A DNA stretch of 59,432 bases from IMG/VR virus record IMGVR_UViG_3300010371_000005, positions 1-59,432 of that record, one strand, 5' to 3'. The position numbers and the translations under genes are program-made. Of the stretch, positions 1 through 59,432 are shown one piece after another; position 1 is the first letter of the stretch; every line of letters starts with the position of its first letter. The notes under the pieces were generated by a model. The model had not been told where the DNA came from and did no database searches. It saw only the letters and a program-made list of their open reading frames with translations. The stretch is from a virus.

Positions 1-123
1 CCTGCACCGGTTCGGTGCAGGGCCTGTTCTATGTCCTGCGCTCAGCGCACTTTCGGCGCCGAGGTTACGGGCTCGACCTGCGGCCTGATGCCGGCCAGGG
101 CGAATCCCGCCAGGATCACCGCC
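1..123. repeat. Left copy of 123-bp terminal direct repeat
   Basis: Bases 1-123 are identical to 59310-59432. The repeat holds half of a terminator hairpin and the 3' end of the holin gene. This is either the overlap left by assembling a circular or circularly permuted molecule (unit about 59,309 bp) or a short physical terminal repeat. The breakpoint lies inside a hairpin, which favours an assembly breakpoint. Confidence 0.95.
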
Positions 124-380
124 ATCACACCGCCGATCACCGCGTCCGACAGGTGCAGCCCGTACTCCGCGAACAGGGCGGCCACCGCCACGAACGCCGC
201 GGTGAACAGCGCCGGTGCGATCGGGCGGGTGGTGACCGCGATCAGCACACCGGCGAACGCCGCGGTGAGCGCCGCCGCCTGCCCGGCGTTGAGAAAGTCC
301 ACGTTCATGGCGGCAACGGCGGTGAGCACCGCACCCGCGAGACCAACCCAGAGTGAGGGCTCACGCCCGAAAATCTGCAC
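42..380 (-). CDS. Holin-like membrane protein (112 aa)
   Basis: A small protein with about four hydrophobic segments (roughly residues 9-28, 33-52, 55-75 and 80-100) and a short charged C-terminus. It lies directly downstream of the endolysin on the same strand. Size, topology and position fit a phage holin, which forms membrane lesions that release or activate the endolysin. It starts at GTG with a GAGGAA ribosome site four bases upstream. Its 3' part falls in the terminal repeat and appears again at the right end. No specific holin family is recognised. Confidence 0.75.
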   Translation of the reverse strand: MQIFGREPSLWVGLAGAVLTAVAAMNVDFLNAGQAAALTAAFAGVLIAVTTRPIAPALFTAAFVAVAALFAEYGLHLSDAVIGGVMAVILAGFALAGIRPQVEPVTSAPKVR

Positions 381-397
381 GATGTTCCTCTTTCCTT

Positions 398-1264
398 TCA
401 GCTCGAAGCCCGCGCGAGGCGAGCCATGATCTCGGCCACGACCTGCTGGGCCAGCGCGGCGGGCAGGGCGGCGACCACGGCCTGTGCGATCTCCGCCGCC
501 TCAGCCTGCTGCAGCTGCCCCAGCAGCCCCTGTACCTGGCCGAGACGCTGGGTGATCAGCGCATCGTTCGCGTTGAGCTGCTTGACCGCCTCACTGACGG
601 CCAGGTCGGTGCGGCGGCGGGTCTCCATGTGCTGGCCGTCCAGCCATCCCAGCCACACCTTGAGCGGCAGGAACCGGCCCTTGGTGGTTCCGTCCTCGAT
701 CTGCAGGTTGCCCACCGCGGCAGCTGCCGCCGCGGCGATCTTCGCGATCTCGGCATCGGTGATCGGCATGTCATCCTCCCTGATCTCGGCGATGCCGAGT
801 CGTCCCGTCCTGTTGTCCGCGGCCTGGCTCCAGCCGCCGGAGAAGTGCGCGTGCTTGTCGTGCGGATTCGAGCCGGTGTAGACCCGGCTCGCCCATCCCG
901 TGTTCACGTGCCAGATGTACGACACCGAGCCACCGGCCGGCCGATAGATGATGTAGCGGAACGGCTGAGACTTCCCCCAGCGCTCGGCGCGCATCCCCTC
1001 GATCAGCCACCGGATGAGCACCAGCATCCAGTCGGTCTTGCTCCCCGGCACCAGGTCGCGATCGATGTCGACCGCTCGCACCTCGTCCAGCGCGTCCCCG
1101 TCCTTGAACTCCGCCTTACCGGTGCGGTCGGGATTGTGCCCGCTCGACCCCGTCTGGTGCGCCAGGTCACCCACCGACCCGTCCGTGCTCTTGTCCCGGC
1201 CGGGAAACACCTCGTTGAGTTCCCCACGGAACGCGCTCAGCCCCGACGTCAGTACCCAGGCCAT
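398..1264 (-). CDS. Endolysin, M15-type peptidase (288 aa)
   Basis: Predicted peptidoglycan peptidase of the M15 (VanY / L-alanyl-D-glutamate peptidase) type. Visible metal-ligand pattern: SGHNPD around H43, EVRAVDIDRD around D66-D68, and DKHAHFS around H138-H140. This is the H...D...HxH layout of the family. The catalytic region takes up the first 150 residues or so. The remaining 130 form an Ala/Gln-rich helical segment with no wall-binding repeat I recognise; it may oligomerise or bind the wall. It overlaps the upstream 54-aa gene and is followed by the holin, the usual lysis order. Confidence 0.85.
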   Translation of the reverse strand: MAWVLTSGLSAFRGELNEVFPGRDKSTDGSVGDLAHQTGSSGHNPDRTGKAEFKDGDALDEVRAVDIDRDLVPGSKTDWMLVLIRWLIEGMRAERWGKSQPFRYIIYRPAGGSVSYIWHVNTGWASRVYTGSNPHDKHAHFSGGWSQAADNRTGRLGIAEIREDDMPITDAEIAKIAAAAAAAVGNLQIEDGTTKGRFLPLKVWLGWLDGQHMETRRRTDLAVSEAVKQLNANDALITQRLGQVQGLLGQLQQAEAAEIAQAVVAALPAALAQQVVAEIMARLARASS

Positions 1265-1413
1265 GTGTCCCTCGGATCCTCGATCGGCTGCGACTCCCCG
1301 AACCAGAGCGGCCAGTCAGGCGGCGCGCTCTGGTCGTCCCACGGGTCGGGCACCTCCTGGCCGATGTGCGCTTCGGGGTCCTCGTCCGGCGCCGCCTCGT
1401 GCGGTCCTGTCAT
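1249..1413 (-). CDS. Small acidic Trp/Pro-rich protein (54 aa)
   Basis: A short acidic protein beginning MTGPHEAAPDEDPE and containing several Trp and Pro residues. No family recognised. It overlaps the endolysin start by 16 bases, so the two are probably translated together. It could be a lysis-associated or tail-assembly leftover; function unknown. Confidence 0.55.
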   Translation of the reverse strand: MTGPHEAAPDEDPEAHIGQEVPDPWDDQSAPPDWPLWFGESQPIEDPRDTWPGY

Positions 1414-1444
1414 GTGTCACCCCACCTTCCCCTCGGTGGACAGC

Positions 1445-1630
1445 CTACCGCCTGCTCCGCCTCGTGCGCGCTGCTCGCCGGGCCATACGGCTGCGCTGCC
1501 CGTGCGTCACGCCGGCGTTCGAGATCGCCGCAGCCTTGCTCTTGCTCATCCCCTTGCGCCGCAGCGCGCGATACACGTTCTGCCGAGACTTCCGGACGTA
1601 CCCGTACCGCCCGCCCCTGTCGCTGACCAC
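1445..1630 (-). CDS. Small basic protein, first late gene of the lysis cluster (61 aa)
   Basis: A very basic protein (VRKSRQNVYRALRRKGMSKS then a lysine/arginine-rich tail). Short proteins of this pattern recur in actinobacteria and their phages, but I can assign no function; nucleic-acid binding is possible from charge alone. The start is taken at GTG 1630, where GGAGG lies about 9 bases upstream. It heads the minus-strand lysis cluster and is divergent from the BRO gene. Confidence 0.6.
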   Translation of the reverse strand: MVSDRGGRYGYVRKSRQNVYRALRRKGMSKSKAAAISNAGVTHGQRSRMARRAARTRRSRR

Positions 1631-1736
1631 CGCGCCACCTCCGGTTGACAGATACCCACTCAGGTACGATGAAGGCCCCGCGCAGTTGCTGCTGCCGGGG
1701 CCGTTGAGCACCACCCGACACCGAAAGGGCGGCACT

Positions 1737-2426
1737 ATGTCCAATGCTCTCACATCTTTTGACTTCGAAGGCAGTGACCTTCGATTCGGAACCACCGACG
1801 CCGACGTGCCTTACGTTGTGGCGTCGGATTTCGGCAAGGCTCTCGGCTACCGGGACGCGCGTGACGCAACGCGACTGCTGGATGACGCAGAAAAGGGTAC
1901 GCAGATCGTGCGTACCCCAGGCGGACCTCAGGAAATGTCCGTCATCTACGAGGACGGCATCTGGGAGTTGGTCTTCCGGAGCACGCTACCGGGCGCGAAG
2001 GTTCTGAAATCTCGGGTGAAGGAGATCCTCCGAGAGATCCGCAAGACCGGGCAGTACGCGCCAGCGCCGATGTCGGCTCTGGATGCCCTGGCCGCGTCGG
2101 TCGCGCTGCTGCAGGAGCAAGAGCGGCGCACCCTGGCCATCGAGGCACAGCAGGCCCAGATCAGCGCGCGGCAGGCCGCGATCGAGCAGCGCACCGAGGT
2201 TCTGGAAGAGAACCATGATCGGGTCGCCGCGATCGGGTACGCGAGCCTGCGCAAGATCCGAACGGACGTGCACTTCCTTAACCGGCTCGGGCGCCGCGCG
2301 TCGCAGATCGCCAAGCGAGACAGCATCGAGATCAGCAAGGTGCACAGCGCGATCTGGGGCGAGGTGAACGCCTGGCCGATCGAGGTCTGGGACGAGGCTC
2401 TGGAGTACATCTCCACACGATTCTGA
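1737..2426 (+). CDS. BRO-N domain protein, antirepressor-like (229 aa)
   Basis: Residues 1-105 match the BRO-N fold seen in phage antirepressors: an N-terminal beta region, a V-A-x-D-x-G-K-A-L-G-Y segment, and the hallmark end EILREIRKTGQY. The C-terminal half is a Gln/Ala-rich helical or coiled-coil segment followed by an unrecognised domain, not a clear KilA-C. BRO proteins bind DNA or other regulators and often control the lytic switch. The ATG at 1737 is preceded by AAAGGGCGG. The gene is monocistronic, on the opposite strand from its neighbours, and ends at a strong hairpin, all typical of an accessory regulator. A second BRO gene lies at 52282-53100. Confidence 0.8.
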   Translation: MSNALTSFDFEGSDLRFGTTDADVPYVVASDFGKALGYRDARDATRLLDDAEKGTQIVRTPGGPQEMSVIYEDGIWELVFRSTLPGAKVLKSRVKEILREIRKTGQYAPAPMSALDALAASVALLQEQERRTLAIEAQQAQISARQAAIEQRTEVLEENHDRVAAIGYASLRKIRTDVHFLNRLGRRASQIAKRDSIEISKVHSAIWGEVNAWPIEVWDEALEYISTRF

Positions 2427-2438
2427 CCCCGGACATGA

Positions 2439-2471
2439 AGAACCCCCTCACGCCCACCGTGAGGGGGTTCT
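2439..2471. terminator. Bidirectional hairpin terminator
   Basis: Perfect 13-bp stem (AGAACCCCCTCAC / GTGAGGGGGTTCT) with a 7-base loop. It lies between the convergent BRO gene and the minus-strand 87-aa gene. There is no long T-run, as is usual in GC-rich phages. Confidence 0.8.
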
Positions 2472-2473
2472 GG

Positions 2474-2737
2474 CTACTCGGACAGCTGCCAGCGAAAGCC
2501 GTTCTCGTCCACGCCGTCCCGCCCGACCCGCATGCACTGGTAGCACTGGTGATCACCGCGATGCCGCGCCCGCCTGTCGCAACCGTGCGACCCCCAGCAG
2601 GTGCGGCACCGGCTCCCCGACGTGGCCGGCGCGGCAGGTATCGCCTCATCGAGCGCCCGCCCACCTACCACGACCCGCGTCAGGTGGACATAGCGCTTCG
2701 CATACCGCATCCACCTGGCCGCCCTACTACGCGACAT
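2474..2737 (-). CDS. Small zinc-finger-like protein (87 aa)
   Basis: Basic protein with paired cysteines and histidines in its C-terminal half (RCRTCWGSHGCDRRARHRGD then HQCYQC), suggesting a zinc-binding treble-clef or HNH-like fold. The full HNH catalytic pattern is not evident. The start at 2737 overlaps the preceding stop by 11 bases; a start at 2710 is also possible. Last gene of the leaderless unit that begins at 3328. Confidence 0.55.
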   Translation of the reverse strand: MSRSRAARWMRYAKRYVHLTRVVVGGRALDEAIPAAPATSGSRCRTCWGSHGCDRRARHRGDHQCYQCMRVGRDGVDENGFRWQLSE

Positions 2738-2969
2738 CCCCGTACCAGATCCACGCTCGCACCGCACCGCGCACGCCGTCCTTGCACGGGTACCACTTGC
2801 GGTCGCGCATGTTCTCCGCCACCCACCCGTCCACCGGCACCTGCGTGCGCAGAATCGCCTGCGCCGCCACCGCGTGCCTCTTCACGTCGGCCAGGTGCTC
2901 ATCCCACCCCTTGCACGGGGCCTCACCCTGATGCGTGCCCTGCGGAACGAACGTCCACCACCGCGCCAT
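2727..2969 (-). CDS. Hypothetical protein (80 aa)
   Basis: Starts MARWWTFVPQGTHQGEAPCK. Trp-rich, with several Cys and His residues. The start shares one base with the upstream stop (TGATG), so it is translationally coupled to the 119-aa gene. No family recognised. Confidence 0.6.
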   Translation of the reverse strand: MARWWTFVPQGTHQGEAPCKGWDEHLADVKRHAVAAQAILRTQVPVDGWVAENMRDRKWYPCKDGVRGAVRAWIWYGDVA

Positions 2970-3328
2970 CACTTCACCTCGTGAATCGGGTCGGACTCCA
3001 GTCGCTCGCAGCCATACCGCCACGTTCCGCCCACCTTGCACACCTTCGTGGCGAACGGGTCGTCACGGACCTTAGGATCGATCTCGAACGGGTGCGGGAA
3101 GTCCTTACGGAATTCACCCGGCGTGGCTTCGATGGGATCCACCCCCAGCGCCACAGCGACCTCGCGGAGACCGTGCACGTCCTCGGTGCCCAGGAACCCG
3201 CTCCCAAAGTCCATCGAGTGCACGAGCGCATCGAAGACGATCTGCACCGCCAGCTTCGGAACCTCGATCTTCTCACTGAAATCCGGCGTCACGTTCAGCG
3301 CGGCCGGATCCATTCCGTCATCCGTCAT
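2969..3328 (-). CDS. Hypothetical protein expressed from a leaderless mRNA (119 aa)
   Basis: An acidic soluble protein beginning MTDDGMDPAALNV. No known domain recognised. Its ATG follows a TAAAGT -10 box by 6 bases, so the transcript should start at or next to the ATG. It heads a three-gene unit (119, 80 and 87 aa) between the terminase and the BRO gene, probably an accessory module. Confidence 0.65.
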   Translation of the reverse strand: MTDDGMDPAALNVTPDFSEKIEVPKLAVQIVFDALVHSMDFGSGFLGTEDVHGLREVAVALGVDPIEATPGEFRKDFPHPFEIDPKVRDDPFATKVCKVGGTWRYGCERLESDPIHEVK

Positions 3329-3334
3329 GCCACA

Positions 3335-3364
3335 ACTTTACAGCGATGTCGGGGAAGTTGTCAA
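3335..3364 (-). promoter_or_regulatory. TAAAGT-family promoter, leaderless
   Basis: Minus strand: TTGACA (3364-3359), 18-base spacer with the family core CATCGCTG, then TAAAGT (3340-3335) and the ATG 6 bases on. The -35 overlaps the last codon of the terminase gene. Confidence 0.75.
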
Positions 3365-4839
3365 CGCCCCGCGAACCCGCTCAGTCCCGTGGACGGCATC
3401 ATGCCCTGCGGCTCGGCGTAGTTTTGGCCGCCGCCGCGGTGCCTGTCCGGCCAGAACGACATCACCACGCTGTCGCCGGCGTCGGGGGAGCGGCCGAGCA
3501 GCTTCACGACCTCGTCCTTCGGGGTGATCTTGATCTTCGGCGGCAGGCCGGAGGCCACGTCCCATTTCGGAGTGGTCAGATCGGAGATCATCAGATCGTC
3601 AGGCGGCAGCGCCACGGTCGGATTGTTCGCGGGATCCAGCAACTCGCGAAGATTGAAATAAGCCGCAGATCGGACATTTGAAAATCCATACTTTCCTGAC
3701 GCGTCCCTGGTGGTCGCCCGCTCCGACCCGACGTACCCGATCGGCCGCGCCCCCGTCTCCCGCAGGCGGTCGTACACGCCGGCACCGACACCGATCGCGT
3801 CCACGATCGCCCGCTCCCCGAAGCCCTGCGCCACCGCGGCCACGCTCATCGTGTCGCGCACCCGGTTCTTGCTCAGGTGCACCACCGGCCCGTCACGATG
3901 GGAGAACACCGTCTCGTCACCACCGCGGCCCACGTCCACCCCCGTCCAGCGCGGCCCGCCCATTCCTGGCCGTCCCGCCCTGTCCCAGACGTGCCACCGC
4001 TCGATGGCCTGCTCCAGCCACGTCAGCGGGATGACCGAGTCTTCATCGCTGGCGTGGAACTCGCCGCGGACGCGGTTCTGGTAGATCGCCGAGTCCTCCC
4101 CCCACTGCTGACGGCGCTGCTCCGCCCATGCACGAGACACCCGGCCGGAGGCGATCGTCTCTTCCAAGTTGATGTGCCTGACCCACCAGTCTTCGTACCC
4201 TGGTGCCCGCCTATGGATGTCGTAGAAACGGCCAGACGGGGGGCCGGGCGTGCTCATGGCGAACGCGTACGCGTTGTCACGCGTGTCGGGACCGGCGTTG
4301 GAGAACGCACCCTCGATGGAGTCCCAGGTCTCCGGCTGGATGATCTTGGCCTCGTCCAGGACGTACAGCAACTCTTCGGCGTGCGCCCCCTCGATGCGCT
4401 CCGGCTGGTTGCTCGCCACCGGCGTGGCCGCCCCGTGCTGCAGCTTGAGTCGCAGGTCCAGCAGCTCGACGTTCGGCTTGAACGCCGGTCGGCCGAGCAT
4501 CTCGAAATCGAGACGGCCGGCCCATTTCTTGATCTCCGGCCAGAGGTACACCTCAAGATGCCGCCAGGCTGAAGCCGTGGTGATCACCTTCCAGTCCTTA
4601 CCAGCCAGTTCACGCGTGGTGGCGAACCACAGGACGATCAGCGAGCCCATGTACGACTTGCCAGCGCCGTGGAGACTGCGTACGCAGACCCGGCGCTTGA
4701 GCGGGACGGCGTCCAAGATCTCGCGCTGATACGGGGCGAGCTTCGTCTTGACGCAATCGTCGGCCCAGTTGGCAGGCGAGTTCCACCAGCGGTCCAGGCG
4801 GCCACGGCTGAGGATCTTGGAAGCGAGGTCGATCTTCAC
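3361..4839 (-). CDS. terL: Terminase large subunit (492 aa)
   Basis: DNA-packaging motor with N-terminal ATPase and C-terminal RNase H-like nuclease. Seen: Walker A-type RSLHGAGKS (about 54-62), Walker B LLYVLDEA (157-164), and the nuclease acidic cluster beginning GVDVGRGGDE (D302) and continuing in VDAIGVGAGVYD and AGDSVVMSFW. Length is usual for the family. It overlaps the upstream 75-aa gene by four bases (ATGA), and the putative small subunit lies just before that. It is separated from the portal operon by the lysis genes and the circle junction, so head genes and terminase are not contiguous. Confidence 0.92.
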   Translation of the reverse strand: MKIDLASKILSRGRLDRWWNSPANWADDCVKTKLAPYQREILDAVPLKRRVCVRSLHGAGKSYMGSLIVLWFATTRELAGKDWKVITTASAWRHLEVYLWPEIKKWAGRLDFEMLGRPAFKPNVELLDLRLKLQHGAATPVASNQPERIEGAHAEELLYVLDEAKIIQPETWDSIEGAFSNAGPDTRDNAYAFAMSTPGPPSGRFYDIHRRAPGYEDWWVRHINLEETIASGRVSRAWAEQRRQQWGEDSAIYQNRVRGEFHASDEDSVIPLTWLEQAIERWHVWDRAGRPGMGGPRWTGVDVGRGGDETVFSHRDGPVVHLSKNRVRDTMSVAAVAQGFGERAIVDAIGVGAGVYDRLRETGARPIGYVGSERATTRDASGKYGFSNVRSAAYFNLRELLDPANNPTVALPPDDLMISDLTTPKWDVASGLPPKIKITPKDEVVKLLGRSPDAGDSVVMSFWPDRHRGGGQNYAEPQGMMPSTGLSGFAGR

Positions 4840-5063
4840 CCGGTCACCCCGCGGGTCATCATCCGCCGGAACTGCGCCACGGCCTGCGCCGCCGATATCC
4901 GCGCGTTCTCGGCGTACTTGCGATTGAGACGCATGCGCACCGATTCCGGCCCGGCGTTGCGAGTACGAACCAGGGCGGGGCGCCAGTGCTCACACCCCAC
5001 CACCCAGGTCACGTAGTCCCCGCACGCCCCGCACGGGCGGTATCCCTGGCCGACCGGATTCAC
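4836..5063 (-). CDS. Small Cys-rich protein between terminase subunits (75 aa)
   Basis: Contains CGACGDYVTWVVGCEHW, a CxxC...CxxH pattern suggesting a small zinc knuckle, then a basic helical tail. Four-base overlaps with both neighbours place it in the terminase operon. It could be a packaging accessory factor; function unproven. Confidence 0.6.
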   Translation of the reverse strand: MNPVGQGYRPCGACGDYVTWVVGCEHWRPALVRTRNAGPESVRMRLNRKYAENARISAAQAVAQFRRMMTRGVTG

Positions 5064-5809
5064 AGGACTTCGCCATCCACGGTGCTCATGTCGATCGAAC
5101 CCAGGTAGCGCTCCACCAGCTGTGGCACCAGTGCCTGCTGTTCGGGCGTGAGGCCGAGTTCGTCGATCATGTTGGCCACGCGGGTGGCGACCACCCCCGA
5201 CCAGCGCTCGGCCTGCTCGATCATCCGGTCGCTGATGCCCATGTCATGGGCGACCTTGGCGTACTTGACCACCCGGTCGCGCTCGGTGCCCTCCAACACG
5301 ACCAGCGCCCTGATCGCCTCACCGGTCGCGTAGATCGTGCCGTCCTTACCGGCGGCGGCGTACTGGTGCCCGATCAGGCCTGCGGTGCTGAGTTCGTTCA
5401 TGTGCGCCACCGAGGTCGACACCGCCGGACCCGCGGGGTTCGCGTAGGGGTCGGGGTTGTGCTGCGGCTCGCCGCGCTCCACCTGGCGCTGCAGCAGTTC
5501 GGCGTACGCCGCCGCCCGCAGCCAGGACATCTGCAGCATGCCGAGCACCGCCCTGCCGGGATCGATGGTCGGTGCCCCGTTCGCGATCACGCTCCACGCG
5601 TTCACGGTCGCCTCCCCGATCGTTCGCGCCATCTCCGTACTCATGCCGGGATGCAACTCGCACTTGCTCGTGCCGTTGATGGCGTTCTTGTGGCAGTCCC
5701 CGCCCTGGCGGCGCCGGCTCGTGCACTCCAGTCGCTGGTGCTTCTCACACCAGCGGGCGCGGCCAGGGTTGAAGTCCTTGCTCAGGCCCAGCCTGACCGT
5801 CTCTTTCAT
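5060..5809 (-). CDS. Putative terminase small subunit (249 aa)
   Basis: Position immediately upstream of the large subunit, an N-terminal Cys/His segment (CEKHQRLECTSRRRQ...CHK...CELH), and a long helical C-terminal half around EGTERDRVVKYAKVAHDMG all fit a DNA-recognising small terminase. The fold is inferred, not proven. The start is placed at 5809 rather than 5830: there, a TAGAGT box lies 7 bases upstream, suggesting leaderless expression. A GATGTCC late motif lies further upstream at 5835-5841. Confidence 0.6.
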   Translation of the reverse strand: MKETVRLGLSKDFNPGRARWCEKHQRLECTSRRRQGGDCHKNAINGTSKCELHPGMSTEMARTIGEATVNAWSVIANGAPTIDPGRAVLGMLQMSWLRAAAYAELLQRQVERGEPQHNPDPYANPAGPAVSTSVAHMNELSTAGLIGHQYAAAGKDGTIYATGEAIRALVVLEGTERDRVVKYAKVAHDMGISDRMIEQAERWSGVVATRVANMIDELGLTPEQQALVPQLVERYLGSIDMSTVDGEVL

Positions 5810-5865
5810 GATGTCCACTCTACCCAGCACGCCAGGACATCACGAGCGCAGGGCGGACACGAAAC

Positions 5866-5893
5866 AGCCCCGCGGTCTTTGGACCGCGGGGCT
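5866..5893. terminator. Hairpin terminator
   Basis: Perfect 12-bp stem AGCCCCGCGGTC / GACCGCGGGGCT with a 4-base loop, between the metalloprotease/DUF397 cassette and the terminase operon. Confidence 0.8.
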
Positions 5894-5940
5894 GCTCACG
5901 GGGAAGGGATCGGACGCGAACCGAAGCCTCGTCACCGATG

Positions 5941-6312
5941 CTACTCGATGTCGAACTCGCCGGCCTTCACCCCGGCCACGAACGCCGCCCATTCGTCGCG
6001 GCTGAAAACGGGCGGCAGGTAGTCCGGGTGTTTGCTGTTGCGCACGTAGACCTCCCCGTACATCTCGATCGCCTCGACGCAGTTGTTGCCGCCCGACCCG
6101 TTGCTGAAGCTGGACTTCGTCCAGGTGTTGAGCTTGCTCATCGTCGCACCTTTCCCTTCCATGTACCTCAGGATCAGGTAGCTGCTCACCGAGCAGGCCA
6201 GGAAGGCGCACAGCGCGCCCGGCCAGACGTGCTGCGTCTCGATGGCCAGCGACAGGGCCACACTCAGCGCGGCGGCGATCAGCCCGCAGATCAGCGCCAG
6301 CGCGGCACGCAT
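5941..6312 (-). CDS. Membrane-anchored DUF397 protein (123 aa)
   Basis: Two parts in one open frame. Residues 1-57 hold two hydrophobic segments (about 3-24 and 31-49). Residues 58-123 are a clear DUF397 domain: WTKSSFSNGSGGNNCVEA, then VRNSK and a C-terminal EWAAFVAGVKAGEFD. DUF397 proteins are usually about 60-70 aa, free-standing, found in mycelial actinomycetes and paired with helix-turn-helix regulators. The start at 6312 overlaps the metalloprotease stop (TGATG) and gives the fusion. A second ATG at 6141, with an AAGGTG site upstream, could also release DUF397 alone (66 aa). Both forms may be made. Confidence 0.75.
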   Translation of the reverse strand: MRAALALICGLIAAALSVALSLAIETQHVWPGALCAFLACSVSSYLILRYMEGKGATMSKLNTWTKSSFSNGSGGNNCVEAIEMYGEVYVRNSKHPDYLPPVFSRDEWAAFVAGVKAGEFDIE

Positions 6313-6827
6313 CACACCCGCCTCAGGTGCGCGCGCTGACCGGTGGTCAGGCGCATGGCGTAACGGTTGACGGCCTCGTTCATGACGTTCGCACCGGCCG
6401 AATGCCGCAGGCCGAGCTGATGCCCGATCTCGTGCACGAGCAGCCACGTGCGGTTCTTGCTCTTGCCGTAGTACCGGCCGTAGTCCCTGGCCGCACGCTG
6501 CGTGTCGATCGTGATCGTGGTCTGGCGCGAGCGCCCGATCGGGCCGGACACCTCACCGTCCTGGATCCGGATGCAGCGGTAGGCGGTCGCCGAGCACTTG
6601 CGCGAAACCACCTTCATCCTGCTGCCCACCCGCACGTCCATCCACTTCACGGCTGCGCGCACGTTCCACTTGTCGCCGGGGATCGCGTCCACCACCTCGA
6701 TCACCTTGACGCTCGTCGCGGTGGCGGGAACCCGCGACCAGTCCAGCGATCCAGCACTCGCCGGCCCGGCCGCACCCATCGACAGCAGCACACCCAGCGC
6801 GACGGCCGGCACACCCCAGGCCTTCAC
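6312..6827 (-). CDS. Secreted metzincin-like zinc metalloprotease (171 aa)
   Basis: N-terminal signal peptide (residues 1-25: basic start, hydrophobic core, ASA cleavage site). The catalytic signature HEIGHQLGLRH gives zinc ligands H132, H136 and H142 with general base E133, followed by a Met-turn candidate at M149. This HExxHxxGxxH plus Met pattern defines metzincins of the matrixin type. Two cysteines (79 and 85) could form a disulfide. The protein should act outside the membrane. Starts at GTG overlapping the upstream stop, in an operon with an 85-aa protein and the DUF397 protein. Unusual cargo for a phage; possible targets are host surface proteins or a virion maturation step. Confidence 0.85.
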   Translation of the reverse strand: MKAWGVPAVALGVLLSMGAAGPASAGSLDWSRVPATATSVKVIEVVDAIPGDKWNVRAAVKWMDVRVGSRMKVVSRKCSATAYRCIRIQDGEVSGPIGRSRQTTITIDTQRAARDYGRYYGKSKNRTWLLVHEIGHQLGLRHSAGANVMNEAVNRYAMRLTTGQRAHLRRV

Positions 6828-7081
6828 CCGATCACCTCGAATCCGGCCGCTTTCAGTACGAGGCGAGCGATCAACTCAGGCCCATCCGAGTCCACGTCAG
6901 CAGCCCCCGCAGCCTCGATGATCTCCGGCGTCAGCTTCACCTGCGTGGCGACCTCGACACAGTTACCCAATGCCCTTAGGAACGGGTGGCCGTTGCTGAG
7001 GCTGGACTCATCGGCGGCACCATCCCAGAACGCCTCACGCGCCCTCTCGCGCCGATCGGCAATCTCCGCGTCCTTGCTCAT
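6824..7081 (-). CDS. Hypothetical acidic protein (85 aa)
   Basis: Soluble protein beginning MSKDAEIADRRERAREAF. No family recognised. The start at 7081 is chosen because AAGGGG lies upstream; the earlier in-frame ATG at 7129 sits beside the promoter. First gene of the unit 85 aa - metalloprotease - DUF397. Confidence 0.6.
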   Translation of the reverse strand: MSKDAEIADRRERAREAFWDGAADESSLSNGHPFLRALGNCVEVATQVKLTPEIIEAAGAADVDSDGPELIARLVLKAAGFEVIG

Positions 7082-7116
7082 CCATCCCCCTTCATCTGCA
7101 CCATCTATCGGAGTGA

Positions 7117-7146
7117 ACCTTACAGGCATGCCAGAGAGGTTGTCAA
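7117..7146 (-). promoter_or_regulatory. TAAGGT-family promoter
   Basis: Minus strand: TTGACA (7146-7141), 18-base spacer containing CTGGCATGCCTG, TAAGGT (7122-7117). It drives the 85-aa / metalloprotease / DUF397 unit with a leader of about 30 bases. Confidence 0.75.
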
Positions 7147-7235
7147 CCGATGGTCCCGGCCCAGATCAGGCAGGCACCCAGGAACACCACCGAAGCACCG
7201 AAGAACATCGCAGCCCAGAACTCAGCCCTGCGCAT
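7143..7235 (-). CDS. Single-pass micro-membrane protein (30 aa)
   Basis: MRRAEFWAAMFFGASVV then a hydrophobic run to the end: one predicted transmembrane helix after a basic N-terminus. The ATG overlaps the stop of the upstream gene by 14 bases. The stop codon lies inside the -35 of the next promoter. No family recognised. Confidence 0.5.
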   Translation of the reverse strand: MRRAEFWAAMFFGASVVFLGACLIWAGTIG

Positions 7236-7401
7236 CGCCGGTCTCCAGCAGGATGGCACGGACCTTGTCGATCACTGCGTTCATGGCTTGCTTGTCGCCG
7301 GTGTTCTGCGCCCTGATCGTTCCGATGTTGTTGATCAAACGCCCGATGCTCAGCAGCTTGGTCAGTTCCGCCGGATCCCCGATGTCGCCCATCGCACCCA
7401 T
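7222..7401 (-). CDS. Small hypothetical protein (59 aa)
   Basis: Begins MGAMGDIGDPAELTKLLS and is mostly helical. The start at 7401 has a good GAGAGGG ribosome site; an ATG at 7416 would add five residues. Followed by the 30-aa membrane protein. Function unknown. Confidence 0.5.
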   Translation of the reverse strand: MGAMGDIGDPAELTKLLSIGRLINNIGTIRAQNTGDKQAMNAVIDKVRAILLETGDAQG

Positions 7402-7441
7402 GTCGCCCTCTCTCATTTTGATGCCGGCCCGGAAACGAAGC

Positions 7442-7467
7442 AGCGCCCCGTCGGCAAACGGGGCGCT
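7442..7467. terminator. Hairpin terminator of the early minus-strand operon
   Basis: Perfect 10-bp stem AGCGCCCCGT / ACGGGGCGCT with a 6-base loop, about 20 bases after the stop of the 216-aa gene. Confidence 0.75.
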
Positions 7468-7485
7468 GCTCACGATGCTGCCGGA

Positions 7486-8136
7486 TCAGGCGTTGTCGAT
7501 CCGGTATTCCTTGATCCACGAAGGGTTGCCGCCGAGGTTCTGCTTCTGACCGGCCCGCTTGACGGTCAGCCTCTTGCCCTCCAGATCCTTCGGGCCATTC
7601 AACGTGATGCCGCGCCGGCGCGCGTCCAGCATCGCCTCCCGGAAGATCTTGAGGTCGAACCCGCCGACCACCTCGACGCGGGTGCCGTCGTCGGTCTCAC
7701 CGAAGTTGGCGTCTCGGCCGGCGGCGACCGCCTCCTGCGGCTCCATTCGGTACGAGGTCTGCAGCGTCACGTGCGTGACCATGACCGGCCGGTTCGGTTT
7801 GCCTGTGGGCGCGTCGATCGAGTCGGTCGTGATCGGTCCGTTCTTCTTCTCGCCACCGACGCGGGACTCGCTCCAGAACTTCGGCGCTTTCGCGTTGAAG
7901 TCCCGATCCTGCTTGTCCTGCGTCTTGGTGATGATCCCGGACCGCTCGGTGCCGAGGAAGTGCGTCTTGTTGAACAGGGCCGGTGCGGCGCCACCCTCGC
8001 CGAACAGCAGCGAGGATCCCCCCGGGTCGGACTCGCCGTAACCGCCGGCGAGGTTGTCCGGCTCGGCGACCGGAGCGGATGCGGGGGTGCCTGCGGATTC
8101 GGCGGCCTGAGCGGCGGCGAACGGGTCAACAGCCAT
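7486..8136 (-). CDS. Early protein, possible DNA-metabolism factor (216 aa)
   Basis: Gly/Ala-rich flexible N-terminus (about 70 residues) followed by a folded domain with basic patches. It is the last gene of the recombination operon holding exonuclease and helicase, a position often filled by single-strand DNA-binding or annealing proteins. No diagnostic motif confirms this. AGGAG lies 9 bases before the ATG. It is transcribed through the tRNA-like segment from the promoter at 8456-8485. Confidence 0.6.
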   Translation of the reverse strand: MAVDPFAAAQAAESAGTPASAPVAEPDNLAGGYGESDPGGSSLLFGEGGAAPALFNKTHFLGTERSGIITKTQDKQDRDFNAKAPKFWSESRVGGEKKNGPITTDSIDAPTGKPNRPVMVTHVTLQTSYRMEPQEAVAAGRDANFGETDDGTRVEVVGGFDLKIFREAMLDARRRGITLNGPKDLEGKRLTVKRAGQKQNLGGNPSWIKEYRIDNA

Positions 8137-8252
8137 GCTGATGTGCTCCTAGGCTCTAGTGCGTGAGTGCTCTTGGTACTGGGTGCCCGTCTCTCCGGGC
8201 TGTCACGGGATTTTGGGGTTCCTGTCAACCTCAGTACGCGTACTGCCGTACG

Positions 8253-8333
8253 TGCCCCATCGTGGACTCGAACCACGATCACCGGTACTCGCTGCGCATC
8301 ACGAGTCCTAGCTGACAACTGCCTATCTGGGGC
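8253..8333 (-). tRNA. tRNA-like gene, anticodon arm atypical
   Basis: Minus strand. Acceptor GCCCCAG pairs with ATGGGGC except the last pair. A canonical T arm CGTGG-TTCGAGT-CCACG follows a 5-bp or longer anticodon stem ACTCG/CGAGT. That stem encloses about 10 bases instead of 7, and the D arm is weak and lacks the usual GG. No anticodon can be assigned. It may be a divergent phage tRNA, a decayed tRNA or a tRNA mimic. Confidence 0.5.
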
Positions 8334-8342
8334 TTGGTGCTA

Positions 8343-8396
8343 CCCGACCTGCATACGGGAATGATGCAGGTCGGGCAACCTGGCCACTATGCCAGG
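8343..8396 (-). other. Two strong hairpins in an untranslated leader
   Basis: A perfect 12-bp stem (8343-8354 with 8364-8375, CCCGACCTGCAT type) and a 6-bp stem (8379-8384 with 8391-8396). They lie between the 8456 promoter and the tRNA-like gene. Could be an attenuator, a processing site or part of a structured RNA. The 8137-8486 stretch has no protein gene. Confidence 0.5.
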
Positions 8397-8455
8397 CTCG
8401 TCAGGTTCTACGTATTAGGAGGGTAGTACCTGCAACCCCGCCCCCTCTGGTCAGA

Positions 8456-8488
8456 ACTCTATCTCATCGCCAGTCCTGATCGCAACTT
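8456..8488 (-). promoter_or_regulatory. Promoter with CAGTTG-type operator (copy 1)
   Basis: Minus strand: TTGCGA (8485-8480), 18-base spacer, TAGAGT (8461-8456). The -35 lies in an operator-like element CAGTCC-TGATCG-CAACTT (8471-8488, plus-strand reading), a relative of the perfect palindrome at 17546-17563. Confidence 0.6.
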
Positions 8489-8696
8489 ATGCTTCGGTGC
8501 CGTTCCCATTCACCTGTCGCTGACTCGTGAGGTGGAAGTACGGGCAGTACCGGCACCGGTAGAACGCGATCTCGACCTTGCGCTCGCGCTGCCGGAAGAC
8601 CGAGTCGGCGCTCTCGCGGATCCGCTGTAGGGTTCTCCTGGCCGCGTTCTCGGACGGGTAGTTGATCTTCCCGGTGCGGCGGCACACCTTGGCCAT
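8487..8696 (-). CDS. Small zinc-finger protein (69 aa)
   Basis: MAKVCRRTGKINYPS start and a C-terminal YRCRYCPYFHLTS: C...CxxC...H pattern of a small zinc ribbon often seen beside phage nucleases. Its start overlaps the exonuclease stop (TGATG), so the two are coupled. Possible DNA-binding accessory factor. Confidence 0.65.
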   Translation of the reverse strand: MAKVCRRTGKINYPSENAARRTLQRIRESADSVFRQRERKVEIAFYRCRYCPYFHLTSQRQVNGNGTEA

Positions 8697-10882
8697 CACC
8701 GCACCGCCGACAGTTCGGCGACCCGCTCCCGGGCCAGCTCGATCAGCTCCGGCGCCTCGTGCACACCGGCCTTGACGATCTCCGCCCAGAGCGCGCTGCC
8801 CTCGGCCAGGGACGACACCGAACCGATCCTGCGGGCGTACGCCTCCACCACCGTGAGCACCGGCGCCGGCCGCAACAGGCCCCACGTCTGCGCCTTGCTC
8901 TTGGCTTGCGAGCGCATGCGGTCCACCCGATGGCACAGTTCCAGCGCCTCACGTCCCTTGTCCAGGTCCACGTTGAAGAAGTCCACGCCGTCCGGGTCGC
9001 CCGTGCTGGTGGCCGCGTCCGCGTAGTGCAGGCCGTTGACCGGCATCCACGCCACCACTGCGAAGTCCTGCGCGACCGTCGGCATCTCGACGTAACAGCA
9101 CCGCGCCCGGTCCCACATCGCATCGGCCATCGCGTACGCCGCCTGCTGCCCGCAGATCTCCAGCCACGTCCAGAACTTCTTCTGCGAGTTGTGCGTGGGA
9201 ACCATACGTTCGCCACACAGGTATGTGCTCGTGGGTGAGTCGACCGCGATGCAGGCCGTCGGCACGTCGGGCCCCGGCTCGATCGACACGATGAGTCGCC
9301 GTCGAGATCGAGTCGTCGACTTGGTCGATGCCGCAGCCTGATCGGCTTTCCGGGGCAGACGGAACGGATTGATGCCGACCGGAGTGAAGGCGACATGATA
9401 CGAGATCACGTTCTTCCCGAATCCGGTCGTCGGCACCTCAGCCACATGAGGGCGCTGCCCGAGACTGAGCAGAAGTTCCTCAACCTGTGCCGCCAACGCC
9501 TTTTTGGTCGTGTAGAACACCGCGGTCTTGCGTGCCGTGTTCCATGTCCCGTCGGTGTCCATCAGGCCTTGCAGCAGTCTAAGGCGCTGAGCGATCGACG
9601 CCCGGAGGTAGACATCAGGGATGTGCTTGTTGCCCAGCATCCCTCCGTGACGGAGCTTGGTTCGCATCCCCCTGACGCACCATCGCACTGCTTCGGTTGA
9701 CCCGTTCCAGCTCTGGGTGATCTTCCCGATCTGGTGACCGTCGGCGCGCATGATCTCCAGCAGGTCACGCATCGAGGTGATGACAGATCCCATCGTCTCG
9801 CCGTCACCCAGCCAGCAGCCCATCAGGTACGGATCCAGGAAGAGATCCGCCTCCGGCAGGTCCAGTGCGCCGGCGACTGGCACCCGGTGCCATCTCTGGC
9901 CGGTGCCCGGATCCGTCAGTGTCTCGATCACCTCGGAGACCGAGCGCGCCTGAGGTTCGCCACCTTTCTTACTGCGGTCGGTCCACCAGATGTGTTCGGT
10001 ATCGCAGACCACTTCAGATCCATCATCGAACCGAACCACGTAGGTGCCGATGTTCTTCGGTTCCGACTTCGCTGTCACGGTGCACGGCTTGCCGTAGGCA
10101 TCGAACACCTGATCACCAGGCCGAACCGCCTCCATTGTCGTCCAGCCGGACGGCGTCGGGATCGGAGTCGTCAGAGCGATGCCCTTGAGGTCGCCGACCC
10201 GCCAGCACTGCGCGATCGTGTCCCAGAACAGGCGATCGTACGTGCCCGCCAGGCCGTACCGCAGCACGACCACCTTGCGCTCGATGAACTCCGGCCGGGC
10301 TTCCAGGCCTTGCGCCTGCAGGCCCTCGCGGTAGTTGCGGATCTTGCCGTGCCACACCTTCCGGGCGAAGTGCATGAGCCCGAGGTCGTCGGCCTCCGTG
10401 AAGCCGTGGAACGCCGTGCCGAGGTTCGCGCCCTCGTCAGCGCCGACCGCCGCCAGCACCTTGCCGGCGATCGACTCCAGCCCTTCGCGCATCGCCCGAT
10501 CGTCCGACCTGTCGGTGGTCGCCACCGTGGCGCACGCCAGGTCGTAGAGGTCGGGACGCTGCACGAACCCGAGCACCAGCAGCCGCTGATGCCAGAGGTC
10601 CAGCGCCCGCGCTTCAGCGATGGCCTTCACCATCGTGGTGACGCGCTGCCACCCGCCCGGCCGCTTCCCGCCGGTGCCGATCTGCAGTCGGCCGCGGCAC
10701 GTGTCGCACCACTCATTCCGTCCGACCGGGGCGCACGCGGGGCACTCGATGATCGTCAAGTCCGGCAGGCGGTAGCGGCCGGCGGTGATGCGCTCCGGGT
10801 CGTCCTCCCCATCCTGGCCGAACAGTTGCGAGGAGGTGACGAACGGATCCCCGTCCGCTCCCGCCCGGTGATCAATCGGCAT
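8696..10882 (-). CDS. PD-(D/E)XK exonuclease (Cas4/RecB-like) interrupted by an intein (728 aa precursor)
   Basis: The 396-aa mature protein is a RecB/Cas4-type nuclease. It has an N-terminal zinc ribbon (C47-x2-C50...C59-x2-C62) and the catalytic core GTYDRLFWD (D216) ... WRVGDLK (D231, K233), continuing SQKKFWTWLEICGQQ. A 332-aa intein (residues 234-565) is inserted immediately after catalytic K233. The nuclease probably works with the adjacent SF2 helicase in DNA recombination or processing, and activity should need splicing. The start at 10882 follows GGGGGAAG. Confidence 0.88.
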   Translation of the reverse strand: MPIDHRAGADGDPFVTSSQLFGQDGEDDPERITAGRYRLPDLTIIECPACAPVGRNEWCDTCRGRLQIGTGGKRPGGWQRVTTMVKAIAEARALDLWHQRLLVLGFVQRPDLYDLACATVATTDRSDDRAMREGLESIAGKVLAAVGADEGANLGTAFHGFTEADDLGLMHFARKVWHGKIRNYREGLQAQGLEARPEFIERKVVVLRYGLAGTYDRLFWDTIAQCWRVGDLKGIALTTPIPTPSGWTTMEAVRPGDQVFDAYGKPCTVTAKSEPKNIGTYVVRFDDGSEVVCDTEHIWWTDRSKKGGEPQARSVSEVIETLTDPGTGQRWHRVPVAGALDLPEADLFLDPYLMGCWLGDGETMGSVITSMRDLLEIMRADGHQIGKITQSWNGSTEAVRWCVRGMRTKLRHGGMLGNKHIPDVYLRASIAQRLRLLQGLMDTDGTWNTARKTAVFYTTKKALAAQVEELLLSLGQRPHVAEVPTTGFGKNVISYHVAFTPVGINPFRLPRKADQAAASTKSTTRSRRRLIVSIEPGPDVPTACIAVDSPTSTYLCGERMVPTHNSQKKFWTWLEICGQQAAYAMADAMWDRARCCYVEMPTVAQDFAVVAWMPVNGLHYADAATSTGDPDGVDFFNVDLDKGREALELCHRVDRMRSQAKSKAQTWGLLRPAPVLTVVEAYARRIGSVSSLAEGSALWAEIVKAGVHEAPELIELARERVAELSAVR
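9188..10183 (-). other. Class 3 intein with LAGLIDADG endonuclease, in the exonuclease
   Basis: Begins with Gly (GIALTTPIPTPSGWTT), not Cys, Ser or Ala, and ends VPTHN before Ser. It has the class 3 WCT set: W in EHIWW, C in TACIAVDS, T in VPTHN. In this class a block-F cysteine starts splicing. Two DOD endonuclease motifs are intact in outline: LMGCWLGDG and LLQGLMDTDG. 332 aa. Inserted between K233 and Ser of the nuclease active site. Confidence 0.88.
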
Positions 10883-10884
10883 GC

Positions 10885-11307
10885 TCACTTCCCCCTGTCG
10901 TCGTGCAGTTTGGCGATCGGCCCCTTGTGCGGCGAGCGCGGATTGACGCAGCGCTCCCGGCGCTTGGCGCCGCAGGTCGGGCACGGATGCTGCAGGCGCT
11001 GGTCCCGCAACGACACCGGACTCTGAATCCCCCGCGCGGTCTGCGTCATGCGAGGGCTGACTGCGCCCTTCGGTTGCATGTTCGACAACCAGCCCACGTC
11101 ATTGATCCCCCCGCCGCGGGTGCCGGAGATGCTCGGCATACCGCGAGTGTGCTGGTGTTCCCCGGCGAGAATCCGGTGAATAGTCGTCACGTGCACGCCG
11201 TACTCAGTCGCCAGCGAACCCATGCCGGCCCCACCGGGACCCTTTTCCGCGTACCGGCGCCTGATCTCCAACGCCTGCTCTTTGCTGAGCGGACTACTCC
11301 TGCTCAT
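10885..11307 (-). CDS. Helix-turn-helix plus zinc-ribbon protein (140 aa)
   Basis: Residues 8-50 form a helix-turn-helix of the resolvase/transposase type (EIRRRYAEKGPGG...LATEYGVHVTTIHRILAG). The C-terminus has CPTCGAKRRERCVNPRSPHK, a zinc-ribbon with a trailing His. It lies between helicase and exonuclease with four-base coupling to the helicase, so it is probably a DNA-targeting partner or operon regulator. Confidence 0.7.
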   Translation of the reverse strand: MSRSSPLSKEQALEIRRRYAEKGPGGAGMGSLATEYGVHVTTIHRILAGEHQHTRGMPSISGTRGGGINDVGWLSNMQPKGAVSPRMTQTARGIQSPVSLRDQRLQHPCPTCGAKRRERCVNPRSPHKGPIAKLHDDRGK

Positions 11308-14168
11308 CGGTGCGCCCTTTTCTTCACGAACGTCACGAGGGGGTCGATCACCTTGGCCGCGGTGCCGGCATCGATCGCCTCCGCCACCTCACCCTTGGTG
11401 ATCAGTTCACCGTCCGGCGTCATCGGGCGAACGGGGTAAGCCTCCGGCGGAGCAAGCGGGTTCAATTCGGGTCCACCCTCCTGCACCCACACCGCGTCCC
11501 GAAAGTGCCCGAAACGCTGCGCCAGCTTGAGCGCCGGGGCGGTCGCCGGGTCCTTGCGCCACCGGGACTTCTTCGTGGTCAGCGTGGCCGTGCCGTGGCC
11601 GCCGCGCTCGGTCGCCTCCTCCTCGGCCCACGCCAGCGCCATCTCGAACGTGAGGCCGCGGTGCTCGGTCATCGCCGCGGTGGGGAACCTCTGGCCACGA
11701 CCGACCGTCTTGGCGCACCACACCACGTCGTAGGTGCCCGGCTCGCCCTCGATCGAGTCGGCCAGGAACACGTACCCGTCCGTGCCTGCGCTGAGCCAGT
11801 ACGTCCCTTCCGGCGTCTTGCCCCAGGTGCGTTTCGAGTCGGCACCGAGCGGGTCGAAGTCCTTGGTGTCGGCGGGACCGACGTACCAGGCCGGAGCGTC
11901 CGACCCATCCCCGCCGGGCTCCTCCTGCTCGTCTTCGAAGATCAGGTCTTCCATCTCCAGCAGAGACAGGTCTTCGCTGAGGTCCTCGCGGTCCAGATCG
12001 TCACGGGTGGAGAGATCCACCAGCGACTGCAGACCATGCATCCGGCTGACCCCGACCACGTCCAGGATCAGCGCGTGCCCACGATCGGCGGGCTTGAGCG
12101 ACAGGTCGGGACGCAGCACGCGACCGACCATCTGCTGGTACAGGCCGCTGCTCTTGGTCGGGCGGGCGACCACCGCACAGCTGACCGTCGGCTCATCGAA
12201 CCCCTCGGTCAGCACCATGCAGTTGCTGACCACCCGCGTCTCCCCCGACTTGAGCCGGGCCAGGATCGCGCGGCGCTCATCGCGAGCCAGCGCGCCGTGC
12301 ACGACCTCGGTGGTGATGCCCTGAGCACTGAACGCCTCAGCGAACGCGTAAGCGCTGGCTACGGTGGGCGCGAAGATCAGGCCCTTGCGATCGATCGCGT
12401 GCTCGGTGTACGCCTTCGCGACGATCTCCGGCGCCATGGCGTCCACCAGAGCCTCGCCCAGGGCGCCCTCCTGGTAGTCCCCGCCGGACTGCTTCACCTC
12501 TTTGAGGTTGAGGTCGGGAACCTCGACGCGCTTGCCCTTCACGTCCAACAGGTAGCCGGCACGGATCAGGAACGCGATCGAGACACGAATGGCCACGTCC
12601 TGCCACACGTCGGAGAGCTTGCTCTTGTCCCCGCGCACGAGAGTCGCGGTGAACCCCGCGGTGATCGGGTGCCCGTGCCATCCCGGTCGGCACGCGGTGC
12701 CGCAGGCGACCGGGTCACCATCGGCGTTGAGCGCGCCGAAGTGCTGCAGGATCGTCTGGTAGGTGCGGGCGGTGGCGTGATGGCACTCGTCCACCACGAT
12801 CAACCCGACGTTGCGCAGCTTGTTCCGGCGGGCAGCCGAGCGCAGGGACTGAACACTGGCCGAGATGATCTCCGCGTGCACCTCGTTGCGCTCGGCTTTG
12901 ACGATGCCGATCGTGCGCTCGGGGTTGACCATCGACATCTTGTGAGCGGCCTGATTCACCAACTCATCGGTGTGCGACAGGATCAGCACCCGCTTACCGG
13001 GGTTGGCACGCAGGTACTCATCGGCCAAGTGCGAGAACACCACGGTGTTGTGGGTGACGATGTGGTTCCGGGTGATCAGGTAGAGGCTGTCTGCCGCGGC
13101 GACCGTGATGCACCTGATGAACTCCGGCCGCGCCGGCTCGATCGACACGATCGAGCGAACCGGCACTCGCCGGCGCTCAGCCGTGTTTCCGGACCCCAGC
13201 TTCGCTGGAGTGCTGAACGCAGGAATGTTCTCGGGCATCATGATCCCGATCGTGTGCTCGGCAGCCTTTCCCTCACGCTGAGCAGAACGAACGTTCGCGG
13301 ACCCCCCGAGCGAACTGACCAGCTGACGAACGTCGTCAGCCAGGCCGGGTGAGGTGGTCGAGTATTGAACGGAGCGGCGCGAGGTGTCGCGCATGCTCCC
13401 ATCCCCATCCATCAGGCCGTGCAGCAGATCGATCCGCTGCTGAACCGAGGTGTTCAGATAGATCGCCGGGATCCGCTTCTCTCCAGACTTGACCCGCATC
13501 CCGAGATTCCGAGTGGCACGAGTTAGGCCGGGCAGACTGAAGCGCGGGCAAACTCCGGGAGTCGTATCCGCGACCCGATTAACGGTGGTCCAGCAGGAAA
13601 CACGCCCCGACACGTGCGGGTCCGGCGTGGTCAGCATGGTTCCGTCATGAGCAAGGCCTCCGTTCGCGATCAGCGCGCCGACCACGTACGGGTGTAGCGG
13701 CAGTTCAGAGACGTGCGGCATCATGACAGGCCGAGCCATCGGAATCCGGAATCGATAGCCGCGATCCAGCTTCAGACCTTCAGAGAGCAGGGTCTGGGTG
13801 GAGAGCATTCGGAACTCTCGCCTCGTGGTCCGGTGCCGGTAGTCGCGGACGTTCCACAGGTGCTCGCCGTCCACCGTGACACTCGACCCATCGGACAAGG
13901 TCACCAGATAGGTCGGGAGTTCGCCCCGGTCGAATACGTCAGTGACTGCGGTCGGGCGGCCATCCGACCCGAACACCAAATCTCCGGTCTTGAGATCACC
14001 CCAGCGCCGGAGCCCATTCGGGGTCGGAACCATCGTCCAGAGCGGGTGCCCCTTGCCCGCGCCGGTCGCCAGCACGGATGCCGGCCGCCAGACACCGGCG
14101 TCCCACTGCTCGTGAATCGCCTTGATCGTCTTGGTCTGGTAGTCGCGGAGCTTCGCGAGCGCGCTCAC
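11304..14168 (-). CDS. SF2 DNA helicase interrupted by an intein (954 aa precursor)
   Basis: DEAD/DEAH-type superfamily 2 helicase, mature size 619 aa. Motif I LATGAGK is split from TVVFSH by the intein. Then come motif II VVDECHH, motif III GFTAT, the C-terminal RecA domain (IFAPTVASAYAFAEAF; VLTEGFDEP) and motif VI QMVGRVLR. After about residue 700 of the precursor there is an acidic stretch and a C-terminal domain I do not recognise. The GTG start overlaps the upstream stop (GTGA). Genes for an HTH protein and the exonuclease follow directly. Confidence 0.9.
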   Translation of the reverse strand: MSALAKLRDYQTKTIKAIHEQWDAGVWRPASVLATGAGKGHPLWTMVPTPNGLRRWGDLKTGDLVFGSDGRPTAVTDVFDRGELPTYLVTLSDGSSVTVDGEHLWNVRDYRHRTTRREFRMLSTQTLLSEGLKLDRGYRFRIPMARPVMMPHVSELPLHPYVVGALIANGGLAHDGTMLTTPDPHVSGRVSCWTTVNRVADTTPGVCPRFSLPGLTRATRNLGMRVKSGEKRIPAIYLNTSVQQRIDLLHGLMDGDGSMRDTSRRSVQYSTTSPGLADDVRQLVSSLGGSANVRSAQREGKAAEHTIGIMMPENIPAFSTPAKLGSGNTAERRRVPVRSIVSIEPARPEFIRCITVAAADSLYLITRNHIVTHNTVVFSHLADEYLRANPGKRVLILSHTDELVNQAAHKMSMVNPERTIGIVKAERNEVHAEIISASVQSLRSAARRNKLRNVGLIVVDECHHATARTYQTILQHFGALNADGDPVACGTACRPGWHGHPITAGFTATLVRGDKSKLSDVWQDVAIRVSIAFLIRAGYLLDVKGKRVEVPDLNLKEVKQSGGDYQEGALGEALVDAMAPEIVAKAYTEHAIDRKGLIFAPTVASAYAFAEAFSAQGITTEVVHGALARDERRAILARLKSGETRVVSNCMVLTEGFDEPTVSCAVVARPTKSSGLYQQMVGRVLRPDLSLKPADRGHALILDVVGVSRMHGLQSLVDLSTRDDLDREDLSEDLSLLEMEDLIFEDEQEEPGGDGSDAPAWYVGPADTKDFDPLGADSKRTWGKTPEGTYWLSAGTDGYVFLADSIEGEPGTYDVVWCAKTVGRGQRFPTAAMTEHRGLTFEMALAWAEEEATERGGHGTATLTTKKSRWRKDPATAPALKLAQRFGHFRDAVWVQEGGPELNPLAPPEAYPVRPMTPDGELITKGEVAEAIDAGTAAKVIDPLVTFVKKRAHR
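13047..14051 (-). other. Class 3 intein with degenerate endonuclease, in the helicase
   Basis: 335 aa, starting Gly-His (GHPLWTMVPTPNG) right after Walker A lysine K39 and ending VTHN before Thr. Class 3 markers: W in EHLWNV, C in IRCITVAA, T in IVTHN. The second LAGLIDADG motif (LLHGLMDGDG) looks intact. The first reads VVGALIANGG, with Asn where the catalytic Asp is expected, so homing activity is probably lost or reduced. Confidence 0.88.
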
Positions 14169-14545
14169 TTCCAGAACTCCTGAGCGTCGCCGACCTCATC
14201 ACGGGTCCAGTTCGCGCCGCCGCCACCCCGCAGGTGGTAGGTCCCCGGCGCGACCCGGTCGAACATGTCCCCGTCGCTGCCGATCAGGAAGTCCGGTTCG
14301 CCACGGTCCGCCGACGCCCACGCGTCCGAAGAAACCAGGAAGTTGCGCAGCTCGGCGTTCTCTCGCCCCAGCTCGACAACGCGCACCTCAGCGTCCGCCA
14401 GGCGGCGCAGGATCTTCGTTCGCTCCGGGTGAGGACTCTGCCGAAAGACCATGCGGACCAGCATCCGCTCCTGCGCCAGCTCGCCGGCCATGCGATTGTT
14501 CTCTGCCCGGAGGCCGGTCGGGGTCTGCCCTCCTGGCGCGCTCAC
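14165..14545 (-). CDS. Paralog family member with PDFLI...W motif, copy 4 (126 aa)
   Basis: N-terminal helical, coiled-coil-like segment (KILRRLADAEVRVVELGREN) followed by GEPDFLIGSDGDMFDRV and ending EFWK. It shares this C-terminal pattern with the proteins at 14542, 14952 and 16208. The GTG start at 14545 overlaps the upstream stop in the repeated junction TGAGCGCGC. Function unknown. Confidence 0.7.
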   Translation of the reverse strand: MSAPGGQTPTGLRAENNRMAGELAQERMLVRMVFRQSPHPERTKILRRLADAEVRVVELGRENAELRNFLVSSDAWASADRGEPDFLIGSDGDMFDRVAPGTYHLRGGGGANWTRDEVGDAQEFWK

Positions 14546-14955
14546 TTCCACGCCGCCCGTACAGGCCCGTCGGAACTGCGCTCGATCTTCGCGCGATCCG
14601 GAGTGAAACCCGGGAAACTGCCGTCCGTGCGAGCGTATCGACCCTGGTCGTCCACCAGCCTCCACTCGGAGCCATCCGACTCGATCAGAAAGTCGGGCTC
14701 TCGGCCGGGGAGGTCCGGTCCGTATGCGTCCTCGATCTGCGCCAGAGGCAAGCACGGACGGCTCAAGCGCTCGACCTCACGCTCCAGCTGAGCCACGCGC
14801 ATCTCAGTATCCGCCAGGCGGCGAAGCACCGCATGGGTGTTTCCCTGGAAGAGCGTCACCCACTCAGTCAGCCCATGGTCCGACACTCGGCCCACTTCGG
14901 GAGACAGATCGAGCCCGGCAGCCCATGTAGGACGGTTCTCGTTCAGCGCGCTCAC
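14542..14955 (-). CDS. Paralog family member, copy 3 (137 aa)
   Basis: Begins MSALNENRPTWAAGLDLS. It has a helical segment (LRRLADTEMRVAQLEREVER), then REPDFLIESDGSEWRLV and a C-terminal RAAWK. The N-terminus is clearly related to copy 2 (PTWAAGLDLS versus PAWAAGLDLS), showing recent duplication. Coupled to both neighbours. Confidence 0.7.
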   Translation of the reverse strand: MSALNENRPTWAAGLDLSPEVGRVSDHGLTEWVTLFQGNTHAVLRRLADTEMRVAQLEREVERLSRPCLPLAQIEDAYGPDLPGREPDFLIESDGSEWRLVDDQGRYARTDGSFPGFTPDRAKIERSSDGPVRAAWK

Positions 14956-15338
14956 TTCCACACCTCGACGACCGGACCGTAGAGGTGATCGATCTGCGGA
15001 CGCTCCCAGTCACCCGTTCCGTCGAGCGACCGATAAACGGTCGGCTCGCGGAGTTTCTGCCAGGCGACACCCTGAACGTCGATCAGGAAGTCCGGCTCTC
15101 CGCGCATTCCGATTGCCGCTTGAAGCGCGTCCCGGTGCTCACGCTCGCTCGCCAGCTCCCACTCCAGCTCGGCAACGCGCATCTCTGCGTCCGCCAGGCG
15201 GCGCCGGATCCCGGCATGGAAATGGCGCTCCGTGAGGTGATCATCGTCGGGTCGGTACGCCTCCGACGACAGATCGAGCCCGGCAGCCCATGCGGGACGG
15301 CCGGGCTCGCTGCCCTGCTCATTCTTGTTCGCGGTCAT
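14952..15338 (-). CDS. Paralog family member, copy 2 (128 aa)
   Basis: Has RRRLADAEMRVAELEWELAS, GEPDFLIDVQGVAWQKL and the terminal YGPVVEVWK. The ATG lies 7 bases after a TACAAT box, so it may be translated from a leaderless message. Transcription appears to be under the palindromic operator at 15356-15379. Role unknown. Confidence 0.7.
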   Translation of the reverse strand: MTANKNEQGSEPGRPAWAAGLDLSSEAYRPDDDHLTERHFHAGIRRRLADAEMRVAELEWELASEREHRDALQAAIGMRGEPDFLIDVQGVAWQKLREPTVYRSLDGTGDWERPQIDHLYGPVVEVWK

Positions 15339-15345
15339 GCGTCCT

Positions 15346-15379
15346 ATTGTACCGACGTCAGTTGTGATGTCAACTGGCG
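15346..15379 (-). promoter_or_regulatory. Sigma70-like promoter with CAGTTG operator (copy 2)
   Basis: Minus strand: TTGACA (15373-15368), 16-base spacer, TACAAT (15351-15346), ATG 7 bases further. The plus strand reads CAGTTG-TGATGT-CAACTG at 15359-15376, a perfect palindrome with a 6-base spacer (arms extend to 10 bases with one mismatch). A bound protein would cover the -35 and spacer. Confidence 0.75.
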
Positions 15380-15555
15380 TCAGGGTTGTTCCGGCGACAC
15401 AGGCGCGAGTGCGAGCCGTACCCGCCGTGGCACATCCGGCAGCAGACCTTGCCGTGCTTGTTGACCCGTCGCCCGCACACGCACTTACCGGTCAGGGCGT
15501 AAAGCACCGCCCGCCGGAACTGCCGCTGCCCTTCGGTCTCCCGGATCCGGATCAT
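15370..15555 (-). CDS. Small Cys-rich zinc-ribbon protein (61 aa)
   Basis: MIRIRETEGQRQFRRAVL then KCVCGRRVNKHGKVCCRMCH: a four-cysteine zinc ribbon with flanking His, ending basic. The ATG overlaps the upstream stop (ATGA). Probably binds DNA or RNA; function unknown. Confidence 0.65.
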   Translation of the reverse strand: MIRIRETEGQRQFRRAVLYALTGKCVCGRRVNKHGKVCCRMCHGGYGSHSRLCRRNNPDAS

Positions 15556-16211
15556 GACTTCAACACCTCGATCGGGCCCAGCCCGGCGGCGGCCAGAGTC
15601 GCCGCCGCGTCCTCCACCCAACCGTCCAGGATCTGTGCGGGTTCCACGCCGCCCGGCGCCAGCGACCGGTGGCCACTCAGACGATCGGCCGCCTGTCCGG
15701 CCGGCCCGCGTAGCGTCTCCACCTCGCCGTCCAGGTTGAACATCCGGTACGAGCCGTCATCGGACTTCGGATCCTGGTTGCGGCGCCCGACCAGCATGAG
15801 GCGCATGTATCGCTGCTCGGCGGCCTCGTACTTGCGGCCCCGGGTCTGGCGGCAGCGACCGCCGCACGCTCGGCACGAGTCGCTGTTCTCCGGGTCGTTC
15901 GGGCCTGGGTGCCACGCCCATTTCTCCGGATCGACATGCCAGTCGCCGAGGTAGGCGGTCTCGATCTCGGCGACCTGCCCTCCTACCTCAATCTTGTCGC
16001 CGGCCATCAACTCTCGCCAGCGCCGCGGCTCCCACCCGACGGGGGCATCCCCGTGGGTCTCGGTCTCGAAGCGATCCTCCAATTCGGCCACCCACGCGGC
16101 CAGGGCGGTACCCCCCGGCCCGACCGGTCCCGCCGTACGCGCCCACGCCCGCGCCGCCTCGATCAGGTGCAGCACGACCGCACACCCGTCCACCGGCTGC
16201 AGCGCGCTCAT
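15552..16211 (-). CDS. Hypothetical early protein (219 aa)
   Basis: Begins MSALQPVDGCAVVLHLIE. It contains a Cys cluster (CRACGGRCRQTRGRK) in the middle and a helical C-terminus. No family recognised. The start overlaps the previous stop inside the same TGAGCGCGCT junction used by the paralogs around it. Confidence 0.65.
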   Translation of the reverse strand: MSALQPVDGCAVVLHLIEAARAWARTAGPVGPGGTALAAWVAELEDRFETETHGDAPVGWEPRRWRELMAGDKIEVGGQVAEIETAYLGDWHVDPEKWAWHPGPNDPENSDSCRACGGRCRQTRGRKYEAAEQRYMRLMLVGRRNQDPKSDDGSYRMFNLDGEVETLRGPAGQAADRLSGHRSLAPGGVEPAQILDGWVEDAAATLAAAGLGPIEVLKS

Positions 16212-16642
16212 CCCCACACCTCAGTCACGGGTCCGTAGGAATCCTGGATCAGCGCTCGGCTCCAGTCGATCCCATCCCCATCGAGCTGATAGGCGTCCGG
16301 GCCGAATCGGTCCCAGCGGCTACCGTCGCGGTCGATCAGAGCATCCGGCTCGGCGGGGCACTTCGGGGGACTCCCGAACACCCGCCTCAGGTCGGCCAGG
16401 TGATCCCTGCCGCACCAGCCGCAGCCGTTGTCCACCTGATTGCGCAGCAGCGACCGCCGGTCGTCACCGATCAGTTCGTTCGCGCAGTGCAGCAGGTCGG
16501 TGACCGCCTTGATCGGCCGCACGCCGTTCAGCATCGACACCACGAGGGCGGCATCGCCCGGCGCGAACATCACCCCGATGTGCTCCTCGCCCCGGTAGAC
16601 GTGCCGTGCCTGGTGGTGGCCGACTCGGTAGAGCCCGCTCAT
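16208..16642 (-). CDS. Paralog family member, copy 1 (144 aa)
   Basis: The N-terminal half is unlike the other copies (HHQARHVYRGEEHIGVMFAP; CGWCGRDH zinc-like pair). The C-terminal 60 residues match the family: AEPDALIDRDGSRWDRFG, then a Tyr/Trp-rich stretch and YGPVTEVWG. Probably a domain-swapped member of the 14.2-15.3 kb group. Confidence 0.65.
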   Translation of the reverse strand: MSGLYRVGHHQARHVYRGEEHIGVMFAPGDAALVVSMLNGVRPIKAVTDLLHCANELIGDDRRSLLRNQVDNGCGWCGRDHLADLRRVFGSPPKCPAEPDALIDRDGSRWDRFGPDAYQLDGDGIDWSRALIQDSYGPVTEVWG

Positions 16643-16920
16643 GCGACGTTCACCCGATCTTCCCCTCGTGCGTTGAGGATGGCGTGGGACTTGGCGGCGC
16701 GCAGGGTGGACATCGTGAAGCCGATACGTACCCCGAGCCGGAACAGGTCGTAAGTCAAGGCACGCGGGCCGGCCCCGCTACGGACGATCGCGTAGTCGCC
16801 GGAGACGACGCCATCGGCGGTGCGCCGCCACTTCTCCGGCAGGATCGCGGCCGGCACCGAGCGGAACAGGTGGCCGTCCACGCTGCGCCAGATTCGGGTG
16901 TCCATGTCGGCCGGCCTCAC
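16639..16920 (-). CDS. Hypothetical early protein (93 aa)
   Basis: Beta-rich N-terminus (DTRIWRSVDGHLFRSVP) followed by helices. GTG start overlapping the upstream stop. The opening resembles, loosely, the PDFLI...DG module of the neighbouring paralogs but lacks its end motif. Function unknown. Confidence 0.6.
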   Translation of the reverse strand: MRPADMDTRIWRSVDGHLFRSVPAAILPEKWRRTADGVVSGDYAIVRSGAGPRALTYDLFRLGVRIGFTMSTLRAAKSHAILNARGEDRVNVA

Positions 16921-17162
16921 GGCCTCACGTCCTTGACCAGCCGGTAGCCGGTGTGGGTCGGCTGGAACCGGCGCAACTTGATCGGGCGCGGGGCGTACTT
17001 CCCCCAGATCGCACCGCCACTGGAGTTCACCCGGGCCACGATCGCGACACCGTCAGCGAGCACGACCTCTTTGATCTTGAGGTACCGTCCGGCCGAGCGA
17101 ACGTCGCAGTCCTGCCACACCTGGCCGACCTTCACCCCGTGCGGGTTGATCTCGGCGGTCAT
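16917..17162 (-). CDS. Hypothetical early protein (81 aa)
   Basis: A compact basic, beta-rich protein with VGQVWQDCDVRSAGRYLKI and a Gly/Arg-rich end; the pattern is reminiscent of small SH3-like or DUF-type phage proteins. ATG at 17162 overlaps the upstream stop (ATGA). No family assigned. Confidence 0.6.
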   Translation of the reverse strand: MTAEINPHGVKVGQVWQDCDVRSAGRYLKIKEVVLADGVAIVARVNSSGGAIWGKYAPRPIKLRRFQPTHTGYRLVKDVRP

Positions 17163-17524
17163 CGAGTCTCGTCCAGGACGGGGATGCCGAGGGCGGTCCC
17201 GAGCTTCGTGAAGATCTCGGCGTGCTCCCGGAACGACCAGCCACACTGCTCGTAGCCCATCCGCCCGATCTGCTCGGTCACCCCGTCCGTCTTGCGAACG
17301 CCGATCTCCAGCTCACGGCGCCCGCCACCGGTGTCGCCCGACAGGATGATCCTCGGAGCCGAGACGCTACGTTCCCGCAGTGCCTCGATCTGCTCGACGA
17401 TCGCGCCGGTCTTGCACGTCCGGCCACGCTCGGTGCCGCACACGTTCGGGCTGCACCCGTACATGTGATCCAGCTCAGCGAGTCCTGCCAACTCACTCAT
17501 CAGTTCTTTCGTCTTGTCGGTCAT
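17159..17524 (-). CDS. First gene of the early minus-strand operon (121 aa)
   Basis: A soluble protein beginning MTDKTKELMSELAGLAELDH with a CSPNVCGTERGRTC cysteine cluster. No family recognised. The ATG follows a TACGGT box by 6 bases (leaderless), with the -35 inside the palindromic operator shared with the divergent ribbon-helix-helix gene. Confidence 0.65.
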   Translation of the reverse strand: MTDKTKELMSELAGLAELDHMYGCSPNVCGTERGRTCKTGAIVEQIEALRERSVSAPRIILSGDTGGGRRELEIGVRKTDGVTEQIGRMGYEQCGWSFREHAEIFTKLGTALGIPVLDETR

Positions 17525-17530
17525 GCCATG

Positions 17531-17578
17531 ACCGTACTCCCGGATCAGTTGTTATCGCAACTGATGATCCCGTAGGCT
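17531..17578. promoter_or_regulatory. Divergent leaderless promoters around a perfect operator (copy 3)
   Basis: Palindrome ATCAGTTG-TTATCG-CAACTGAT at 17544-17565. Rightward promoter: TTGTTA (17549-17554), 18 bases, TAGGCT (17573-17578), 6 bases, ATG 17585. Leftward: TTGCGA (17560-17555), 18 bases, TACGGT (17536-17531), 6 bases, ATG 17524. Both -35 boxes lie in the palindrome, so one bound dimer would control both early operons. Confidence 0.8.
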
Positions 17579-17584
17579 GCCCAC

Positions 17585-17884
17585 ATGGCGAACAAGGTGC
17601 AGACACAACTACTGGTCAACCCCATCACCCGGCAGCGTGCCGATGCCCTGGCGGTGGTGATGGGTGAGCCGCGGGCCGAGATCCTGCGTCGGGCGCTGGA
17701 AGGCGGAGGGCTTACCGCACTGGAAACGGAGCACATGACCCTGCTTAACGAGCTCGGGATGATCGGATCAGTCTTGATGCCGAAAGACTTTCACCGCGAC
17801 TTCGCCGAGCGTGCGGCCAGAGACGGATTCACCCTGGCCGATCTGCGTGTGATGGAGGCTTACCCGAACACTGAGCAGGGGTAG
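17585..17884 (+). CDS. Ribbon-helix-helix regulator (99 aa)
   Basis: Residues 4-38 fit the CopG/Arc ribbon-helix-helix pattern: a short beta strand (VQTQLLVNP), helix 1 (TRQRADALAVVMG), and helix 2 starting EPRAEILRRALEGG. The rest is a helical tail, possibly for oligomerisation. It is leaderless, sits on the divergent operator, and is followed by a hairpin terminator. It is the best candidate for the protein that binds the CAGTTG-N6-CAACTG sites here and at 8.47, 15.36 and 20.51 kb. Confidence 0.7.
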   Translation: MANKVQTQLLVNPITRQRADALAVVMGEPRAEILRRALEGGGLTALETEHMTLLNELGMIGSVLMPKDFHRDFAERAARDGFTLADLRVMEAYPNTEQG

Positions 17885-17911
17885 GGTCAGCGGTCCGAGC
17901 CGGAAAAGAAA

Positions 17912-17942
17912 CGAGCCCCAGGGGGCGTGACCCCGGGGCTCG
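17912..17942 (+). terminator. Hairpin after the ribbon-helix-helix gene
   Basis: CGAGCCCC ... GGGGCTCG with an extra inner GGGG/CCCC pair. It lies between the regulator and the primase gene, so it may attenuate readthrough into replication genes. Confidence 0.65.
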
Positions 17943-17979
17943 AACCTGTCCCTTCACAAAGACACGCGGAGAATAACAC

Positions 17980-20250
17980 GTGACACCCGACAGCGATGTC
18001 CAGAAAGCCCTAGATGTTGCACGTGCCCTGATCAGAGCGGGTGTGCCAGTCTTCGCCGCCGAGCCCTGCACCGAAGGTTGCCCGCGCTCCACCGTGATCA
18101 ACAGTAAGACCCGCGAGCGCAAGCCCCACGACGGCGGTCCTGGCAAGTACCACCTCCCCAAGCACTGGGAGCAGACCATCCCATCGGAGAGCTGGCTGGA
18201 CACCTCGGTCAACCCGAACGGGTGGCGCCCCGGGTACGCCCTGGCGGCGGTCGGCGGGCACCGGGTGGACTTCCTGGATGGTGACCCGCGCAACGGCGGG
18301 GACATGTCGCTGAAGCAGCTTGAGGATGAAGGGATCTTCCCCGTCACGTTCGGCCAGCAGAAGACCCCCTCCGGCGGAGATCACTGGCTGCTCGCCCCGA
18401 CCGGGCTGCGCAAGGCGACCGGAGCGACCGGGGGATTCCTCGCCGGCCTCGATCTGCAGGCAGGCGCCGCGGACGGCCAAGGGAGAGGCTTCGTGTGGAT
18501 CGCACCGACCGTGCGCCGTAGCAAGGTGGACGGGGAGCTGCGGGCGTACGAGTGGGTCACCGAGCCGGACTTCGAAGCCCTCGATGCCGCGATCGCCGAG
18601 GACGACACCGGCATCGAGGGGATCGTCTCGCTGATCACCGCCAACCGGGCCAAGCGCGCCGAGCCGAAAGAGCGCCCGGCGCCTGCGGCCTACGACCCGA
18701 ACGATCCGTTCCTGACGCCGTCGCAGCTGTTCGGCGGAAGTGGGTTCGGGGACGAGAGGGCGTTCACTCTGGCTGAGGCACAGGACTTCGTCCGGCCGTC
18801 GCTGTCGGCGCTGGCGGCCTCTCAGGTCGGTGAGATCGAGGAGAGCGCAAACGTCGCCGCTGCCACCCTCTCGCACTTCGTTCCGGCGTTCTGGTCGGTG
18901 GACGAGGCGTTCGGCCTGCTGGAGTCGATGCTGGCGCACACGGCCTACGACCCGAACGGGCCGAGCGATTGGACGGCCGACAAGTTCCGCAGCGTGCTGG
19001 ACGGCTCTCGCCCACCCGCCGACCCGTGGACGGCGCAACGCCGTCCCGAACCTCCGACCGCCCCGGCTGTCACGGTGGAGGCCGAGCCCGGCGAAGAGCA
19101 GCTCAGCACGTACGAGAAGCTCAAGCGCAAGCTGATCAGCGCAAAGAAACTGAGCCTCTCGCCGGCACCGCAGTTCCTGATCCAGGGGCTGCTCAATCTG
19201 AACACCGAGTCCTGGTTGATCGGGGCTCCCGGATCGCTCAAGAGCTTCATCGCGCTGGACATGGCCGGTCAGGTCGCCCGCGGCCAGCAGTGGCAGGGTC
19301 GCCGCACCAAGCAGCGGGACGTGCTCTACCTGGCCGCCGAGGGGCAATCCGGCATGGTGTTGCGCACCAGAGCGTGGATCGCGGACCGCGGTGACGACAT
19401 GGAGGGCGTGACTTTTCTGCCGTACCCCGTGCAGGTCAAGAGCAACGACGGCCAATGGGAAGCCCTCGTGCGTATCGCCACCGAGCTCCAGCCGGGATTC
19501 ATCGTGATCGACACGCAGGCTCGCGTCACGGTCGGGCTGGAAGAGAATTCCGCCGATCAGATGGGAATCCTGATCGCCGCCGTGGGCAGGCTCAAGCGCG
19601 CCACGGGCGCCTGCATCCTGGTGGTGCACCACACGGGCAGGGACGGCGGCAACGCGCGCGGCAGCAGCGCCCTGGACGGTGCGCAGGACACCGAGCTCAA
19701 GGTGGAACGCCCGAAGAACGCCGAGGGTCGCGCATCACTGCTAGTCACCCTGATCCAGGACAAGCAGAAAGACCTGTCCGAAGGTGACGGCAAGGGTATC
19801 GAGATGGCGATGAAAGTGGTGGATCTGGGTGTCGATCCGGAGACCGGCGACAGGCTGAGCAGCCTGGTGGTCGATCTGGATGACGGCGCCGTGGACCGCG
19901 CCATGCGCAAAGCGCAAGGCATCACCGAGACCGAGCAGGAGGCCAAGGTCGCGGCCGGCACCGCCACCGAGGAATGGACCAAGCACGTGCCGGGGATCTC
20001 TGAGAAAGCCAAGGTGCAGCGCTACATCCTGCAGGTGCTCGCCGATCACGCCCATGACGTCGGCCTCACTCAGGCCGAAGCCAAGGGCGCCGTGCTGGCT
20101 CGCTGGTATCCCGATGGCGCGCCGGACAAGGCGACATGGATCAACGGCTGGAAGAAAGTGATCAGTCTCGATCTCGCGTGCAACGTCATCGGCGAGAAAT
20201 GGGCTCTTGACCAGGCAGAACTTTCTGCACTGCGAGCGAACAATCCGTGA
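17980..20250 (+). CDS. Primase-polymerase fused to RepA-like AAA helicase (756 aa)
   Basis: The N-terminal ~200 residues fit a bifunctional primase-polymerase (AEP): FLDGDPRNGG with the paired acidic residues, TPSGGDHWLL with the downstream His, then a trailing beta core. The middle (about 390-600) is a RepA/DnaB-type ATPase: Walker A IGAPGSLKS, Walker B FIVIDTQARVT, then VVHHTGRDGGNARGSSALDG. It should open and prime the origin for a host polymerase. GTG start after GGAGAAT. The repeat-rich segment 20254-20500 directly follows it. Confidence 0.85.
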   Translation: MTPDSDVQKALDVARALIRAGVPVFAAEPCTEGCPRSTVINSKTRERKPHDGGPGKYHLPKHWEQTIPSESWLDTSVNPNGWRPGYALAAVGGHRVDFLDGDPRNGGDMSLKQLEDEGIFPVTFGQQKTPSGGDHWLLAPTGLRKATGATGGFLAGLDLQAGAADGQGRGFVWIAPTVRRSKVDGELRAYEWVTEPDFEALDAAIAEDDTGIEGIVSLITANRAKRAEPKERPAPAAYDPNDPFLTPSQLFGGSGFGDERAFTLAEAQDFVRPSLSALAASQVGEIEESANVAAATLSHFVPAFWSVDEAFGLLESMLAHTAYDPNGPSDWTADKFRSVLDGSRPPADPWTAQRRPEPPTAPAVTVEAEPGEEQLSTYEKLKRKLISAKKLSLSPAPQFLIQGLLNLNTESWLIGAPGSLKSFIALDMAGQVARGQQWQGRRTKQRDVLYLAAEGQSGMVLRTRAWIADRGDDMEGVTFLPYPVQVKSNDGQWEALVRIATELQPGFIVIDTQARVTVGLEENSADQMGILIAAVGRLKRATGACILVVHHTGRDGGNARGSSALDGAQDTELKVERPKNAEGRASLLVTLIQDKQKDLSEGDGKGIEMAMKVVDLGVDPETGDRLSSLVVDLDDGAVDRAMRKAQGITETEQEAKVAAGTATEEWTKHVPGISEKAKVQRYILQVLADHAHDVGLTQAEAKGAVLARWYPDGAPDKATWINGWKKVISLDLACNVIGEKWALDQAELSALRANNP

Positions 20251-20253
20251 CAA

Positions 20254-20500
20254 CTAGTCGCGTGTTTCAAGTTCCGCAAGTTTCCCCGGCCGGAAGTGGA
20301 GTTTCCTTGAAGTTCCCACATCGACATCCGTGATGTTCCCACTCGGCCAGGGGACGCGCTGACCTGGAGTTTCTTGAAGTTCCCTCGAAGTTTCGCCGGT
20401 AGTTCCAGGGGCTGCAGAACCAAGTTTCCGAGTTCCTCCCCCCCCCTTACGTAGTAGGGGGGGGAGGACGGAGGTTCTCGAAGTTTCGAAACTCGGAATC
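20254..20500. repeat. Iteron-like repeats with G/C hairpin, putative replication origin A
   Basis: At least six copies of GAAGTTYC/AAGTTCC-type words, such as TTGAAGTTCCC and CGAAGTTTCG, plus GACCTGGAGTTTC. They flank an 11-bp stem (CCTCCCCCCCC / GGGGGGGGAGG, 20435-20467) whose loop holds TACGTAGTA. The same words and loop recur at 56.5-57.3 kb. Position just after the primase-helicase gene suggests an origin. There is no convincing protein gene in this stretch. Confidence 0.55.
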
Positions 20501-20505
20501 TTCGC

Positions 20506-20535
20506 CAGTCCCGATCGCAACTGATGAGGTAGGGT
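20506..20535 (+). promoter_or_regulatory. Leaderless promoter with CAGTTG-type operator (copy 4)
   Basis: Operator-like CAGTCC-CGATCG-CAACTG (20506-20523). A TAGGGT -10 box (20530-20535) lies 6 bases before ATG 20542. No good -35 at 17-18 bases, so an activator may be needed. Confidence 0.55.
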
Positions 20536-20541
20536 GGGGAC

Positions 20542-20979
20542 ATGACCGACGTGATCGAGAAGTACGGGCTGACCCCCTCGATGGTCACCCTCCTGGCCGC
20601 CACCCGGCCGGGCCACCCCGTAGAGCGCGGACCCGACCGCCAGACCCTGATGCGCCGCGGCCTCGTGCACAGCCTGCAGGCCGGCCTGGCGGATGCCGGC
20701 AAGCTGACCGCGCTCGGCCGTGAGGTGCGCAGCGCGCTCCTGGTGGGTCCGGCCGCTACCGCCGAGATCAAGCGCCACCGGCTGACCGGCCAGATGGAGC
20801 GGGCGCTCCTGCTGGCCGATCCCGAGCAGGGCCACGTGCAGGCCGGCCCGACCCGCGCCGCCCTGATCCGGCGCGGGCTGGTCCACCGGCTCGGTACGGG
20901 GTTCCGCCACGGCGGCACCTTGACCGCTGAAGGTCAGTCGGTTCGCGCTCTCCTGTTCAGGCTGGGGCGGCGCTCATGA
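20542..20979 (+). CDS. Protein of two tandem winged-helix-like repeats (145 aa)
   Basis: Two similar halves of about 60 residues. The first has LMRRGLVHSLQAGLADAG then KLTALGREVRSALL; the second has LIRRGLVHRLGTGFRHGG then TLTAEGQSVRALL. Each resembles the recognition and wing portion of a small winged helix. An internal duplication making a pseudo-dimer is the simplest reading. Leaderless, operator-linked and upstream of RusA; possibly an early regulator or origin-binding protein. Confidence 0.7.
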   Translation: MTDVIEKYGLTPSMVTLLAATRPGHPVERGPDRQTLMRRGLVHSLQAGLADAGKLTALGREVRSALLVGPAATAEIKRHRLTGQMERALLLADPEQGHVQAGPTRAALIRRGLVHRLGTGFRHGGTLTAEGQSVRALLFRLGRRS

Positions 20980-21695
20980 CCGACTCGGGAGTGCTCGTGT
21001 CGGTGCGGGTGGGCGGCCGGCCGCGCACCAAGGGCAGCATGTTGCCGATCTGCACCCGGGACGCGAAGCACACGGTCTACCTGGATGAGGACATCACCGG
21101 CTCAAAGCTCTGGCGCAAGCGGGTCGCGCGGGCACTGCGGGAGGCTCAACTGGCCGAGCATGGGAAGTTCCTGCAGTACGACGGGCCGGTGGAGGTGCGG
21201 CTGGTGATGTTCTTCCCGCAGACGCAGGCGGTCGCCGGTGGCCCGATCCCCACGCACGCCACCGAGTGGCCGACCGACATCAAGATCGGGGACGCGGACA
21301 AGCTGGCGCGCAACATCCTGGACACGCTGAGCACGCCGAAGAAACGTTCCGAGATGGAGGGCTGCAGTGCCCTGATCCTGGATGACTCGCAGGTGGTCCT
21401 GCTGTCGGTGGCGAAGTTCTGGACGGCGGAGGGCTTCGAGCCGGGCGCCCAGATTCTCGTGCTCAAGGCCGACAACCCGCTCCTGCAGCGCACGGTGCAG
21501 ATGGGCCTGGCGCAGGGCGGCGCTCCCGCTCCGGCAGACCTGCCGGGAACGCCGTGCGGATGTCCCTACTTTCGGGACGGGAATTTTGACGAGCCGGAAT
21601 TCTGCGTCTGCGAACACAGATCCGACAAGCACGAGTTCGGCACCGGCGCCTGCGCGGCTGCCGCGCCGTATTCCCCGGAGGTGGACCGTGGGTGA
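20976..21695 (+). CDS. RusA-type Holliday junction resolvase (239 aa)
   Basis: N-terminal RPRTKGSMLP start and the RusA catalytic region KIGDADKLARNILDTLS ... LILDDSQVVLLSVAKFW, with the family's three spaced aspartates and downstream Lys. It would resolve branched recombination or packaging intermediates. The C-terminal ~70 residues carry an extra Cys-rich end (CGCPYFRDG...CVCEHRSDKHEF), perhaps a zinc-binding addition. Coupled to both neighbours (ATGA at 20976, overlap at 21688). Confidence 0.85.
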   Translation: MTDSGVLVSVRVGGRPRTKGSMLPICTRDAKHTVYLDEDITGSKLWRKRVARALREAQLAEHGKFLQYDGPVEVRLVMFFPQTQAVAGGPIPTHATEWPTDIKIGDADKLARNILDTLSTPKKRSEMEGCSALILDDSQVVLLSVAKFWTAEGFEPGAQILVLKADNPLLQRTVQMGLAQGGAPAPADLPGTPCGCPYFRDGNFDEPEFCVCEHRSDKHEFGTGACAAAAPYSPEVDRG

Positions 21696-22017
21696 GCCGC
21701 GCGAGATTCGCTGGTCCTGGCAGTCGAAGGACAACAATCTTCTGAACGGCTACATGGCCGTGGATGGCCGGGTGTCGATTGCGGAACTGATCGAGCACAT
21801 GCGGAAGGCGGCTCCCGGTGTTGCTCTAGCAGACATCCAGATCAACTGGGCCACGGTGGTGTGGTCCCGCGCGGCGACCGCTGAGGAACTGGAGCAGCGG
21901 CAGCAGGCACGTGAGCGCTCGGACGCCCGGCATGAGGCATGGGAGCGCGAGACCTGGGCTCGCCTGGCCGAGAAGTACGGCACCCAGGCGTCCGGGACTA
22001 CTGGTTCGCAGCCGTGA
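21688..22017 (+). CDS. Hypothetical protein (109 aa)
   Basis: GTG start at 21688 inside the end of the RusA gene. The N-terminus is mixed alpha/beta and the C-terminal third is an acidic/basic helix (AEELEQRQQARERSDARHEA). Part of the plus-strand early operon. Function unknown. Confidence 0.6.
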   Translation: MGEPREIRWSWQSKDNNLLNGYMAVDGRVSIAELIEHMRKAAPGVALADIQINWATVVWSRAATAEELEQRQQARERSDARHEAWERETWARLAEKYGTQASGTTGSQP

Positions 22018-22817
22018 CCGACCTGGACGTTGAGCCGGAGTTCCTGGCGCCCGGCGAGGACGATGACCGGCTCATCCCGATCGACCGGTCGCATCTGTCC
22101 CGAGGGACGTGCCAGTGCGGTGCGACCGCCCTCGTCGCACCGGGGCGCCGGCCGCGGTGCGGGAAGTGCCTGCGATCGGATGCGGCGAGCGCGGTCGCCC
22201 CGGCGCCGGTTTCCGGCCTGCCCCCACTCGGCCAGGGACACCCCCCGCGGAACACCTCTGGCCGAGTCTCGTTCCCCGCGCCGGAGATCTCCTCGCGAGA
22301 CGAATGGGATGGGGAGTCTGCCCCGTCCGCCCTCGCGAAGGTCGCTCAGCGGATCGCTGCGGCCGGATGGCGGGTCAAGGTACAGCGGAGTAGGGGCTGT
22401 CCTCCGAACGCCGCCACAGGGGCGCCTGGTGCCGTTCGCGATCTGTACGCGCTGATCGTGCAGAGCCCCGACGGGAAGGCTTCGGCATATGCGGTGCGGG
22501 ACGGTGCCACCTGGTCATCGGTGATGCTTTGGGGCGCAACGCTGCCGTGGTTCGCGATCGGTTCGATCAGCGACCTGACGGAATACGTCGCGGCAGGTGG
22601 GCAGATGCCGCCGGAGTGGTTCGATGCGATCCGCACGCGCATCGCCGGCGCCGGTGAGCGGGCGAAGGAGCTCGCCTCGTGCAATCGGGGCGTGCACGCG
22701 ATGAAGTACCGATCGCAGGCCAGCGACACGATGAGTTGTAGCCGGTGCGGGAACTCCTGGCTGGCCAAGGGCGAGCCCTGGCGCAAGGCGCGAGCGAAGA
22801 AGGATGCGGCGAACTGA
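22014..22817 (+). CDS. Hypothetical protein with zinc ribbons at both ends (267 aa)
   Basis: GTGA overlap with the upstream gene decides the start. N-terminal CQCGATALVAPGRRPRCGKC and C-terminal CSRCGNSW suggest metal sites; a mixed central domain is not recognised. May bind nucleic acid; operon position says early DNA metabolism. Confidence 0.6.
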   Translation: MTDLDVEPEFLAPGEDDDRLIPIDRSHLSRGTCQCGATALVAPGRRPRCGKCLRSDAASAVAPAPVSGLPPLGQGHPPRNTSGRVSFPAPEISSRDEWDGESAPSALAKVAQRIAAAGWRVKVQRSRGCPPNAATGAPGAVRDLYALIVQSPDGKASAYAVRDGATWSSVMLWGATLPWFAIGSISDLTEYVAAGGQMPPEWFDAIRTRIAGAGERAKELASCNRGVHAMKYRSQASDTMSCSRCGNSWLAKGEPWRKARAKKDAAN

Positions 22818-22822
22818 GAATC

Positions 22823-22851
22823 TTGCCACCTGTCAGCCATCACTGTAAGGT
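22823..22851 (+). promoter_or_regulatory. TAAGGT-family promoter, leaderless
   Basis: TTGCCA (22823-22828), 17 bases, TAAGGT (22846-22851), ATG 22859 seven bases on. The spacer keeps the family end CATCACTG. Confidence 0.65.
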
Positions 22852-22858
22852 TGGGAGC

Positions 22859-23161
22859 ATGAGTGAACAGACCGAGCTGGCGCCCGGAGATGTCGAGTTC
22901 GTCGGGTACTCCGGCGCGGCCGAGTATCTCGGGCTGAAGCCAGGAACCCTGTCCGCGTACATGGGTACCGGATATGGACCGAAGCACCGCGGACGCCGGG
23001 TGCGGGGACCCTACAACCAGTACGTTTTCTGGAAGTCCGACCTGGACGAATGGAAGGCCGGCAGGCCTGGCCAGGGCGCCCGTACGGACCGCATGCACGC
23101 CGGCTTCGGGGTAGAGTGCAACCCGTGTGGCGGTGTCTGCTCGGTCCAGATGCCCGCTTAG
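22859..23161 (+). CDS. Excisionase-like helix-turn-helix protein (100 aa)
   Basis: FVGYSGAAEYLGLKPGTLSA then a wing-like GPKHRGRRVRGPYNQYVFW and SDLDEW: the layout of MerR-type/AlpA small DNA-binding proteins (helix-turn-helix 17). No integrase is present, so it is more likely a transcription regulator than an excisionase. The Cys-rich tail (CNPCGGVC) is unusual. Leaderless and followed by a strong terminator. Confidence 0.7.
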   Translation: MSEQTELAPGDVEFVGYSGAAEYLGLKPGTLSAYMGTGYGPKHRGRRVRGPYNQYVFWKSDLDEWKAGRPGQGARTDRMHAGFGVECNPCGGVCSVQMPA

Positions 23162-23177
23162 ACGTTCTTCCGCGTCC

Positions 23178-23214
23178 CGAAACAGCCCCGGCTCCCAGCG
23201 CCGGGGCTGTTTCG
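23178..23214 (+). terminator. Intrinsic terminator
   Basis: Perfect 15-bp stem CGAAACAGCCCCGGC / GCCGGGGCTGTTTCG, 7-base loop, followed by TTTCTG. Confidence 0.85.
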
Positions 23215-23237
23215 TTTCTGGAATCACGGTCACCCTC

Positions 23238-23266
23238 TTGCAACTTGAATGGCATGCCTGTAAAGT
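23238..23266 (+). promoter_or_regulatory. TAAAGT-family promoter
   Basis: TTGCAA (23238-23243), 17-base spacer ending GGCATGCCTG, TAAAGT (23261-23266). It drives the three-gene unit at 23308-23971 and probably the tRNA-like gene. Confidence 0.7.
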
Positions 23267-23307
23267 AGTGACCAGACACCGACAAGCACGTCAAGCTGGG
23301 AGAATGC

Positions 23308-23517
23308 ATGAAGATCACGATCGAGGCCGCCGGAATGGCCGAGCAGCTGCACGAGTTCCAGCAGGCGTTGCGTGAGGGCGGCGTCAGCCTGCACCTGACC
23401 GATGCCGGCCGGGTCGCCGCCGACTTCACGGGTAACCCCGCGGCGCGCCGGTTCGGTACCCGCAACGCCGGGGGTGTCGAGCTGCAGCTCAGGTTGCACC
23501 GCACGGACGGTGCGTGA
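23308..23517 (+). CDS. Hypothetical protein (69 aa)
   Basis: MKITIEAAGMAEQLHEFQQA start; alpha/beta, no family recognised. GGGAG lies upstream of the ATG. First of three overlapping small genes. Confidence 0.6.
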   Translation: MKITIEAAGMAEQLHEFQQALREGGVSLHLTDAGRVAADFTGNPAARRFGTRNAGGVELQLRLHRTDGA

Positions 23518-23756
23518 TGGCGTTCCCCGCGGTCAACGGGGCTGCCTCCACGAGGTACCACTTTCCGCAGCTCGACGAGTTCGGCCGGTGCGCCAAGATG
23601 ATCAAGCCGCACAAGACGGGCTCACAGGAACCCTGCGGCCAGGGCAGGGACGGCACCCGGCACCTGTACTACCAGTGCCGGATCAGTCGCCGGTGCCGTG
23701 TGAAGACCTGGTCCATCGAAGCGAGGATCACTCACGAGAGCGAGCACAGCAGGTGA
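23514..23756 (+). CDS. Hypothetical basic Cys/His-containing protein (80 aa)
   Basis: GTG 23514 overlaps the previous stop (an ATG follows at once). Contains RCAKMIKPHKTG and YYQCRISRRCRVKTWS, possible zinc ligands. Function unknown. Confidence 0.55.
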   Translation: MMAFPAVNGAASTRYHFPQLDEFGRCAKMIKPHKTGSQEPCGQGRDGTRHLYYQCRISRRCRVKTWSIEARITHESEHSR

Positions 23757-23971
23757 AGATCAATATCGGCGTCAGCGACCTGACCCCGGGACAGTTCGCA
23801 TGGTTGGAGGCGAATCTCGCCGAGCCCTGGCAGTTCCTCAGCGAGCACGAGACGCGAACCTGTGTCGTCTTCGAGCAGGGGTTGCCCGGCAGCAACGGGC
23901 CGGCCGTGCACATCGAGATCCCCGTGCGCTCGTGGTTCGGAATCGTCGAGCACCTCAAGACGATCGACTAG
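23753..23971 (+). CDS. Hypothetical protein (72 aa)
   Basis: GTG start coupled to the upstream stop (GTGA). MKINIGVSDLTPGQFAWLEA opening, then a beta/alpha small domain. It ends 9 bases before the tRNA-like gene. Function unknown. Confidence 0.55.
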   Translation: MKINIGVSDLTPGQFAWLEANLAEPWQFLSEHETRTCVVFEQGLPGSNGPAVHIEIPVRSWFGIVEHLKTID

Positions 23972-23980
23972 AGTGCAACC

Positions 23981-24076
23981 GACGCCGTAGCTCAACAGGT
24001 GAGAGCACCGCTACCAAGGTCGGTTGAAGCCCGATCGGCGCGCGGAGAGACGCAGGTTCGAGACCTGCCGGGGTCA
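23981..24076 (+). tRNA. tRNA-like gene, 96 nt, unusual anticodon region
   Basis: Acceptor GACGCCG pairs with CGGGGTC (one mismatch). The D arm GCTC-AACAGGTGA-GAGC and T arm GCAGG-TTCGAGA-CCTGC are canonical. The middle is too long: either ACCG/CGGT encloses an oversized loop containing ACC, or GTCGG-TTGAAGC-CCGAT forms a proper 7-base loop with anticodon GAA (Phe) after a 12-base insertion. A class II or insertion-bearing tRNA is likely; identity uncertain. Confidence 0.65.
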
Positions 24077-24077
24077 C

Positions 24078-24383
24078 TCAGCCACACGGCTCCACGTTCG
24101 GGGCGGGATGTGCGGCACGCACCAGGTCGGTGTTCGCCCTGGCCGAGATCGCCGCTGACCGCGCTTCGGGCGTGGCGTCTCGCAGCAGGCGCAAGTCTGC
24201 GATCCGTTCGGCGTCAGTGGCGGTCGCGATGGCACTGGTGCGAATGCGCACCTCGGCGTCTCGTTCGGCCAGGCAGTTGACGAGGTCGTACTGGCGGTAT
24301 GCCACGAAGAACGCCACGAGCAGGCTGACCACCGCCATAACCAGGGCGATGTTCCAGAGGTTCGAGGTCTGCCGGGCTGTCAT
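24078..24383 (-). CDS. Membrane-anchored helical protein (101 aa)
   Basis: Start at 24383 by ATGA overlap. One N-terminal transmembrane helix (about residues 10-31), then an alpha-helical, charged extracytoplasmic or cytoplasmic tail (CLAERDAEVRIRTSAIATAT). Last of three small membrane-protein genes after the glycosyltransferases. A lysis accessory or superinfection-exclusion role is possible; nothing specific is shown. Confidence 0.6.
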   Translation of the reverse strand: MTARQTSNLWNIALVMAVVSLLVAFFVAYRQYDLVNCLAERDAEVRIRTSAIATATDAERIADLRLLRDATPEARSAAISARANTDLVRAAHPAPNVEPCG

Positions 24384-24499
24384 CGTGATCGCCTTTCGTG
24401 CCGCCGGATGTCCATGTTCTGTACCCCGCGGCGCAGCACGAGGCCGATCGCCCCGCACGCAGTGAGGCTTGCCAGCAACTGCAGTAGGAAACTCATCAT
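24380..24499 (-). CDS. Micro-membrane protein (39 aa)
   Basis: MMSFLLQLLASLTACGAIGL then a basic end (RRHERRSR). One hydrophobic helix. The ATG overlaps the upstream stop and its stop overlaps the next ATG (ATGA both ends), strong support for a real gene of this size. Confidence 0.6.
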   Translation of the reverse strand: MMSFLLQLLASLTACGAIGLVLRRGVQNMDIRRHERRSR

Positions 24500-24717
24500 C
24501 GTGCCCGTCGCTCCGGTTCGTCGGCCGGCTCGTCCTCGTTCTCGTCCCGTGCGCGGCCGATCCTAATCGGGGGCGCGAGAGCGATCACGAGAGCAGCCGG
24601 GATGCCGAGCACGGCGGCATCAGGAGTGGCGCCCCTCCACAGCATCACCACCACCGTCAGTAACCACGCCCCTAGTCCAGTGATCATGACCAATGCCTTG
24701 AGCCATCCTGGCACCAT
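24496..24717 (-). CDS. Two-helix membrane protein, holin-like (73 aa)
   Basis: Start at 24717, where GAGGGGGG lies just upstream. Two transmembrane helices (about 5-26 and 33-50) and an acidic, Arg-rich tail (ENEDEPADEPERRAR). Size and topology fit a class II holin or antiholin, separate from the 42-380 gene. It heads the three-gene membrane cassette. Confidence 0.6.
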   Translation of the reverse strand: MVPGWLKALVMITGLGAWLLTVVVMLWRGATPDAAVLGIPAALVIALAPPIRIGRARDENEDEPADEPERRAR

Positions 24718-24752
24718 CGCCCCCCTCGTGAGTGATGACAGTGCACATGACA

Positions 24753-25487
24753 TTAGCCTTTACCTGCCTGTATAGGTGAATCCCTCCGTCTGGCCGAGGG
24801 GCCGGACCGTGACGCTCTGCGCCGGGCTAGCATCGTGTCCGTTATGACCGGTCCGCTCCAGTCGATGGACATCGCGGACTCTGCGTGATGGCGGCGTGCG
24901 TACCGATCGTGAGCACGGTGTTTCGTGAGTGAGGGCACCTGTCGATGGTCCACCAGGCTCGGCCAGGTGTACCAGACATCGACCCCGTTCTTCTCCGCCC
25001 ACCCGGCTACCCGCATGTCATCGGGTACCCCCGCGCGGGTGTCCGCATGCCGGATCATGTCGGATATCAGCAGGGTCGGAATAGCGATGCTTACACCCCA
25101 CATCAGCTTCGATGTCCGAATCCATGCGGCACCATGGGCGTCCGCGGTGGCTGCCAGAGTCGCCCAGCGGGTCGGCACGGTCCGCCCGTTACCGAGGTAA
25201 GGCGACACCACGGCGGGGCCGGGAACGTGCCGTAGTGCCTCACTCATGCCCGCGGCGAAGTCCCGGCAGAGCACCGCGTCGTCCTGCAGCAGCACATGCC
25301 AGTCCGCGTCCGGCTCGTGCATCAGCCACGCCGCGCGCGCGTTGCGCCACACCCGGTCGGCGTTCCCCGATGCCGGTCCCTCGCGGTCCCAGGAAACCCG
25401 GACCGCCGAAGCGTCAAAACTCTCGATGATCTGATCGACATGATCCGCCCGGTCCGGATGCGCCATGATCGAGTAGCTGACCTTCAC
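24753..25487 (-). CDS. Glycosyltransferase, GT-A-like (244 aa)
   Basis: MKVSYSIMAHPDRADHVDQI opening, then HVLLQDDAVLCRDF, the metal-binding DxD-type site of a small GT-A enzyme, and WYTWPSLVDHRQVPSLT near the end. It would transfer a sugar to a virion or host substrate. The ATG overlaps the stop of the large fusion enzyme upstream (ATGA). The last ~35 residues are a basic disordered tail. Confidence 0.75.
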   Translation of the reverse strand: MKVSYSIMAHPDRADHVDQIIESFDASAVRVSWDREGPASGNADRVWRNARAAWLMHEPDADWHVLLQDDAVLCRDFAAGMSEALRHVPGPAVVSPYLGNGRTVPTRWATLAATADAHGAAWIRTSKLMWGVSIAIPTLLISDMIRHADTRAGVPDDMRVAGWAEKNGVDVWYTWPSLVDHRQVPSLTKHRAHDRYARRHHAESAMSIDWSGPVITDTMLARRRASRSGPSARRRDSPIQAGKG

Positions 25488-27796
25488 TGGTCGGCCTGCG
25501 CCGCGCGCGCCTTACGGATCGCCGCGATGATCACGCTCTTGTTCGAGCCGGGCTTGAGCCGGATCGCGAGCTCAGGCTCGGCCGCGATGTCGCGCAGCTC
25601 GGCCGAGGTCTTGTCGGTGAGGTCATCCTGGACCTCAGTGGGCGGTGCCGGCTCGACACCCTCGCTGGTGATCGCCGTGATCTCTGGCGCGACCGTCGTA
25701 CTCACGAGAGGTTCGGTGCGTAGCTTCGTGACCGCGAGACGATCGTGGTAGATCTCCACCGGCTCGACCTGCCCGTTGTCCACAAGCTCATCCACAGCCT
25801 GCTTCACGCCGGGCCAGTCCGGGTGACCGTAGTCATCGAACGCGATCACGGCACCCTCGGCCAGGTGAGGCACCCACGCCTCGAACGCCGCGTGCACACC
25901 CTCAGCCGAGTGGTCATCGTCCACGAACAGCAGGCCGACCTTTGTTCCGTTCCACTGTCCCCACGCCCCACCAGTCGCATGAGCGAACCCGCGAACCAGC
26001 GTGATCCGCTCCTCGTACCCGAGGTTACGCACGTTGGAGTACGCCGTCTCGCGGGTCGAGGGGTCGATGAACGGGGGATCGTAGCTGTTGTTCGGCAGGT
26101 CCCACGCGTCCACCGCGGTCACATGTGCGCCGTTGCCCTGGCTCGCGCCCCACGCCATGATCAGTGCGGTCCGGCCCTGGAACACGCCCAGCTCTACGAT
26201 CTCCTGATCGGCCGGCACGCCCGCGGCGAAATCGGCCAGGGTGAACGCGATCTCATCGGGCGTGGCGCCGACCACCCAGCGGAACTCCGGTGGGAACGGG
26301 AACTTGGACTTCGGGGGTGCGCTGAACCGGCTCGGTCCGGAGCGCTCGACCTTACGGGGCCCTGATCCACGCACGTTGCGGGTCCTCTCTCTGGCCGGGC
26401 GGACCGGCGCCACGGGCGCGACCTCTCCCCGGAGCTTGCGAATGATCTGCACCTGATTCGGCAGGTCCAGCTTTTTCCAGTCCTGGTACGCCCTGCCGTC
26501 AGCGTTGTACTGCACGCGCGAGTTGACCTTGACGTACTGGTCGTCGCTGGCCGCTTTTCCGACCGCCGGGTGCATGTGCTCGATCTGCACCTCGTCACCG
26601 AGGTACCGCAGCGCACCGGCGCCGCCGAAAAGGTCCATCATGGCGTTGTCGCAGTACAGGTGATCGACCGGCGCGGGGACCATGCGGCCGAGCTCACGGA
26701 CCACGTCCGCGGTGATCGCCCATTCGGTGCTCAGCTTCCGGCCCTGGTAGCCGTCGTCGCCGTAGACCATCCCCGTGCGCATCTCCCAGAGCGCGGCCAG
26801 GTAGTACTGCGCCCACCCGATCGAGCGCGGCAGGTGGTCGTCGCCGGCGAACCCGATGGCGAAGTACTTGCGCTCTTCGGCGCGCACTTTCGCCGCCCAG
26901 TTCAGCTTAGGCACCAGCGGTTCCCATTTCGGAATCTGCATCGGCCAGATGCGCGGATCCCCCCTGAAGACCTCTCGGTAGCCTTCTACTTCGGGGTCGT
27001 CCGCATCGACCACTACGTGTAAGTCCGCTACTGCCCATGCATCCGTGCCGTCCCAGGCGGCGGTCACCTTGCGGATGTTCTCCGGCCGGCCGCGGGTCGG
27101 CACGATGACCGCCAGACGAAGCTGCTCCGGCGGGCGCTGGTCCAGATACTCGAAATGCGGGCTGCTCACGGGCACGCGTGCGAGAGGTCCGGCCTGGCGG
27201 ATCCGGTCGGGAGTCTTCCAGCGCGACCCCCGCCGGTTCCACCGATACTCATACATCACCCGGTCCAGGTAGACCTCCGTCTGCAGCGAGCCGGCGTCAC
27301 GGACCTGAGCGACCCACGGCCGGTCCTCCACCTGGCCGCGCTGGACCACTCGGAAGTCAGCGGCTTTCGCCACCTCGGAGAGCATCGGGTTGATGTGCGA
27401 GATGTCGCGCAGTAGGCGATACGGGTTCTTCTCCTCGCGCCATCCGCCGTGCCGCAGCGAGTGATCGACTGCTGCCTGCTTCGCGCCGTTGGCGAAGTAT
27501 TGCACTCGGAACCCGACGTAGTCCGGCCTCGACTCCAGCGCCGCCATGACAGAGCTGACGAAGTCTTCGGGCACCATGTCGTCGTCGTCGATGAACGACA
27601 GGTAGTCGGTGTCGGCCGCTTCCACGAGACGCTGGCGGATCTCCGGCAGGCCCGGCTGTCCGTTGTTCCAGAACGCCAACACCTTGACGCGGCCGGCGAA
27701 CGCATCGACCTGCGGCATGAGCCGGTCGGTCAGCTCGCTGAAAGGCCGGCCGCGTTCGCCAAGCGTCGGGATCAGGATCGTCCAGGTGGGTGTCAC
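25484..27796 (-). CDS. Fused glycosyltransferase-glycosyltransferase-methyltransferase (770 aa)
   Basis: Three enzyme domains plus a C-terminal module. Residues 1-215: GT2-like fold, WTILIPTLGERGRP and FIDDDDMVP (D70-D73). 225-445: second GT-A, LAVIVPTRGRPENI, VVVDADDPEV, FAIGFAGDDHLP. 505-700: class I SAM methyltransferase, IVELGVFQGRTA, AVDAWDLP, FVDDDH. 722-770: small helical SAP/Rho-N-like end (LTDKTSAELRDIAAEPELAIR). It probably builds a methylated disaccharide on tail or capsid protein. GTG start with TATGCT 6 bases upstream. Lies just after the minor tail genes. Confidence 0.85.
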   Translation of the reverse strand: MTPTWTILIPTLGERGRPFSELTDRLMPQVDAFAGRVKVLAFWNNGQPGLPEIRQRLVEAADTDYLSFIDDDDMVPEDFVSSVMAALESRPDYVGFRVQYFANGAKQAAVDHSLRHGGWREEKNPYRLLRDISHINPMLSEVAKAADFRVVQRGQVEDRPWVAQVRDAGSLQTEVYLDRVMYEYRWNRRGSRWKTPDRIRQAGPLARVPVSSPHFEYLDQRPPEQLRLAVIVPTRGRPENIRKVTAAWDGTDAWAVADLHVVVDADDPEVEGYREVFRGDPRIWPMQIPKWEPLVPKLNWAAKVRAEERKYFAIGFAGDDHLPRSIGWAQYYLAALWEMRTGMVYGDDGYQGRKLSTEWAITADVVRELGRMVPAPVDHLYCDNAMMDLFGGAGALRYLGDEVQIEHMHPAVGKAASDDQYVKVNSRVQYNADGRAYQDWKKLDLPNQVQIIRKLRGEVAPVAPVRPARERTRNVRGSGPRKVERSGPSRFSAPPKSKFPFPPEFRWVVGATPDEIAFTLADFAAGVPADQEIVELGVFQGRTALIMAWGASQGNGAHVTAVDAWDLPNNSYDPPFIDPSTRETAYSNVRNLGYEERITLVRGFAHATGGAWGQWNGTKVGLLFVDDDHSAEGVHAAFEAWVPHLAEGAVIAFDDYGHPDWPGVKQAVDELVDNGQVEPVEIYHDRLAVTKLRTEPLVSTTVAPEITAITSEGVEPAPPTEVQDDLTDKTSAELRDIAAEPELAIRLKPGSNKSVIIAAIRKARAAQADQ

Positions 27797-27820
27797 CCGG
27801 TCAGCATACCGCCGGACATC

Positions 27821-28474
27821 TCACGCGCCGATGCCCAGTACGTGGACAACGCCGAGCACCGAGACGGCCAGGAGAGAGGCCGTGACGCGGATCGTGATCC
27901 CCGTGGTGGTCTTCGTGCCGGCGACCGGAGCGCACGTGATTCGCCCGATCGTGCTGGCGTCGAACGCGTACGAGAGGTCGTAACTGGTGTTCGAGAAGGG
28001 CCGGTTCCAGACGATCGCCCGGTCAGCGAATCCGGCCAGCAGTAGGATCGGCACCTGGATGGAGACGATGTCGGCCTTGCCGAGCTTGCCAGCTACGGCC
28101 GCGACCGCGTTTCCGGCCGCTGTGTTGGCCGCCGTGGCTGCTGCAGCGGCGCTGGCTATCGCGGTGTCCTGGGTGGCCTGTGAGACCTGTAGCGCCGCCA
28201 CGGCGGCATCGTTGTTCGTGTCGAGCAGTGCTGCGGCTTTGGTGATGTGCTGCGCGGCGTAGTCCGCCGCAGGCCAGAGCACACCGTCCCGATCGTTCCA
28301 TCTGTCCCCGACGTAGACCGTGTACATCGGATAATGGCCGCTGGCGTCGCCGACCACCAGCACGCCGCCGCTCTCCGACATGACGGAACCACTCATCGAT
28401 GCCGCCATGGCGGCACCGTTCGAGCCGGTGTATTCGAGGAATCGCCCGAATCTGATCGCATCCACAGTTGCCAT
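27821..28474 (-). CDS. Tail-tip or fibre-associated protein (217 aa)
   Basis: Starts MATVDAIRFGRFLEYTGSNG. A beta-rich N-terminal part (VYVGDRWNDRDGVLWPAADY) is followed by an Ala-rich trimerisation-like helix (about 95-130) and a beta-rich C-terminal domain. AGGGG lies 5 bases before the second of two ATGs. Position at the end of the tail genes suggests a short fibre or baseplate knob. Confidence 0.6.
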   Translation of the reverse strand: MATVDAIRFGRFLEYTGSNGAAMAASMSGSVMSESGGVLVVGDASGHYPMYTVYVGDRWNDRDGVLWPAADYAAQHITKAAALLDTNNDAAVAALQVSQATQDTAIASAAAAATAANTAAGNAVAAVAGKLGKADIVSIQVPILLLAGFADRAIVWNRPFSNTSYDLSYAFDASTIGRITCAPVAGTKTTTGITIRVTASLLAVSVLGVVHVLGIGA

Positions 28475-28526
28475 CATTACCCCTCACGACGGAAGGACGG
28501 TGAGACATAGATGCTTTTAAGTGTAG

Positions 28527-29213
28527 CTACCTGACGCGCTCAAACCACGCTACGGAGTTGCCCATGATCGCCAAGTTTCCGCCTGAGTTCTGGTATCCGC
28601 CGAATGAAACCGTGTCACCGGCGCTCATGGGAATCCGGATGGCACCGCTCACCACGATGTTGGATGAAGCGTAGTTCGTCACGGCGGGCTGGTTGAACAA
28701 GATGAACTCGGCACCGTTCTTGTTGACCCTGGCCTGCCGCGTGCCAGCCGGGGATGCCTGTGAGGCGTATCGCAGAACGATCGCGGCTTGATAGAGGCCA
28801 CCCTGCCCTGCCGGAACGGTGAAGTTGATCCCTGATCCGGGGTACATGCCGCCGATGTTGTACGGGATCGTCGCCGGAGTCAGGTCGGTAATGACCCCCG
28901 TAGTCAAGGTCGGCGTTCCGATCGTCACGTAGGAGCTGGGGAACCCCGTGGTGGCGCCGGAGGATGCGGTTCCGCCGAGCACCAGGAACTGACCTCGGCC
29001 GGTGAGGATGTTGACCACCTGGCCGACAGAGAAGACGACGCTACTGCCGACCACGGGCTTGTTGGCAACGGTGGACCCGTCGGCCAGGGTGACATCCACC
29101 GTGCCGCCGCCGTTGACCGCGGCGATGACGCCCGTGCGCAGACTGAGTTTCGAAGGTCCGTCGTCATCGGGGGAGATGTCCTTGATCGCCCTGGTGAAGT
29201 CGAAATCGGTCAT
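28527..29213 (-). CDS. Minor tail protein (228 aa)
   Basis: N-terminal oligonucleotide-binding-like beta domain (RTGVIAAVNGGGTVDVTLAD; VVNILTGRGQFLVLGG), then a jelly-roll-like C-terminal domain ending SFGGYQNSGG and NSVAWFERVR, similar to C1q/TNF-like heads on phage tail proteins. Coupled to the upstream gene (ATGA). Confidence 0.7.
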   Translation of the reverse strand: MTDFDFTRAIKDISPDDDGPSKLSLRTGVIAAVNGGGTVDVTLADGSTVANKPVVGSSVVFSVGQVVNILTGRGQFLVLGGTASSGATTGFPSSYVTIGTPTLTTGVITDLTPATIPYNIGGMYPGSGINFTVPAGQGGLYQAAIVLRYASQASPAGTRQARVNKNGAEFILFNQPAVTNYASSNIVVSGAIRIPMSAGDTVSFGGYQNSGGNLAIMGNSVAWFERVR

Positions 29214-30283
29214 CGGATCTCCCGCGCCTTCGCGCTCGTTTCGCCGGTGATGTCGACCGTCACCGCATCGAGCACGTACGTGTTGCCTTCGAAGCTGACC
29301 ACGTCGTCAGCGTCGACTGTCGGGTTGTACGGCCAGGACACCGAATAGGAGGAACCGCCTCCGATCGACTCGGCCAGCAGGGAGTCGGCCGCGATCTGCG
29401 CCTGCGCCACCGTCGTGATCGTCGTGCTGCTGAAAAACTGCGTCGTTCGGCCATACGGACTGCCGCCCGGGGCCGCGCCGGCGTAGGTCGGGCTTCCCGG
29501 GTCGGTGTCCATCGCGATCGCCTGCACCGGCGCGATGCCGTTCTGCGTCTCGCCGCGGGCCACGATCACGTTCGCGGGCTGAGTATCGAAGTCCGCGGAG
29601 AACGACACATTACCGCCGAGCGGATAGGTGGCGAGGGGGTCGGGATTGAGCGAGGATACGTGGATGGCGCCGGTGCGGTCGAACCACATCGACACACCAT
29701 GCGCTTCGGCGATCTCCAGCAGCTCTTTCCAGGGTCCGGTGCCGGTCTCCAGCCCGAAGTCGTAGGGGTTGAGCACGATCTCGCCACCGGTCGGCAGGTT
29801 GGGGGAGATGCCGGTCCGGTTGCGGATCACGTCGTTGACCATGCGGGTGAACCAGATACCGCCGAGGGTCGTGAACACCTTCTCGAACCGGTAACGGTCG
29901 ATGCGGTCGGACAGGTCGATCAGGCTCACGGCCGTCGCCTTCGCGCCCGCCACGCTGTCGGTACGCACCGAAGAGACCTCGTAGGTACCGAACGGTACCG
30001 TACTGATCGAACCGTCCAGCAGCTCGATTCCCAGCTCCACTGAACAGGTCGTACCGAACGGAGTGAGTAGATCGCCGGGGCGCTGCGGGAACCGGTTCCC
30101 GCCCACGAAGGTCAGGCGCCCATCCCACCTGGCCGAGCGGCGCGCGTCCTGCGTGAACGATCCGCCGACCGGCTCGAGCATCTGGCTGACGCCGTTGCGG
30201 TTGAACGTGCAGCGGGTGACGCGCCGGTACCCGGTCGCCGTGGTGATGGCCGCCTGGTGCCGAGCCGAAGTGAAGGGGTTCAC
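29210..30283 (-). CDS. Minor tail protein / baseplate hub (357 aa)
   Basis: GTG start at 30283 overlaps the upstream stop. Reads MNPFTSARHQAAITTATGYR, a beta-sandwich with DARRSARWDGRLTF and LTPFGTTCSVELGIE, then a gpD/VgrG-like middle (WKELLEIAEAHGVSMWFDR). Such proteins form the tail-tip hub in siphoviruses. Followed by the 228-aa tail protein. Confidence 0.7.
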   Translation of the reverse strand: MNPFTSARHQAAITTATGYRRVTRCTFNRNGVSQMLEPVGGSFTQDARRSARWDGRLTFVGGNRFPQRPGDLLTPFGTTCSVELGIELLDGSISTVPFGTYEVSSVRTDSVAGAKATAVSLIDLSDRIDRYRFEKVFTTLGGIWFTRMVNDVIRNRTGISPNLPTGGEIVLNPYDFGLETGTGPWKELLEIAEAHGVSMWFDRTGAIHVSSLNPDPLATYPLGGNVSFSADFDTQPANVIVARGETQNGIAPVQAIAMDTDPGSPTYAGAAPGGSPYGRTTQFFSSTTITTVAQAQIAADSLLAESIGGGSSYSVSWPYNPTVDADDVVSFEGNTYVLDAVTVDITGETSAKAREIR

Positions 30284-33099
30284 AGCAGGGTCTCCGGTTC
30301 TACCGTCTCCGGCCAGGGCTGACGTACGGCGCTGGTGGACAGGACCTTCACGTCCGGCGCGGGCGCGGTCACCGTCCACGCTCCCGGCGCGTACCAGCCC
30401 GGGGTGCCGCCGAGCGGTGCCCAGTAGACCAGGTCCGCGCCGATGATCTCTTCAAGGCGGTCGATGTCCTGCTTGCCCACGACCGCGATCGTGAGTGACA
30501 GGTCATCGCCCGGGATGGTGTTCGACACCGTGTGACGGCCGCCGGTTCGCGGGACCGCGTCCGTACTCCCGCGGGGCAGTGCGTGGCCACGAGTGGCGGC
30601 GACCGCCATCACGTCGGTCAGCGATCCGATGCGGTCCATCCCGTCGGTGTGCAGTAACGCCGGCACGGTGATCGCGGCGAACTCGCTGATCCGCAGTTCC
30701 GGCACCGGCAGAGTGCCACCGGCCACGGTGCCCTCGACGCGAACGAAGTGCGCCTCGCGGAACGGGGGCAGGTTGCTCGCCGAACCCGTCGAGCCTGCTC
30801 CGCTTGCTCCGGGGGTGATCAGGGCTTCGCTGGTGTCACTGACGTTGTGAGTGTGCGTGGCGAGAGGTACGGAGCCCTGCGTGCCGGTGGTGTCCCGGCC
30901 GTACGTCTTGCTCCCGGAGACGCCGGTGGTCACCTCGTGCTTGTGCGATGTTGCACCGTGCGTGTGTGCCGGGGCGGTGTGCGTGTGTGAGGCGGCGCCG
31001 CCGGTGCTGCCGACCGATGCGGTACCGATGTCCCGGCAGAACCAGGTGCGCATGTCCGGCGTGCCGTTCGAGCCGTTGCACAGGGTCAGCACCGGATCGA
31101 GATCGGCGACCGCATCCGTGTAGAGACCGATGATGCGGGTCTGCGCGCCGTTACCGGTGTTGCGCAGCGTACGCAGTCGCCGATTCGGAGGTTCGGTGTT
31201 GGCGATCGAGACACCGCCGCCACCTGCGGAGAGGACGGCGCCGGACGTGGTCGCCACCACGTTACCGGGGTGAGTGTGGCGGGCGAGCCAGCGCGGCGTG
31301 CCGCTACCGGAGTTCGCTTCGGTGGCGGCAGCCGGGCCGCTCGGCTCGGTGGTGAAGTTGGGGTGGTCGTGCTGCGGTGGCGTGCCGTGCGTGTGGATAT
31401 TCACGTCGTGGCCGTGAGTCGACCCGCCGTAGACGGCACCCCCGTTGCCCGCCGCCGCGGCACCGCGCAGGAACCGGCCGGAGGATGCGGCGTCGGTCGC
31501 CCATCCGGACACGCTCTGCGTACTCCAGCCGAGTGCGCCGACCGGGTACACGGTGGCCGAGCCGTCCGACCGGATCCAGATGACCTCCCGAGTCGGCGCG
31601 AGGTGGCTCGATGTGGTGGTGCCGGGCGCGGTCGCTCCGGTGCTCACGACGTTCGAGGGGCCGGACAGCAGCGGCAGGTCGTGATCATGCGTGGCCGAGG
31701 TGACCGCGATCGAGGCTTTGTCCTTGCGTTCGGTGTTCGTGCTGGTGCTCGATCCGACGGTGTCGGCGGGCATCATGTGCTGGTGACTCGGGATCGAGTG
31801 ACTGTGGGACGGGCTGGTGTGCGAGTGCGAGGTGGTGCCGCCGGTGACCGAGGGCGCCGCGGTGGTGGTCGCGCCGCGCGGATAGAACCCGTCCAGCGCC
31901 GTCACGCGCAGCCATCCGCTGGGGATGCTCGCTGCGGTCCCCGGCCACCCCAGTACGAGGTCCACGGGGATGGTGGCGGGGATGGTGACGGTGCTGGAGA
32001 CGTAGCCGCGATAGCGCACCCGATAGGTGATGTCGCAGTTGTGCAGCTCCAGCGTGCAGATACCGTCGGCCAGGACATGCTCGGTGTCGACCTGCGGGAT
32101 GGCCAGATCGAGATACGAGCCGTCCTGGCTGTCGGCGACGACCGCGATCCGGTGCGAGCCGGTGCAGTCGTCGCGCCACACCTCGGTCACCACGTAGTCG
32201 TTGTCCCACGGCTGACCGCCGGGGAACTCCCACGTCACCCGGTACCCCTCGCCTTCACGAACCGCGGTGAGGTTCGGCGGGGACGGCGGCGGGATGGTGT
32301 TCTCGATCTCGAAGTTCAGCGCCCCGATGCCGAAGAACTCATCCTCGTCGCGGATCGTGCTGGTCACGCCGAAGGTCAGTGTGTAGAACCCGTCATCGAG
32401 CGGGACGGGGCAGATGATCGAGGTAGGTGGCTCACCCTCGCCGGAGGTTTCCAGTATCACCGTTCCCGGCGACTTGACCAGTTCTATCTGCCATCCGCGG
32501 GCAGGTAGGCCGTCGTAGGACACGGGGCCGAAGTAGAAGACCGGCTGGTTGGTGTCGGTGATCGTGCCGAGGTGCTGATTCACGCCGGCGTTGTCACGCA
32601 CCTCCGGTGTGAACTGCGGCTCCAGTCGCGAATCCACGTCCAGATACAGCTCGGAAGTGCGGATCTGCGCCGCGCCACCCGCCGCCCCGGTGAGCACCCC
32701 GCCGGAGATGTTCAGCACCGACAGGGGCGCGATCTGCCCCAGTAACAGGTTCGAGCTGGTGAACCAATCCCCGGCATACTCGGAGAACGCGTCGGAGATG
32801 TTCATCCGGCTCGCGCTGGTCAGCACCCCGCCGCCACCCGTGGCCGAGATCTCCAGATCCTCGCGGCCGGTGCCCACATCCACCCGCATGCGTGCACGTG
32901 CACGGACCCGATGACGCTCGTACCCCGCGGTCAGCGTGTGCGGTTCCATCCGCACCGACCAGGGCGTACCGGTGCCCGGGGACTGGATGTAGGTGCTGTC
33001 GCTGTTGTCGGCCGTGACTGTGGCCAGCGTGCCGGACGGAACGGCTGTTCCGTTTCCGATGGTGGTCACGGCGGTCGGGCGCAGCGTCGTGATGATCAC
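30280..33099 (-). CDS. Large minor tail protein with collar repeats and HxH motifs, paralog 2 (939 aa)
   Basis: N-terminal ~200 residues form a beta-sandwich (LRPTAVTTIGNGTAVPSGTL). A fibronectin-like segment follows (PPNLTAVREGEGYRVTWEFP), then three tail-collar-type modules (GWLRVTALDGFYPRGA; GWATDAASSGRFLRGA; TRIIGLYTDA). Each carries histidine-rich strands such as TSHSHTSPSHSHS and HGHDVNIHTHG, the HxH pattern that binds metal in trimeric phage needles. The C-terminal domain (LPVPELRISEFAAITVPALL) resembles the adhesion end. Related along its length to the next upstream gene. Confidence 0.8.
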   Translation of the reverse strand: MIITTLRPTAVTTIGNGTAVPSGTLATVTADNSDSTYIQSPGTGTPWSVRMEPHTLTAGYERHRVRARARMRVDVGTGREDLEISATGGGGVLTSASRMNISDAFSEYAGDWFTSSNLLLGQIAPLSVLNISGGVLTGAAGGAAQIRTSELYLDVDSRLEPQFTPEVRDNAGVNQHLGTITDTNQPVFYFGPVSYDGLPARGWQIELVKSPGTVILETSGEGEPPTSIICPVPLDDGFYTLTFGVTSTIRDEDEFFGIGALNFEIENTIPPPSPPNLTAVREGEGYRVTWEFPGGQPWDNDYVVTEVWRDDCTGSHRIAVVADSQDGSYLDLAIPQVDTEHVLADGICTLELHNCDITYRVRYRGYVSSTVTIPATIPVDLVLGWPGTAASIPSGWLRVTALDGFYPRGATTTAAPSVTGGTTSHSHTSPSHSHSIPSHQHMMPADTVGSSTSTNTERKDKASIAVTSATHDHDLPLLSGPSNVVSTGATAPGTTTSSHLAPTREVIWIRSDGSATVYPVGALGWSTQSVSGWATDAASSGRFLRGAAAAGNGGAVYGGSTHGHDVNIHTHGTPPQHDHPNFTTEPSGPAAATEANSGSGTPRWLARHTHPGNVVATTSGAVLSAGGGGVSIANTEPPNRRLRTLRNTGNGAQTRIIGLYTDAVADLDPVLTLCNGSNGTPDMRTWFCRDIGTASVGSTGGAASHTHTAPAHTHGATSHKHEVTTGVSGSKTYGRDTTGTQGSVPLATHTHNVSDTSEALITPGASGAGSTGSASNLPPFREAHFVRVEGTVAGGTLPVPELRISEFAAITVPALLHTDGMDRIGSLTDVMAVAATRGHALPRGSTDAVPRTGGRHTVSNTIPGDDLSLTIAVVGKQDIDRLEEIIGADLVYWAPLGGTPGWYAPGAWTVTAPAPDVKVLSTSAVRQPWPETVEPETLL

Positions 33100-33134
33100 T
33101 GAGATGTCCCCCTGCTTCGGCTCACGTGGACATC

Positions 33135-35906
33135 TTAAACATCGGCGACCTGCGGGCCGGGCTGCGGCCCGGTCCCGATGAAATCGGCGGAGACCTGACG
33201 GCTCCGGCCGACCTTGACCACCGACACCGATCCGGCCACAGGAGCAGCCCAGACCTCGGTGGAATCAGACGGGCTGATCAGCACGAGCGGCCGGGCCAGC
33301 ACGGTGAGCAGCTCGGCCAGGGCGGCCTCCGACTCCACCCCGGCGACCATGTGCAGGTTGCGTTCCCCGGGCGCGGCATTCTCGGCGAAGCGTGTGCCGT
33401 TGACGCCGGTGTTCGCGGTCAGCTCGCGATCCACGTCCCACGTGAACTTCCCGATCACCGGAGCCCACAGCGCGCCGGTGGCGTCCTGAGTGCGGATCAG
33501 GTGCTCGCTCTCGTCCCACGTGAAGCAGACCTCGGTGGGCGGAGGCTCGGGGATCTGTGGCTCGGTCAGCTGCACGAACGCGACCGTTCCGTACAGAGGC
33601 TGGGTGCTCGCGGCGCTCAACGTGCCAGACGTGCTCCCGCCGACCGTCGGGGTGGTGCTGTCCGTGGCGGAGCTGACATGCGTGTGACCGCTGGTGCTGA
33701 CCGCGATGGTGCTGGACGCGAGCACGTTGCTGCTGGCCGCCGCGGTGGCCGCCGTCGTGGTCGTGTGGGTGTGGCCGGTGGTCGTGTGCGTGTGGCTCGG
33801 GGTGGTGTGCGTGTGCGTGTTGAGCGATCCACCGGTGGTGCCGATCCCCGAGGTGGCGCCCTTGACGTACCGGTCGAGCAGGTTGGGCGTGCCGTTCGTC
33901 CCGTCACAGAGTTTCCAGTGGCGCGGGATGGTGCCCAGCGACCCGCGCCATGCGCCGATGATCCCGACCGGGATCGAAGCCCCGCCGCTGGTGTTCTGCT
34001 TGACCCGCATCTGCACGAACGGCGGTTCGTCCGGGGACGCGGTGCCGGAGTTGCCGTTCCCGCCGGATGTCAGGGCGGCGGCATCGGCAGCGCCCACTGT
34101 GACTGCGTGATTGTGGGTGGCGGCGTAAGTCGCCGAGATCGCGCCCGCCGTGAGAGTCAGCGTGCCGGCCACGTTCCCGGTGTTCGGGCTCGTGTGCGTG
34201 TGCGATACCGCAGCGTGCACATGGGTGGCGATGGCGTGCAGGTGATTCGGCAACTGGCTCGCGACTGTGGCGCCACCGTCTGCCGAATCGCCGGCGCCGC
34301 GCAGGAACCGGCCGGTGGCGTTCGCGTAATCCGTCCAGCCCGTCAGCGCGATGTCCGGCGAGATGCCCAGCGCGTTGTTCGGGACACCGGCCGGTGTCCC
34401 ATCCGACTCGATGTGAATCACGTTCAGCCGATCCGGATCGTTCGGGATCGAGCTGCCGATCGAAGGGCTGGTGAGTCCGGACAGCAGGCTGGTACTGGCG
34501 ACCGCGGAGCGGGTGTGCGTATGTGTCACGGGGACCGCAGACGATCCGGCGGTGTTCGGGGTGGAGGTCACCTGGCCGGTGGCCGCCGAGGTGTTACCGG
34601 TGACCGTGTGCGCGTGAGTGATGTCGTGAGCATGGCTCGGGGTGGTGTGTCCGTGCGAACCGGATCCACCGGTGAGGCCGGGCTGCGTGCTCGCGGTGGC
34701 CACGCCCTTGGCGTACCGGCCGTCCAATGCGGTGGTGCGTTTCCAGCCTGCTGGGATGCCGGCGTTCGTGCCCGGCCAGAGGAAGATCAGGCCCCGGGGC
34801 AGGCCGGTGTCGCGCACGTCGGACCAGGCGCTGATCACCACGGCTCCCGCCTTGCGCCCGATCGCGCGCGCCCGGTAGTACGAGCAGCACTGCTCGGCCA
34901 CGTGCGTGCACGAGGACCCCAGGCCGGTGCGCGGGATGGTGTAGTCCTCCCACGTCGCGCATTCGTCGGTGCCGAGTGGGCCGAGCATGGCCAGGGTCGT
35001 TCCGTTCTCGTTCTCACTGCCGGCGCAGTCGATGCGCTGCAACTCCACGAATCCCCGGCCGAGATCGAAGCCCGACATGTCGGGGGCGCAGACCTCGACG
35101 GCGTACAGCGGCGAGCCGGGGATCTGCTCGGCTACGGGGTCGTTCGGGATCGGCACATCGCCGGTGCTGATCGTGAAGGCAACCGTCTGCACGGTGCTCG
35201 GGTAGGGGGTGTTCGCTCCGAGGGTGGTCCAGATCTGCAGGTTGGCGGTGTAGCTGCCGTTCGGGAGCGGGTCGGTGAGCTGGTCGGTGGGGTTTCCCGC
35301 CAGCACGCCGGTATCCCAGACGATCGTGCTGCCCTGCGTGATCCAGTAACGGTACTGCCGCAGCACGAGCCCGTCGGAGTCCACCGCGGTCACTCGCAAC
35401 AGAGGGGTGTTCGTGTCGGTGATGGTGGTGTTGACCGCGCCCGCGCCGTCCAGCACCTGACCGGTGAAGGTCGGCGCTTCGCGGCTGTCCATGTCGATGT
35501 AGACCTCGGTGACCTTGACCCCGCTGTCCTGGCCGAGGATGTGGGCGGCCAGGATGGTGGATCCGTCGTGGGGGGCGCCGAATCCCCACGAGCCGTTCAC
35601 CGTGTCGGGGCTCGCCGGGAATGTCGCCGAAGCTCCACCGGTCAGCGCGCCACTCTGCAACCGCACCGCCCACCACGCGCTGCCGTCTTCGCCGCGGACA
35701 CGCACCCGAACCTGGTGGCGGCGCTCGCCGGCGGGCGGGGAGTCGACCGGGGTCTGCAACACCAGCGGCGAGCCGGATCCCGACCACAGCGCGTAGGTCG
35801 AATCGAGGTCATCGGAGGTGACCCCGTTCAGCGTGCCGGACGGCATCGCTGACCAGCCGGTGAACGAAGAGACCGAGGACGGCCTGAGTACCGTTATCGA
35901 ACCCAC
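33135..35906 (-). CDS. Large minor tail protein with collar repeats and HxH motifs, paralog 1 (923 aa)
   Basis: Same plan as the 939-aa protein: start SITVLRPSSVSSFTGWSAMP, beta-sandwich, central WPGTNAGIPAGWKRTTALDG collar modules repeated three times, and His-rich strands SHGHTTPSHAHDITHAHT and SHTHTTTGHTHTTTT. The C-terminal end (FTWDVDRELTANTG, ERNLHMVAGVESE) parallels the paralog. Probably trimeric tail fibres or tip proteins that contact the host surface. Confidence 0.8.
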   Translation of the reverse strand: MGSITVLRPSSVSSFTGWSAMPSGTLNGVTSDDLDSTYALWSGSGSPLVLQTPVDSPPAGERRHQVRVRVRGEDGSAWWAVRLQSGALTGGASATFPASPDTVNGSWGFGAPHDGSTILAAHILGQDSGVKVTEVYIDMDSREAPTFTGQVLDGAGAVNTTITDTNTPLLRVTAVDSDGLVLRQYRYWITQGSTIVWDTGVLAGNPTDQLTDPLPNGSYTANLQIWTTLGANTPYPSTVQTVAFTISTGDVPIPNDPVAEQIPGSPLYAVEVCAPDMSGFDLGRGFVELQRIDCAGSENENGTTLAMLGPLGTDECATWEDYTIPRTGLGSSCTHVAEQCCSYYRARAIGRKAGAVVISAWSDVRDTGLPRGLIFLWPGTNAGIPAGWKRTTALDGRYAKGVATASTQPGLTGGSGSHGHTTPSHAHDITHAHTVTGNTSAATGQVTSTPNTAGSSAVPVTHTHTRSAVASTSLLSGLTSPSIGSSIPNDPDRLNVIHIESDGTPAGVPNNALGISPDIALTGWTDYANATGRFLRGAGDSADGGATVASQLPNHLHAIATHVHAAVSHTHTSPNTGNVAGTLTLTAGAISATYAATHNHAVTVGAADAAALTSGGNGNSGTASPDEPPFVQMRVKQNTSGGASIPVGIIGAWRGSLGTIPRHWKLCDGTNGTPNLLDRYVKGATSGIGTTGGSLNTHTHTTPSHTHTTTGHTHTTTTAATAAASSNVLASSTIAVSTSGHTHVSSATDSTTPTVGGSTSGTLSAASTQPLYGTVAFVQLTEPQIPEPPPTEVCFTWDESEHLIRTQDATGALWAPVIGKFTWDVDRELTANTGVNGTRFAENAAPGERNLHMVAGVESEAALAELLTVLARPLVLISPSDSTEVWAAPVAGSVSVVKVGRSRQVSADFIGTGPQPGPQVADV

Positions 35907-35908
35907 GG

Positions 35909-38110
35909 TCAGCGCACCCGCCCCGCCTGCGCGAGGCGCGCAAGCACTGCTTCGGCGGCGGCGTTGCCTGCACCGGTTCCGGAACCGTTGATCACGATGG
36001 CTCCCGCCTCGATGACGAAACTGCTGGTTGAGGTGGTGCCGGGCTTCGCCGAGTTGATCGCGCTACCCGTCCAGTCCGGCATGCTCGCCGTCAGGCCCTG
36101 CAGGGTGCTGCGGATGGCGTCGCGCTCATCGAGCAGACCGCGTTCGAATCCGCGCATCACGAGACGGCCGGACTCGCGGAGGATCCTCTTGTCGAGTTCC
36201 TCCGGCCCCTTCCATGAGGGCAGCATCGAGGTCAGGTCGCCGAGGACACTACGTACCCTGCCGAATCCCGCCCGGATGCCGGAGATCAGGCCGTCGATGA
36301 TCTGACGGCCGGCGGAGAGAAGCCATCCCGCCGCGCCGGAGAACGCTCCGCGCACGGTCGCGCCCGCGACAGCGAGACCGGTACGGATCCGGTCGATGAC
36401 GGTGCGGGCGCCGGTCGCCGCAGTCGATGCCATCGTGGACATGGCGGAGGCGATCCGGGAGTTCGCCTGGCCGAATGCGGTGGCCAGAATCCCGGGCACT
36501 GCAGCGATGCCGTTGCGAATCCGGGCGACCACGATCGCGATTCCGGTCTGCACGGTCGCGATGATCGAGTTGATCTTCGCCGCCACGGCGCCCTTCGCCG
36601 CATCCCAGGCGATGCTGAAAGCCTCCTGGATGGCCGACTCCAGCCACGGCTTGGCGGTCTCGTCCCACCACGGGACGAACTTCTCCTCCCAGAGCCGCTG
36701 AATGAACGCCAGGGCCTCGTCCCATACGACACCGAGGAAATCCTTCAGTGGACCCCACGCCGCCTTCACCGAATCCACGAAGGCTATGAACTTCTCCTCC
36801 AATTTCTTCGGGTCATCCTCGGCAGCGAACGCCTTGATCTTGTCCCAGACGTTCTGAATGGCATCACCGAGCGGACCCCACGCGTCCTTTATGCGCTGAA
36901 TGGCGCCGGTGCCGCCGTCCACGAAGCTCGTGATCCCGGTCAAGATCGTTGACCAGATGTCCGAGTTGGCGAACAGGATGATGGCGTTGTTCCAGGCGCC
37001 GAAGATCACGTTCAGCCCGGAGATCAGGGGGCCGAGAAGTTTCAGCGGACCGAAGATGATCTTGAACAGGGCCTCCGTCGTGTTGTCGATAACGTCGGAA
37101 TTGTTGAAGATCGTACGAAAAAAGTCGCCGAGCACCTTTCCGGCCCATTCGAACCCCTTACCGAAGCCCTCTAGCGCGGCATTGATCCCGGGTAGAGAAT
37201 CCTTGATGCCGCCGAGGACGTTCTTCACGAACCCGGAAAGCGCTTTCGCGAGAGGCTCGATCGAGGGAGCGATGCCCTTGAATATCGACTTCAGAGTGGG
37301 CTGCAGGTCCTTGATGGTGTCCTTAAAGATCCCGATCGATCCCTGCAGTGGCTTGAGCAGCGGCTGAGCGGCCTCTTTGCCAACGTCCTTGAGCGTTTTG
37401 GTCAGGCTCTTGAACGACTCGACCAGGGGCTTCACCTCGCGCAGCGCGAACGCACCGAGCCCGATCACGCCGAGCCCGACGCCGATTCCGGTCAGCGCGA
37501 TCACCGCCGCCGACACGATACCGAGCACGGCAGGCAACACGACCGCAGCCAGGGCGGCGATGAACGTCCCGCCGACCAGCGTGCCGATGCCGCTGACGAT
37601 CGGGACGACTGCGGACGCCGCACCCGACAGCGCGTTGCCGAGCACGTCTTTGAAGCGGCCGAGCGCGTTCTTGATCCCGTCCAGGAACCCGTCGCCAAAT
37701 CCTTCTTTGAACCCCTTGCGGGCACCTCCGGAAGCAGCTCTTCCGAGCGCTTCGCCATCCTTGACGAACTTGCCCCGGGCATCACGCAACCGGCCATCGG
37801 CACCGCGGGTGATCCCGTCACCGAGAGCTTCTCCGATTGCTTCGCCCTCTTTGACGAAATGCCCCTGAGCGTTACGCAGTCGACCGTCGGCTCCGCGCTT
37901 CAGCCCGTCAGCCAGTTTCTCTCCCGCCTTCGCGGCATCGGCACTGATGGCGTCGGTGTCGACCGGGACCTTTATGGCGCCCGGCTTGACCTTCTTGAGC
38001 GCGGCGTTCAAATCCTTTTCGGTGTCGCGAGCGAAATCACGCACGTCACCAACGATCTTGACGCTAGCTTCGCCTTCATTCGCCACGTGACCAGCGTACG
38101 GTGTGCGCAC
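35909..38110 (-). CDS. Tail tape measure protein (733 aa)
   Basis: Long helical protein setting tail length, with a hydrophobic central stretch (about 165-222) typical of tape measures that insert in the host membrane. Near the N-terminus is a tandem repeat of about 28 residues (72-99 and 102-129: RGADGRLRNAQGHFVKEGEA / RGADGRLRDARGKFVKDGEA). GTG start at 38110 without a strong ribosome site; another GTG lies 24 bases in. A CGGACATCT late motif (38133-38141) lies upstream. Confidence 0.88.
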   Translation of the reverse strand: MRTPYAGHVANEGEASVKIVGDVRDFARDTEKDLNAALKKVKPGAIKVPVDTDAISADAAKAGEKLADGLKRGADGRLRNAQGHFVKEGEAIGEALGDGITRGADGRLRDARGKFVKDGEALGRAASGGARKGFKEGFGDGFLDGIKNALGRFKDVLGNALSGAASAVVPIVSGIGTLVGGTFIAALAAVVLPAVLGIVSAAVIALTGIGVGLGVIGLGAFALREVKPLVESFKSLTKTLKDVGKEAAQPLLKPLQGSIGIFKDTIKDLQPTLKSIFKGIAPSIEPLAKALSGFVKNVLGGIKDSLPGINAALEGFGKGFEWAGKVLGDFFRTIFNNSDVIDNTTEALFKIIFGPLKLLGPLISGLNVIFGAWNNAIILFANSDIWSTILTGITSFVDGGTGAIQRIKDAWGPLGDAIQNVWDKIKAFAAEDDPKKLEEKFIAFVDSVKAAWGPLKDFLGVVWDEALAFIQRLWEEKFVPWWDETAKPWLESAIQEAFSIAWDAAKGAVAAKINSIIATVQTGIAIVVARIRNGIAAVPGILATAFGQANSRIASAMSTMASTAATGARTVIDRIRTGLAVAGATVRGAFSGAAGWLLSAGRQIIDGLISGIRAGFGRVRSVLGDLTSMLPSWKGPEELDKRILRESGRLVMRGFERGLLDERDAIRSTLQGLTASMPDWTGSAINSAKPGTTSTSSFVIEAGAIVINGSGTGAGNAAAEAVLARLAQAGRVR

Positions 38111-38157
38111 GTGTCACGCCATCTCGGATGCCCGGACATCTGCCGTAGGATGACGGG

Positions 38158-38640
38158 ATGGATGTCAGTCGCGCACAGCTGTCGAACCTCGGCGACGAGG
38201 TCATGCTGGAAGATCCCGATTCCGACGTACGTGTGCGCGTGCGGATGTTCCCAGGCGCCGAGCGGCCGACCGTACAGGCGCTCACGGTGGAGAGCAGGGG
38301 GAACGCTGCGATCACCGCGGGCACGCTGACGCAGATCCCGGTACGGCAGATCGCCGGCGTGGCGGCCAGTGCACTCAGCGGCGGCGGAGATGAGACGCAG
38401 TACCGGATGCTGGCGGTCCCGCGGCCGGAAGGGGAACGTTCCTGGCCGGTCGATCACTTCGCCCGGGTGTGGCGGGTTGCTCAATGGGCGCGCCGGACAG
38501 GGCGGGACGGCGGGGAGGCCGGGACGGTGTCCGAGTTCTGGAAGGTGTGTCCCCGGACAGCGCGCCGCTGGATCGCGCAGGCCGCGCAGCAGGTCGTGGA
38601 CCGGCCATCGTCTCGAACTCCGTCAGAGCCTGCCGGCTGA
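38158..38640 (+). CDS. Actinobacterial-type helix-turn-helix protein, antisense to a tail gene (160 aa)
   Basis: An N-terminal beta-rich domain is followed by a C-terminal EFWKVCPRTARRWIAQAAQQ helix-turn-helix, a pattern common in actinobacterial mobile-element regulators (growth segment, then a sequence-specific helix after T-A-R-R-W). ATG 38158 lies 6 bases after TAGGAT, so leaderless. The last 265 bases overlap the C-terminal coding part of the minus-strand gene at 38375. A plus-strand accessory gene inside the tail operon. Confidence 0.65.
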   Translation: MDVSRAQLSNLGDEVMLEDPDSDVRVRVRMFPGAERPTVQALTVESRGNAAITAGTLTQIPVRQIAGVAASALSGGGDETQYRMLAVPRPEGERSWPVDHFARVWRVAQWARRTGRDGGEAGTVSEFWKVCPRTARRWIAQAAQQVVDRPSSRTPSEPAG

Positions 38641-39127
38641 CGCGCGTACCCGATCCCGGCATGGGTGTCTCCAGCGCGGCCAGGTAGTCATCACGGTAGA
38701 GGCGCCCGGTCTTGTCATTCTTGCCGTCCGCGAACCGATCGAGCAGCAGCGAGTGGATGGCGTCCAGAACCGCGGCCAGGGGAAGCACATCCCAGCGCAC
38801 ACCGTCTCTGACCAGCTGTCCGTTGATCGATGCCCAGTGCTGCGCCGCGAGGGACGCGATGGTCAGAGACGCCATGATCGGCCGGCCCGACGCCTGCTCG
38901 ACTGCTTCGATCAGCGCTTCGCCGATCTCGGAAGGCTCGATCTCACCCTGCCATAGGCGGTCGGTCAGGTCGGGGTCCCTGATCATGTCGAGCAGGACGG
39001 TCGCATCAAGATCGGCCAAGACAGGCCACCACGCGACCGCGGGGGCGGCGGGGATGGTGTACTCCTGGCCGCCGAGCGTGACCCCGATCGCCCAGCACCG
39101 CATCGAGGCGAGGGGGTCGGGGGTCAT
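38375..39127 (-). CDS. Tail assembly protein (250 aa)
   Basis: Residues 1-160 are a helical domain (LDMIRDPDLTDRLWQGEIEP; EALIEAVEQASGRPIM) like the second tail-assembly chaperone found before tape measures. The last ~90 are Arg/Pro/Ser-rich and coincide with the antisense 160-aa gene, so part of this tail may be constrained by the other strand. Coupled by ATGA to the upstream 68-aa gene. No obvious slippery site was seen. Confidence 0.65.
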   Translation of the reverse strand: MTPDPLASMRCWAIGVTLGGQEYTIPAAPAVAWWPVLADLDATVLLDMIRDPDLTDRLWQGEIEPSEIGEALIEAVEQASGRPIMASLTIASLAAQHWASINGQLVRDGVRWDVLPLAAVLDAIHSLLLDRFADGKNDKTGRLYRDDYLAALETPMPGSGTRVSRQALTEFETMAGPRPAARPARSSGALSGDTPSRTRTPSRPPRRPALSGAPIEQPATPGRSDRPARNVPLPAAGPPASGTASHLRRR

Positions 39128-39330
39128 GGTGCCGCGCTATCCCACTCGATCGTAACGGGACCATCGATCTCCAGCTCGGCCATCGTCCACAGGTAGCGCT
39201 CCACGTACTTCACGCCCCTGTTGAAATCGGAGGCGGACGCGAACTTGCCCGGTTGTCCGGGGACCTCGATGTACAGCTCAGCGTCAGAGTCGCGGACGAA
39301 CCGGATGCGTTGGGAGACTGGCTCGCTCAT
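39124..39330 (-). CDS. Small tail-operon protein (68 aa)
   Basis: MSEPVSQRIRFVRDSDAELY; beta-rich acidic protein between the tail chaperone genes with ATGA overlaps on both sides. Function unknown. Confidence 0.6.
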   Translation of the reverse strand: MSEPVSQRIRFVRDSDAELYIEVPGQPGKFASASDFNRGVKYVERYLWTMAELEIDGPVTIEWDSAAP

Positions 39331-39671
39331 GACAGCTTCGGCGGTTCGGTGATGGCCTGCGGGCGCGGGATCGATCCGGCGCGGCCGGTGGTGTGCCGGA
39401 TGCCGGCGCGCATGGCCGAATCCTTCGCCTCGATCAGCTTGTTCAGCGCGGTGGTCAGCTCGGGGGATTCGGTGCCGATCTCCTGCAGGAGATCGATCGC
39501 CGCGGTGTAAAATACCGAGCTGAAACGCTTCAGGTCGTCCGGCAGGTGCGCGAACGTCAGCCACTGCAGGGCATCACGTACGCCCTGGTGGCGACCAGCG
39601 GTGTAGTACGCGGCGTTCTCGGCGGTGCCGAAGATGTGTTCGGGGTCGATGCCCCGGCCGAGGTGTTCCAT
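39327..39671 (-). CDS. Tail-operon protein (114 aa)
   Basis: Helical protein (YYTAGRHQGVRDALQWLTFA). It starts at the stop of the 124-aa chaperone (TGATG). Possible assembly partner; no family recognised. Confidence 0.6.
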   Translation of the reverse strand: MEHLGRGIDPEHIFGTAENAAYYTAGRHQGVRDALQWLTFAHLPDDLKRFSSVFYTAAIDLLQEIGTESPELTTALNKLIEAKDSAMRAGIRHTTGRAGSIPRPQAITEPPKLS

Positions 39672-40045
39672 CAGGAAGCCTTCCTGCGGGCGCGCTTCGC
39701 AGGCGCGGGCTCGGCCGGAGTCTTGTCGTCGGTGAACGCGCTGACCGCGAGAGTGATGATCTCGGCCCGCTCCACGAGCGTGAGCGCATCGTCCAGGGTC
39801 AGATCGTCAAGCCATGTCCGGTCCGCTCGGTCCACGATCACCGAATCGATGATCCGGCCGGCGCGCAGGTTGGCCCGCATCGCCTCTTCACCGTCCCATG
39901 CGTCGGTGTCAGCCTGCTGCAGCTCCTGGATCGTGCGCTGCCAGACGAAGATCTGCGCATCGGTCGGCATCGCCACGGCGATCTCGCGACCGCGGAAGGT
40001 GATCAGGCGCTGCTCGCGCGCAGGCGCGGGTGGTGGAGCGGTCAT
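39671..40045 (-). CDS. Tail assembly chaperone, gpG-like (124 aa)
   Basis: QRLITFRGREIAVAMPTDAQ opening, the acidic helical centre LTLDDALTLVERAEIITLA and a Lys/Arg-rich end fit the first tail assembly chaperone of siphoviruses. GGAGG lies 7 bases before the ATG. A CGGACATCT motif lies about 100 bases upstream. The usual frameshift product was not located. Confidence 0.7.
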   Translation of the reverse strand: MTAPPPAPAREQRLITFRGREIAVAMPTDAQIFVWQRTIQELQQADTDAWDGEEAMRANLRAGRIIDSVIVDRADRTWLDDLTLDDALTLVERAEIITLAVSAFTDDKTPAEPAPAKRARRKAS

Positions 40046-40169
40046 GAGGTCCTCCGGTTCGCGGTGTGCGGTAGTGAGGCGGGGCGCCGCTGACCGCGAA
40101 ATCACCCCCGCCCCGCCTCGCGTGTCACTGTACCTCAGCCCGCCCGGACATCTCAGGCCGGAACGAAAG

Positions 40170-40191
40170 CAGCCCCGCCGGAGCGGGGCTG
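40170..40191. terminator. Hairpin terminator
   Basis: 9-bp stem CAGCCCCGC / GCGGGGCTG, 4-base loop, after the 93-aa gene on the minus strand. Confidence 0.7.
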
Positions 40192-40205
40192 AGTGCTTGC
40201 GGTGA

Positions 40206-40487
40206 TCAGGCGGCGCGGTGGCGAGCCAACCCGGAACGAACATCATGCACACCCGAGCTGATCTTGTTGCGACCGTCCCGTACGAACCACCCGACCGTCC
40301 CGATCTGACGCTGGCCGACCTTGCCACTCACGTACCGCACCGGAACGGCGAACGTGAGCATCCGACCCGTGTGCCCTTCGGGGCGAACCTCGCCACCCTT
40401 AGCGATCGTCTCGGTGATCAGCTCGCGGATCGTCTTCGGGAAGGTGGCGAACTGAGCGCTGGCCGGGGTGATCGCGTCGTTGTTCAT
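40206..40487 (-). CDS. Accessory protein from a leaderless mRNA (93 aa)
   Basis: MNNDAITPASAQFATFPKTI; alpha/beta basic protein (GWFVRDGRNKISSGVHDVRS). It has its own TAAAGT-family promoter and terminator inside the tail operon, the mark of an independently expressed moron. Function unknown. Confidence 0.65.
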   Translation of the reverse strand: MNNDAITPASAQFATFPKTIRELITETIAKGGEVRPEGHTGRMLTFAVPVRYVSGKVGQRQIGTVGWFVRDGRNKISSGVHDVRSGLARHRAA

Positions 40488-40494
40488 GAGAGAG

Positions 40495-40524
40495 ACTTTA
40501 CAGCGATGCCAGGGAAGTTGTCAA
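40495..40524 (-). promoter_or_regulatory. TAAAGT-family promoter, leaderless
   Basis: Minus strand: TTGACA (40524-40519), 18-base spacer ACTTCCCTGGCATCGCTG, TAAAGT (40500-40495), ATG 7 bases on. Confidence 0.75.
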
Positions 40525-40533
40525 GGGGCGATC

Positions 40534-40971
40534 TCAGTGGCGACCGGTGCGCTGGTAGCGCATGCCCTCCTGTCCGGCGACCTCGCGCAGCGCGGTGGTC
40601 AGGAACGGGCGGCCAGGGCGAGCCGGCTGGTGGACCACGCGGGTGTAGACCGTCCGACCGCCGACCGTGAACTTGAGCTTCGGACCGCCCGGTCGGCTAC
40701 GGATGGTCAGGGCGCGCCGGCCGTTGTGCACCGCGGCGGCGTACTCGGCGGTGTACCTCACCACGCCCGTGACCGTGCTGCCCGTGACCGAGACGTTGCT
40801 CTGCCGGGACGCACGTAGCAAGCCGGTGTCGACCGGGCACAGGACTGCACTGCGGTTGTCGGTCTTACGGGTGGCTCGGCCTACGATCTTCCTGGCCGCA
40901 GCCATGCCGGTTGCGTGCATGCGTGCCTGTGCGAGATGAACTGCCACGACTTCAGCGTACGGGGTTGACAC
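40534..40971 (-). CDS. HK97 gp10-like tail completion protein (145 aa)
   Basis: VDTGLLRASRQSNVSVTG, VRYTAEYAAAVHNGRRALTI and the closing RPFLTTAL are the hallmark segments of the HK97-gp10 family (neck/tail completion). The GTG at 40971 overlaps a plus-strand promoter; a GTG at 40947 could also start it. Confidence 0.8.
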   Translation of the reverse strand: MSTPYAEVVAVHLAQARMHATGMAAARKIVGRATRKTDNRSAVLCPVDTGLLRASRQSNVSVTGSTVTGVVRYTAEYAAAVHNGRRALTIRSRPGGPKLKFTVGGRTVYTRVVHQPARPGRPFLTTALREVAGQEGMRYQRTGRH

Positions 40972-40993
40972 TTATCGGGCATGCACGTAAGGT
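40965..40993 (+). promoter_or_regulatory. TAAGGT-family promoter of the non-coding region
   Basis: TTGACA (40965-40970), 17 bases with GGCATGCACG, TAAGGT (40988-40993). No protein gene follows for more than 600 bases. Confidence 0.65.
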
Positions 40994-41535
40994 TCATCTC
41001 AGCGCAACGGGGGACCGCCCCTCGGACACGAGAAACGGGTGAGCTGGGGATGCCCAGGAACCCACCGTTGCTGACAGCGGGAAAGACCGCCCCGGCTCTC
41101 GGGAGTCCTAGCGGGGACCGAGCGGGTTGACTGGCGCTAGGGGTGCCGACTTAGTGCGTCGCGTAGATCCGGTTCGCCGGGGAGGGCGCACAGGGGTTAC
41201 CGGTTCGATCCGGGCGGCGCGCGCAGATACGGTCCAGACGCCTAACCAGCAGAAAGGGCCGGGCAAGCAGATCAGCCCACCTGGTGGTGACCTGAGCAAA
41301 CTAGCCGGTTGGTCCCGGCGAAGTGCGAGGGGCGGAGCGGGGTTCGACTCCCCGCCTGATCGCGCAGCAACCGAGAGGCAGGACCACGTCGTCACTCGGG
41401 CCGGGCGGATAGGTAGCGAGCGTCGCCGGCACGCAGCACACAACCGAATAGCGCACCTGAGCAGGCTGAACGCGTCGTCAGTGCAGGTGTCATCAGGGGC
41501 TCGCGTGCAGGAAAGCGCTTGCCTCTGAAAGATCT
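40994..41535 (+). ncRNA. Non-coding transcribed region with tRNA-like parts
   Basis: 540 bases with no credible protein gene downstream of a family promoter. Holds several GC hairpins, a T-arm-like GGTTCGATCC near 41202 and the tRNA-like element at 41270-41362. May be a degenerate tRNA cluster or a structured phage RNA. Confidence 0.45.
41270..41362 (+). tRNA. tRNA-like element
   Basis: GATCAGC pairs with CCTGATC (six of seven) around a perfect T arm CGGGG-TTCGACT-CCCCG. A GCCGG/CCGGC hairpin sits where the anticodon arm should be but has only a 6-base loop; the D arm is not recognisable. Probably a decayed tRNA or a mimic. Confidence 0.45.
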
Positions 41536-41603
41536 TGTCCCACCCCCTTGCCAACTTCCCTGGCATGCCTGTAAAGTAGTAATCACAAGGGCGAGCGAGG
41601 GAG
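41528..41603 (+). repeat. Duplicated promoter region, copy 1
   Basis: About 76 bases nearly identical to 41904-41977, from AAAGATCTTG through the promoter to GAGGGAG. The two downstream proteins are not obviously related, so the control region has been copied to new genes. Confidence 0.85.
41548..41577 (+). promoter_or_regulatory. TAAAGT-family promoter
   Basis: TTGCCA (41548-41553), 18-base spacer ACTTCCCTGGCATGCCTG, TAAAGT (41572-41577); ribosome site GGGAGCGGGA before ATG 41610. Confidence 0.75.
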
Positions 41604-41609
41604 CGGGAC

Positions 41610-41870
41610 ATGATGACGATCACGATCGAAGACACGATCTGGACGAAGATCGATGACGAGACCTTCCGCACCCAGGGCGGCGCAGAGATGAGCAGCTGGG
41701 AGCGCGCCGAGTCGGTCAAGATGCTGGCGTGGGCCGAGCGCGAGCTGGTCAAGGCCGGCAAGCGAGACCTCACGGACGAGGACAACGCGGAGGCCTACCT
41801 GGAAGCGCTGGAGATCCGCAACAGCTGGGACGAGAACTTGGAGCTGATCGATACCCTCTGGCCGCGCTGA
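41610..41870 (+). CDS. Acidic accessory protein (86 aa)
   Basis: MMTITIEDTIWTKIDDETFR; strongly acidic, beta hairpin then helices. Its charge could suit a DNA mimic or an inhibitor of a host enzyme, but this is only suggestive. ATG at 41610 or 41613. Confidence 0.6.
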   Translation: MMTITIEDTIWTKIDDETFRTQGGAEMSSWERAESVKMLAWAERELVKAGKRDLTDEDNAEAYLEALEIRNSWDENLELIDTLWPR

Positions 41871-41903
41871 GCTGGGAAGACGGGGGGCCGGAGAGGCTCC
41901 CCT

Positions 41904-41977
41904 AAAGATCTTGGCCCACCCCTTGCAACTTCCCTGGCATGCCTGTAAAGTAGTACTCACAAGGGCAAGCGAGGGAG
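41904..41977 (+). repeat. Duplicated promoter region, copy 2
   Basis: Near-identical to 41528-41603; ends just before ATG 41983. Confidence 0.85.
41923..41951 (+). promoter_or_regulatory. TAAAGT-family promoter
   Basis: TTGCAA (41923-41928), 17-base spacer CTTCCCTGGCATGCCTG, TAAAGT (41946-41951). Confidence 0.75.
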
Positions 41978-41982
41978 ACGAA

Positions 41983-42249
41983 ATGTTCAGCATCGAGCAG
42001 GCGGCCAAGGACATCAACAAGGCGATCGAGCGGACGCACACCGGGGACTGGGTGAAGCTGACCGAGGTGGCAGCGCTCGCCGGAGACCTGACCATCGAGC
42101 AGTGGCGAGCCGGCATCGAGTACCTGCTGGTGAACGACCCGGACATCGAGGTCATGGGCGAGATGAACCAGAAGACCCTGACGAAGATGGACCGCCTGTA
42201 CGAGGTCCGGTGCGGTGGGGTCTGGAACCACCTGATCCGCCGGTACTGA
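41983..42249 (+). CDS. Acidic accessory protein (88 aa)
   Basis: MFSIEQAAKDINKAIERTHT; helical, acidic, ends VWNHLIRRY. AGGGAGA lies before the ATG. No family recognised. Second gene of the plus-strand accessory module. Confidence 0.6.
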   Translation: MFSIEQAAKDINKAIERTHTGDWVKLTEVAALAGDLTIEQWRAGIEYLLVNDPDIEVMGEMNQKTLTKMDRLYEVRCGGVWNHLIRRY

Positions 42250-42334
42250 GCAGGACGGGGGCTCCGGCCCCCACCTCGCACCACCCTTGTGAGCTAGATC
42301 AACTTGACACGTTTCAATCAGAGAGGCTGACCGC

Positions 42335-42529
42335 ATGCACTACAACGTCCAGGTTCACATTCAGCGAGTGGAGACCGTCCCCCGCGCGTCCAGCACACTG
42401 AAAGACGACTTCCGCAAGGTGACCGAAGTCCTCGAACTCAAGATCACGGCGGAAAGTGAGGCCGTCGCGTACGAGCGAGCGCTCAGGGTGCTGAGCATGA
42501 ACGCACCGGAAAGCGAGCTGCCCCGATGA
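42335..42529 (+). CDS. Small accessory protein (64 aa)
   Basis: MHYNVQVHIQRVETVPRASS; ferredoxin-like beta-alpha-beta pattern. A TTGACA lies upstream (42304) but no matching -10. Coupled to the 25-aa gene by ATGA. Confidence 0.55.
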   Translation: MHYNVQVHIQRVETVPRASSTLKDDFRKVTEVLELKITAESEAVAYERALRVLSMNAPESELPR

Positions 42530-42603
42530 ACTGGGAACCGATCATCGTGCTGGGGATGTTCCTGACGGCCATGGTCCTGCTGGCCTGGATCGAGAGACGC
42601 TGA
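42526..42603 (+). CDS. Single-pass micro-membrane protein (25 aa)
   Basis: MNWEPIIVLGMFLTAMVLLA then WIERR: one transmembrane helix with a basic end. ATGA overlap with the upstream gene supports translation. Confidence 0.5.
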   Translation: MNWEPIIVLGMFLTAMVLLAWIERR

Positions 42604-42618
42604 CCCTTGTGATCATGA

Positions 42619-42690
42619 GCCGACGGTCACTAGCGTCGGCCGAATAGGTTCGCGCACGCCCCGTGCTGGTTAGATCCCCGCGGGGCGTGC
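42619..42690. terminator. Double hairpin, bidirectional terminator
   Basis: GCCGACG/CGTCGGC (42619-42625 with 42634-42640) and GCACGCCCCG/CGGGGCGTGC (42654-42663 with 42681-42690) between the plus module and the convergent minus-strand neck gene. Confidence 0.7.
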
Positions 42691-42695
42691 TGCTG

Positions 42696-43244
42696 TCATG
42701 ATGCGGGTCCGGCGCTCTCGCAGTCACACGCGGGTCCCCGAACGGTCACCGTCATCACACCACCGGCGCATCCGCCGGAGAGGTCCAGCGGGAGCCAGGC
42801 ACCCGGGAGCATGGACTTGATCCGCCCGCGCCCCTCCGGCAGCTCACCGAAGCAGCAGAGCGCCCGACGCATCGCGGCGGCATCGTCCATGACCGCCTGC
42901 GTCACCGCGTCCCACTGAGCCGCGGTCGGGATCTTCTGCGCTGGCGGCGTGGGCGCGCACCTGATCGCGCCGATCTCCAGCGTCACCGCCCACGCCACGA
43001 CACCCTTTGGAACGGGCGTGTCGTCTTGCGCCGGGAACGTCCCCGAACTCGGGAAGAACGTCACGGGGCGGACCCACGCCAGGCCGGAGCAGCACTCGTC
43101 CTCGGTCTCGCTGATCAGGTGGTCCACGATCGCGCCCGTGCGCAGCTGCACGTACTTCGGCGGCGAGTCGAGCTTCTCCACCTCCTGCTCAAGGCAGGCC
43201 AGCAGCTCACGCGCCAGCGGCATCACCAGGGGGTCAGTTGCCAT
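42696..43244 (-). CDS. Neck or tail-terminator protein (182 aa)
   Basis: Alpha/beta protein (MPLARELLACLEQEVEKLDS) with a Cys-rich centre and end (ECCSGLAW, CDCESAG). Placement straight after the connector and before the gp10-like gene suggests a head-closure or tail-terminator role. Start overlaps the connector stop (TGATG). Confidence 0.6.
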   Translation of the reverse strand: MATDPLVMPLARELLACLEQEVEKLDSPPKYVQLRTGAIVDHLISETEDECCSGLAWVRPVTFFPSSGTFPAQDDTPVPKGVVAWAVTLEIGAIRCAPTPPAQKIPTAAQWDAVTQAVMDDAAAMRRALCCFGELPEGRGRIKSMLPGAWLPLDLSGGCAGGVMTVTVRGPACDCESAGPAS

Positions 43245-44713
43245 CAGGCACCCCAGACTGTCACGCGGTCGCAGGACTCCGGAAGATCCGGCGAGAGGAC
43301 CACGGGCGGGGACTGACGGCGGCCAGGATTGAGGGCCGCGATCACGTCATCGACCTGGCGCACGCCCGTGGTGCCGGCCGCGCCATCGCCGGCGTCCACC
43401 TCGATCTCGACACCCTGACGCGACAGGCGGGTCATCCTGGCCGGGAGCGCGCATGCCCCGCCGGCCAGATGCTTCGCATACTCGCACGCGAGCAGCGCGA
43501 CCGCCACCTGCAGCGCGGCGGGCAGTTCGCGGCCGATACCGTACGTGACCTGGAAATCGCCCGGCTCAGTGCCACAGCTCGGCCAGCACAGGCCATCCGC
43601 GCGAACCAGCAGGTACGCGCCCTTGCTCAGGTCCACCCGGTAAGCGCTTTCCTCCACCGTCTCACCCGCGACCACCACCGAGGTCACCGAAGCCACCGGC
43701 CCACGCAGCACGATGGCGCACCCGCCGGAGTTGCAGCAGGACCCGCACCCGCGGTTGAACCACCGGCCACCGAACAGGTACGGGCCGCTGACCACGGGAT
43801 CCTGGCCCGGCCAGATGGGGTAGTCGCGGTAGATCTCCGGCGAGAGCATGTTCTGCCGGGGCTGGATCGTCATCTCGCACACGCCGTACTGCCGCCCGGT
43901 GGCCGCCCAGAGGAACCGGCTCGCGAGCTGCAGGGCCGCGGTGCGCACGGCCAGGGACCTACCCGCCCACTCGTCACAGACACCCAGCTCGTCCGGGTCG
44001 ATGCTCCAGCCGCAGACTCCGGTGTCGATCGGGGGTTCGGCGTTGCTCCCGGTGATCGCTGCAGCCATGTCCAGCGTGAACGCCACCGCCCCCTGGCCGT
44101 TGCCGCCAGGGGTCACGCCGGTCGCCGAGAGGATGATCTGCAGCGGGTAGTCGGCCGCGCCCTCGTTGGCCGCCGCCGCCTCGAAGACCACATCCACGAA
44201 GTAGTTACCGCCGCCGAACGCGTCCGACGGGTAGGCCGGCGCGGCGCCGGTGCGGAAGGTGCCGTTCCACAGCGAGCCGAGCCCGCCGGAGTTGGTCCCG
44301 TTCTGCGGTGCGGTCAGGTTGCCGTTCGTGATGCCCGCGCTCGCGAAGGCACCTGAGGTGGCCACGTACCGGCCATTGGTGCTGTGCCGGTTGGCTCGGT
44401 AGGGCATGCCCCCGGTGACCGGTACGGGCGAGCTGAGCGGGATCACGTTCCACGCGCCCGGTGTCACCGAAGCCGCAGTCAGCGTGCCGGAACCGAGCAG
44501 CGTTCCCTGGCCGGAACCGGCCGGATCGTCATCGGTGGTCGGTTCGTACAGCTCTCCGGTGAACGTGCCGGAGACCGTGATCGGCGCGAAGAACCGGATC
44601 CCGGTGATCGTGCCGCCGACCGCGGGCACCACCGTGACGGCGGTGTTGATGCCACCGGGCTCAAGCACGTCCCCGGATGCGGGCACCTGATCGGTGAAGA
44701 TCGACTCTGCCAT
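43244..44713 (-). CDS. DUF4082 domain fused to head-to-tail connector (489 aa)
   Basis: Residues 1-200 match DUF4082: TITGIRFFAPITVSGTFTGE, GTLTAASVTPGAWNVIPLSS, YRANRHSTNGRYVAT. DUF4082 is a beta-sandwich found on secreted or carbohydrate-linked proteins. Residues 230-489 match a phage head-tail adaptor (LAVRTAALQLASRFLWAATG; EIYRDYPIWPGQDP; Cys-rich RGCGSCCNSGGC; ELPAALQVAVALLACEYAKH). The fusion would display DUF4082 at the neck. Confidence 0.75.
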   Translation of the reverse strand: MAESIFTDQVPASGDVLEPGGINTAVTVVPAVGGTITGIRFFAPITVSGTFTGELYEPTTDDDPAGSGQGTLLGSGTLTAASVTPGAWNVIPLSSPVPVTGGMPYRANRHSTNGRYVATSGAFASAGITNGNLTAPQNGTNSGGLGSLWNGTFRTGAAPAYPSDAFGGGNYFVDVVFEAAAANEGAADYPLQIILSATGVTPGGNGQGAVAFTLDMAAAITGSNAEPPIDTGVCGWSIDPDELGVCDEWAGRSLAVRTAALQLASRFLWAATGRQYGVCEMTIQPRQNMLSPEIYRDYPIWPGQDPVVSGPYLFGGRWFNRGCGSCCNSGGCAIVLRGPVASVTSVVVAGETVEESAYRVDLSKGAYLLVRADGLCWPSCGTEPGDFQVTYGIGRELPAALQVAVALLACEYAKHLAGGACALPARMTRLSRQGVEIEVDAGDGAAGTTGVRQVDDVIAALNPGRRQSPPVVLSPDLPESCDRVTVWGA

Positions 44714-44727
44714 GCGCGCCCGCTCCC

Positions 44728-45825
44728 CTACGCGTTCACGGGGACGGCAGTGCCGTCATCCGCCCAGGTGTTTCCGCTGTACACGTTACCGTTCGCAGCC
44801 AGGAAAGAAGTCACCGTACCGAACGCCCCGCCCTTGCCGGTGTCCGGATCGCGGGCCAGCACGTTGTCCGTGAACTCGATGCCGGTGGGGTTGTCGCCGA
44901 AGTTGGCGCCGGGGTTGTGTCCGAGCGACACCGAGTAGCCACCCGCGGTCACCGGGAAGTAGTTGCCCCCGATCAGGATGTCCGCCAGCTCGGCGAAGTC
45001 CCCGAACAGGTTCAGATTGTTCGAGGGACCACCGCCGTGCCCGTTGTCCAGCACGTCACAGACGATGGTGTTGCCCGTCAGGGTGATGTCGTGACCGCCC
45101 GAACACAGGAACCCGCCAGCGTGGTCCTGGCCGGTGGCGCTGATCCTCTGGCCGTGCAGGTATGAATCCTCGACGAGGACGTTGATCGAGGCGTTGACCG
45201 CGGTGATCCCACCCTCGATGTCGCAGCGCAGGATGGTCATGTTCTGGAACCCGACGGCGGCGTTCGGCCAGGTGGTGGCGTCGACGTGGCAATCTTCCAT
45301 CGTCAGGTCCGCGTTCGCCGAGTCGATGTCGATGTGCCCGTTGATCTTGCAACGGCGCAGGGTGACGGAGGCGTTGTCGTAGATCCGGATGTCGCCGTTG
45401 ATCAGCTTGTCCTCGATCACCGCGACCTCATTGTTCTGGAACCCTTCGGGTCCCGCGTACAGCGTGAGGTCGGCCTCTGTCATCCCCACGCCGGCGAGGC
45501 CGGTGTTCGTGGCGTCGGGGAATCCGGTGCCGGGCACGCCGGCGATCGTGAAGCCGGTGACCTCGAACGACCCCGAGGTGCTGAACGCGGTGTCACCGTC
45601 CAGCCGGACCGAGCCGTAGAACGTGCCACCGGTGCTCGCGCTGAACAGCAACAGATGGGATGCGCCGGCGCTCGGGTCGCCGCCGAAGGTCATGTCCTGG
45701 CCGATCGCCACACGCCCGGCGCTGGTCTGATCGGCAGCCGCGGGTCCGTCTCCGACGGCGGCGTGCGTGATGGCCGCGACCCCGGACGTGAGGACGGCCG
45801 TCAGGCCTGCAGCGTTGAGCCCCAT
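44728..45825 (-). CDS. Decoration-like domain fused to a parallel beta-helix (365 aa)
   Basis: The N-terminal ~105 residues are a paralog of the upstream 112-aa protein (MGLNAAGLTAVLTSGVAAIT; LLLFSASTGGTFYGSVRLDG). Then comes a right-handed parallel beta-helix with regularly spaced Asn/Asp/Cys turns (INGHIDIDSANADLTMEDCH, SGGHDITLTGNTIVCDV), as in pectate-lyase-like phage adhesins. Probably a capsid- or neck-bound projection that binds or cuts polysaccharide. Confidence 0.7.
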   Translation of the reverse strand: MGLNAAGLTAVLTSGVAAITHAAVGDGPAAADQTSAGRVAIGQDMTFGGDPSAGASHLLLFSASTGGTFYGSVRLDGDTAFSTSGSFEVTGFTIAGVPGTGFPDATNTGLAGVGMTEADLTLYAGPEGFQNNEVAVIEDKLINGDIRIYDNASVTLRRCKINGHIDIDSANADLTMEDCHVDATTWPNAAVGFQNMTILRCDIEGGITAVNASINVLVEDSYLHGQRISATGQDHAGGFLCSGGHDITLTGNTIVCDVLDNGHGGGPSNNLNLFGDFAELADILIGGNYFPVTAGGYSVSLGHNPGANFGDNPTGIEFTDNVLARDPDTGKGGAFGTVTSFLAANGNVYSGNTWADDGTAVPVNA

Positions 45826-46163
45826 CAGGCCGGAGACGATCCGGTGATGGTCAGCGCGGTCAGGTTGTAGCTGCCCGACGCACTGAACGCCTGATCGCCG
45901 GCGAGCGCATCGAACCCGTAGAACGTGCCACCCGTGGCCGCGCTGAACAGCAGGGCATGGGTGGCCGGAGCGTCTGCGGTGCCAGTGAAGGCGTACGGGA
46001 CACCGGTCGCGGTGACGACTCCACCGGCGGTGCCGCGGGTGACCTGCACGCGCGCGGTGCTCACCTCGTCAGCGGCCGTGGGCCCGTCTCCGATGCCGAC
46101 GTACAGCGCCGCGCTGTTACCGGTTGCGAGCAGCGCGGTGATCCCTGCGGTGTTGAGTCCCAC
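45825..46163 (-). CDS. Decoration-like structural protein (112 aa)
   Basis: MGLNTAGITALLATGNSAAL; beta-rich, Ala/Gly/Thr-rich, with HALLFSAATGGTFYGFDALA. Homologous to the N-terminal domain of the next gene. GTG start after AGGAGG. Its size, beta-rich character and virion context suggest a head or tail decoration protein. Confidence 0.65.
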   Translation of the reverse strand: MGLNTAGITALLATGNSAALYVGIGDGPTAADEVSTARVQVTRGTAGGVVTATGVPYAFTGTADAPATHALLFSAATGGTFYGFDALAGDQAFSASGSYNLTALTITGSSPA

Positions 46164-46220
46164 GGTGGGCGCCTCCTGTGTCAGTCCTGTTCAGTCTATG
46201 CGGACACGTCATGAACGCGA

Positions 46221-46249
46221 AGCGCCCCCGACCATCGATCGGGGGCGCT
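46221..46249. terminator. Hairpin terminator
   Basis: Perfect 11-bp stem AGCGCCCCCGA / TCGGGGGCGCT, 7-base loop, between the tail tube and decoration genes. Confidence 0.75.
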
Positions 46250-46264
46250 GCACTAGTCGCGTGA

Positions 46265-46957
46265 CTACGAGCTCAAACCGGCGGTTCCACAGATCGCCTC
46301 CGGCGGGGCGAGCTGCGTCCAGATCGGCAAGTGGTGGGTGTCGGTCTCGATTGCGACCGGCAGCGGCGCCGGAGCGTCCGTCTGGTCGCGCATCACGTCG
46401 TACGGACCCACGCCCCACGGTGTGCCGGTCCGCGTGCGGGCGACCACCGTGAAGTTGATCGCCGCGTTCGTCACCGCGATGTCCTCCATGAGAGCACCCT
46501 CGACGAGCCACGGCAGCAGGTTGTAGCCGTACCAAGGGTACGGGTCACCCGGAAGGCAAGCCTCCTCGGCGTTACCCATCCACAGCTCAAGCGCGAAGTT
46601 CGCCGTGGCGAACTTCGCCTTAGTGACCGCGAAACCGATGCTCTGACCGGAGTAGTCCAGGTACGGATCCAGCCCCGTCAGGATCGCGAACAGTTCCGGG
46701 TCCACCTCCTGGAACACCATGGTCACGGTGTACCACCGTAGGTCCGGCAGGCTCCGCTCATCGATGATGGCACGCCCGGCGGCGTTGCGGATGAAGAACG
46801 ACTCGCCCTCCTCCACCTCCGGGGTCATCGTGACGGAAATGAACCCGTCTGAGACACCGTAGGCGTCATCGCCGTACTCCGGATTGCCGCACTCGTCCAG
46901 CCGCGTGACGCGCATCGTCTCGCCCTGCAGCGGCTTGGCACAGATCGCATTCGCCAT
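46265..46957 (-). CDS. Major tail (tube) protein (230 aa)
   Basis: Beta-rich protein with VSDGFISVTMTPEVEEGESF and MVFQEVDPELFAILTG, the layout of actinophage tail-tube subunits. Its ATG overlaps the upstream stop (TAATG) and it is followed by a terminator, fitting high-level expression. Confidence 0.7.
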   Translation of the reverse strand: MANAICAKPLQGETMRVTRLDECGNPEYGDDAYGVSDGFISVTMTPEVEEGESFFIRNAAGRAIIDERSLPDLRWYTVTMVFQEVDPELFAILTGLDPYLDYSGQSIGFAVTKAKFATANFALELWMGNAEEACLPGDPYPWYGYNLLPWLVEGALMEDIAVTNAAINFTVVARTRTGTPWGVGPYDVMRDQTDAPAPLPVAIETDTHHLPIWTQLAPPEAICGTAGLSS

Positions 46958-47775
46958 TAGGGACTCACCACTTCCAGGGGATCGTAGGTAGCGCGGCCGG
47001 CGAAGCAGTCGAACGACACCGCATAGGCGCGCTCGGCCACGATGAGTTCGAGGTTGGAGATACGATCGAACGCGGTCGCCATGTCGACACCCGCGCCACG
47101 CCACACCGTGGTCTGACCGGTCACGATCAGCTCACCGGCCGGGTAGGCGCCGAACACCCACACTGAACCGAGGGGAGTGATCTTGCGCGTGCTGCCCTGC
47201 TCGGCTAGGACGAGCCCCGCCTCCGCAGCGAACGCAGCGACCTCGATCGGGGCGTGGATGTAGGCCACCCCGCCGTACTGCTGATCGGTGTAGGCGTAAC
47301 GCTCCAGCGCCCCCACGACCTCAGTGATCAGACCGTCCTCGTACCCCGAGGGGATCGGAACGGCCGTCTCGTCCAGATTGCGGATCCCGAGTTCGTTGCC
47401 CTCGAAGTCCAGCCCCGACCAGAGCGCCGTCTCGACCGCGGCCATCTCGCCGGACTCAAGGCGCCGCAGCGCCTTGTTCTCCAGCTCGGTCTGGCTGTAG
47501 CCGACGAGCGTGCACTCCATCGTGCCGAGCACCGCGAAGACGCCGGTCTCGATCTCTTCGTCATCGCCATCGATCGGCTTGGTCGGTGCCGCGCCGGGGG
47601 CGTAGCAGTCGATGCCGAGCGCGCGCACGCTGCCGCACCCGCTGGGCACGTAGCGGACGCCGCCACCCTGGCCGTGGGTCGGCAGGTCCAGCGGGCCGAT
47701 CGCCGCGTCGAACAGGCCGTAACGCCGCCGAAGCGGCTCCGGGGCCGGGACGGTCATTCCGGGAATGATCGCCAT
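46957..47775 (-). CDS. Virion-region protein (272 aa)
   Basis: Mixed alpha/beta protein (YGLFDAAIGPLDLPTHGQGG; ETALWSGLDFEGNELGIRNL; VAYIHAPIEVAAFAAEAG). It resembles capsid-fold pieces but I cannot assign it. Follows the major capsid gene and a UUCG-loop hairpin; probably a minor capsid or head-completion component. Confidence 0.6.
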   Translation of the reverse strand: MAIIPGMTVPAPEPLRRRYGLFDAAIGPLDLPTHGQGGGVRYVPSGCGSVRALGIDCYAPGAAPTKPIDGDDEEIETGVFAVLGTMECTLVGYSQTELENKALRRLESGEMAAVETALWSGLDFEGNELGIRNLDETAVPIPSGYEDGLITEVVGALERYAYTDQQYGGVAYIHAPIEVAAFAAEAGLVLAEQGSTRKITPLGSVWVFGAYPAGELIVTGQTTVWRGAGVDMATAFDRISNLELIVAERAYAVSFDCFAGRATYDPLEVVSP

Positions 47776-47810
47776 GTCAGTTTCACCTCCATCTCATGAT
47801 CGTTCGTGAG

Positions 47811-47832
47811 GCTCCGGGCCGAAGCCCGGAGC
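47811..47832 (-). terminator. UUCG-loop hairpin after the capsid gene
   Basis: On the minus strand GCTCCGGGC-TTCG-GCCCGGAGC, a 9-bp stem capped by the very stable UUCG tetraloop; may terminate or protect the capsid mRNA. Confidence 0.75.
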
Positions 47833-47846
47833 TAGATCACGAGATG

Positions 47847-49538
47847 TCAGGCCGGCTGACCGGTGACGCCGGCGACCGGGATCGGGGTCGTGTAGTACCG
47901 CGACTCGGCGCACATTTTCATGATGTTGAAGCCGTCCTCGGCGAAGAGGGCGGTGTACTGGTTCTGGGTGAGCATCGCGTTGTCGTAGACGGTGTCCAGC
48001 TGGACCACGTCACGCACGGGCTTCAGCCAGGTCCCGGCCGGGTAGATGATGAACTCCACGTTGGCCGGGAACGCGGTGATCGGGGTGGCCGCGCCCGGTG
48101 CGCCGGACAGGCCGACCGAGGAAAACGCGTCCTGGTAGTCGTAGACGAAGTGCGGAACCACGTTGCGGACCCGGAACCAAGAGAGGATCTCGGCGTCCGT
48201 GACAGCCAGCTCAGCAACACCGGCGCGCCGGGCGATCGCGGCACGGATCGGGGCCATCGCCCAGATCGGCAGGACGATCTCCAGCGTCTGAGTGGGGGAC
48301 ATCCGGTGCCGGTAGCGCAGGTCCACGGCGGCCAGCTCGACGGCCGAGAGCACCTGCGAGGCACCGTCGGAGTTGTTCGCCGGGATCGCGATGGTGCCGC
48401 CGTTGGTGGACTGCGCCCGGATCCGCTGGATCACCGATGCGTTGACCTTGTGGTCCAGGCCGATCAGCGCGTTCTGGGTGAACTGGTCGATCGCCTCCGG
48501 GTAGCCGCGCCGCTGCAGCAGGGCGCCGGTGAGGCAGAGGTAGGCCACGTCCATACGGACCTCGACGAAGTCCGGGCACGGGATCTCGACGCAGACCTTG
48601 TCCACGCCGTTGATCACGTCGTACTCGGTGAGGATGACGTCGCCGTTGTCGCCGATCTCGTCGTACACCTCGGCGAACGAGATGCCGCCGTTCTCCGGGA
48701 TGAAGAAACCACCGCGGGAGGCCTGGACCTCGGGAACGTCCAGGATGCCCTCACGGGTGGCCAGGGTGCACAGGTCGTAGATGGTCTCGCTCGGGGCACA
48801 CCAGCCGGCGGCGGCGGTCAGCGCCACGCCCTTGTTGACCTGGTTCTCCATGGCGTTGAACAGGGAGCCGCCCGGCAGGCGGGACTGCTGGCGCGCGTAC
48901 TCCAGAACTTCCATCGCCTTGTTGGCGTCGGTGATGCGCAGCTGGGAGTCGTACTCCCGGCGCACGTTGACCGCGCCGTGGCGGGTCAGCGACCGGCCAC
49001 CCATCTTGAACCGGGTGCCCTTGCCGCCGATCGGCGCCTTGTTCCCGGCCTTACCGGTGCCGCCACCGTACGACGCCAGGCGCCGCTCGATGATCTGCGC
49101 GGCGTCCGCGAACGAGGCGATCTCCTGGCCGGCGTTCGGCACGTCGGAGGAGGCGGTGAGGACGGCGCGCCGCGGGGTCTCGACCTCGGCCGGGGTTTCC
49201 AGGGTGCTGCGCGCGGCGGTCACGGCCTGCGGCGCCGGAACGGGCTCGGGGGTCGGCTCCGGCTGCGGCACGGGAGCCGGCGTGGGCTCGGGCTGGACGG
49301 CGAACGCGGCGGTCAGCTCAGCACGCGCGGCCTGCGCGGCGGCGGCCTCTTCGGTGCGGCGCGTGCTCTCGGCGGTCGCAGCGTTGAACACGTCGCGGAC
49401 TTCGAGCAGGTGGCCGGCGGTCGTGCTCTCGTCTGCGGCGGCGGTCTGCGCGTAGGCCTCGACCGCGGTGCGGTAGGTGGCGAACTCTTCGGCGCTGAGA
49501 GCACCGAGGTCGGCCGGCACCTCGAACGGGAACGGCAT
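47847..49538 (-). CDS. Major capsid protein with N-terminal scaffold region (563 aa)
   Basis: The N-terminal ~115 residues are helical, then Pro/Glu-rich (a delta or scaffold-like region). The rest fits an HK97-fold capsid subunit: MENQVNKGVALTAAAGWCAP, CTLATREGILDVPEVQASRG, CVEIPCPDFVEVRMDVAYLC and the C-terminal TQNQYTALFAEDGFNIMKM. Coupled position after the protease region. GAGGGAG ribosome site before ATG 49538. Confidence 0.88.
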   Translation of the reverse strand: MPFPFEVPADLGALSAEEFATYRTAVEAYAQTAAADESTTAGHLLEVRDVFNAATAESTRRTEEAAAAQAARAELTAAFAVQPEPTPAPVPQPEPTPEPVPAPQAVTAARSTLETPAEVETPRRAVLTASSDVPNAGQEIASFADAAQIIERRLASYGGGTGKAGNKAPIGGKGTRFKMGGRSLTRHGAVNVRREYDSQLRITDANKAMEVLEYARQQSRLPGGSLFNAMENQVNKGVALTAAAGWCAPSETIYDLCTLATREGILDVPEVQASRGGFFIPENGGISFAEVYDEIGDNGDVILTEYDVINGVDKVCVEIPCPDFVEVRMDVAYLCLTGALLQRRGYPEAIDQFTQNALIGLDHKVNASVIQRIRAQSTNGGTIAIPANNSDGASQVLSAVELAAVDLRYRHRMSPTQTLEIVLPIWAMAPIRAAIARRAGVAELAVTDAEILSWFRVRNVVPHFVYDYQDAFSSVGLSGAPGAATPITAFPANVEFIIYPAGTWLKPVRDVVQLDTVYDNAMLTQNQYTALFAEDGFNIMKMCAESRYYTTPIPVAGVTGQPA

Positions 49539-49656
49539 GTCAACTCCCTCAGGGGGTCGGCGTGATCAGTGCTCCCGGCCGGTTCGAAACGCTGCACCAG
49601 GTGCTGTACCGCGTAAGCGTACACCGTACAGGGGTCATCTAGATCCGCATGTCCTC

Positions 49657-49686
49657 TTGCATACTTACCTGGCATGGCTGTAAGGT
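49657..49686 (+). promoter_or_regulatory. TAAGGT-family promoter, leaderless
   Basis: TTGCAT (49657-49662), 18-base spacer ACTTACCTGGCATGGCTG, TAAGGT (49681-49686), ATG 49693 six bases on. Confidence 0.75.
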
Positions 49687-49692
49687 TGAGGC

Positions 49693-49860
49693 ATGAAGAT
49701 TCGAGTGGTGCTGGAGATCGAAGTCGACCCTACGGAATGGGTGGACGTGGACGGTTGCGAGCGTGGCGAGGTGCGCGACTCGGTGAAGCGCTACGTGGCC
49801 AACCTCGCTCAGCAGGGCGCCATGCTCGATGAAGCGGGGGCGGAGGTCACGCTGCGATGA
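49693..49860 (+). CDS. Small acidic protein before the methyltransferase (55 aa)
   Basis: MKIRVVLEIEVDPTEWVDVD; beta strand then helix. Leaderless, coupled by ATGA to the methyltransferase. Possibly a partner or regulator of it. Confidence 0.65.
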   Translation: MKIRVVLEIEVDPTEWVDVDGCERGEVRDSVKRYVANLAQQGAMLDEAGAEVTLR

Positions 49861-50573
49861 ACAGGCCCGTCCTGCTGGACCTGTTCTGCCGCATGGGCGG
49901 AGCCACGGTCGACTACCAGCGCGCCGGCTTCTACGTGATCGGCGTGGACATCGAGCCGCAACCCGGCTATCCGGGGGACGAGTTCGTGCAGACCGACGTG
50001 CTGTGCTATCTGGGCGACATCCCGTTCGGCCCACACATCGCCGACCTCGGCGAGCACCCCGCCCTGATCCACGCTTCGCCGCCGTGTCAGGAGGGCAACA
50101 CCGCCACGATGACCAACCGCACCCGCGGCATCGTGGACTCGCACGTGCAGCTCGTGCCACCCACCCGGGCCCTGCTCGACAGGATCGGCATCCCGTACGT
50201 GATCGAGCAGCCCACGTCATCGCGGGCTGGGCTGATCCGTCGGGACCTGACTCTGTGCATGGACATGTTCAAGGGCGACATGCCACCACCGTGGGTGCAG
50301 AAACACCGCTCGTTCGAGCTGGGGAACTGGCCGGGCTTTCTCCCGGCGGCACCGAAGCATCCGAAGCACGCGGGCAGGGTGCGCGGGTGGCGGCATGGCC
50401 AGTATTTCGACGGTCCGTACGTTGCGGCGTACGGCAAGGGGGGCGGCAAAGCGACCGCCGAAGAGGCCGCGCACGCCATGAAGATCGACTGGATGACCGA
50501 CCGGTTCGACCTCTGCGAGGCGATCCCACCCTGTTACACCGATTTCATCGGCCGGGCCTTCCCGGGAAGCTGA
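49857..50573 (+). CDS. DNA (cytosine-5)-methyltransferase-like protein (238 aa)
   Basis: Motif I LLDLFCRMGGATVDYQRAGF then VIGVDIEPQP; motif IV with catalytic Cys in HASPPCQEG; motif VI-like YVIEQP; end CEAIPPCYTDFIG, which stands for the final conserved motif. It is short and lacks a large target-recognition domain, like small phage C5 methylases used to evade restriction. Plus-strand module inserted between capsid and protease genes, with its own promoter and terminator. Confidence 0.8.
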   Translation: MNRPVLLDLFCRMGGATVDYQRAGFYVIGVDIEPQPGYPGDEFVQTDVLCYLGDIPFGPHIADLGEHPALIHASPPCQEGNTATMTNRTRGIVDSHVQLVPPTRALLDRIGIPYVIEQPTSSRAGLIRRDLTLCMDMFKGDMPPPWVQKHRSFELGNWPGFLPAAPKHPKHAGRVRGWRHGQYFDGPYVAAYGKGGGKATAEEAAHAMKIDWMTDRFDLCEAIPPCYTDFIGRAFPGS

Positions 50574-50579
50574 ACACGA

Positions 50580-50613
50580 AGCAGCCCCCGAGCAACATTG
50601 CTCGGGGGCTGCT
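50580..50613. terminator. Strong bidirectional hairpin
   Basis: 16-bp perfect stem AGCAGCCCCCGAGCAA / TTGCTCGGGGGCTGCT with a minimal loop, between the convergent methyltransferase and 49-aa gene. Confidence 0.85.
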
Positions 50614-50626
50614 GTCGTTCAGCGGA

Positions 50627-50776
50627 TCAAGACGGCTTGATCACCCGCGAGCCGGGATGCTTGGCGGAGTACGCCAGCGCCGCCGCCTCAGTCTCTTTGG
50701 TGATCTTGAGGCCGCCCTTTAGGACCACCTGGAACCGCTGACGGTTCTTGTTCTTGCCACCACAGTTGCACGGCAT
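50627..50776 (-). CDS. Small Cys-containing protein (49 aa)
   Basis: MPCNCGGKNKNRQRFQVVLK; basic, N-terminal CxC, ends HPGSRVIKPS. The ATG lies just past the protease stop, so co-transcribed. Small proteins of this type are common in actinophage head operons; function unknown. Confidence 0.65.
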   Translation of the reverse strand: MPCNCGGKNKNRQRFQVVLKGGLKITKETEAAALAYSAKHPGSRVIKPS

Positions 50777-50779
50777 GAG

Positions 50780-52171
50780 TCACGCCCCTCGATTCAGTTC
50801 GGCCAGGAGAGCCTCCCGCGCGGGACGGGCAGCCTCCTGGATCGTCATGGCCAGCTCGGCGGCAGCGACCTTGCGCTGCTCCTGAGCTGCGATCTCTGCA
50901 TGCACCTGACGAACGAGTGCCGCCAGATCTTCGCCCTGGATCGCGTGCGCCGGGACCTCAGCCTGCTCCGCCTCCGGTCCGAGCGCCGCCGTCAGCGCGA
51001 CCTGACGGCCACCGCGAGAGAACGTCTCGATCGGGAAGCCCGGCTCGGAGTGCTGCCGCGGACCGGGAGCCAGCGCCAGTACCTCGACCAGCGCCAGGCC
51101 CGCCGCCGTCTCCCGCCAGTCCCCCGACACCTTGCGGCGCGACAGGATGGCGAAGTCCCCCTCTTCCAGGCCGGGCTCCAGCACACCGGCGACCGCGATA
51201 CCGAACTCGTCCTCGTAGGCGCGCACGTAGCCGGCGACCCGCTTGCCGTCGTGCTCACGCATCGCCCCGGCCGCAGTAGCCGACAGCGCCGCGTGCCGGC
51301 CGCCGACCGTGATGCGGCCCGCCCAGACCACGCCGTCCTGCGTCTCCACCGGGAATCGGTTGAACGAGGCGTAGTCGCCGCCTGTCGGGTCCTTCGGTGC
51401 GGTCACGCACACGTCCGAGTAGCCGACATGGCAGGTACGCCAGGTGGCGATGTGGCCGAAGATCCGGCCGTTCTCAGTGTCGTAGGTGATCGGGGTCGGT
51501 CCGGTGAGCGCCGGACCGTCGAACACGCTGGCCGCCGGGCGCGCCTGCACGCCGACCGAAGCGATCAGCGCGAGCGCCGGCGCACCGGCCTCGTTCGGGA
51601 TCAGCTCCAGCGGGCGAGTCGTCTCGGCGAACGCCGGGATCGTCACGAGCGTGGCGGCGCGGACCCGGCCGGAGGTGATCAGCAGCTCCAGCTTCGGCTC
51701 CTCGCCGAACTGCGCGTAATGCGACTCGAACATCTGTTCGGTCATCGGCTCGCTGGAGCCGGCCATCACCGGCACGCCCTCGAACGTATCGAGATCCACC
51801 GACGGGCCGAGCGTGCCCTTGCTCATCAGGTGCATGACCTCAGCGACATCCTCCGCCAGGCGCGGCATGGCGTCACGGTCGATGTCGTCGTAGAGCTCGC
51901 CCTGCCCCCACACCGCGGTCATGTCGGCGCGCATGTCGCCCGCGGCCTCCGCGCTGATCCAGTCGTTGGCGATCGCTTCGGCCACCGTGCCGATGTGCGC
52001 CTGCTGGACGGCGCCGACCGCGACCGCGCCATCGTGGCCGCCCTCGCGCTGCCGGACCCACTCCATGCTGAATGGCAGGTCGGCCAGGGAGATACCCCCC
52101 TCAGCGAAGCGCCGGCCGTCCCCGGTCGGCAGACCGATAGGGGCCAGCATCGTGCGGAACCTGGTTCCCAT
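50780..52171 (-). CDS. Putative capsid maturation protease (463 aa)
   Basis: Position between MuF and the capsid gene and overall size fit the actinophage capsid maturation protease. Visible parts: N-terminal domain (ADLPFSMEWVRQREGGHDGA), MMSKG-type VPVMAGSSEPMTEQMF, a central HIATWRTCHVGYSDVC with His/Cys, and a helical C-terminal tail. The catalytic set is not obvious, so the protease call is by context. GGAGAGG ribosome site upstream. Confidence 0.6.
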   Translation of the reverse strand: MGTRFRTMLAPIGLPTGDGRRFAEGGISLADLPFSMEWVRQREGGHDGAVAVGAVQQAHIGTVAEAIANDWISAEAAGDMRADMTAVWGQGELYDDIDRDAMPRLAEDVAEVMHLMSKGTLGPSVDLDTFEGVPVMAGSSEPMTEQMFESHYAQFGEEPKLELLITSGRVRAATLVTIPAFAETTRPLELIPNEAGAPALALIASVGVQARPAASVFDGPALTGPTPITYDTENGRIFGHIATWRTCHVGYSDVCVTAPKDPTGGDYASFNRFPVETQDGVVWAGRITVGGRHAALSATAAGAMREHDGKRVAGYVRAYEDEFGIAVAGVLEPGLEEGDFAILSRRKVSGDWRETAAGLALVEVLALAPGPRQHSEPGFPIETFSRGGRQVALTAALGPEAEQAEVPAHAIQGEDLAALVRQVHAEIAAQEQRKVAAAELAMTIQEAARPAREALLAELNRGA

Positions 52172-52241
52172 GCGTCACACCTCTCCGAAGCTTGCGGACA
52201 TCTTAGCGCCCAACGGGCCAAAGCTGAGTGGAGTCTGGCTC

Positions 52242-52272
52242 GGGCTGGATGGCACTAGGCGCCACCCAGCCC
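52242..52272 (-). terminator. Hairpin after the second BRO gene
   Basis: 12-bp stem with one G-T pair (GGGCTGGATGGC / GCCACCCAGCCC), 7-base loop, between the BRO gene and the protease. Confidence 0.6.
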
Positions 52273-52281
52273 CGCTACCTG

Positions 52282-53100
52282 CTATTCCTTCGGATCCGCC
52301 TTGAAAGCCACACGCGCGAAGAGGTCATCCTCGGTCGGCAGCGAGCCCCAGCGGTGCTCGCCCACACCATGCTTCACCAGCGCTCGCAGTGTCCCGCTGA
52401 CCCCCTTTGGGGTGGCGTAGGTGACGGATACCGGCCCAACGTTCGTGCTCTCCACGCGAACCGCGAACCAGCCCTGCTCCTGCTCGGAGTACGGCTGCAT
52501 CGGTCGCGTCCCGCCCTGGCTCGCGTCCCGGCTGACCAGGATGCCCAGCTCACGCAGTCGGTTGATCAATCGCTGCCGTCCGCCGCCGAGCGCCTGCGCC
52601 AGCGCACCGAGATCGCAGAGCCCGGTCGAATCCATGTACGTACGCCACTCGGCCTCGATCGGGCGCAGTTCCTCGATCCGAGTCTCCGCCTCGATGGCGC
52701 GCTTCGAGGCGGAATCCTTCTCGCGGAGCGCGGCAGCGTAGCGCTCCAGCGCGGTCGGCAGGTCCATCTGCCCGAGGTACATCCCGGTCTTCCGGATCTC
52801 CGGAAGGATCTCCGTGGTGACCTTGCGTTTGAACTCCTTGGCCGCCTCCTTGCGTGAGGCGAAGATCAGATCGTAGAGCCCGGACTCGTTGACGATCGTC
52901 ATATCCTGCTGTCCACCAAATTCGGACATAAGGATGTTGGTACTACCAACATCGCGCTGGTCAAGGCGCTTAACCGCCGTCTGAGGCTGTGCTATCTCAA
53001 TGACGGCACACACGTCGCGGAGAGCGAACCAGGGCTCGCCTTCGATCATCACGACCCGAACGGGCTTATCCTGGAACTCAAAGAGCTGGAGGTCTGTCAT
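52282..53100 (-). CDS. BRO-N / KilA-C antirepressor (272 aa)
   Basis: BRO-N domain (FEFQDKPVRVVMIEGEPWFA, FALRDVC, ending TEILPEIRKTGMYLG) in residues 1-110. A coiled helix follows (EKDSASKRAIEAETRIEELR), then a KilA-C (ANT) domain (DLGALAQALGGGRQRLINRL; LRELGILVSRD; GLVKHG-type end). This is the classic antirepressor architecture. The start at 53100 is set by a TAAGCT box 7 bases upstream (leaderless). The promoter lies within a large palindrome, so it is probably autoregulated. Inserted between MuF and protease genes. Confidence 0.85.
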   Translation of the reverse strand: MTDLQLFEFQDKPVRVVMIEGEPWFALRDVCAVIEIAQPQTAVKRLDQRDVGSTNILMSEFGGQQDMTIVNESGLYDLIFASRKEAAKEFKRKVTTEILPEIRKTGMYLGQMDLPTALERYAAALREKDSASKRAIEAETRIEELRPIEAEWRTYMDSTGLCDLGALAQALGGGRQRLINRLRELGILVSRDASQGGTRPMQPYSEQEQGWFAVRVESTNVGPVSVTYATPKGVSGTLRALVKHGVGEHRWGSLPTEDDLFARVAFKADPKE

Positions 53101-53107
53101 ACCCTGC

Positions 53108-53156
53108 AGCTTACCGGAGTCGATATCTGCTATCGATAGTGGGTATCGACTCCGGT
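53108..53156 (-). promoter_or_regulatory. Nested palindromic operator and promoter of the BRO gene
   Basis: Perfect 13-bp arms ACCGGAGTCGATA (53113-53125) and TATCGACTCCGGT (53144-53156) around a central palindrome CTATCGATAG. The -10 TAAGCT (53113-53108) touches the left arm, and the right arm touches the MuF stop codon. Could also act as a terminator for MuF. Confidence 0.75.
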
Positions 53157-53974
53157 CACCGCCGGAACTGCCGGTTGCTGAGATCCACACTCTCGCCGCG
53201 ACCGACCAGGAGGTTCGTGCACCGGCACTGGATTACCTCCTGCGGCGGACCGGCCGGGTCGCCAGGGAACATGAGCGAGAACCCGCCCACGATGAACGGC
53301 TCACCCATCGGGACCCGCTGCTGATCGGCCAGCCGATGACTCGGCCTCGTGCGCGCATCCGCAGTACTCAACCAGACGCGCTCCAGCTGCTCGCCGGTTT
53401 CCTCCGCCAACGCCTCAAACACGTCGTGGCGGCCGGCGTTCAGCGCGCCGATCGCCTCACTGCGCGCCACCACGACCGCCCGATTCTGCCAGCGCGGCGT
53501 GGCGGTCGCCGAGAGCTGCTCGTCCACCCTGGCCGCCAGCTTCGGTATCGACTCCCCGAGGTTCACGCCCTGCGCCACCTGGCCGGCGATCAGGTCGTAC
53601 ACCTCGTCCGGCGTGCGAACCATGCGGTTGCGGACCTCGGCGAGATAGCGCGTGACGAAGATCCGCTGATCCCACGGATAGTCGTCCCCGAAGATCGCGG
53701 CGTACCCACGGCGCATGGCCGGTTCGATCGAACGCTCGATCACCAGGTCCACGGCTTCACGCCAGGACGGCTGCAGCGCCCAGATCGCATCCATGTCGGG
53801 CATGCGCCCCTCGCCGCGCAGCACGCGCCGGGACAGCCGCACCAGCCAGTCCGACAGCGCCGCCCAGAACGTGTCACGAATGTCACGCTCGGTGGCCAGC
53901 ACGTCCAGGCGCCGATCGAGACGCTGCGGCAGCCACGGATCGCGCCCCCGCCCGTTCCACACCGGCTCGGTCAC
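53156..53974 (-). CDS. MuF-like head morphogenesis protein (272 aa)
   Basis: The C-terminal MuF signature is clear: RVWLSTADARTRPSHRLADQ, then QRVPMGEPFIVGG, FPGDPAGPPQEVIQCRC. The helical N-terminal two thirds would bind the portal. GTG start overlaps the stop of the micro-membrane gene before it (GTGA). Confidence 0.88.
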   Translation of the reverse strand: MTEPVWNGRGRDPWLPQRLDRRLDVLATERDIRDTFWAALSDWLVRLSRRVLRGEGRMPDMDAIWALQPSWREAVDLVIERSIEPAMRRGYAAIFGDDYPWDQRIFVTRYLAEVRNRMVRTPDEVYDLIAGQVAQGVNLGESIPKLAARVDEQLSATATPRWQNRAVVVARSEAIGALNAGRHDVFEALAEETGEQLERVWLSTADARTRPSHRLADQQRVPMGEPFIVGGFSLMFPGDPAGPPQEVIQCRCTNLLVGRGESVDLSNRQFRR

Positions 53975-54066
53975 GGCATCTCCCCGGTCGCGAGGTAGAG
54001 CCCGGCGGCGATGCCGAGCACGATCAGGCCCAGCACCAGGATCGCCAGCTCCCCGTTCTCGTTCAC
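53971..54066 (-). CDS. Micro-membrane protein 3 (31 aa)
   Basis: MNENGELAILVLGLIVLGIA then GLYLATGEMP: acidic start, one transmembrane helix. GTG start overlaps the previous stop; its stop overlaps the MuF start. Last of three consecutive tiny membrane genes between portal and MuF. Confidence 0.65.
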   Translation of the reverse strand: MNENGELAILVLGLIVLGIAAGLYLATGEMP

Positions 54067-54152
54067 GAGCCCACCGCCATCGTCAGCGCCACACTCAGCG
54101 CGGTCCACGCCGCCGCGTACGCGCCGACCCACGCCGCCACAGCGCGCGTCAC
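54063..54152 (-). CDS. Micro-membrane protein 2 (29 aa)
   Basis: MTRAVAAWVGAYAAAWTALS then VALTMAVGS: nearly all hydrophobic, one transmembrane helix. GTGA overlaps at both ends. Confidence 0.6.
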   Translation of the reverse strand: MTRAVAAWVGAYAAAWTALSVALTMAVGS

Positions 54153-54229
54153 GTGAACACCACGTACGCCACGCACGCCAGCAGCCATGCCGCACCGGCC
54201 AGGTAGGCCGCCACCCAGTGATCGGTCAT
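54149..54229 (-). CDS. Micro-membrane protein 1 (26 aa)
   Basis: MTDHWVAAYLAGAAWLLACV then AYVVFT: one transmembrane helix. ATG overlaps the portal stop (ATGA); stop overlaps the next GTG. Below the size most gene callers use. Confidence 0.6.
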   Translation of the reverse strand: MTDHWVAAYLAGAAWLLACVAYVVFT

Positions 54230-56112
54230 GCCGTCACCAGGCCCCGGCCGCGATTGGCGATCTCCAAAGCGGCGAACAGCAGGTCATCGTGGTGGCGCAT
54301 GCCGCGGGTCAGCAGCTCGGTGACGTACCCCGAGAGCAGTTGCTCCAGCCGATCGGCCGGCACGCCGAAGTCCGCGGCGGTCGCCTCGATGTGCGCCCAC
54401 GATCCGCGGGTCACCGTCTCCGCCCTGGCCGGGCTGATCGGGCCGATCTGCGCGTGCAGTTCGTGACGCGGGATGTCATGCCACTTGCCCGCACGCTCGG
54501 CGGGGGTGGCCAGGCGCCCGCCGGCCAGCTCCAGCGCCCGTAGCACGTGCAGGCGGCACGAGGTGTTGAACACGATCTGTGGGGCGGGTGGTGCGGCCTG
54601 CAGCTCGGCGATCCGGCGATCGAGCATCGAGGCGGTCAGTGCGGGCTGCTCCGGTGGGGAGTCGAGCACCTGTTCGCCGGGATCGTCCTGAGCGTCACCG
54701 CCGGTGTTCTGATCCGCGGTCGGCGGGAGCCCGGCGCGCTCGATCGTGGGCAACCCCAGCGCGGTCTGGATAGCGGGATCCAGGATCAGGTCGGGCTGCG
54801 TCTGGATCAGCTTGAGCAGGATCTGCTGAGCACGCTCGGTGACCGAGGGCATCTGCTCGGGATCGAACGCCGCAGCCTTGACCATCTCTTCGTCCGAGAT
54901 CAGGAACCGATCGTGCAGCTGCGCGGCCTCTTCGATGCGGTTGGGACGGGCGGCCAGGGTGGACGTGTCGAAGGCAAACGCGTATTTGCCGATGTCGGCT
55001 TCGCGGCCCATCGCGGCCAGGGCGAGGTTCAGGAAACCCCGGGTCAGGGCATCGGCGATCAGCGACAGGTAGCCGCCGATCCAGCGGGTGCCCTCCTCGG
55101 AGATCAGCCACGCCGTCCAGTGGTTCGCGTTGCCGATGCCGGTCAGTACCTCCTGGGGGATCTCAGCACTGGCCGCGACCCGGGCGATGGCGTCCTTGCG
55201 CATGTCGCCGATCTCGGCACTGAGTTCGGACCAGAACGTGATCGGGCGGATCTTGTCCACGTTGTCCATGAGGTGGTCCGGGACGGTGAACATGATCGGG
55301 ACCATCGCGCTCGCCGTGCTCTGATCGACCATCGAGGCGGCCATGGTGCGCTGCAGGTACGCCATGAAACCGGCGACCCCGGGCGGGTCCTCCTCCTTGC
55401 GAGGGAAGTCGATCGACTCGGGGACCGCCATCATGCCGGCGCCGGTCAGCCGCGAGTCCAGCTCGGCGAACTCCCGCTTGGTCAGCAGCTCGATCTCCCG
55501 CAGCACGGGGATGGTAGAGCGCGCGAACGAGTCGGGCTGGTCGGGGTCGTTCGGGTGCGCCCGGTGACAGCGGATCAGCACGTCCACCTTGTCGGTGAGC
55601 TCCAGCCATCCGTCCCCGCGGTGCTTCGGGCGGCGCACCTTGACGCGACCGCCCTCGTTCTTGATCGCCGCTCCAGTGACCACGAACCACGAACCAGATG
55701 CCTCGTGCGCCCGCTGAGCGGCTCCCTCACCGACGAAATAGGCCTCCCCGGGGGTCGCTAGGTCAATACCCGCCAAACGGAGGTTCTCGTCTCTCTGAGC
55801 GCCTTTTCCGAGTGGGACAGCGGCCAGGAGACGAACCGCCTCGTCCGTGGTCTCCCCCGCCCCCTCGCCCGTCTCGTCCACCTCGGTCACGTACAGACGC
55901 GCTTTGGACACCGACTCGCCGATACGCCCGGCCAGGAAGTGCAGCTCCGGCACGATGTCGTAGAGCCGCCAGGCCTCGACCTGCCAGTCCTGGTTGCCGA
56001 ACTTGTACGTCTTCCAGCTGGAACCCACCGACAGATCGACCATCGCGGTCGCCGCCGTCAGCGCCGTACGGCTCAGATCCCCGGTCACGGCCTTCGGCCG
56101 GCGAAGCGCCAC
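54226..56112 (-). CDS. Portal protein (628 aa)
   Basis: Long alpha/beta protein with the phage portal layout: N-terminal GSSWKTYKFGNQDWQVEAWR, wing/clip region with VFTVPDHLM-type and SAEIPQEVLTGIGNANHWTA (the conserved helix before the stem), TRGFLNLALAAMGREADI, and a C-terminal barrel-like tail. It forms the dodecameric DNA gate. Followed without a gap by three micro-membrane genes and MuF. Confidence 0.9.
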   Translation of the reverse strand: MALRRPKAVTGDLSRTALTAATAMVDLSVGSSWKTYKFGNQDWQVEAWRLYDIVPELHFLAGRIGESVSKARLYVTEVDETGEGAGETTDEAVRLLAAVPLGKGAQRDENLRLAGIDLATPGEAYFVGEGAAQRAHEASGSWFVVTGAAIKNEGGRVKVRRPKHRGDGWLELTDKVDVLIRCHRAHPNDPDQPDSFARSTIPVLREIELLTKREFAELDSRLTGAGMMAVPESIDFPRKEEDPPGVAGFMAYLQRTMAASMVDQSTASAMVPIMFTVPDHLMDNVDKIRPITFWSELSAEIGDMRKDAIARVAASAEIPQEVLTGIGNANHWTAWLISEEGTRWIGGYLSLIADALTRGFLNLALAAMGREADIGKYAFAFDTSTLAARPNRIEEAAQLHDRFLISDEEMVKAAAFDPEQMPSVTERAQQILLKLIQTQPDLILDPAIQTALGLPTIERAGLPPTADQNTGGDAQDDPGEQVLDSPPEQPALTASMLDRRIAELQAAPPAPQIVFNTSCRLHVLRALELAGGRLATPAERAGKWHDIPRHELHAQIGPISPARAETVTRGSWAHIEATAADFGVPADRLEQLLSGYVTELLTRGMRHHDDLLFAALEIANRGRGLVTA

Positions 56113-56115
56113 GTG

Positions 56116-56442
56116 CTACCTCCCGAGGTTGTGAATCATGCCGGCGATCTGACTGAACGCCCCGACCAGCCCCAATCCAATCATGACAGGCTCGTCACCC
56201 CACAGAATGATAAGCGGAGCCATGGCTCCGCTTATCCAAATACTTGAGCACCAAACGCAGCTGACCAGGGCAGCAACGAAATTCCCGACCGTCCCAGGCC
56301 GGTCATCAAGCCATCCGATCAGCCCATCGCGCACCGGCTCGGTGATCACGTCCTGCACGACCAGCCCCGTCACCCGGGCCACCGCAAGGGCGTAGACCAC
56401 GAGCAGGACTGCGGGCGGCACCTCGGCCAGGGATTCGATCAC
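56116..56442 (-). CDS. DUF1360-like membrane protein (108 aa)
   Basis: Helices at about 8-30, 54-72 and 77-100; ALAVARVTGLVVQDVITEPV then GLIGWLDDRP and CVWCSSIWISG match the DUF1360 pattern of small membrane proteins in actinobacteria and their phages. First gene of the portal operon; GTG 6 bases after TAGGAT (leaderless). Confidence 0.75.
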   Translation of the reverse strand: MIESLAEVPPAVLLVVYALAVARVTGLVVQDVITEPVRDGLIGWLDDRPGTVGNFVAALVSCVWCSSIWISGAMAPLIILWGDEPVMIGLGLVGAFSQIAGMIHNLGR

Positions 56443-56448
56443 CCGGTC

Positions 56449-56478
56449 ATCCTACGGGATCAGCGGACACACCCGCTT
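56449..56478 (-). promoter_or_regulatory. TAGGAT leaderless promoter of the head operon
   Basis: TAGGAT (56454-56449) then GACCGG and the GTG start. The 20 bases around it match the 38158 promoter at 17 positions. No good -35; a late motif variant GTGTCCG lies at 56465-56471. Probably needs a phage activator. Confidence 0.55.
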
Positions 56479-56667
56479 CCGGTCGGCCAGGGGAGAACCC
56501 CCGCCGAGATAGTTGCTCAAGCAAGCATCGTGTTTCGAACTTCCCTCCGGCCGAGCATCCGTTCCCCCTCCCCCTATTACTACGTATATAGGGGGAGGGG
56601 GAACTTGATTCGGGGGTGCTTTGGGTGTCAGAAAGATCTTGGAAAGACGGAGGGAACTTGGGAAACT

Positions 56668-56785
56668 CCAGGTCAGAGGGGGTGGGAAGACGAAGGGAAC
56701 TTGATTCCTTAGGCATCGTTAAGTGTCTATTTCCCCTAGTCGCGTGATTCAAGTTCCCTTCGTCTTCCCACCCCCTCTGACCTGG
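56668..56785. repeat. Perfect 37-bp inverted repeat
   Basis: Left arm 56668-56704 and right arm 56749-56785 are exact complements (CCAGGTCAGAGGGGG...ACTTGA), with a 44-base spacer that holds CTAGTCGCGTG. Partial third copies at 57269-57320 and 20358-20380. Far beyond chance. Confidence 0.95.
56736..56746. repeat. CTAGTCGCGTG 11-mer (copies also at 20254-20264 and 46253-46263)
   Basis: Three intergenic copies of an identical 11-mer. Two sit at the edges of the repeat-rich segments and one after the tail-tube terminator. May be a protein-binding site. Confidence 0.7.
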
Positions 56786-56901
56786 GCTTTCTAGTTGATC
56801 TTGCTTTTTCAACCGTCTTTCCTTGAAGTTTCCTCCGTCTTTCGACGAAACTTGCCGTGAGCTGCGCAAACTCGAGCCGATGTCCGTTTTGCCCACCAGA
56901 A

Positions 56902-56934
56902 AGCCCCCCGCTCCAGTAGGAAATGCGAGGGGCT
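56902..56934 (-). terminator. Hairpin after the 95-aa gene
   Basis: AGCCCCCCGC / GCGAGGGGCT, 10-bp stem with one mismatch and 13-base loop. Confidence 0.55.
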
Positions 56935-56962
56935 AACCGGAGCGCCTGCTCCACTTACGTGA

Positions 56963-57250
56963 CTACAGTCCGACCCAACCACGTACACGCTCGGTGATCT
57001 CATCGGGCAACGGCACCCAACCCTCACGCCGCTCACAGAACCTCAGGTACGCCCTGAGCGCCCCGGTGTCCGGCCAGACCCTCCCGTCCAGCAGGAACCG
57101 GCGGATCACGGGGTCGTAGCGCACCAGCATCACGTCCCCCTCCGGGGACTCCCACCAGCCCGTAGCCAGCTCCTGAGCATCCCGGTCGGGCTCCGTCACC
57201 CGCCCCCGCTCTGCTCCTCTGGCCGAGCGCCGCAGCCACCACCACCTCAC
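56963..57250 (-). CDS. Hypothetical protein (95 aa)
   Basis: GTG start after GGAGGGG. Trp/Arg-rich N-terminus, then GWWESPEGDVMLVRYDPVIR, a beta-rich middle and GWVPLPDEITERVRGWVGL. No family recognised; adjacent to the repeat segment, so an origin-linked role is conceivable. Confidence 0.55.
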   Translation of the reverse strand: MRWWWLRRSARGAERGRVTEPDRDAQELATGWWESPEGDVMLVRYDPVIRRFLLDGRVWPDTGALRAYLRFCERREGWVPLPDEITERVRGWVGL

Positions 57251-57324
57251 GACATCCCCTCCACCCTCTCTGACCTGGAGTTTCCCAAGTTCCCTCGATC
57301 TTTCGATCGTCTTCCCACCGGCCC

Positions 57325-57537
57325 CTAGAACAGCGAATCGAGCAGCGCCTCAGCCTCACGGTTGCGGCGGATCCAGCCCTTGCGGGTCAGCCCCCTGGCC
57401 GCCCCGATCAGGCCGGCCGCGGTCAGCTCGGCCAGCACGAGCGGCGCCGCGCTGACGATGCCACCCTCGCGGTTCGCCGTGGCGTTGAGCAGGGCGGTCA
57501 CGGCTTCGGAGCTGATCGACTTGTTGTTCTGGTTCAT
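57325..57537 (-). CDS. Small leaderless protein (70 aa)
   Basis: MNQNNKSISSEAVTALLNAT; winged-helix-like ELTAAGLIGAARGLTRKGWI. TAAGTT box 7 bases before the ATG. Probable small DNA-binding regulator. Confidence 0.6.
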   Translation of the reverse strand: MNQNNKSISSEAVTALLNATANREGGIVSAAPLVLAELTAAGLIGAARGLTRKGWIRRNREAEALLDSLF

Positions 57538-57544
57538 GCCGAGT

Positions 57545-57573
57545 AACTTACCATGCATCGCAGTAAGGTTCAA
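57545..57573. promoter_or_regulatory. Bidirectional TAAGGT-family promoter
   Basis: Minus: TTGAAC (57573-57568), 17 bases, TAAGTT (57550-57545). Plus: TAAGGT (57564-57569), with the family spacer words ACTTACC...GCATCGCAG before it. The two share the same DNA. Confidence 0.65.
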
Positions 57574-57594
57574 CCCCACCGATCGGAGCACCCC

Positions 57595-57915
57595 GTGAGA
57601 CATCAGGCCACCGGCAGTATCTCGATCAGTACCGACGCCTTCGCTGAGGCGGTCGCCGAGCGCCTCGCCCCGCTACTGCAGCCCGCCCCCGTCCTACTCA
57701 CCCCCGAACGGGTCGAGGCCGTTCTCACCACCGCGACCGGCAGCATCGAGGCTCTGCGCACCAACCCGTTCTCCGACCGCCAGATCGCCGCTCAGCTCGA
57801 ACGCGCCCTCTTCGCCGCCGGGTACACCCTGGCCGAGATCCCCGACCTCACCGACGATCAGGACCTCACCGAGAAGCAGGAGGGATTCTGGGGTCGCCAT
57901 CACCCGAACAGCTGA
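57595..57915 (+). CDS. Accessory protein (106 aa)
   Basis: GTG start with GGAG upstream. Helical (DAFAEAVAERLAPLLQPAPV; RQIAAQLERALFAAGYTLAE), acidic C-terminus. Function unknown. Confidence 0.65.
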   Translation: MRHQATGSISISTDAFAEAVAERLAPLLQPAPVLLTPERVEAVLTTATGSIEALRTNPFSDRQIAAQLERALFAAGYTLAEIPDLTDDQDLTEKQEGFWGRHHPNS

Positions 57916-57916
57916 C

Positions 57917-57946
57917 TTGCCAACCTCTGAGACATCGCTGTAAGGT
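57917..57946 (+). promoter_or_regulatory. TAAGGT-family promoter
   Basis: TTGCCA (57917-57922), 18-base spacer ending ACATCGCTG, TAAGGT (57941-57946). Drives the plus-strand unit 57983-58871 with a leader. Confidence 0.7.
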
Positions 57947-57982
57947 TCATCGCATCGACAACGAGCAAGGGGAAGGAAACAC

Positions 57983-58171
57983 ATGCTCAACGGCATGCTG
58001 ACGGGTCGCTCCCGTCTCGCCGCGAGGTTCGCTCTGCAGCCGCAGGACGACCGCCCGGTGGACTACATCGGCCGGCACCGCGCCGCCGAGGTCCCGATCG
58101 CCCAGCAGGCGATCGTGGTCCCCGCCCAGCGCCCGCAGGCCGCGCAGCACGGTACGGCGGTCATCGCATGA
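57983..58171 (+). CDS. Small accessory protein (62 aa)
   Basis: MLNGMLTGRSRLAARFALQP; basic start, Gln/Ala-rich end. GGGGAAGG ribosome site. Coupled to the next gene (ATGA). Function unknown. Confidence 0.6.
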   Translation: MLNGMLTGRSRLAARFALQPQDDRPVDYIGRHRAAEVPIAQQAIVVPAQRPQAAQHGTAVIA

Positions 58172-58428
58172 GCCGCGAGGCACACGCCGAGTCCGTGGCG
58201 GTCGCACGCGCCGAGGTGGAGGCGGTCATGCACCGGCTCATGGCGGCCAGGGAGAAGCAGCAGGAGGCCCTCGGCGCCGTCGCACGGGCGGTCGGTGACG
58301 ATCCTGTCTCCGACACGGGGCGCGCCGCCTTCGAATACGTGGCCTCCCTGGCCGACCATATCGACGAGCTCATTCGCATCGCGGACAACTCGATGACCCT
58401 GCTCGACAACTACGGCAGCGGGTTCTGA
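58168..58428 (+). CDS. Helical protein, tandem paralog A (86 aa)
   Basis: MSREAHAESVAVARAEVEAV then long helices and AAFEYVASLADHIDELIRIA. Clearly related to the next gene in length and pattern (EAH.ESV; SA-AAFE; D.N..M). Duplicated pair of unknown role. Confidence 0.65.
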   Translation: MSREAHAESVAVARAEVEAVMHRLMAAREKQQEALGAVARAVGDDPVSDTGRAAFEYVASLADHIDELIRIADNSMTLLDNYGSGF

Positions 58429-58429
58429 C

Positions 58430-58690
58430 GTGAGCTGGGAGGCTCACCGCGAGTCCGTCACATTCGCCAAAGCCGGCCTCGTGGATCTGATGGAGAAGCT
58501 GGAACTGGCGCAACAGGCGCAGGACATCGCCCTGGCGCTCGTCGCGACCGCCACGGGGAGGCCGCCCACCATCGACTCGGCGCAGGCCGCCTTCGAGCAC
58601 ACCGCCAAGATCGGTGCCGACCTCAACAACGCCATCATGTCGGTGGTGGCCGCCCGTGAGGGTCTGAACGACTATTTCAACAGGTTCTAG
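58430..58690 (+). CDS. Helical protein, tandem paralog B (86 aa)
   Basis: MSWEAHRESVTFAKAGLVDL, later SAQAAFEHTAKIGADLNNAI. GTG start one base past the paralog's stop. The pair may form a hetero-oligomer; no family recognised. Confidence 0.65.
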   Translation: MSWEAHRESVTFAKAGLVDLMEKLELAQQAQDIALALVATATGRPPTIDSAQAAFEHTAKIGADLNNAIMSVVAAREGLNDYFNRF

Positions 58691-58706
58691 GACGGAGACC
58701 GAGAGC

Positions 58707-58871
58707 ATGGCCAAGCACGCCGGGCACGACACGAGCGGCGCCACCACGTCGCAATGGCTCAACCCCCAGAACCCATACACCGGGGACGGGCGCACGTCGC
58801 GTCAGCCGCACGACCCGGTCACCTCGACCACCGTGGACAAGAGCGGCGAGCGCATTCGCAAGCGCAGCTGA
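58707..58871 (+). CDS. Small protein (54 aa)
   Basis: MAKHAGHDTSGATTSQWLNP; probably disordered, basic end RIRKRS. GGAGACCGAGAGC upstream. Followed by a terminator. Confidence 0.5.
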   Translation: MAKHAGHDTSGATTSQWLNPQNPYTGDGRTSRQPHDPVTSTTVDKSGERIRKRS

Positions 58872-58889
58872 TCGACCTCACATCGCAGA

Positions 58890-58918
58890 GCGCCGCACCT
58901 CGTCACGGGGTGCGGCGC
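58890..58918 (+). terminator. Hairpin terminator
   Basis: 10-bp stem GCGCCGCACC / GGTGCGGCGC, 9-base loop, then TTCGCG. Confidence 0.75.
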
Positions 58919-58944
58919 CTTCGCGTTCAGCGAAAGGAATGATC

Positions 58945-59151
58945 ATGTCGTACCGCAGCCGCCCGCCGAACAAGCCCCGGCCGCGCCCCGTGGGAGCCCC
59001 GCGCCCTCCCGGTCGCCCACGGGTCACCGCGAACGGTGACAGCTGCGCTCACGAGTCCGGCGGGTGTGCCGTGCTGGCAGTGCTCTTCCTGGCCGCGGTC
59101 ACATTGACCGCCGGCGGAGTGCCCTTGTTAGCGAGCTACCTACTGATGTAG
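58945..59151 (+). CDS. Single-pass membrane protein with basic N-terminus (68 aa)
   Basis: Starts MSYRSRPPNKPRPRPVGAPR, a Pro/Arg-rich cytoplasmic part, then one transmembrane helix (about 44-66). AAAGGA 6 bases before the ATG; another ATG lies 6 bases upstream. Last plus-strand gene. Function unknown. Confidence 0.6.
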   Translation: MSYRSRPPNKPRPRPVGAPRPPGRPRVTANGDSCAHESGGCAVLAVLFLAAVTLTAGGVPLLASYLLM

Positions 59152-59305
59152 GCTGCAAAGTGTCGGTAAGAGGGGGTCGCGGTTCCTACTGCTCCCGCGG
59201 CCCCCGCCACCGATCGCATACGCAGGACGGCACGGGTGGGTGTCGAGACGAGGGAAGAACGTCGGCAGGGCGCCGGTCAGCGATGGCCGGTCGAGCCGGC
59301 GAGAC
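59152..59305. other. Non-coding stretch at the circle junction
   Basis: No gene seen. GC-rich with small hairpins; separates the plus-strand accessory genes from the convergent lysis cluster. Confidence 0.5.
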
Positions 59306-59334
59306 AGGCCCTGCACCGGTTCGGTGCAGGGCCT
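59306..59334. terminator. Bidirectional terminator at the circle junction
   Basis: Perfect 13-bp stem AGGCCCTGCACCG / CGGTGCAGGGCCT with a 3-base loop, between the convergent 68-aa membrane-protein gene and holin. The contig ends fall inside it (bases 1-25 repeat its right part). Confidence 0.85.
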
Positions 59335-59432
59335 GTTCTATGTCCTGCGCTCAGCGCACTTTCGGCGCCGAGGTTACGGGCTCGACCTGCGGCCTGATGC
59401 CGGCCAGGGCGAATCCCGCCAGGATCACCGCC
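59310..59432. repeat. Right copy of 123-bp terminal direct repeat
   Basis: Identical to bases 1-123; contains the 3' end of the holin gene again. Confidence 0.95.

Follow-up and report, generated by a model that had tools for sequence, protein, structure and literature searches.

Gene arrangement between portal and MuF

The 59,432-base viral contig analysed here, referred to as the window, comes from an actinobacterial phage and carries on its minus strand the gene order DUF1360, portal, three micro-ORFs and MuF. The DUF1360 protein (56116..56442 (-)), hydrophobic by eye, is encoded directly upstream of the portal protein (54226..56112 (-); 628 aa; phrog_776, E 1.2e-139), and the micro-ORFs are followed by the gene of the MuF head morphogenesis protein (53156..53974 (-); 272 aa; PF04233; phrog_2468). 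ORF1 (54149..54229 (-); 26 aa; MTDHWVAAYLAGAAWLLACVAYVVFT), ORF2 (54063..54152 (-); 29 aa, GTG start; MTRAVAAWVGAYAAAWTALSVALTMAVGS) and ORF3 (53971..54066 (-); 31 aa, GTG start, with a GxxxG motif; MNENGELAILVLGLIVLGIAAGLYLATGEMP) each encode a putative single-transmembrane micro-protein and belong to families F1, F2 and F3, respectively. They link the portal stop to the MuF start, exactly as an earlier note on this DNA had claimed, through four 4-nt (-4) RTGA overlaps that leave zero intergenic space: an ATGA joint between portal and ORF1 (54226..54229 (-)), and GTGA joints between ORF1 and ORF2 (54149..54152 (-)), between ORF2 and ORF3 (54063..54066 (-)) and between ORF3 and MuF (53971..53974 (-)). 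All four joints thus have the -4 or -1 stop/start overlap that characterizes a termination-reinitiation chain. The upstream gene of such pairs commonly, if not universally, contains a Shine-Dalgarno (SD)-like motif, which is present here at positions -9 to -6 of all four joints: a GGTG encoded by the portal C-terminus and serving ORF1 (54235..54238 (-)), a GGTG within ORF1 serving ORF2 (54158..54161 (-)), a GGTG within ORF2 serving ORF3 (54072..54075 (-)) and a GGAG within ORF3 serving MuF (53980..53983 (-)).

The single hydrophobic segment that had been reported for each ORF is confirmed by hydropathy, which was the sole basis for judging membrane insertion; the best 17-residue Kyte-Doolittle means (KD17) are 2.06 for ORF1, 1.54 for ORF2 and 2.88 for ORF3. 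The three peptides have no Pfam or PHROG match up to E 0.1, in searches with profiles that handle such short peptides poorly. A 28-nt match of ORF2 to positions 6245–6272 of the window was taken as convergence of an alanine-rich segment, the target being a hydrophobic stretch of a DUF397 protein; the ORF at 5941-6447 (-) combines hydrophobic segments with a DUF397 domain. A 171-aa ORF at 6312-6827 (-), with a signal-peptide-like start and the zinc-metalloprotease motif HEIGHQLGLRH, is unusual phage cargo. A polymorphic-toxin reading of MuF was dropped, as the protein stops soon after its domain (residues 129–253 of 272).

Chance, reading frames and selection

In random open 29-aa segments with matching dinucleotide composition the mean KD17 is 0.39, and 4.5% of them reach at least 1.5. 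A strict -4 chain that spans all 251 nt of the gap is found in 0.75% of dinucleotide-type shuffles, and one in which every ORF also has a KD17 of at least 1.5 arose in none of 300,000; chance is an unlikely source of chain and hydrophobicity combined. The portal–MuF chain is also the sole RTGA chain of three small hydrophobic ORFs in the window when both strands are scanned. The earlier note had argued for translation from the perfect chaining. By itself the chaining is weak evidence, because 0.75% of shuffles give it, and the case for translation is carried instead by comparative data: conserved frames, recurring families, SD-like motifs and RTGA coupling. On these grounds the three ORFs are very probably translated genes.

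All three ORFs are retained in the close relatives L004, L005 and L007 (MuF identity 92, 85 and 80%, respectively), which show none of the frame-disrupting changes that had been proposed as a refutation; the only indels are of 9, 6 and 3 nt. The predicted bias toward synonymous substitution is present, although for these three ORFs it is weak. Between the window and L004, a mutation-matched null predicts 40.6 nonsynonymous changes and 33 were counted (p 0.0125), and two disjoint pairs gave a nonsynonymous deficit with p 0.053. All single-transmembrane micro-genes pooled fall below the mutation-matched null with z -3.7, and pooled non-membrane cassettes with z -5.5. Several pairs, though not all, keep hydrophobicity above random expectation (p 0.02–0.05). 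Purifying selection on the window's ORFs is marginal (p about 0.01–0.05), so that they may be fast-evolving or partly degenerate.

A hypervariable site in the phiAsp2-like clade

MuF scans of viral contigs yielded about a hundred distinct relatives whose gene context could be read, and a phiAsp2-like clade (MuF identity about 56% or more) comprises 62 contigs; a scan of genome contigs returned 12 distant relatives only, with no close prophage or host link. Within the clade the portal–MuF gap is empty in 15 contigs and occupied in 47, with one insert in 22, two in 7, three in 11, four in 5, five in 1 and nine in 1. The 103 cassettes found have a median length of 49 aa; 30 are of 32 aa or less, and 47 contain a hydrophobic segment. 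The earlier note had considered membrane proteins unexpected among capsid genes, an expectation that the clade contradicts: a hydrophobic-by-eye DUF1360 protein is encoded directly upstream of portal in most members, and at least one hydrophobic mini-protein is found in 31 of the 47 occupied islands. In more distant lineages portal is mostly joined straight to MuF by a short overlap.

The junctions are as uniform as the cargo is diverse, 152 of 165 being exactly -4. The path-finder used favours -4 junctions and was hence rerun on shuffled gaps as a control: fully -4-chained islands number 38 of 45 in the real data against 10.7 expected. A reading in which the open frames and the RTGA spacing are fortuitous in GC-rich DNA is scarcely credible beside these values; the chain alone does occur in shuffles at the frequency given above, whereas conserved frames and families, SD-like motifs and the excess of chained islands all speak against a non-coding origin. 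Judged by sequence comparison, the window's three ORFs are one instance of a much wider phenomenon, a hypervariable, putatively coupled gene-cassette site.

No description of the portal–MuF island was found in the open-access literature, the only literature covered. One-insert cases are already known: in the nearest named phage, Actinoplanes phage phiAsp2 (AY576796), portal Pas4, the hydrophobic 28-aa Pas5 and MuF Pas6 are encoded in the same order as in the window, with two 4-nt overlaps labelled 'putative translational coupling'. The phiAsp2 site differs from that of the window in its single insert, which clusters with family F4 and not with F1–F3, and its record does not mention variability. 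Of the 48 same-strand pairs annotated in the first 49 kb of phiAsp2, 9 have -4 overlaps, and the portal–MuF site accounts for two of these.

Inserts are also accepted at the MuF–protease and DUF1360–portal junctions, less often than between portal and MuF. The gap between MuF and the protease region measures 984 nt in the window, 31 nt in L004 and 948 nt in L005, differences that mark it as a second insertion site. In the window this gap holds a Bro-N/KilAC antirepressor gene (52282-53109 (-)), and a TATCGACTCCGG repeat lies near 53120-53155.

Assignment to cassette families relied on composition-shuffled alignment scores and in part on visual judgement, and as the peptides are short and hydrophobic these homology calls are uncertain. 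Recurring families comprise F1, F2, F3, F4, the zinc-finger-like CxxCxGxG proteins (with a weak DnaJ_CXXCXGXG match, below the Pfam cut-off), YLQ, WFTE, RPYD and others. Besides ORF1, F1 has members in L004, L005, L007, L036, L085, L097 and L115; F2 is found in 12 islands, and F3 is confined to the window's own subclade. Searches with closer F1 and F2 subsets matched only contigs that had been assigned to the portal–MuF site before, and among the 20 records searched no genome has more than one copy of F2. Mini-gene families reappear on separate, distant branches, and the minimum number of changes on a portal+MuF tree is 5 for F1, at least 6 for F2, 8 for YLQ and 24 for insert number, so the cargo turns over faster than its neighbours. 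Families that share islands keep the same relative order in 19 of 20 cases (permutation p 0.003, with families and islands labelled by hand), which suggests that cassettes are lost from, and exchanged within, ordered arrays and not inserted wholly at random.

Some islands carry larger or composite cargo. In L039 (3546-5004) a run of nine CxxCxGxG zinc-finger-like paralogues (48-65 aa) is joined by -4/-1 overlaps, an apparent tandem expansion of one cassette. A 194-aa protein encoded in the L019 island (4029-4613) has an L10-like N-terminus and an L7/L12 C-terminal domain (Pfam E 1.8e-7 and 4.9e-25, respectively); ribosomal proteins of phages, including bL12, have been reported (PMC6375957). 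A 438-aa protein encoded between portal and MuF in L035 (3565-4881) has a signal-peptide-like N-terminus and looks secreted, with no Pfam or PHROG match. A 59-aa cassette in L042 (4538-4717) resembles a fusion of an F1-type N-terminus with an F2-type C-terminus and is perhaps a recombination product. The L097 island carries as a cassette DUF397, the domain also seen at 5941-6447 (-) of the window.

Changes in cargo coincide with the joints. The flanks of the sister pair L038/L111, ending at the portal RTGA on one side and starting at the MuF RTGA on the other, are about 93% identical, and the cargo between them differs. L005 carries one cassette more than L004, at the ATGA before MuF, and L104 lacks the F1 present in L085, with the difference confined precisely to the stretch between two similar joints. 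Duplication of the target site upon cassette insertion was rejected on average: joints flanking a cassette agree in 6.9 of 18 columns, against 7.7 for joints of other islands. The flanking joints being no more alike than others, neither general target-site duplication nor a specific insertion mechanism is supported, one 18-bp flanking repeat in L115 being the sole exception. Upstream of the RTGA joints the consensus has G at -9 (91%), -8 (70%) and -6 (72%), giving a GGTG that would pair with the 16S end in the manner of an SD sequence. It usually lies 6–9 nt before the junction, and an SD-like motif is found at -12 to -5 in 68% of joints and in 13% of control positions.

Proposed role of the cassettes

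The portal–MuF gap might be occupied for reasons other than the peptides themselves. If they were irrelevant, the short coupled ORFs would act as attenuators setting the portal-to-MuF ratio, in keeping with the RTGA coupling of every ORF and the weak selection on those of the window. We nevertheless consider this translational tuning unlikely: the same peptide families are kept on different branches, unrelated soluble proteins, zinc-finger-like arrays and an L10/L12-like protein are among the cargo, each joint retains its own SD-like motif, and the number of inserts ranges from 0 to 9, whereas the portal/MuF requirement should be constant. A structural role, in which the peptides tether a portal/MuF nucleus to the membrane or become part of the procapsid, would agree with their position between two head genes to which they are coupled, with the restriction of F1 and F2 matches to this site and with the enrichment of -4 pairs for subunits of complexes (PMC10666635). 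Even so, the peptides cannot be generally required, as 15 of the 62 relatives have no insert and others have non-membrane cargo only. With sites left empty in nature, an essential structural role is unlikely, and we regard the structural reading as a whole as very improbable.

Single hydrophobic segments in a late structural operon would also fit holin- or antiholin-type peptides. The transmembrane segment expected of a holin is there by hydropathy (KD17 1.54 to 2.88), but the neighbours are DUF1360, portal, MuF and the antirepressor, with no linked endolysin, no match to a known holin family was obtained in Pfam or PHROG up to E 0.1, and no lysis gene was recognised by profile search. The island is, in addition, often empty. 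A better candidate lysis module is a separate chain of three small ORFs with 4-nt overlaps (24078-24753 (-)), located after a glucosyltransferase-like gene; the first two are clearly hydrophobic, none has a family match, and the first is 95% identical in L004 and L005. It is a possible lysis module, and a lysis function for the portal–MuF peptides is distinctly unlikely.

We consider it probable that the three ORFs are real, translated micro-genes for accessory membrane proteins, dispensable to the phage, in a hypervariable, translationally coupled portal–MuF cassette site. Ribosomes ending the portal gene would reinitiate at the ATGA, and termination-reinitiation would carry them through each mini-gene on to MuF, aided by the SD-like GGTG or GGAG at the end of each upstream gene. 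Recombination at the joints could add, remove or swap whole mini-genes and leave the coupling to MuF intact, because every joint shares the layout GGTG, five bases, RTGA. The cargo would be dispensable for head assembly. The three hydrophobic peptides would insert in the host membrane late in infection as accessory factors, with membrane or host modulation, superinfection exclusion or lysis tuning as candidate roles; a late membrane effector is their likeliest function. The frames, the joints, the hypervariability, the recurring families and the clean breakpoints can be read directly from the sequences; translation, coupling, the mechanism of recombination, dispensability and, above all, the membrane function are what we infer.

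The closest concepts to the island are morons and hypervariable phage loci, in which non-essential accessory genes are gained and lost between structural genes. The island shares with them the presence and absence of genes between conserved neighbours (0 to 9 inserts in 62 relatives), and its natural empty sites suggest dispensability for lytic growth. Classical morons have their own promoter and terminator, whereas the island genes, fused into the operon by 4-nt stop/start overlaps with zero intergenic space, show no sign of autonomous expression. T4-type mobile regulatory cassettes (PeSL) likewise contain small ORFs shuffled at repeated expression signals, but their joints are promoter/stem-loop elements and not translational stop/start overlaps. 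The Start-Associated Sequences of Cluster K mycobacteriophages, 13-bp elements 3-7 bp before starts in the non-structural half of the genome (PMC3203893), resemble the island joints as a sequence repeated at the ribosome-binding position before many genes of different families; the island differs in having merely a degenerate SD-like motif and RTGA, and in lying in the head operon. Coupling at -4 overlaps has been established experimentally in E. coli and Haloferax (PMC6728339, PMC10666635), and the island shares the overlap, and presumably the coupling, with those termination-reinitiation pairs, which are usually fixed functional pairs and not a swappable series.

A further, more speculative proposal, less likely than not, is that the site is an integrase-free cassette platform whose combined joint (SD-like GGTG, five bases, RTGACC) binds ribosomes, couples stop to start and is the place of recombination, all at once. 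If so, this essential operon could take up tiny genes in series and swap them without a seam, and the phages would be supplied, alongside head-gene expression, with membrane and zinc-finger-like micro-effectors that evolve quickly. The island reveals accessory micro-genes hidden in the most conserved operon of a phage, mostly too small for annotation to pick up as a rule. It also points to a simple principle, an RTGA joint plus an SD-like motif, that would let such an essential operon take changing cargo. Further micro-genes may be findable via RTGA chains between homologous structural genes, and the empty, one-insert and several-insert sites offer a natural panel for testing the role of tiny membrane proteins in phages.
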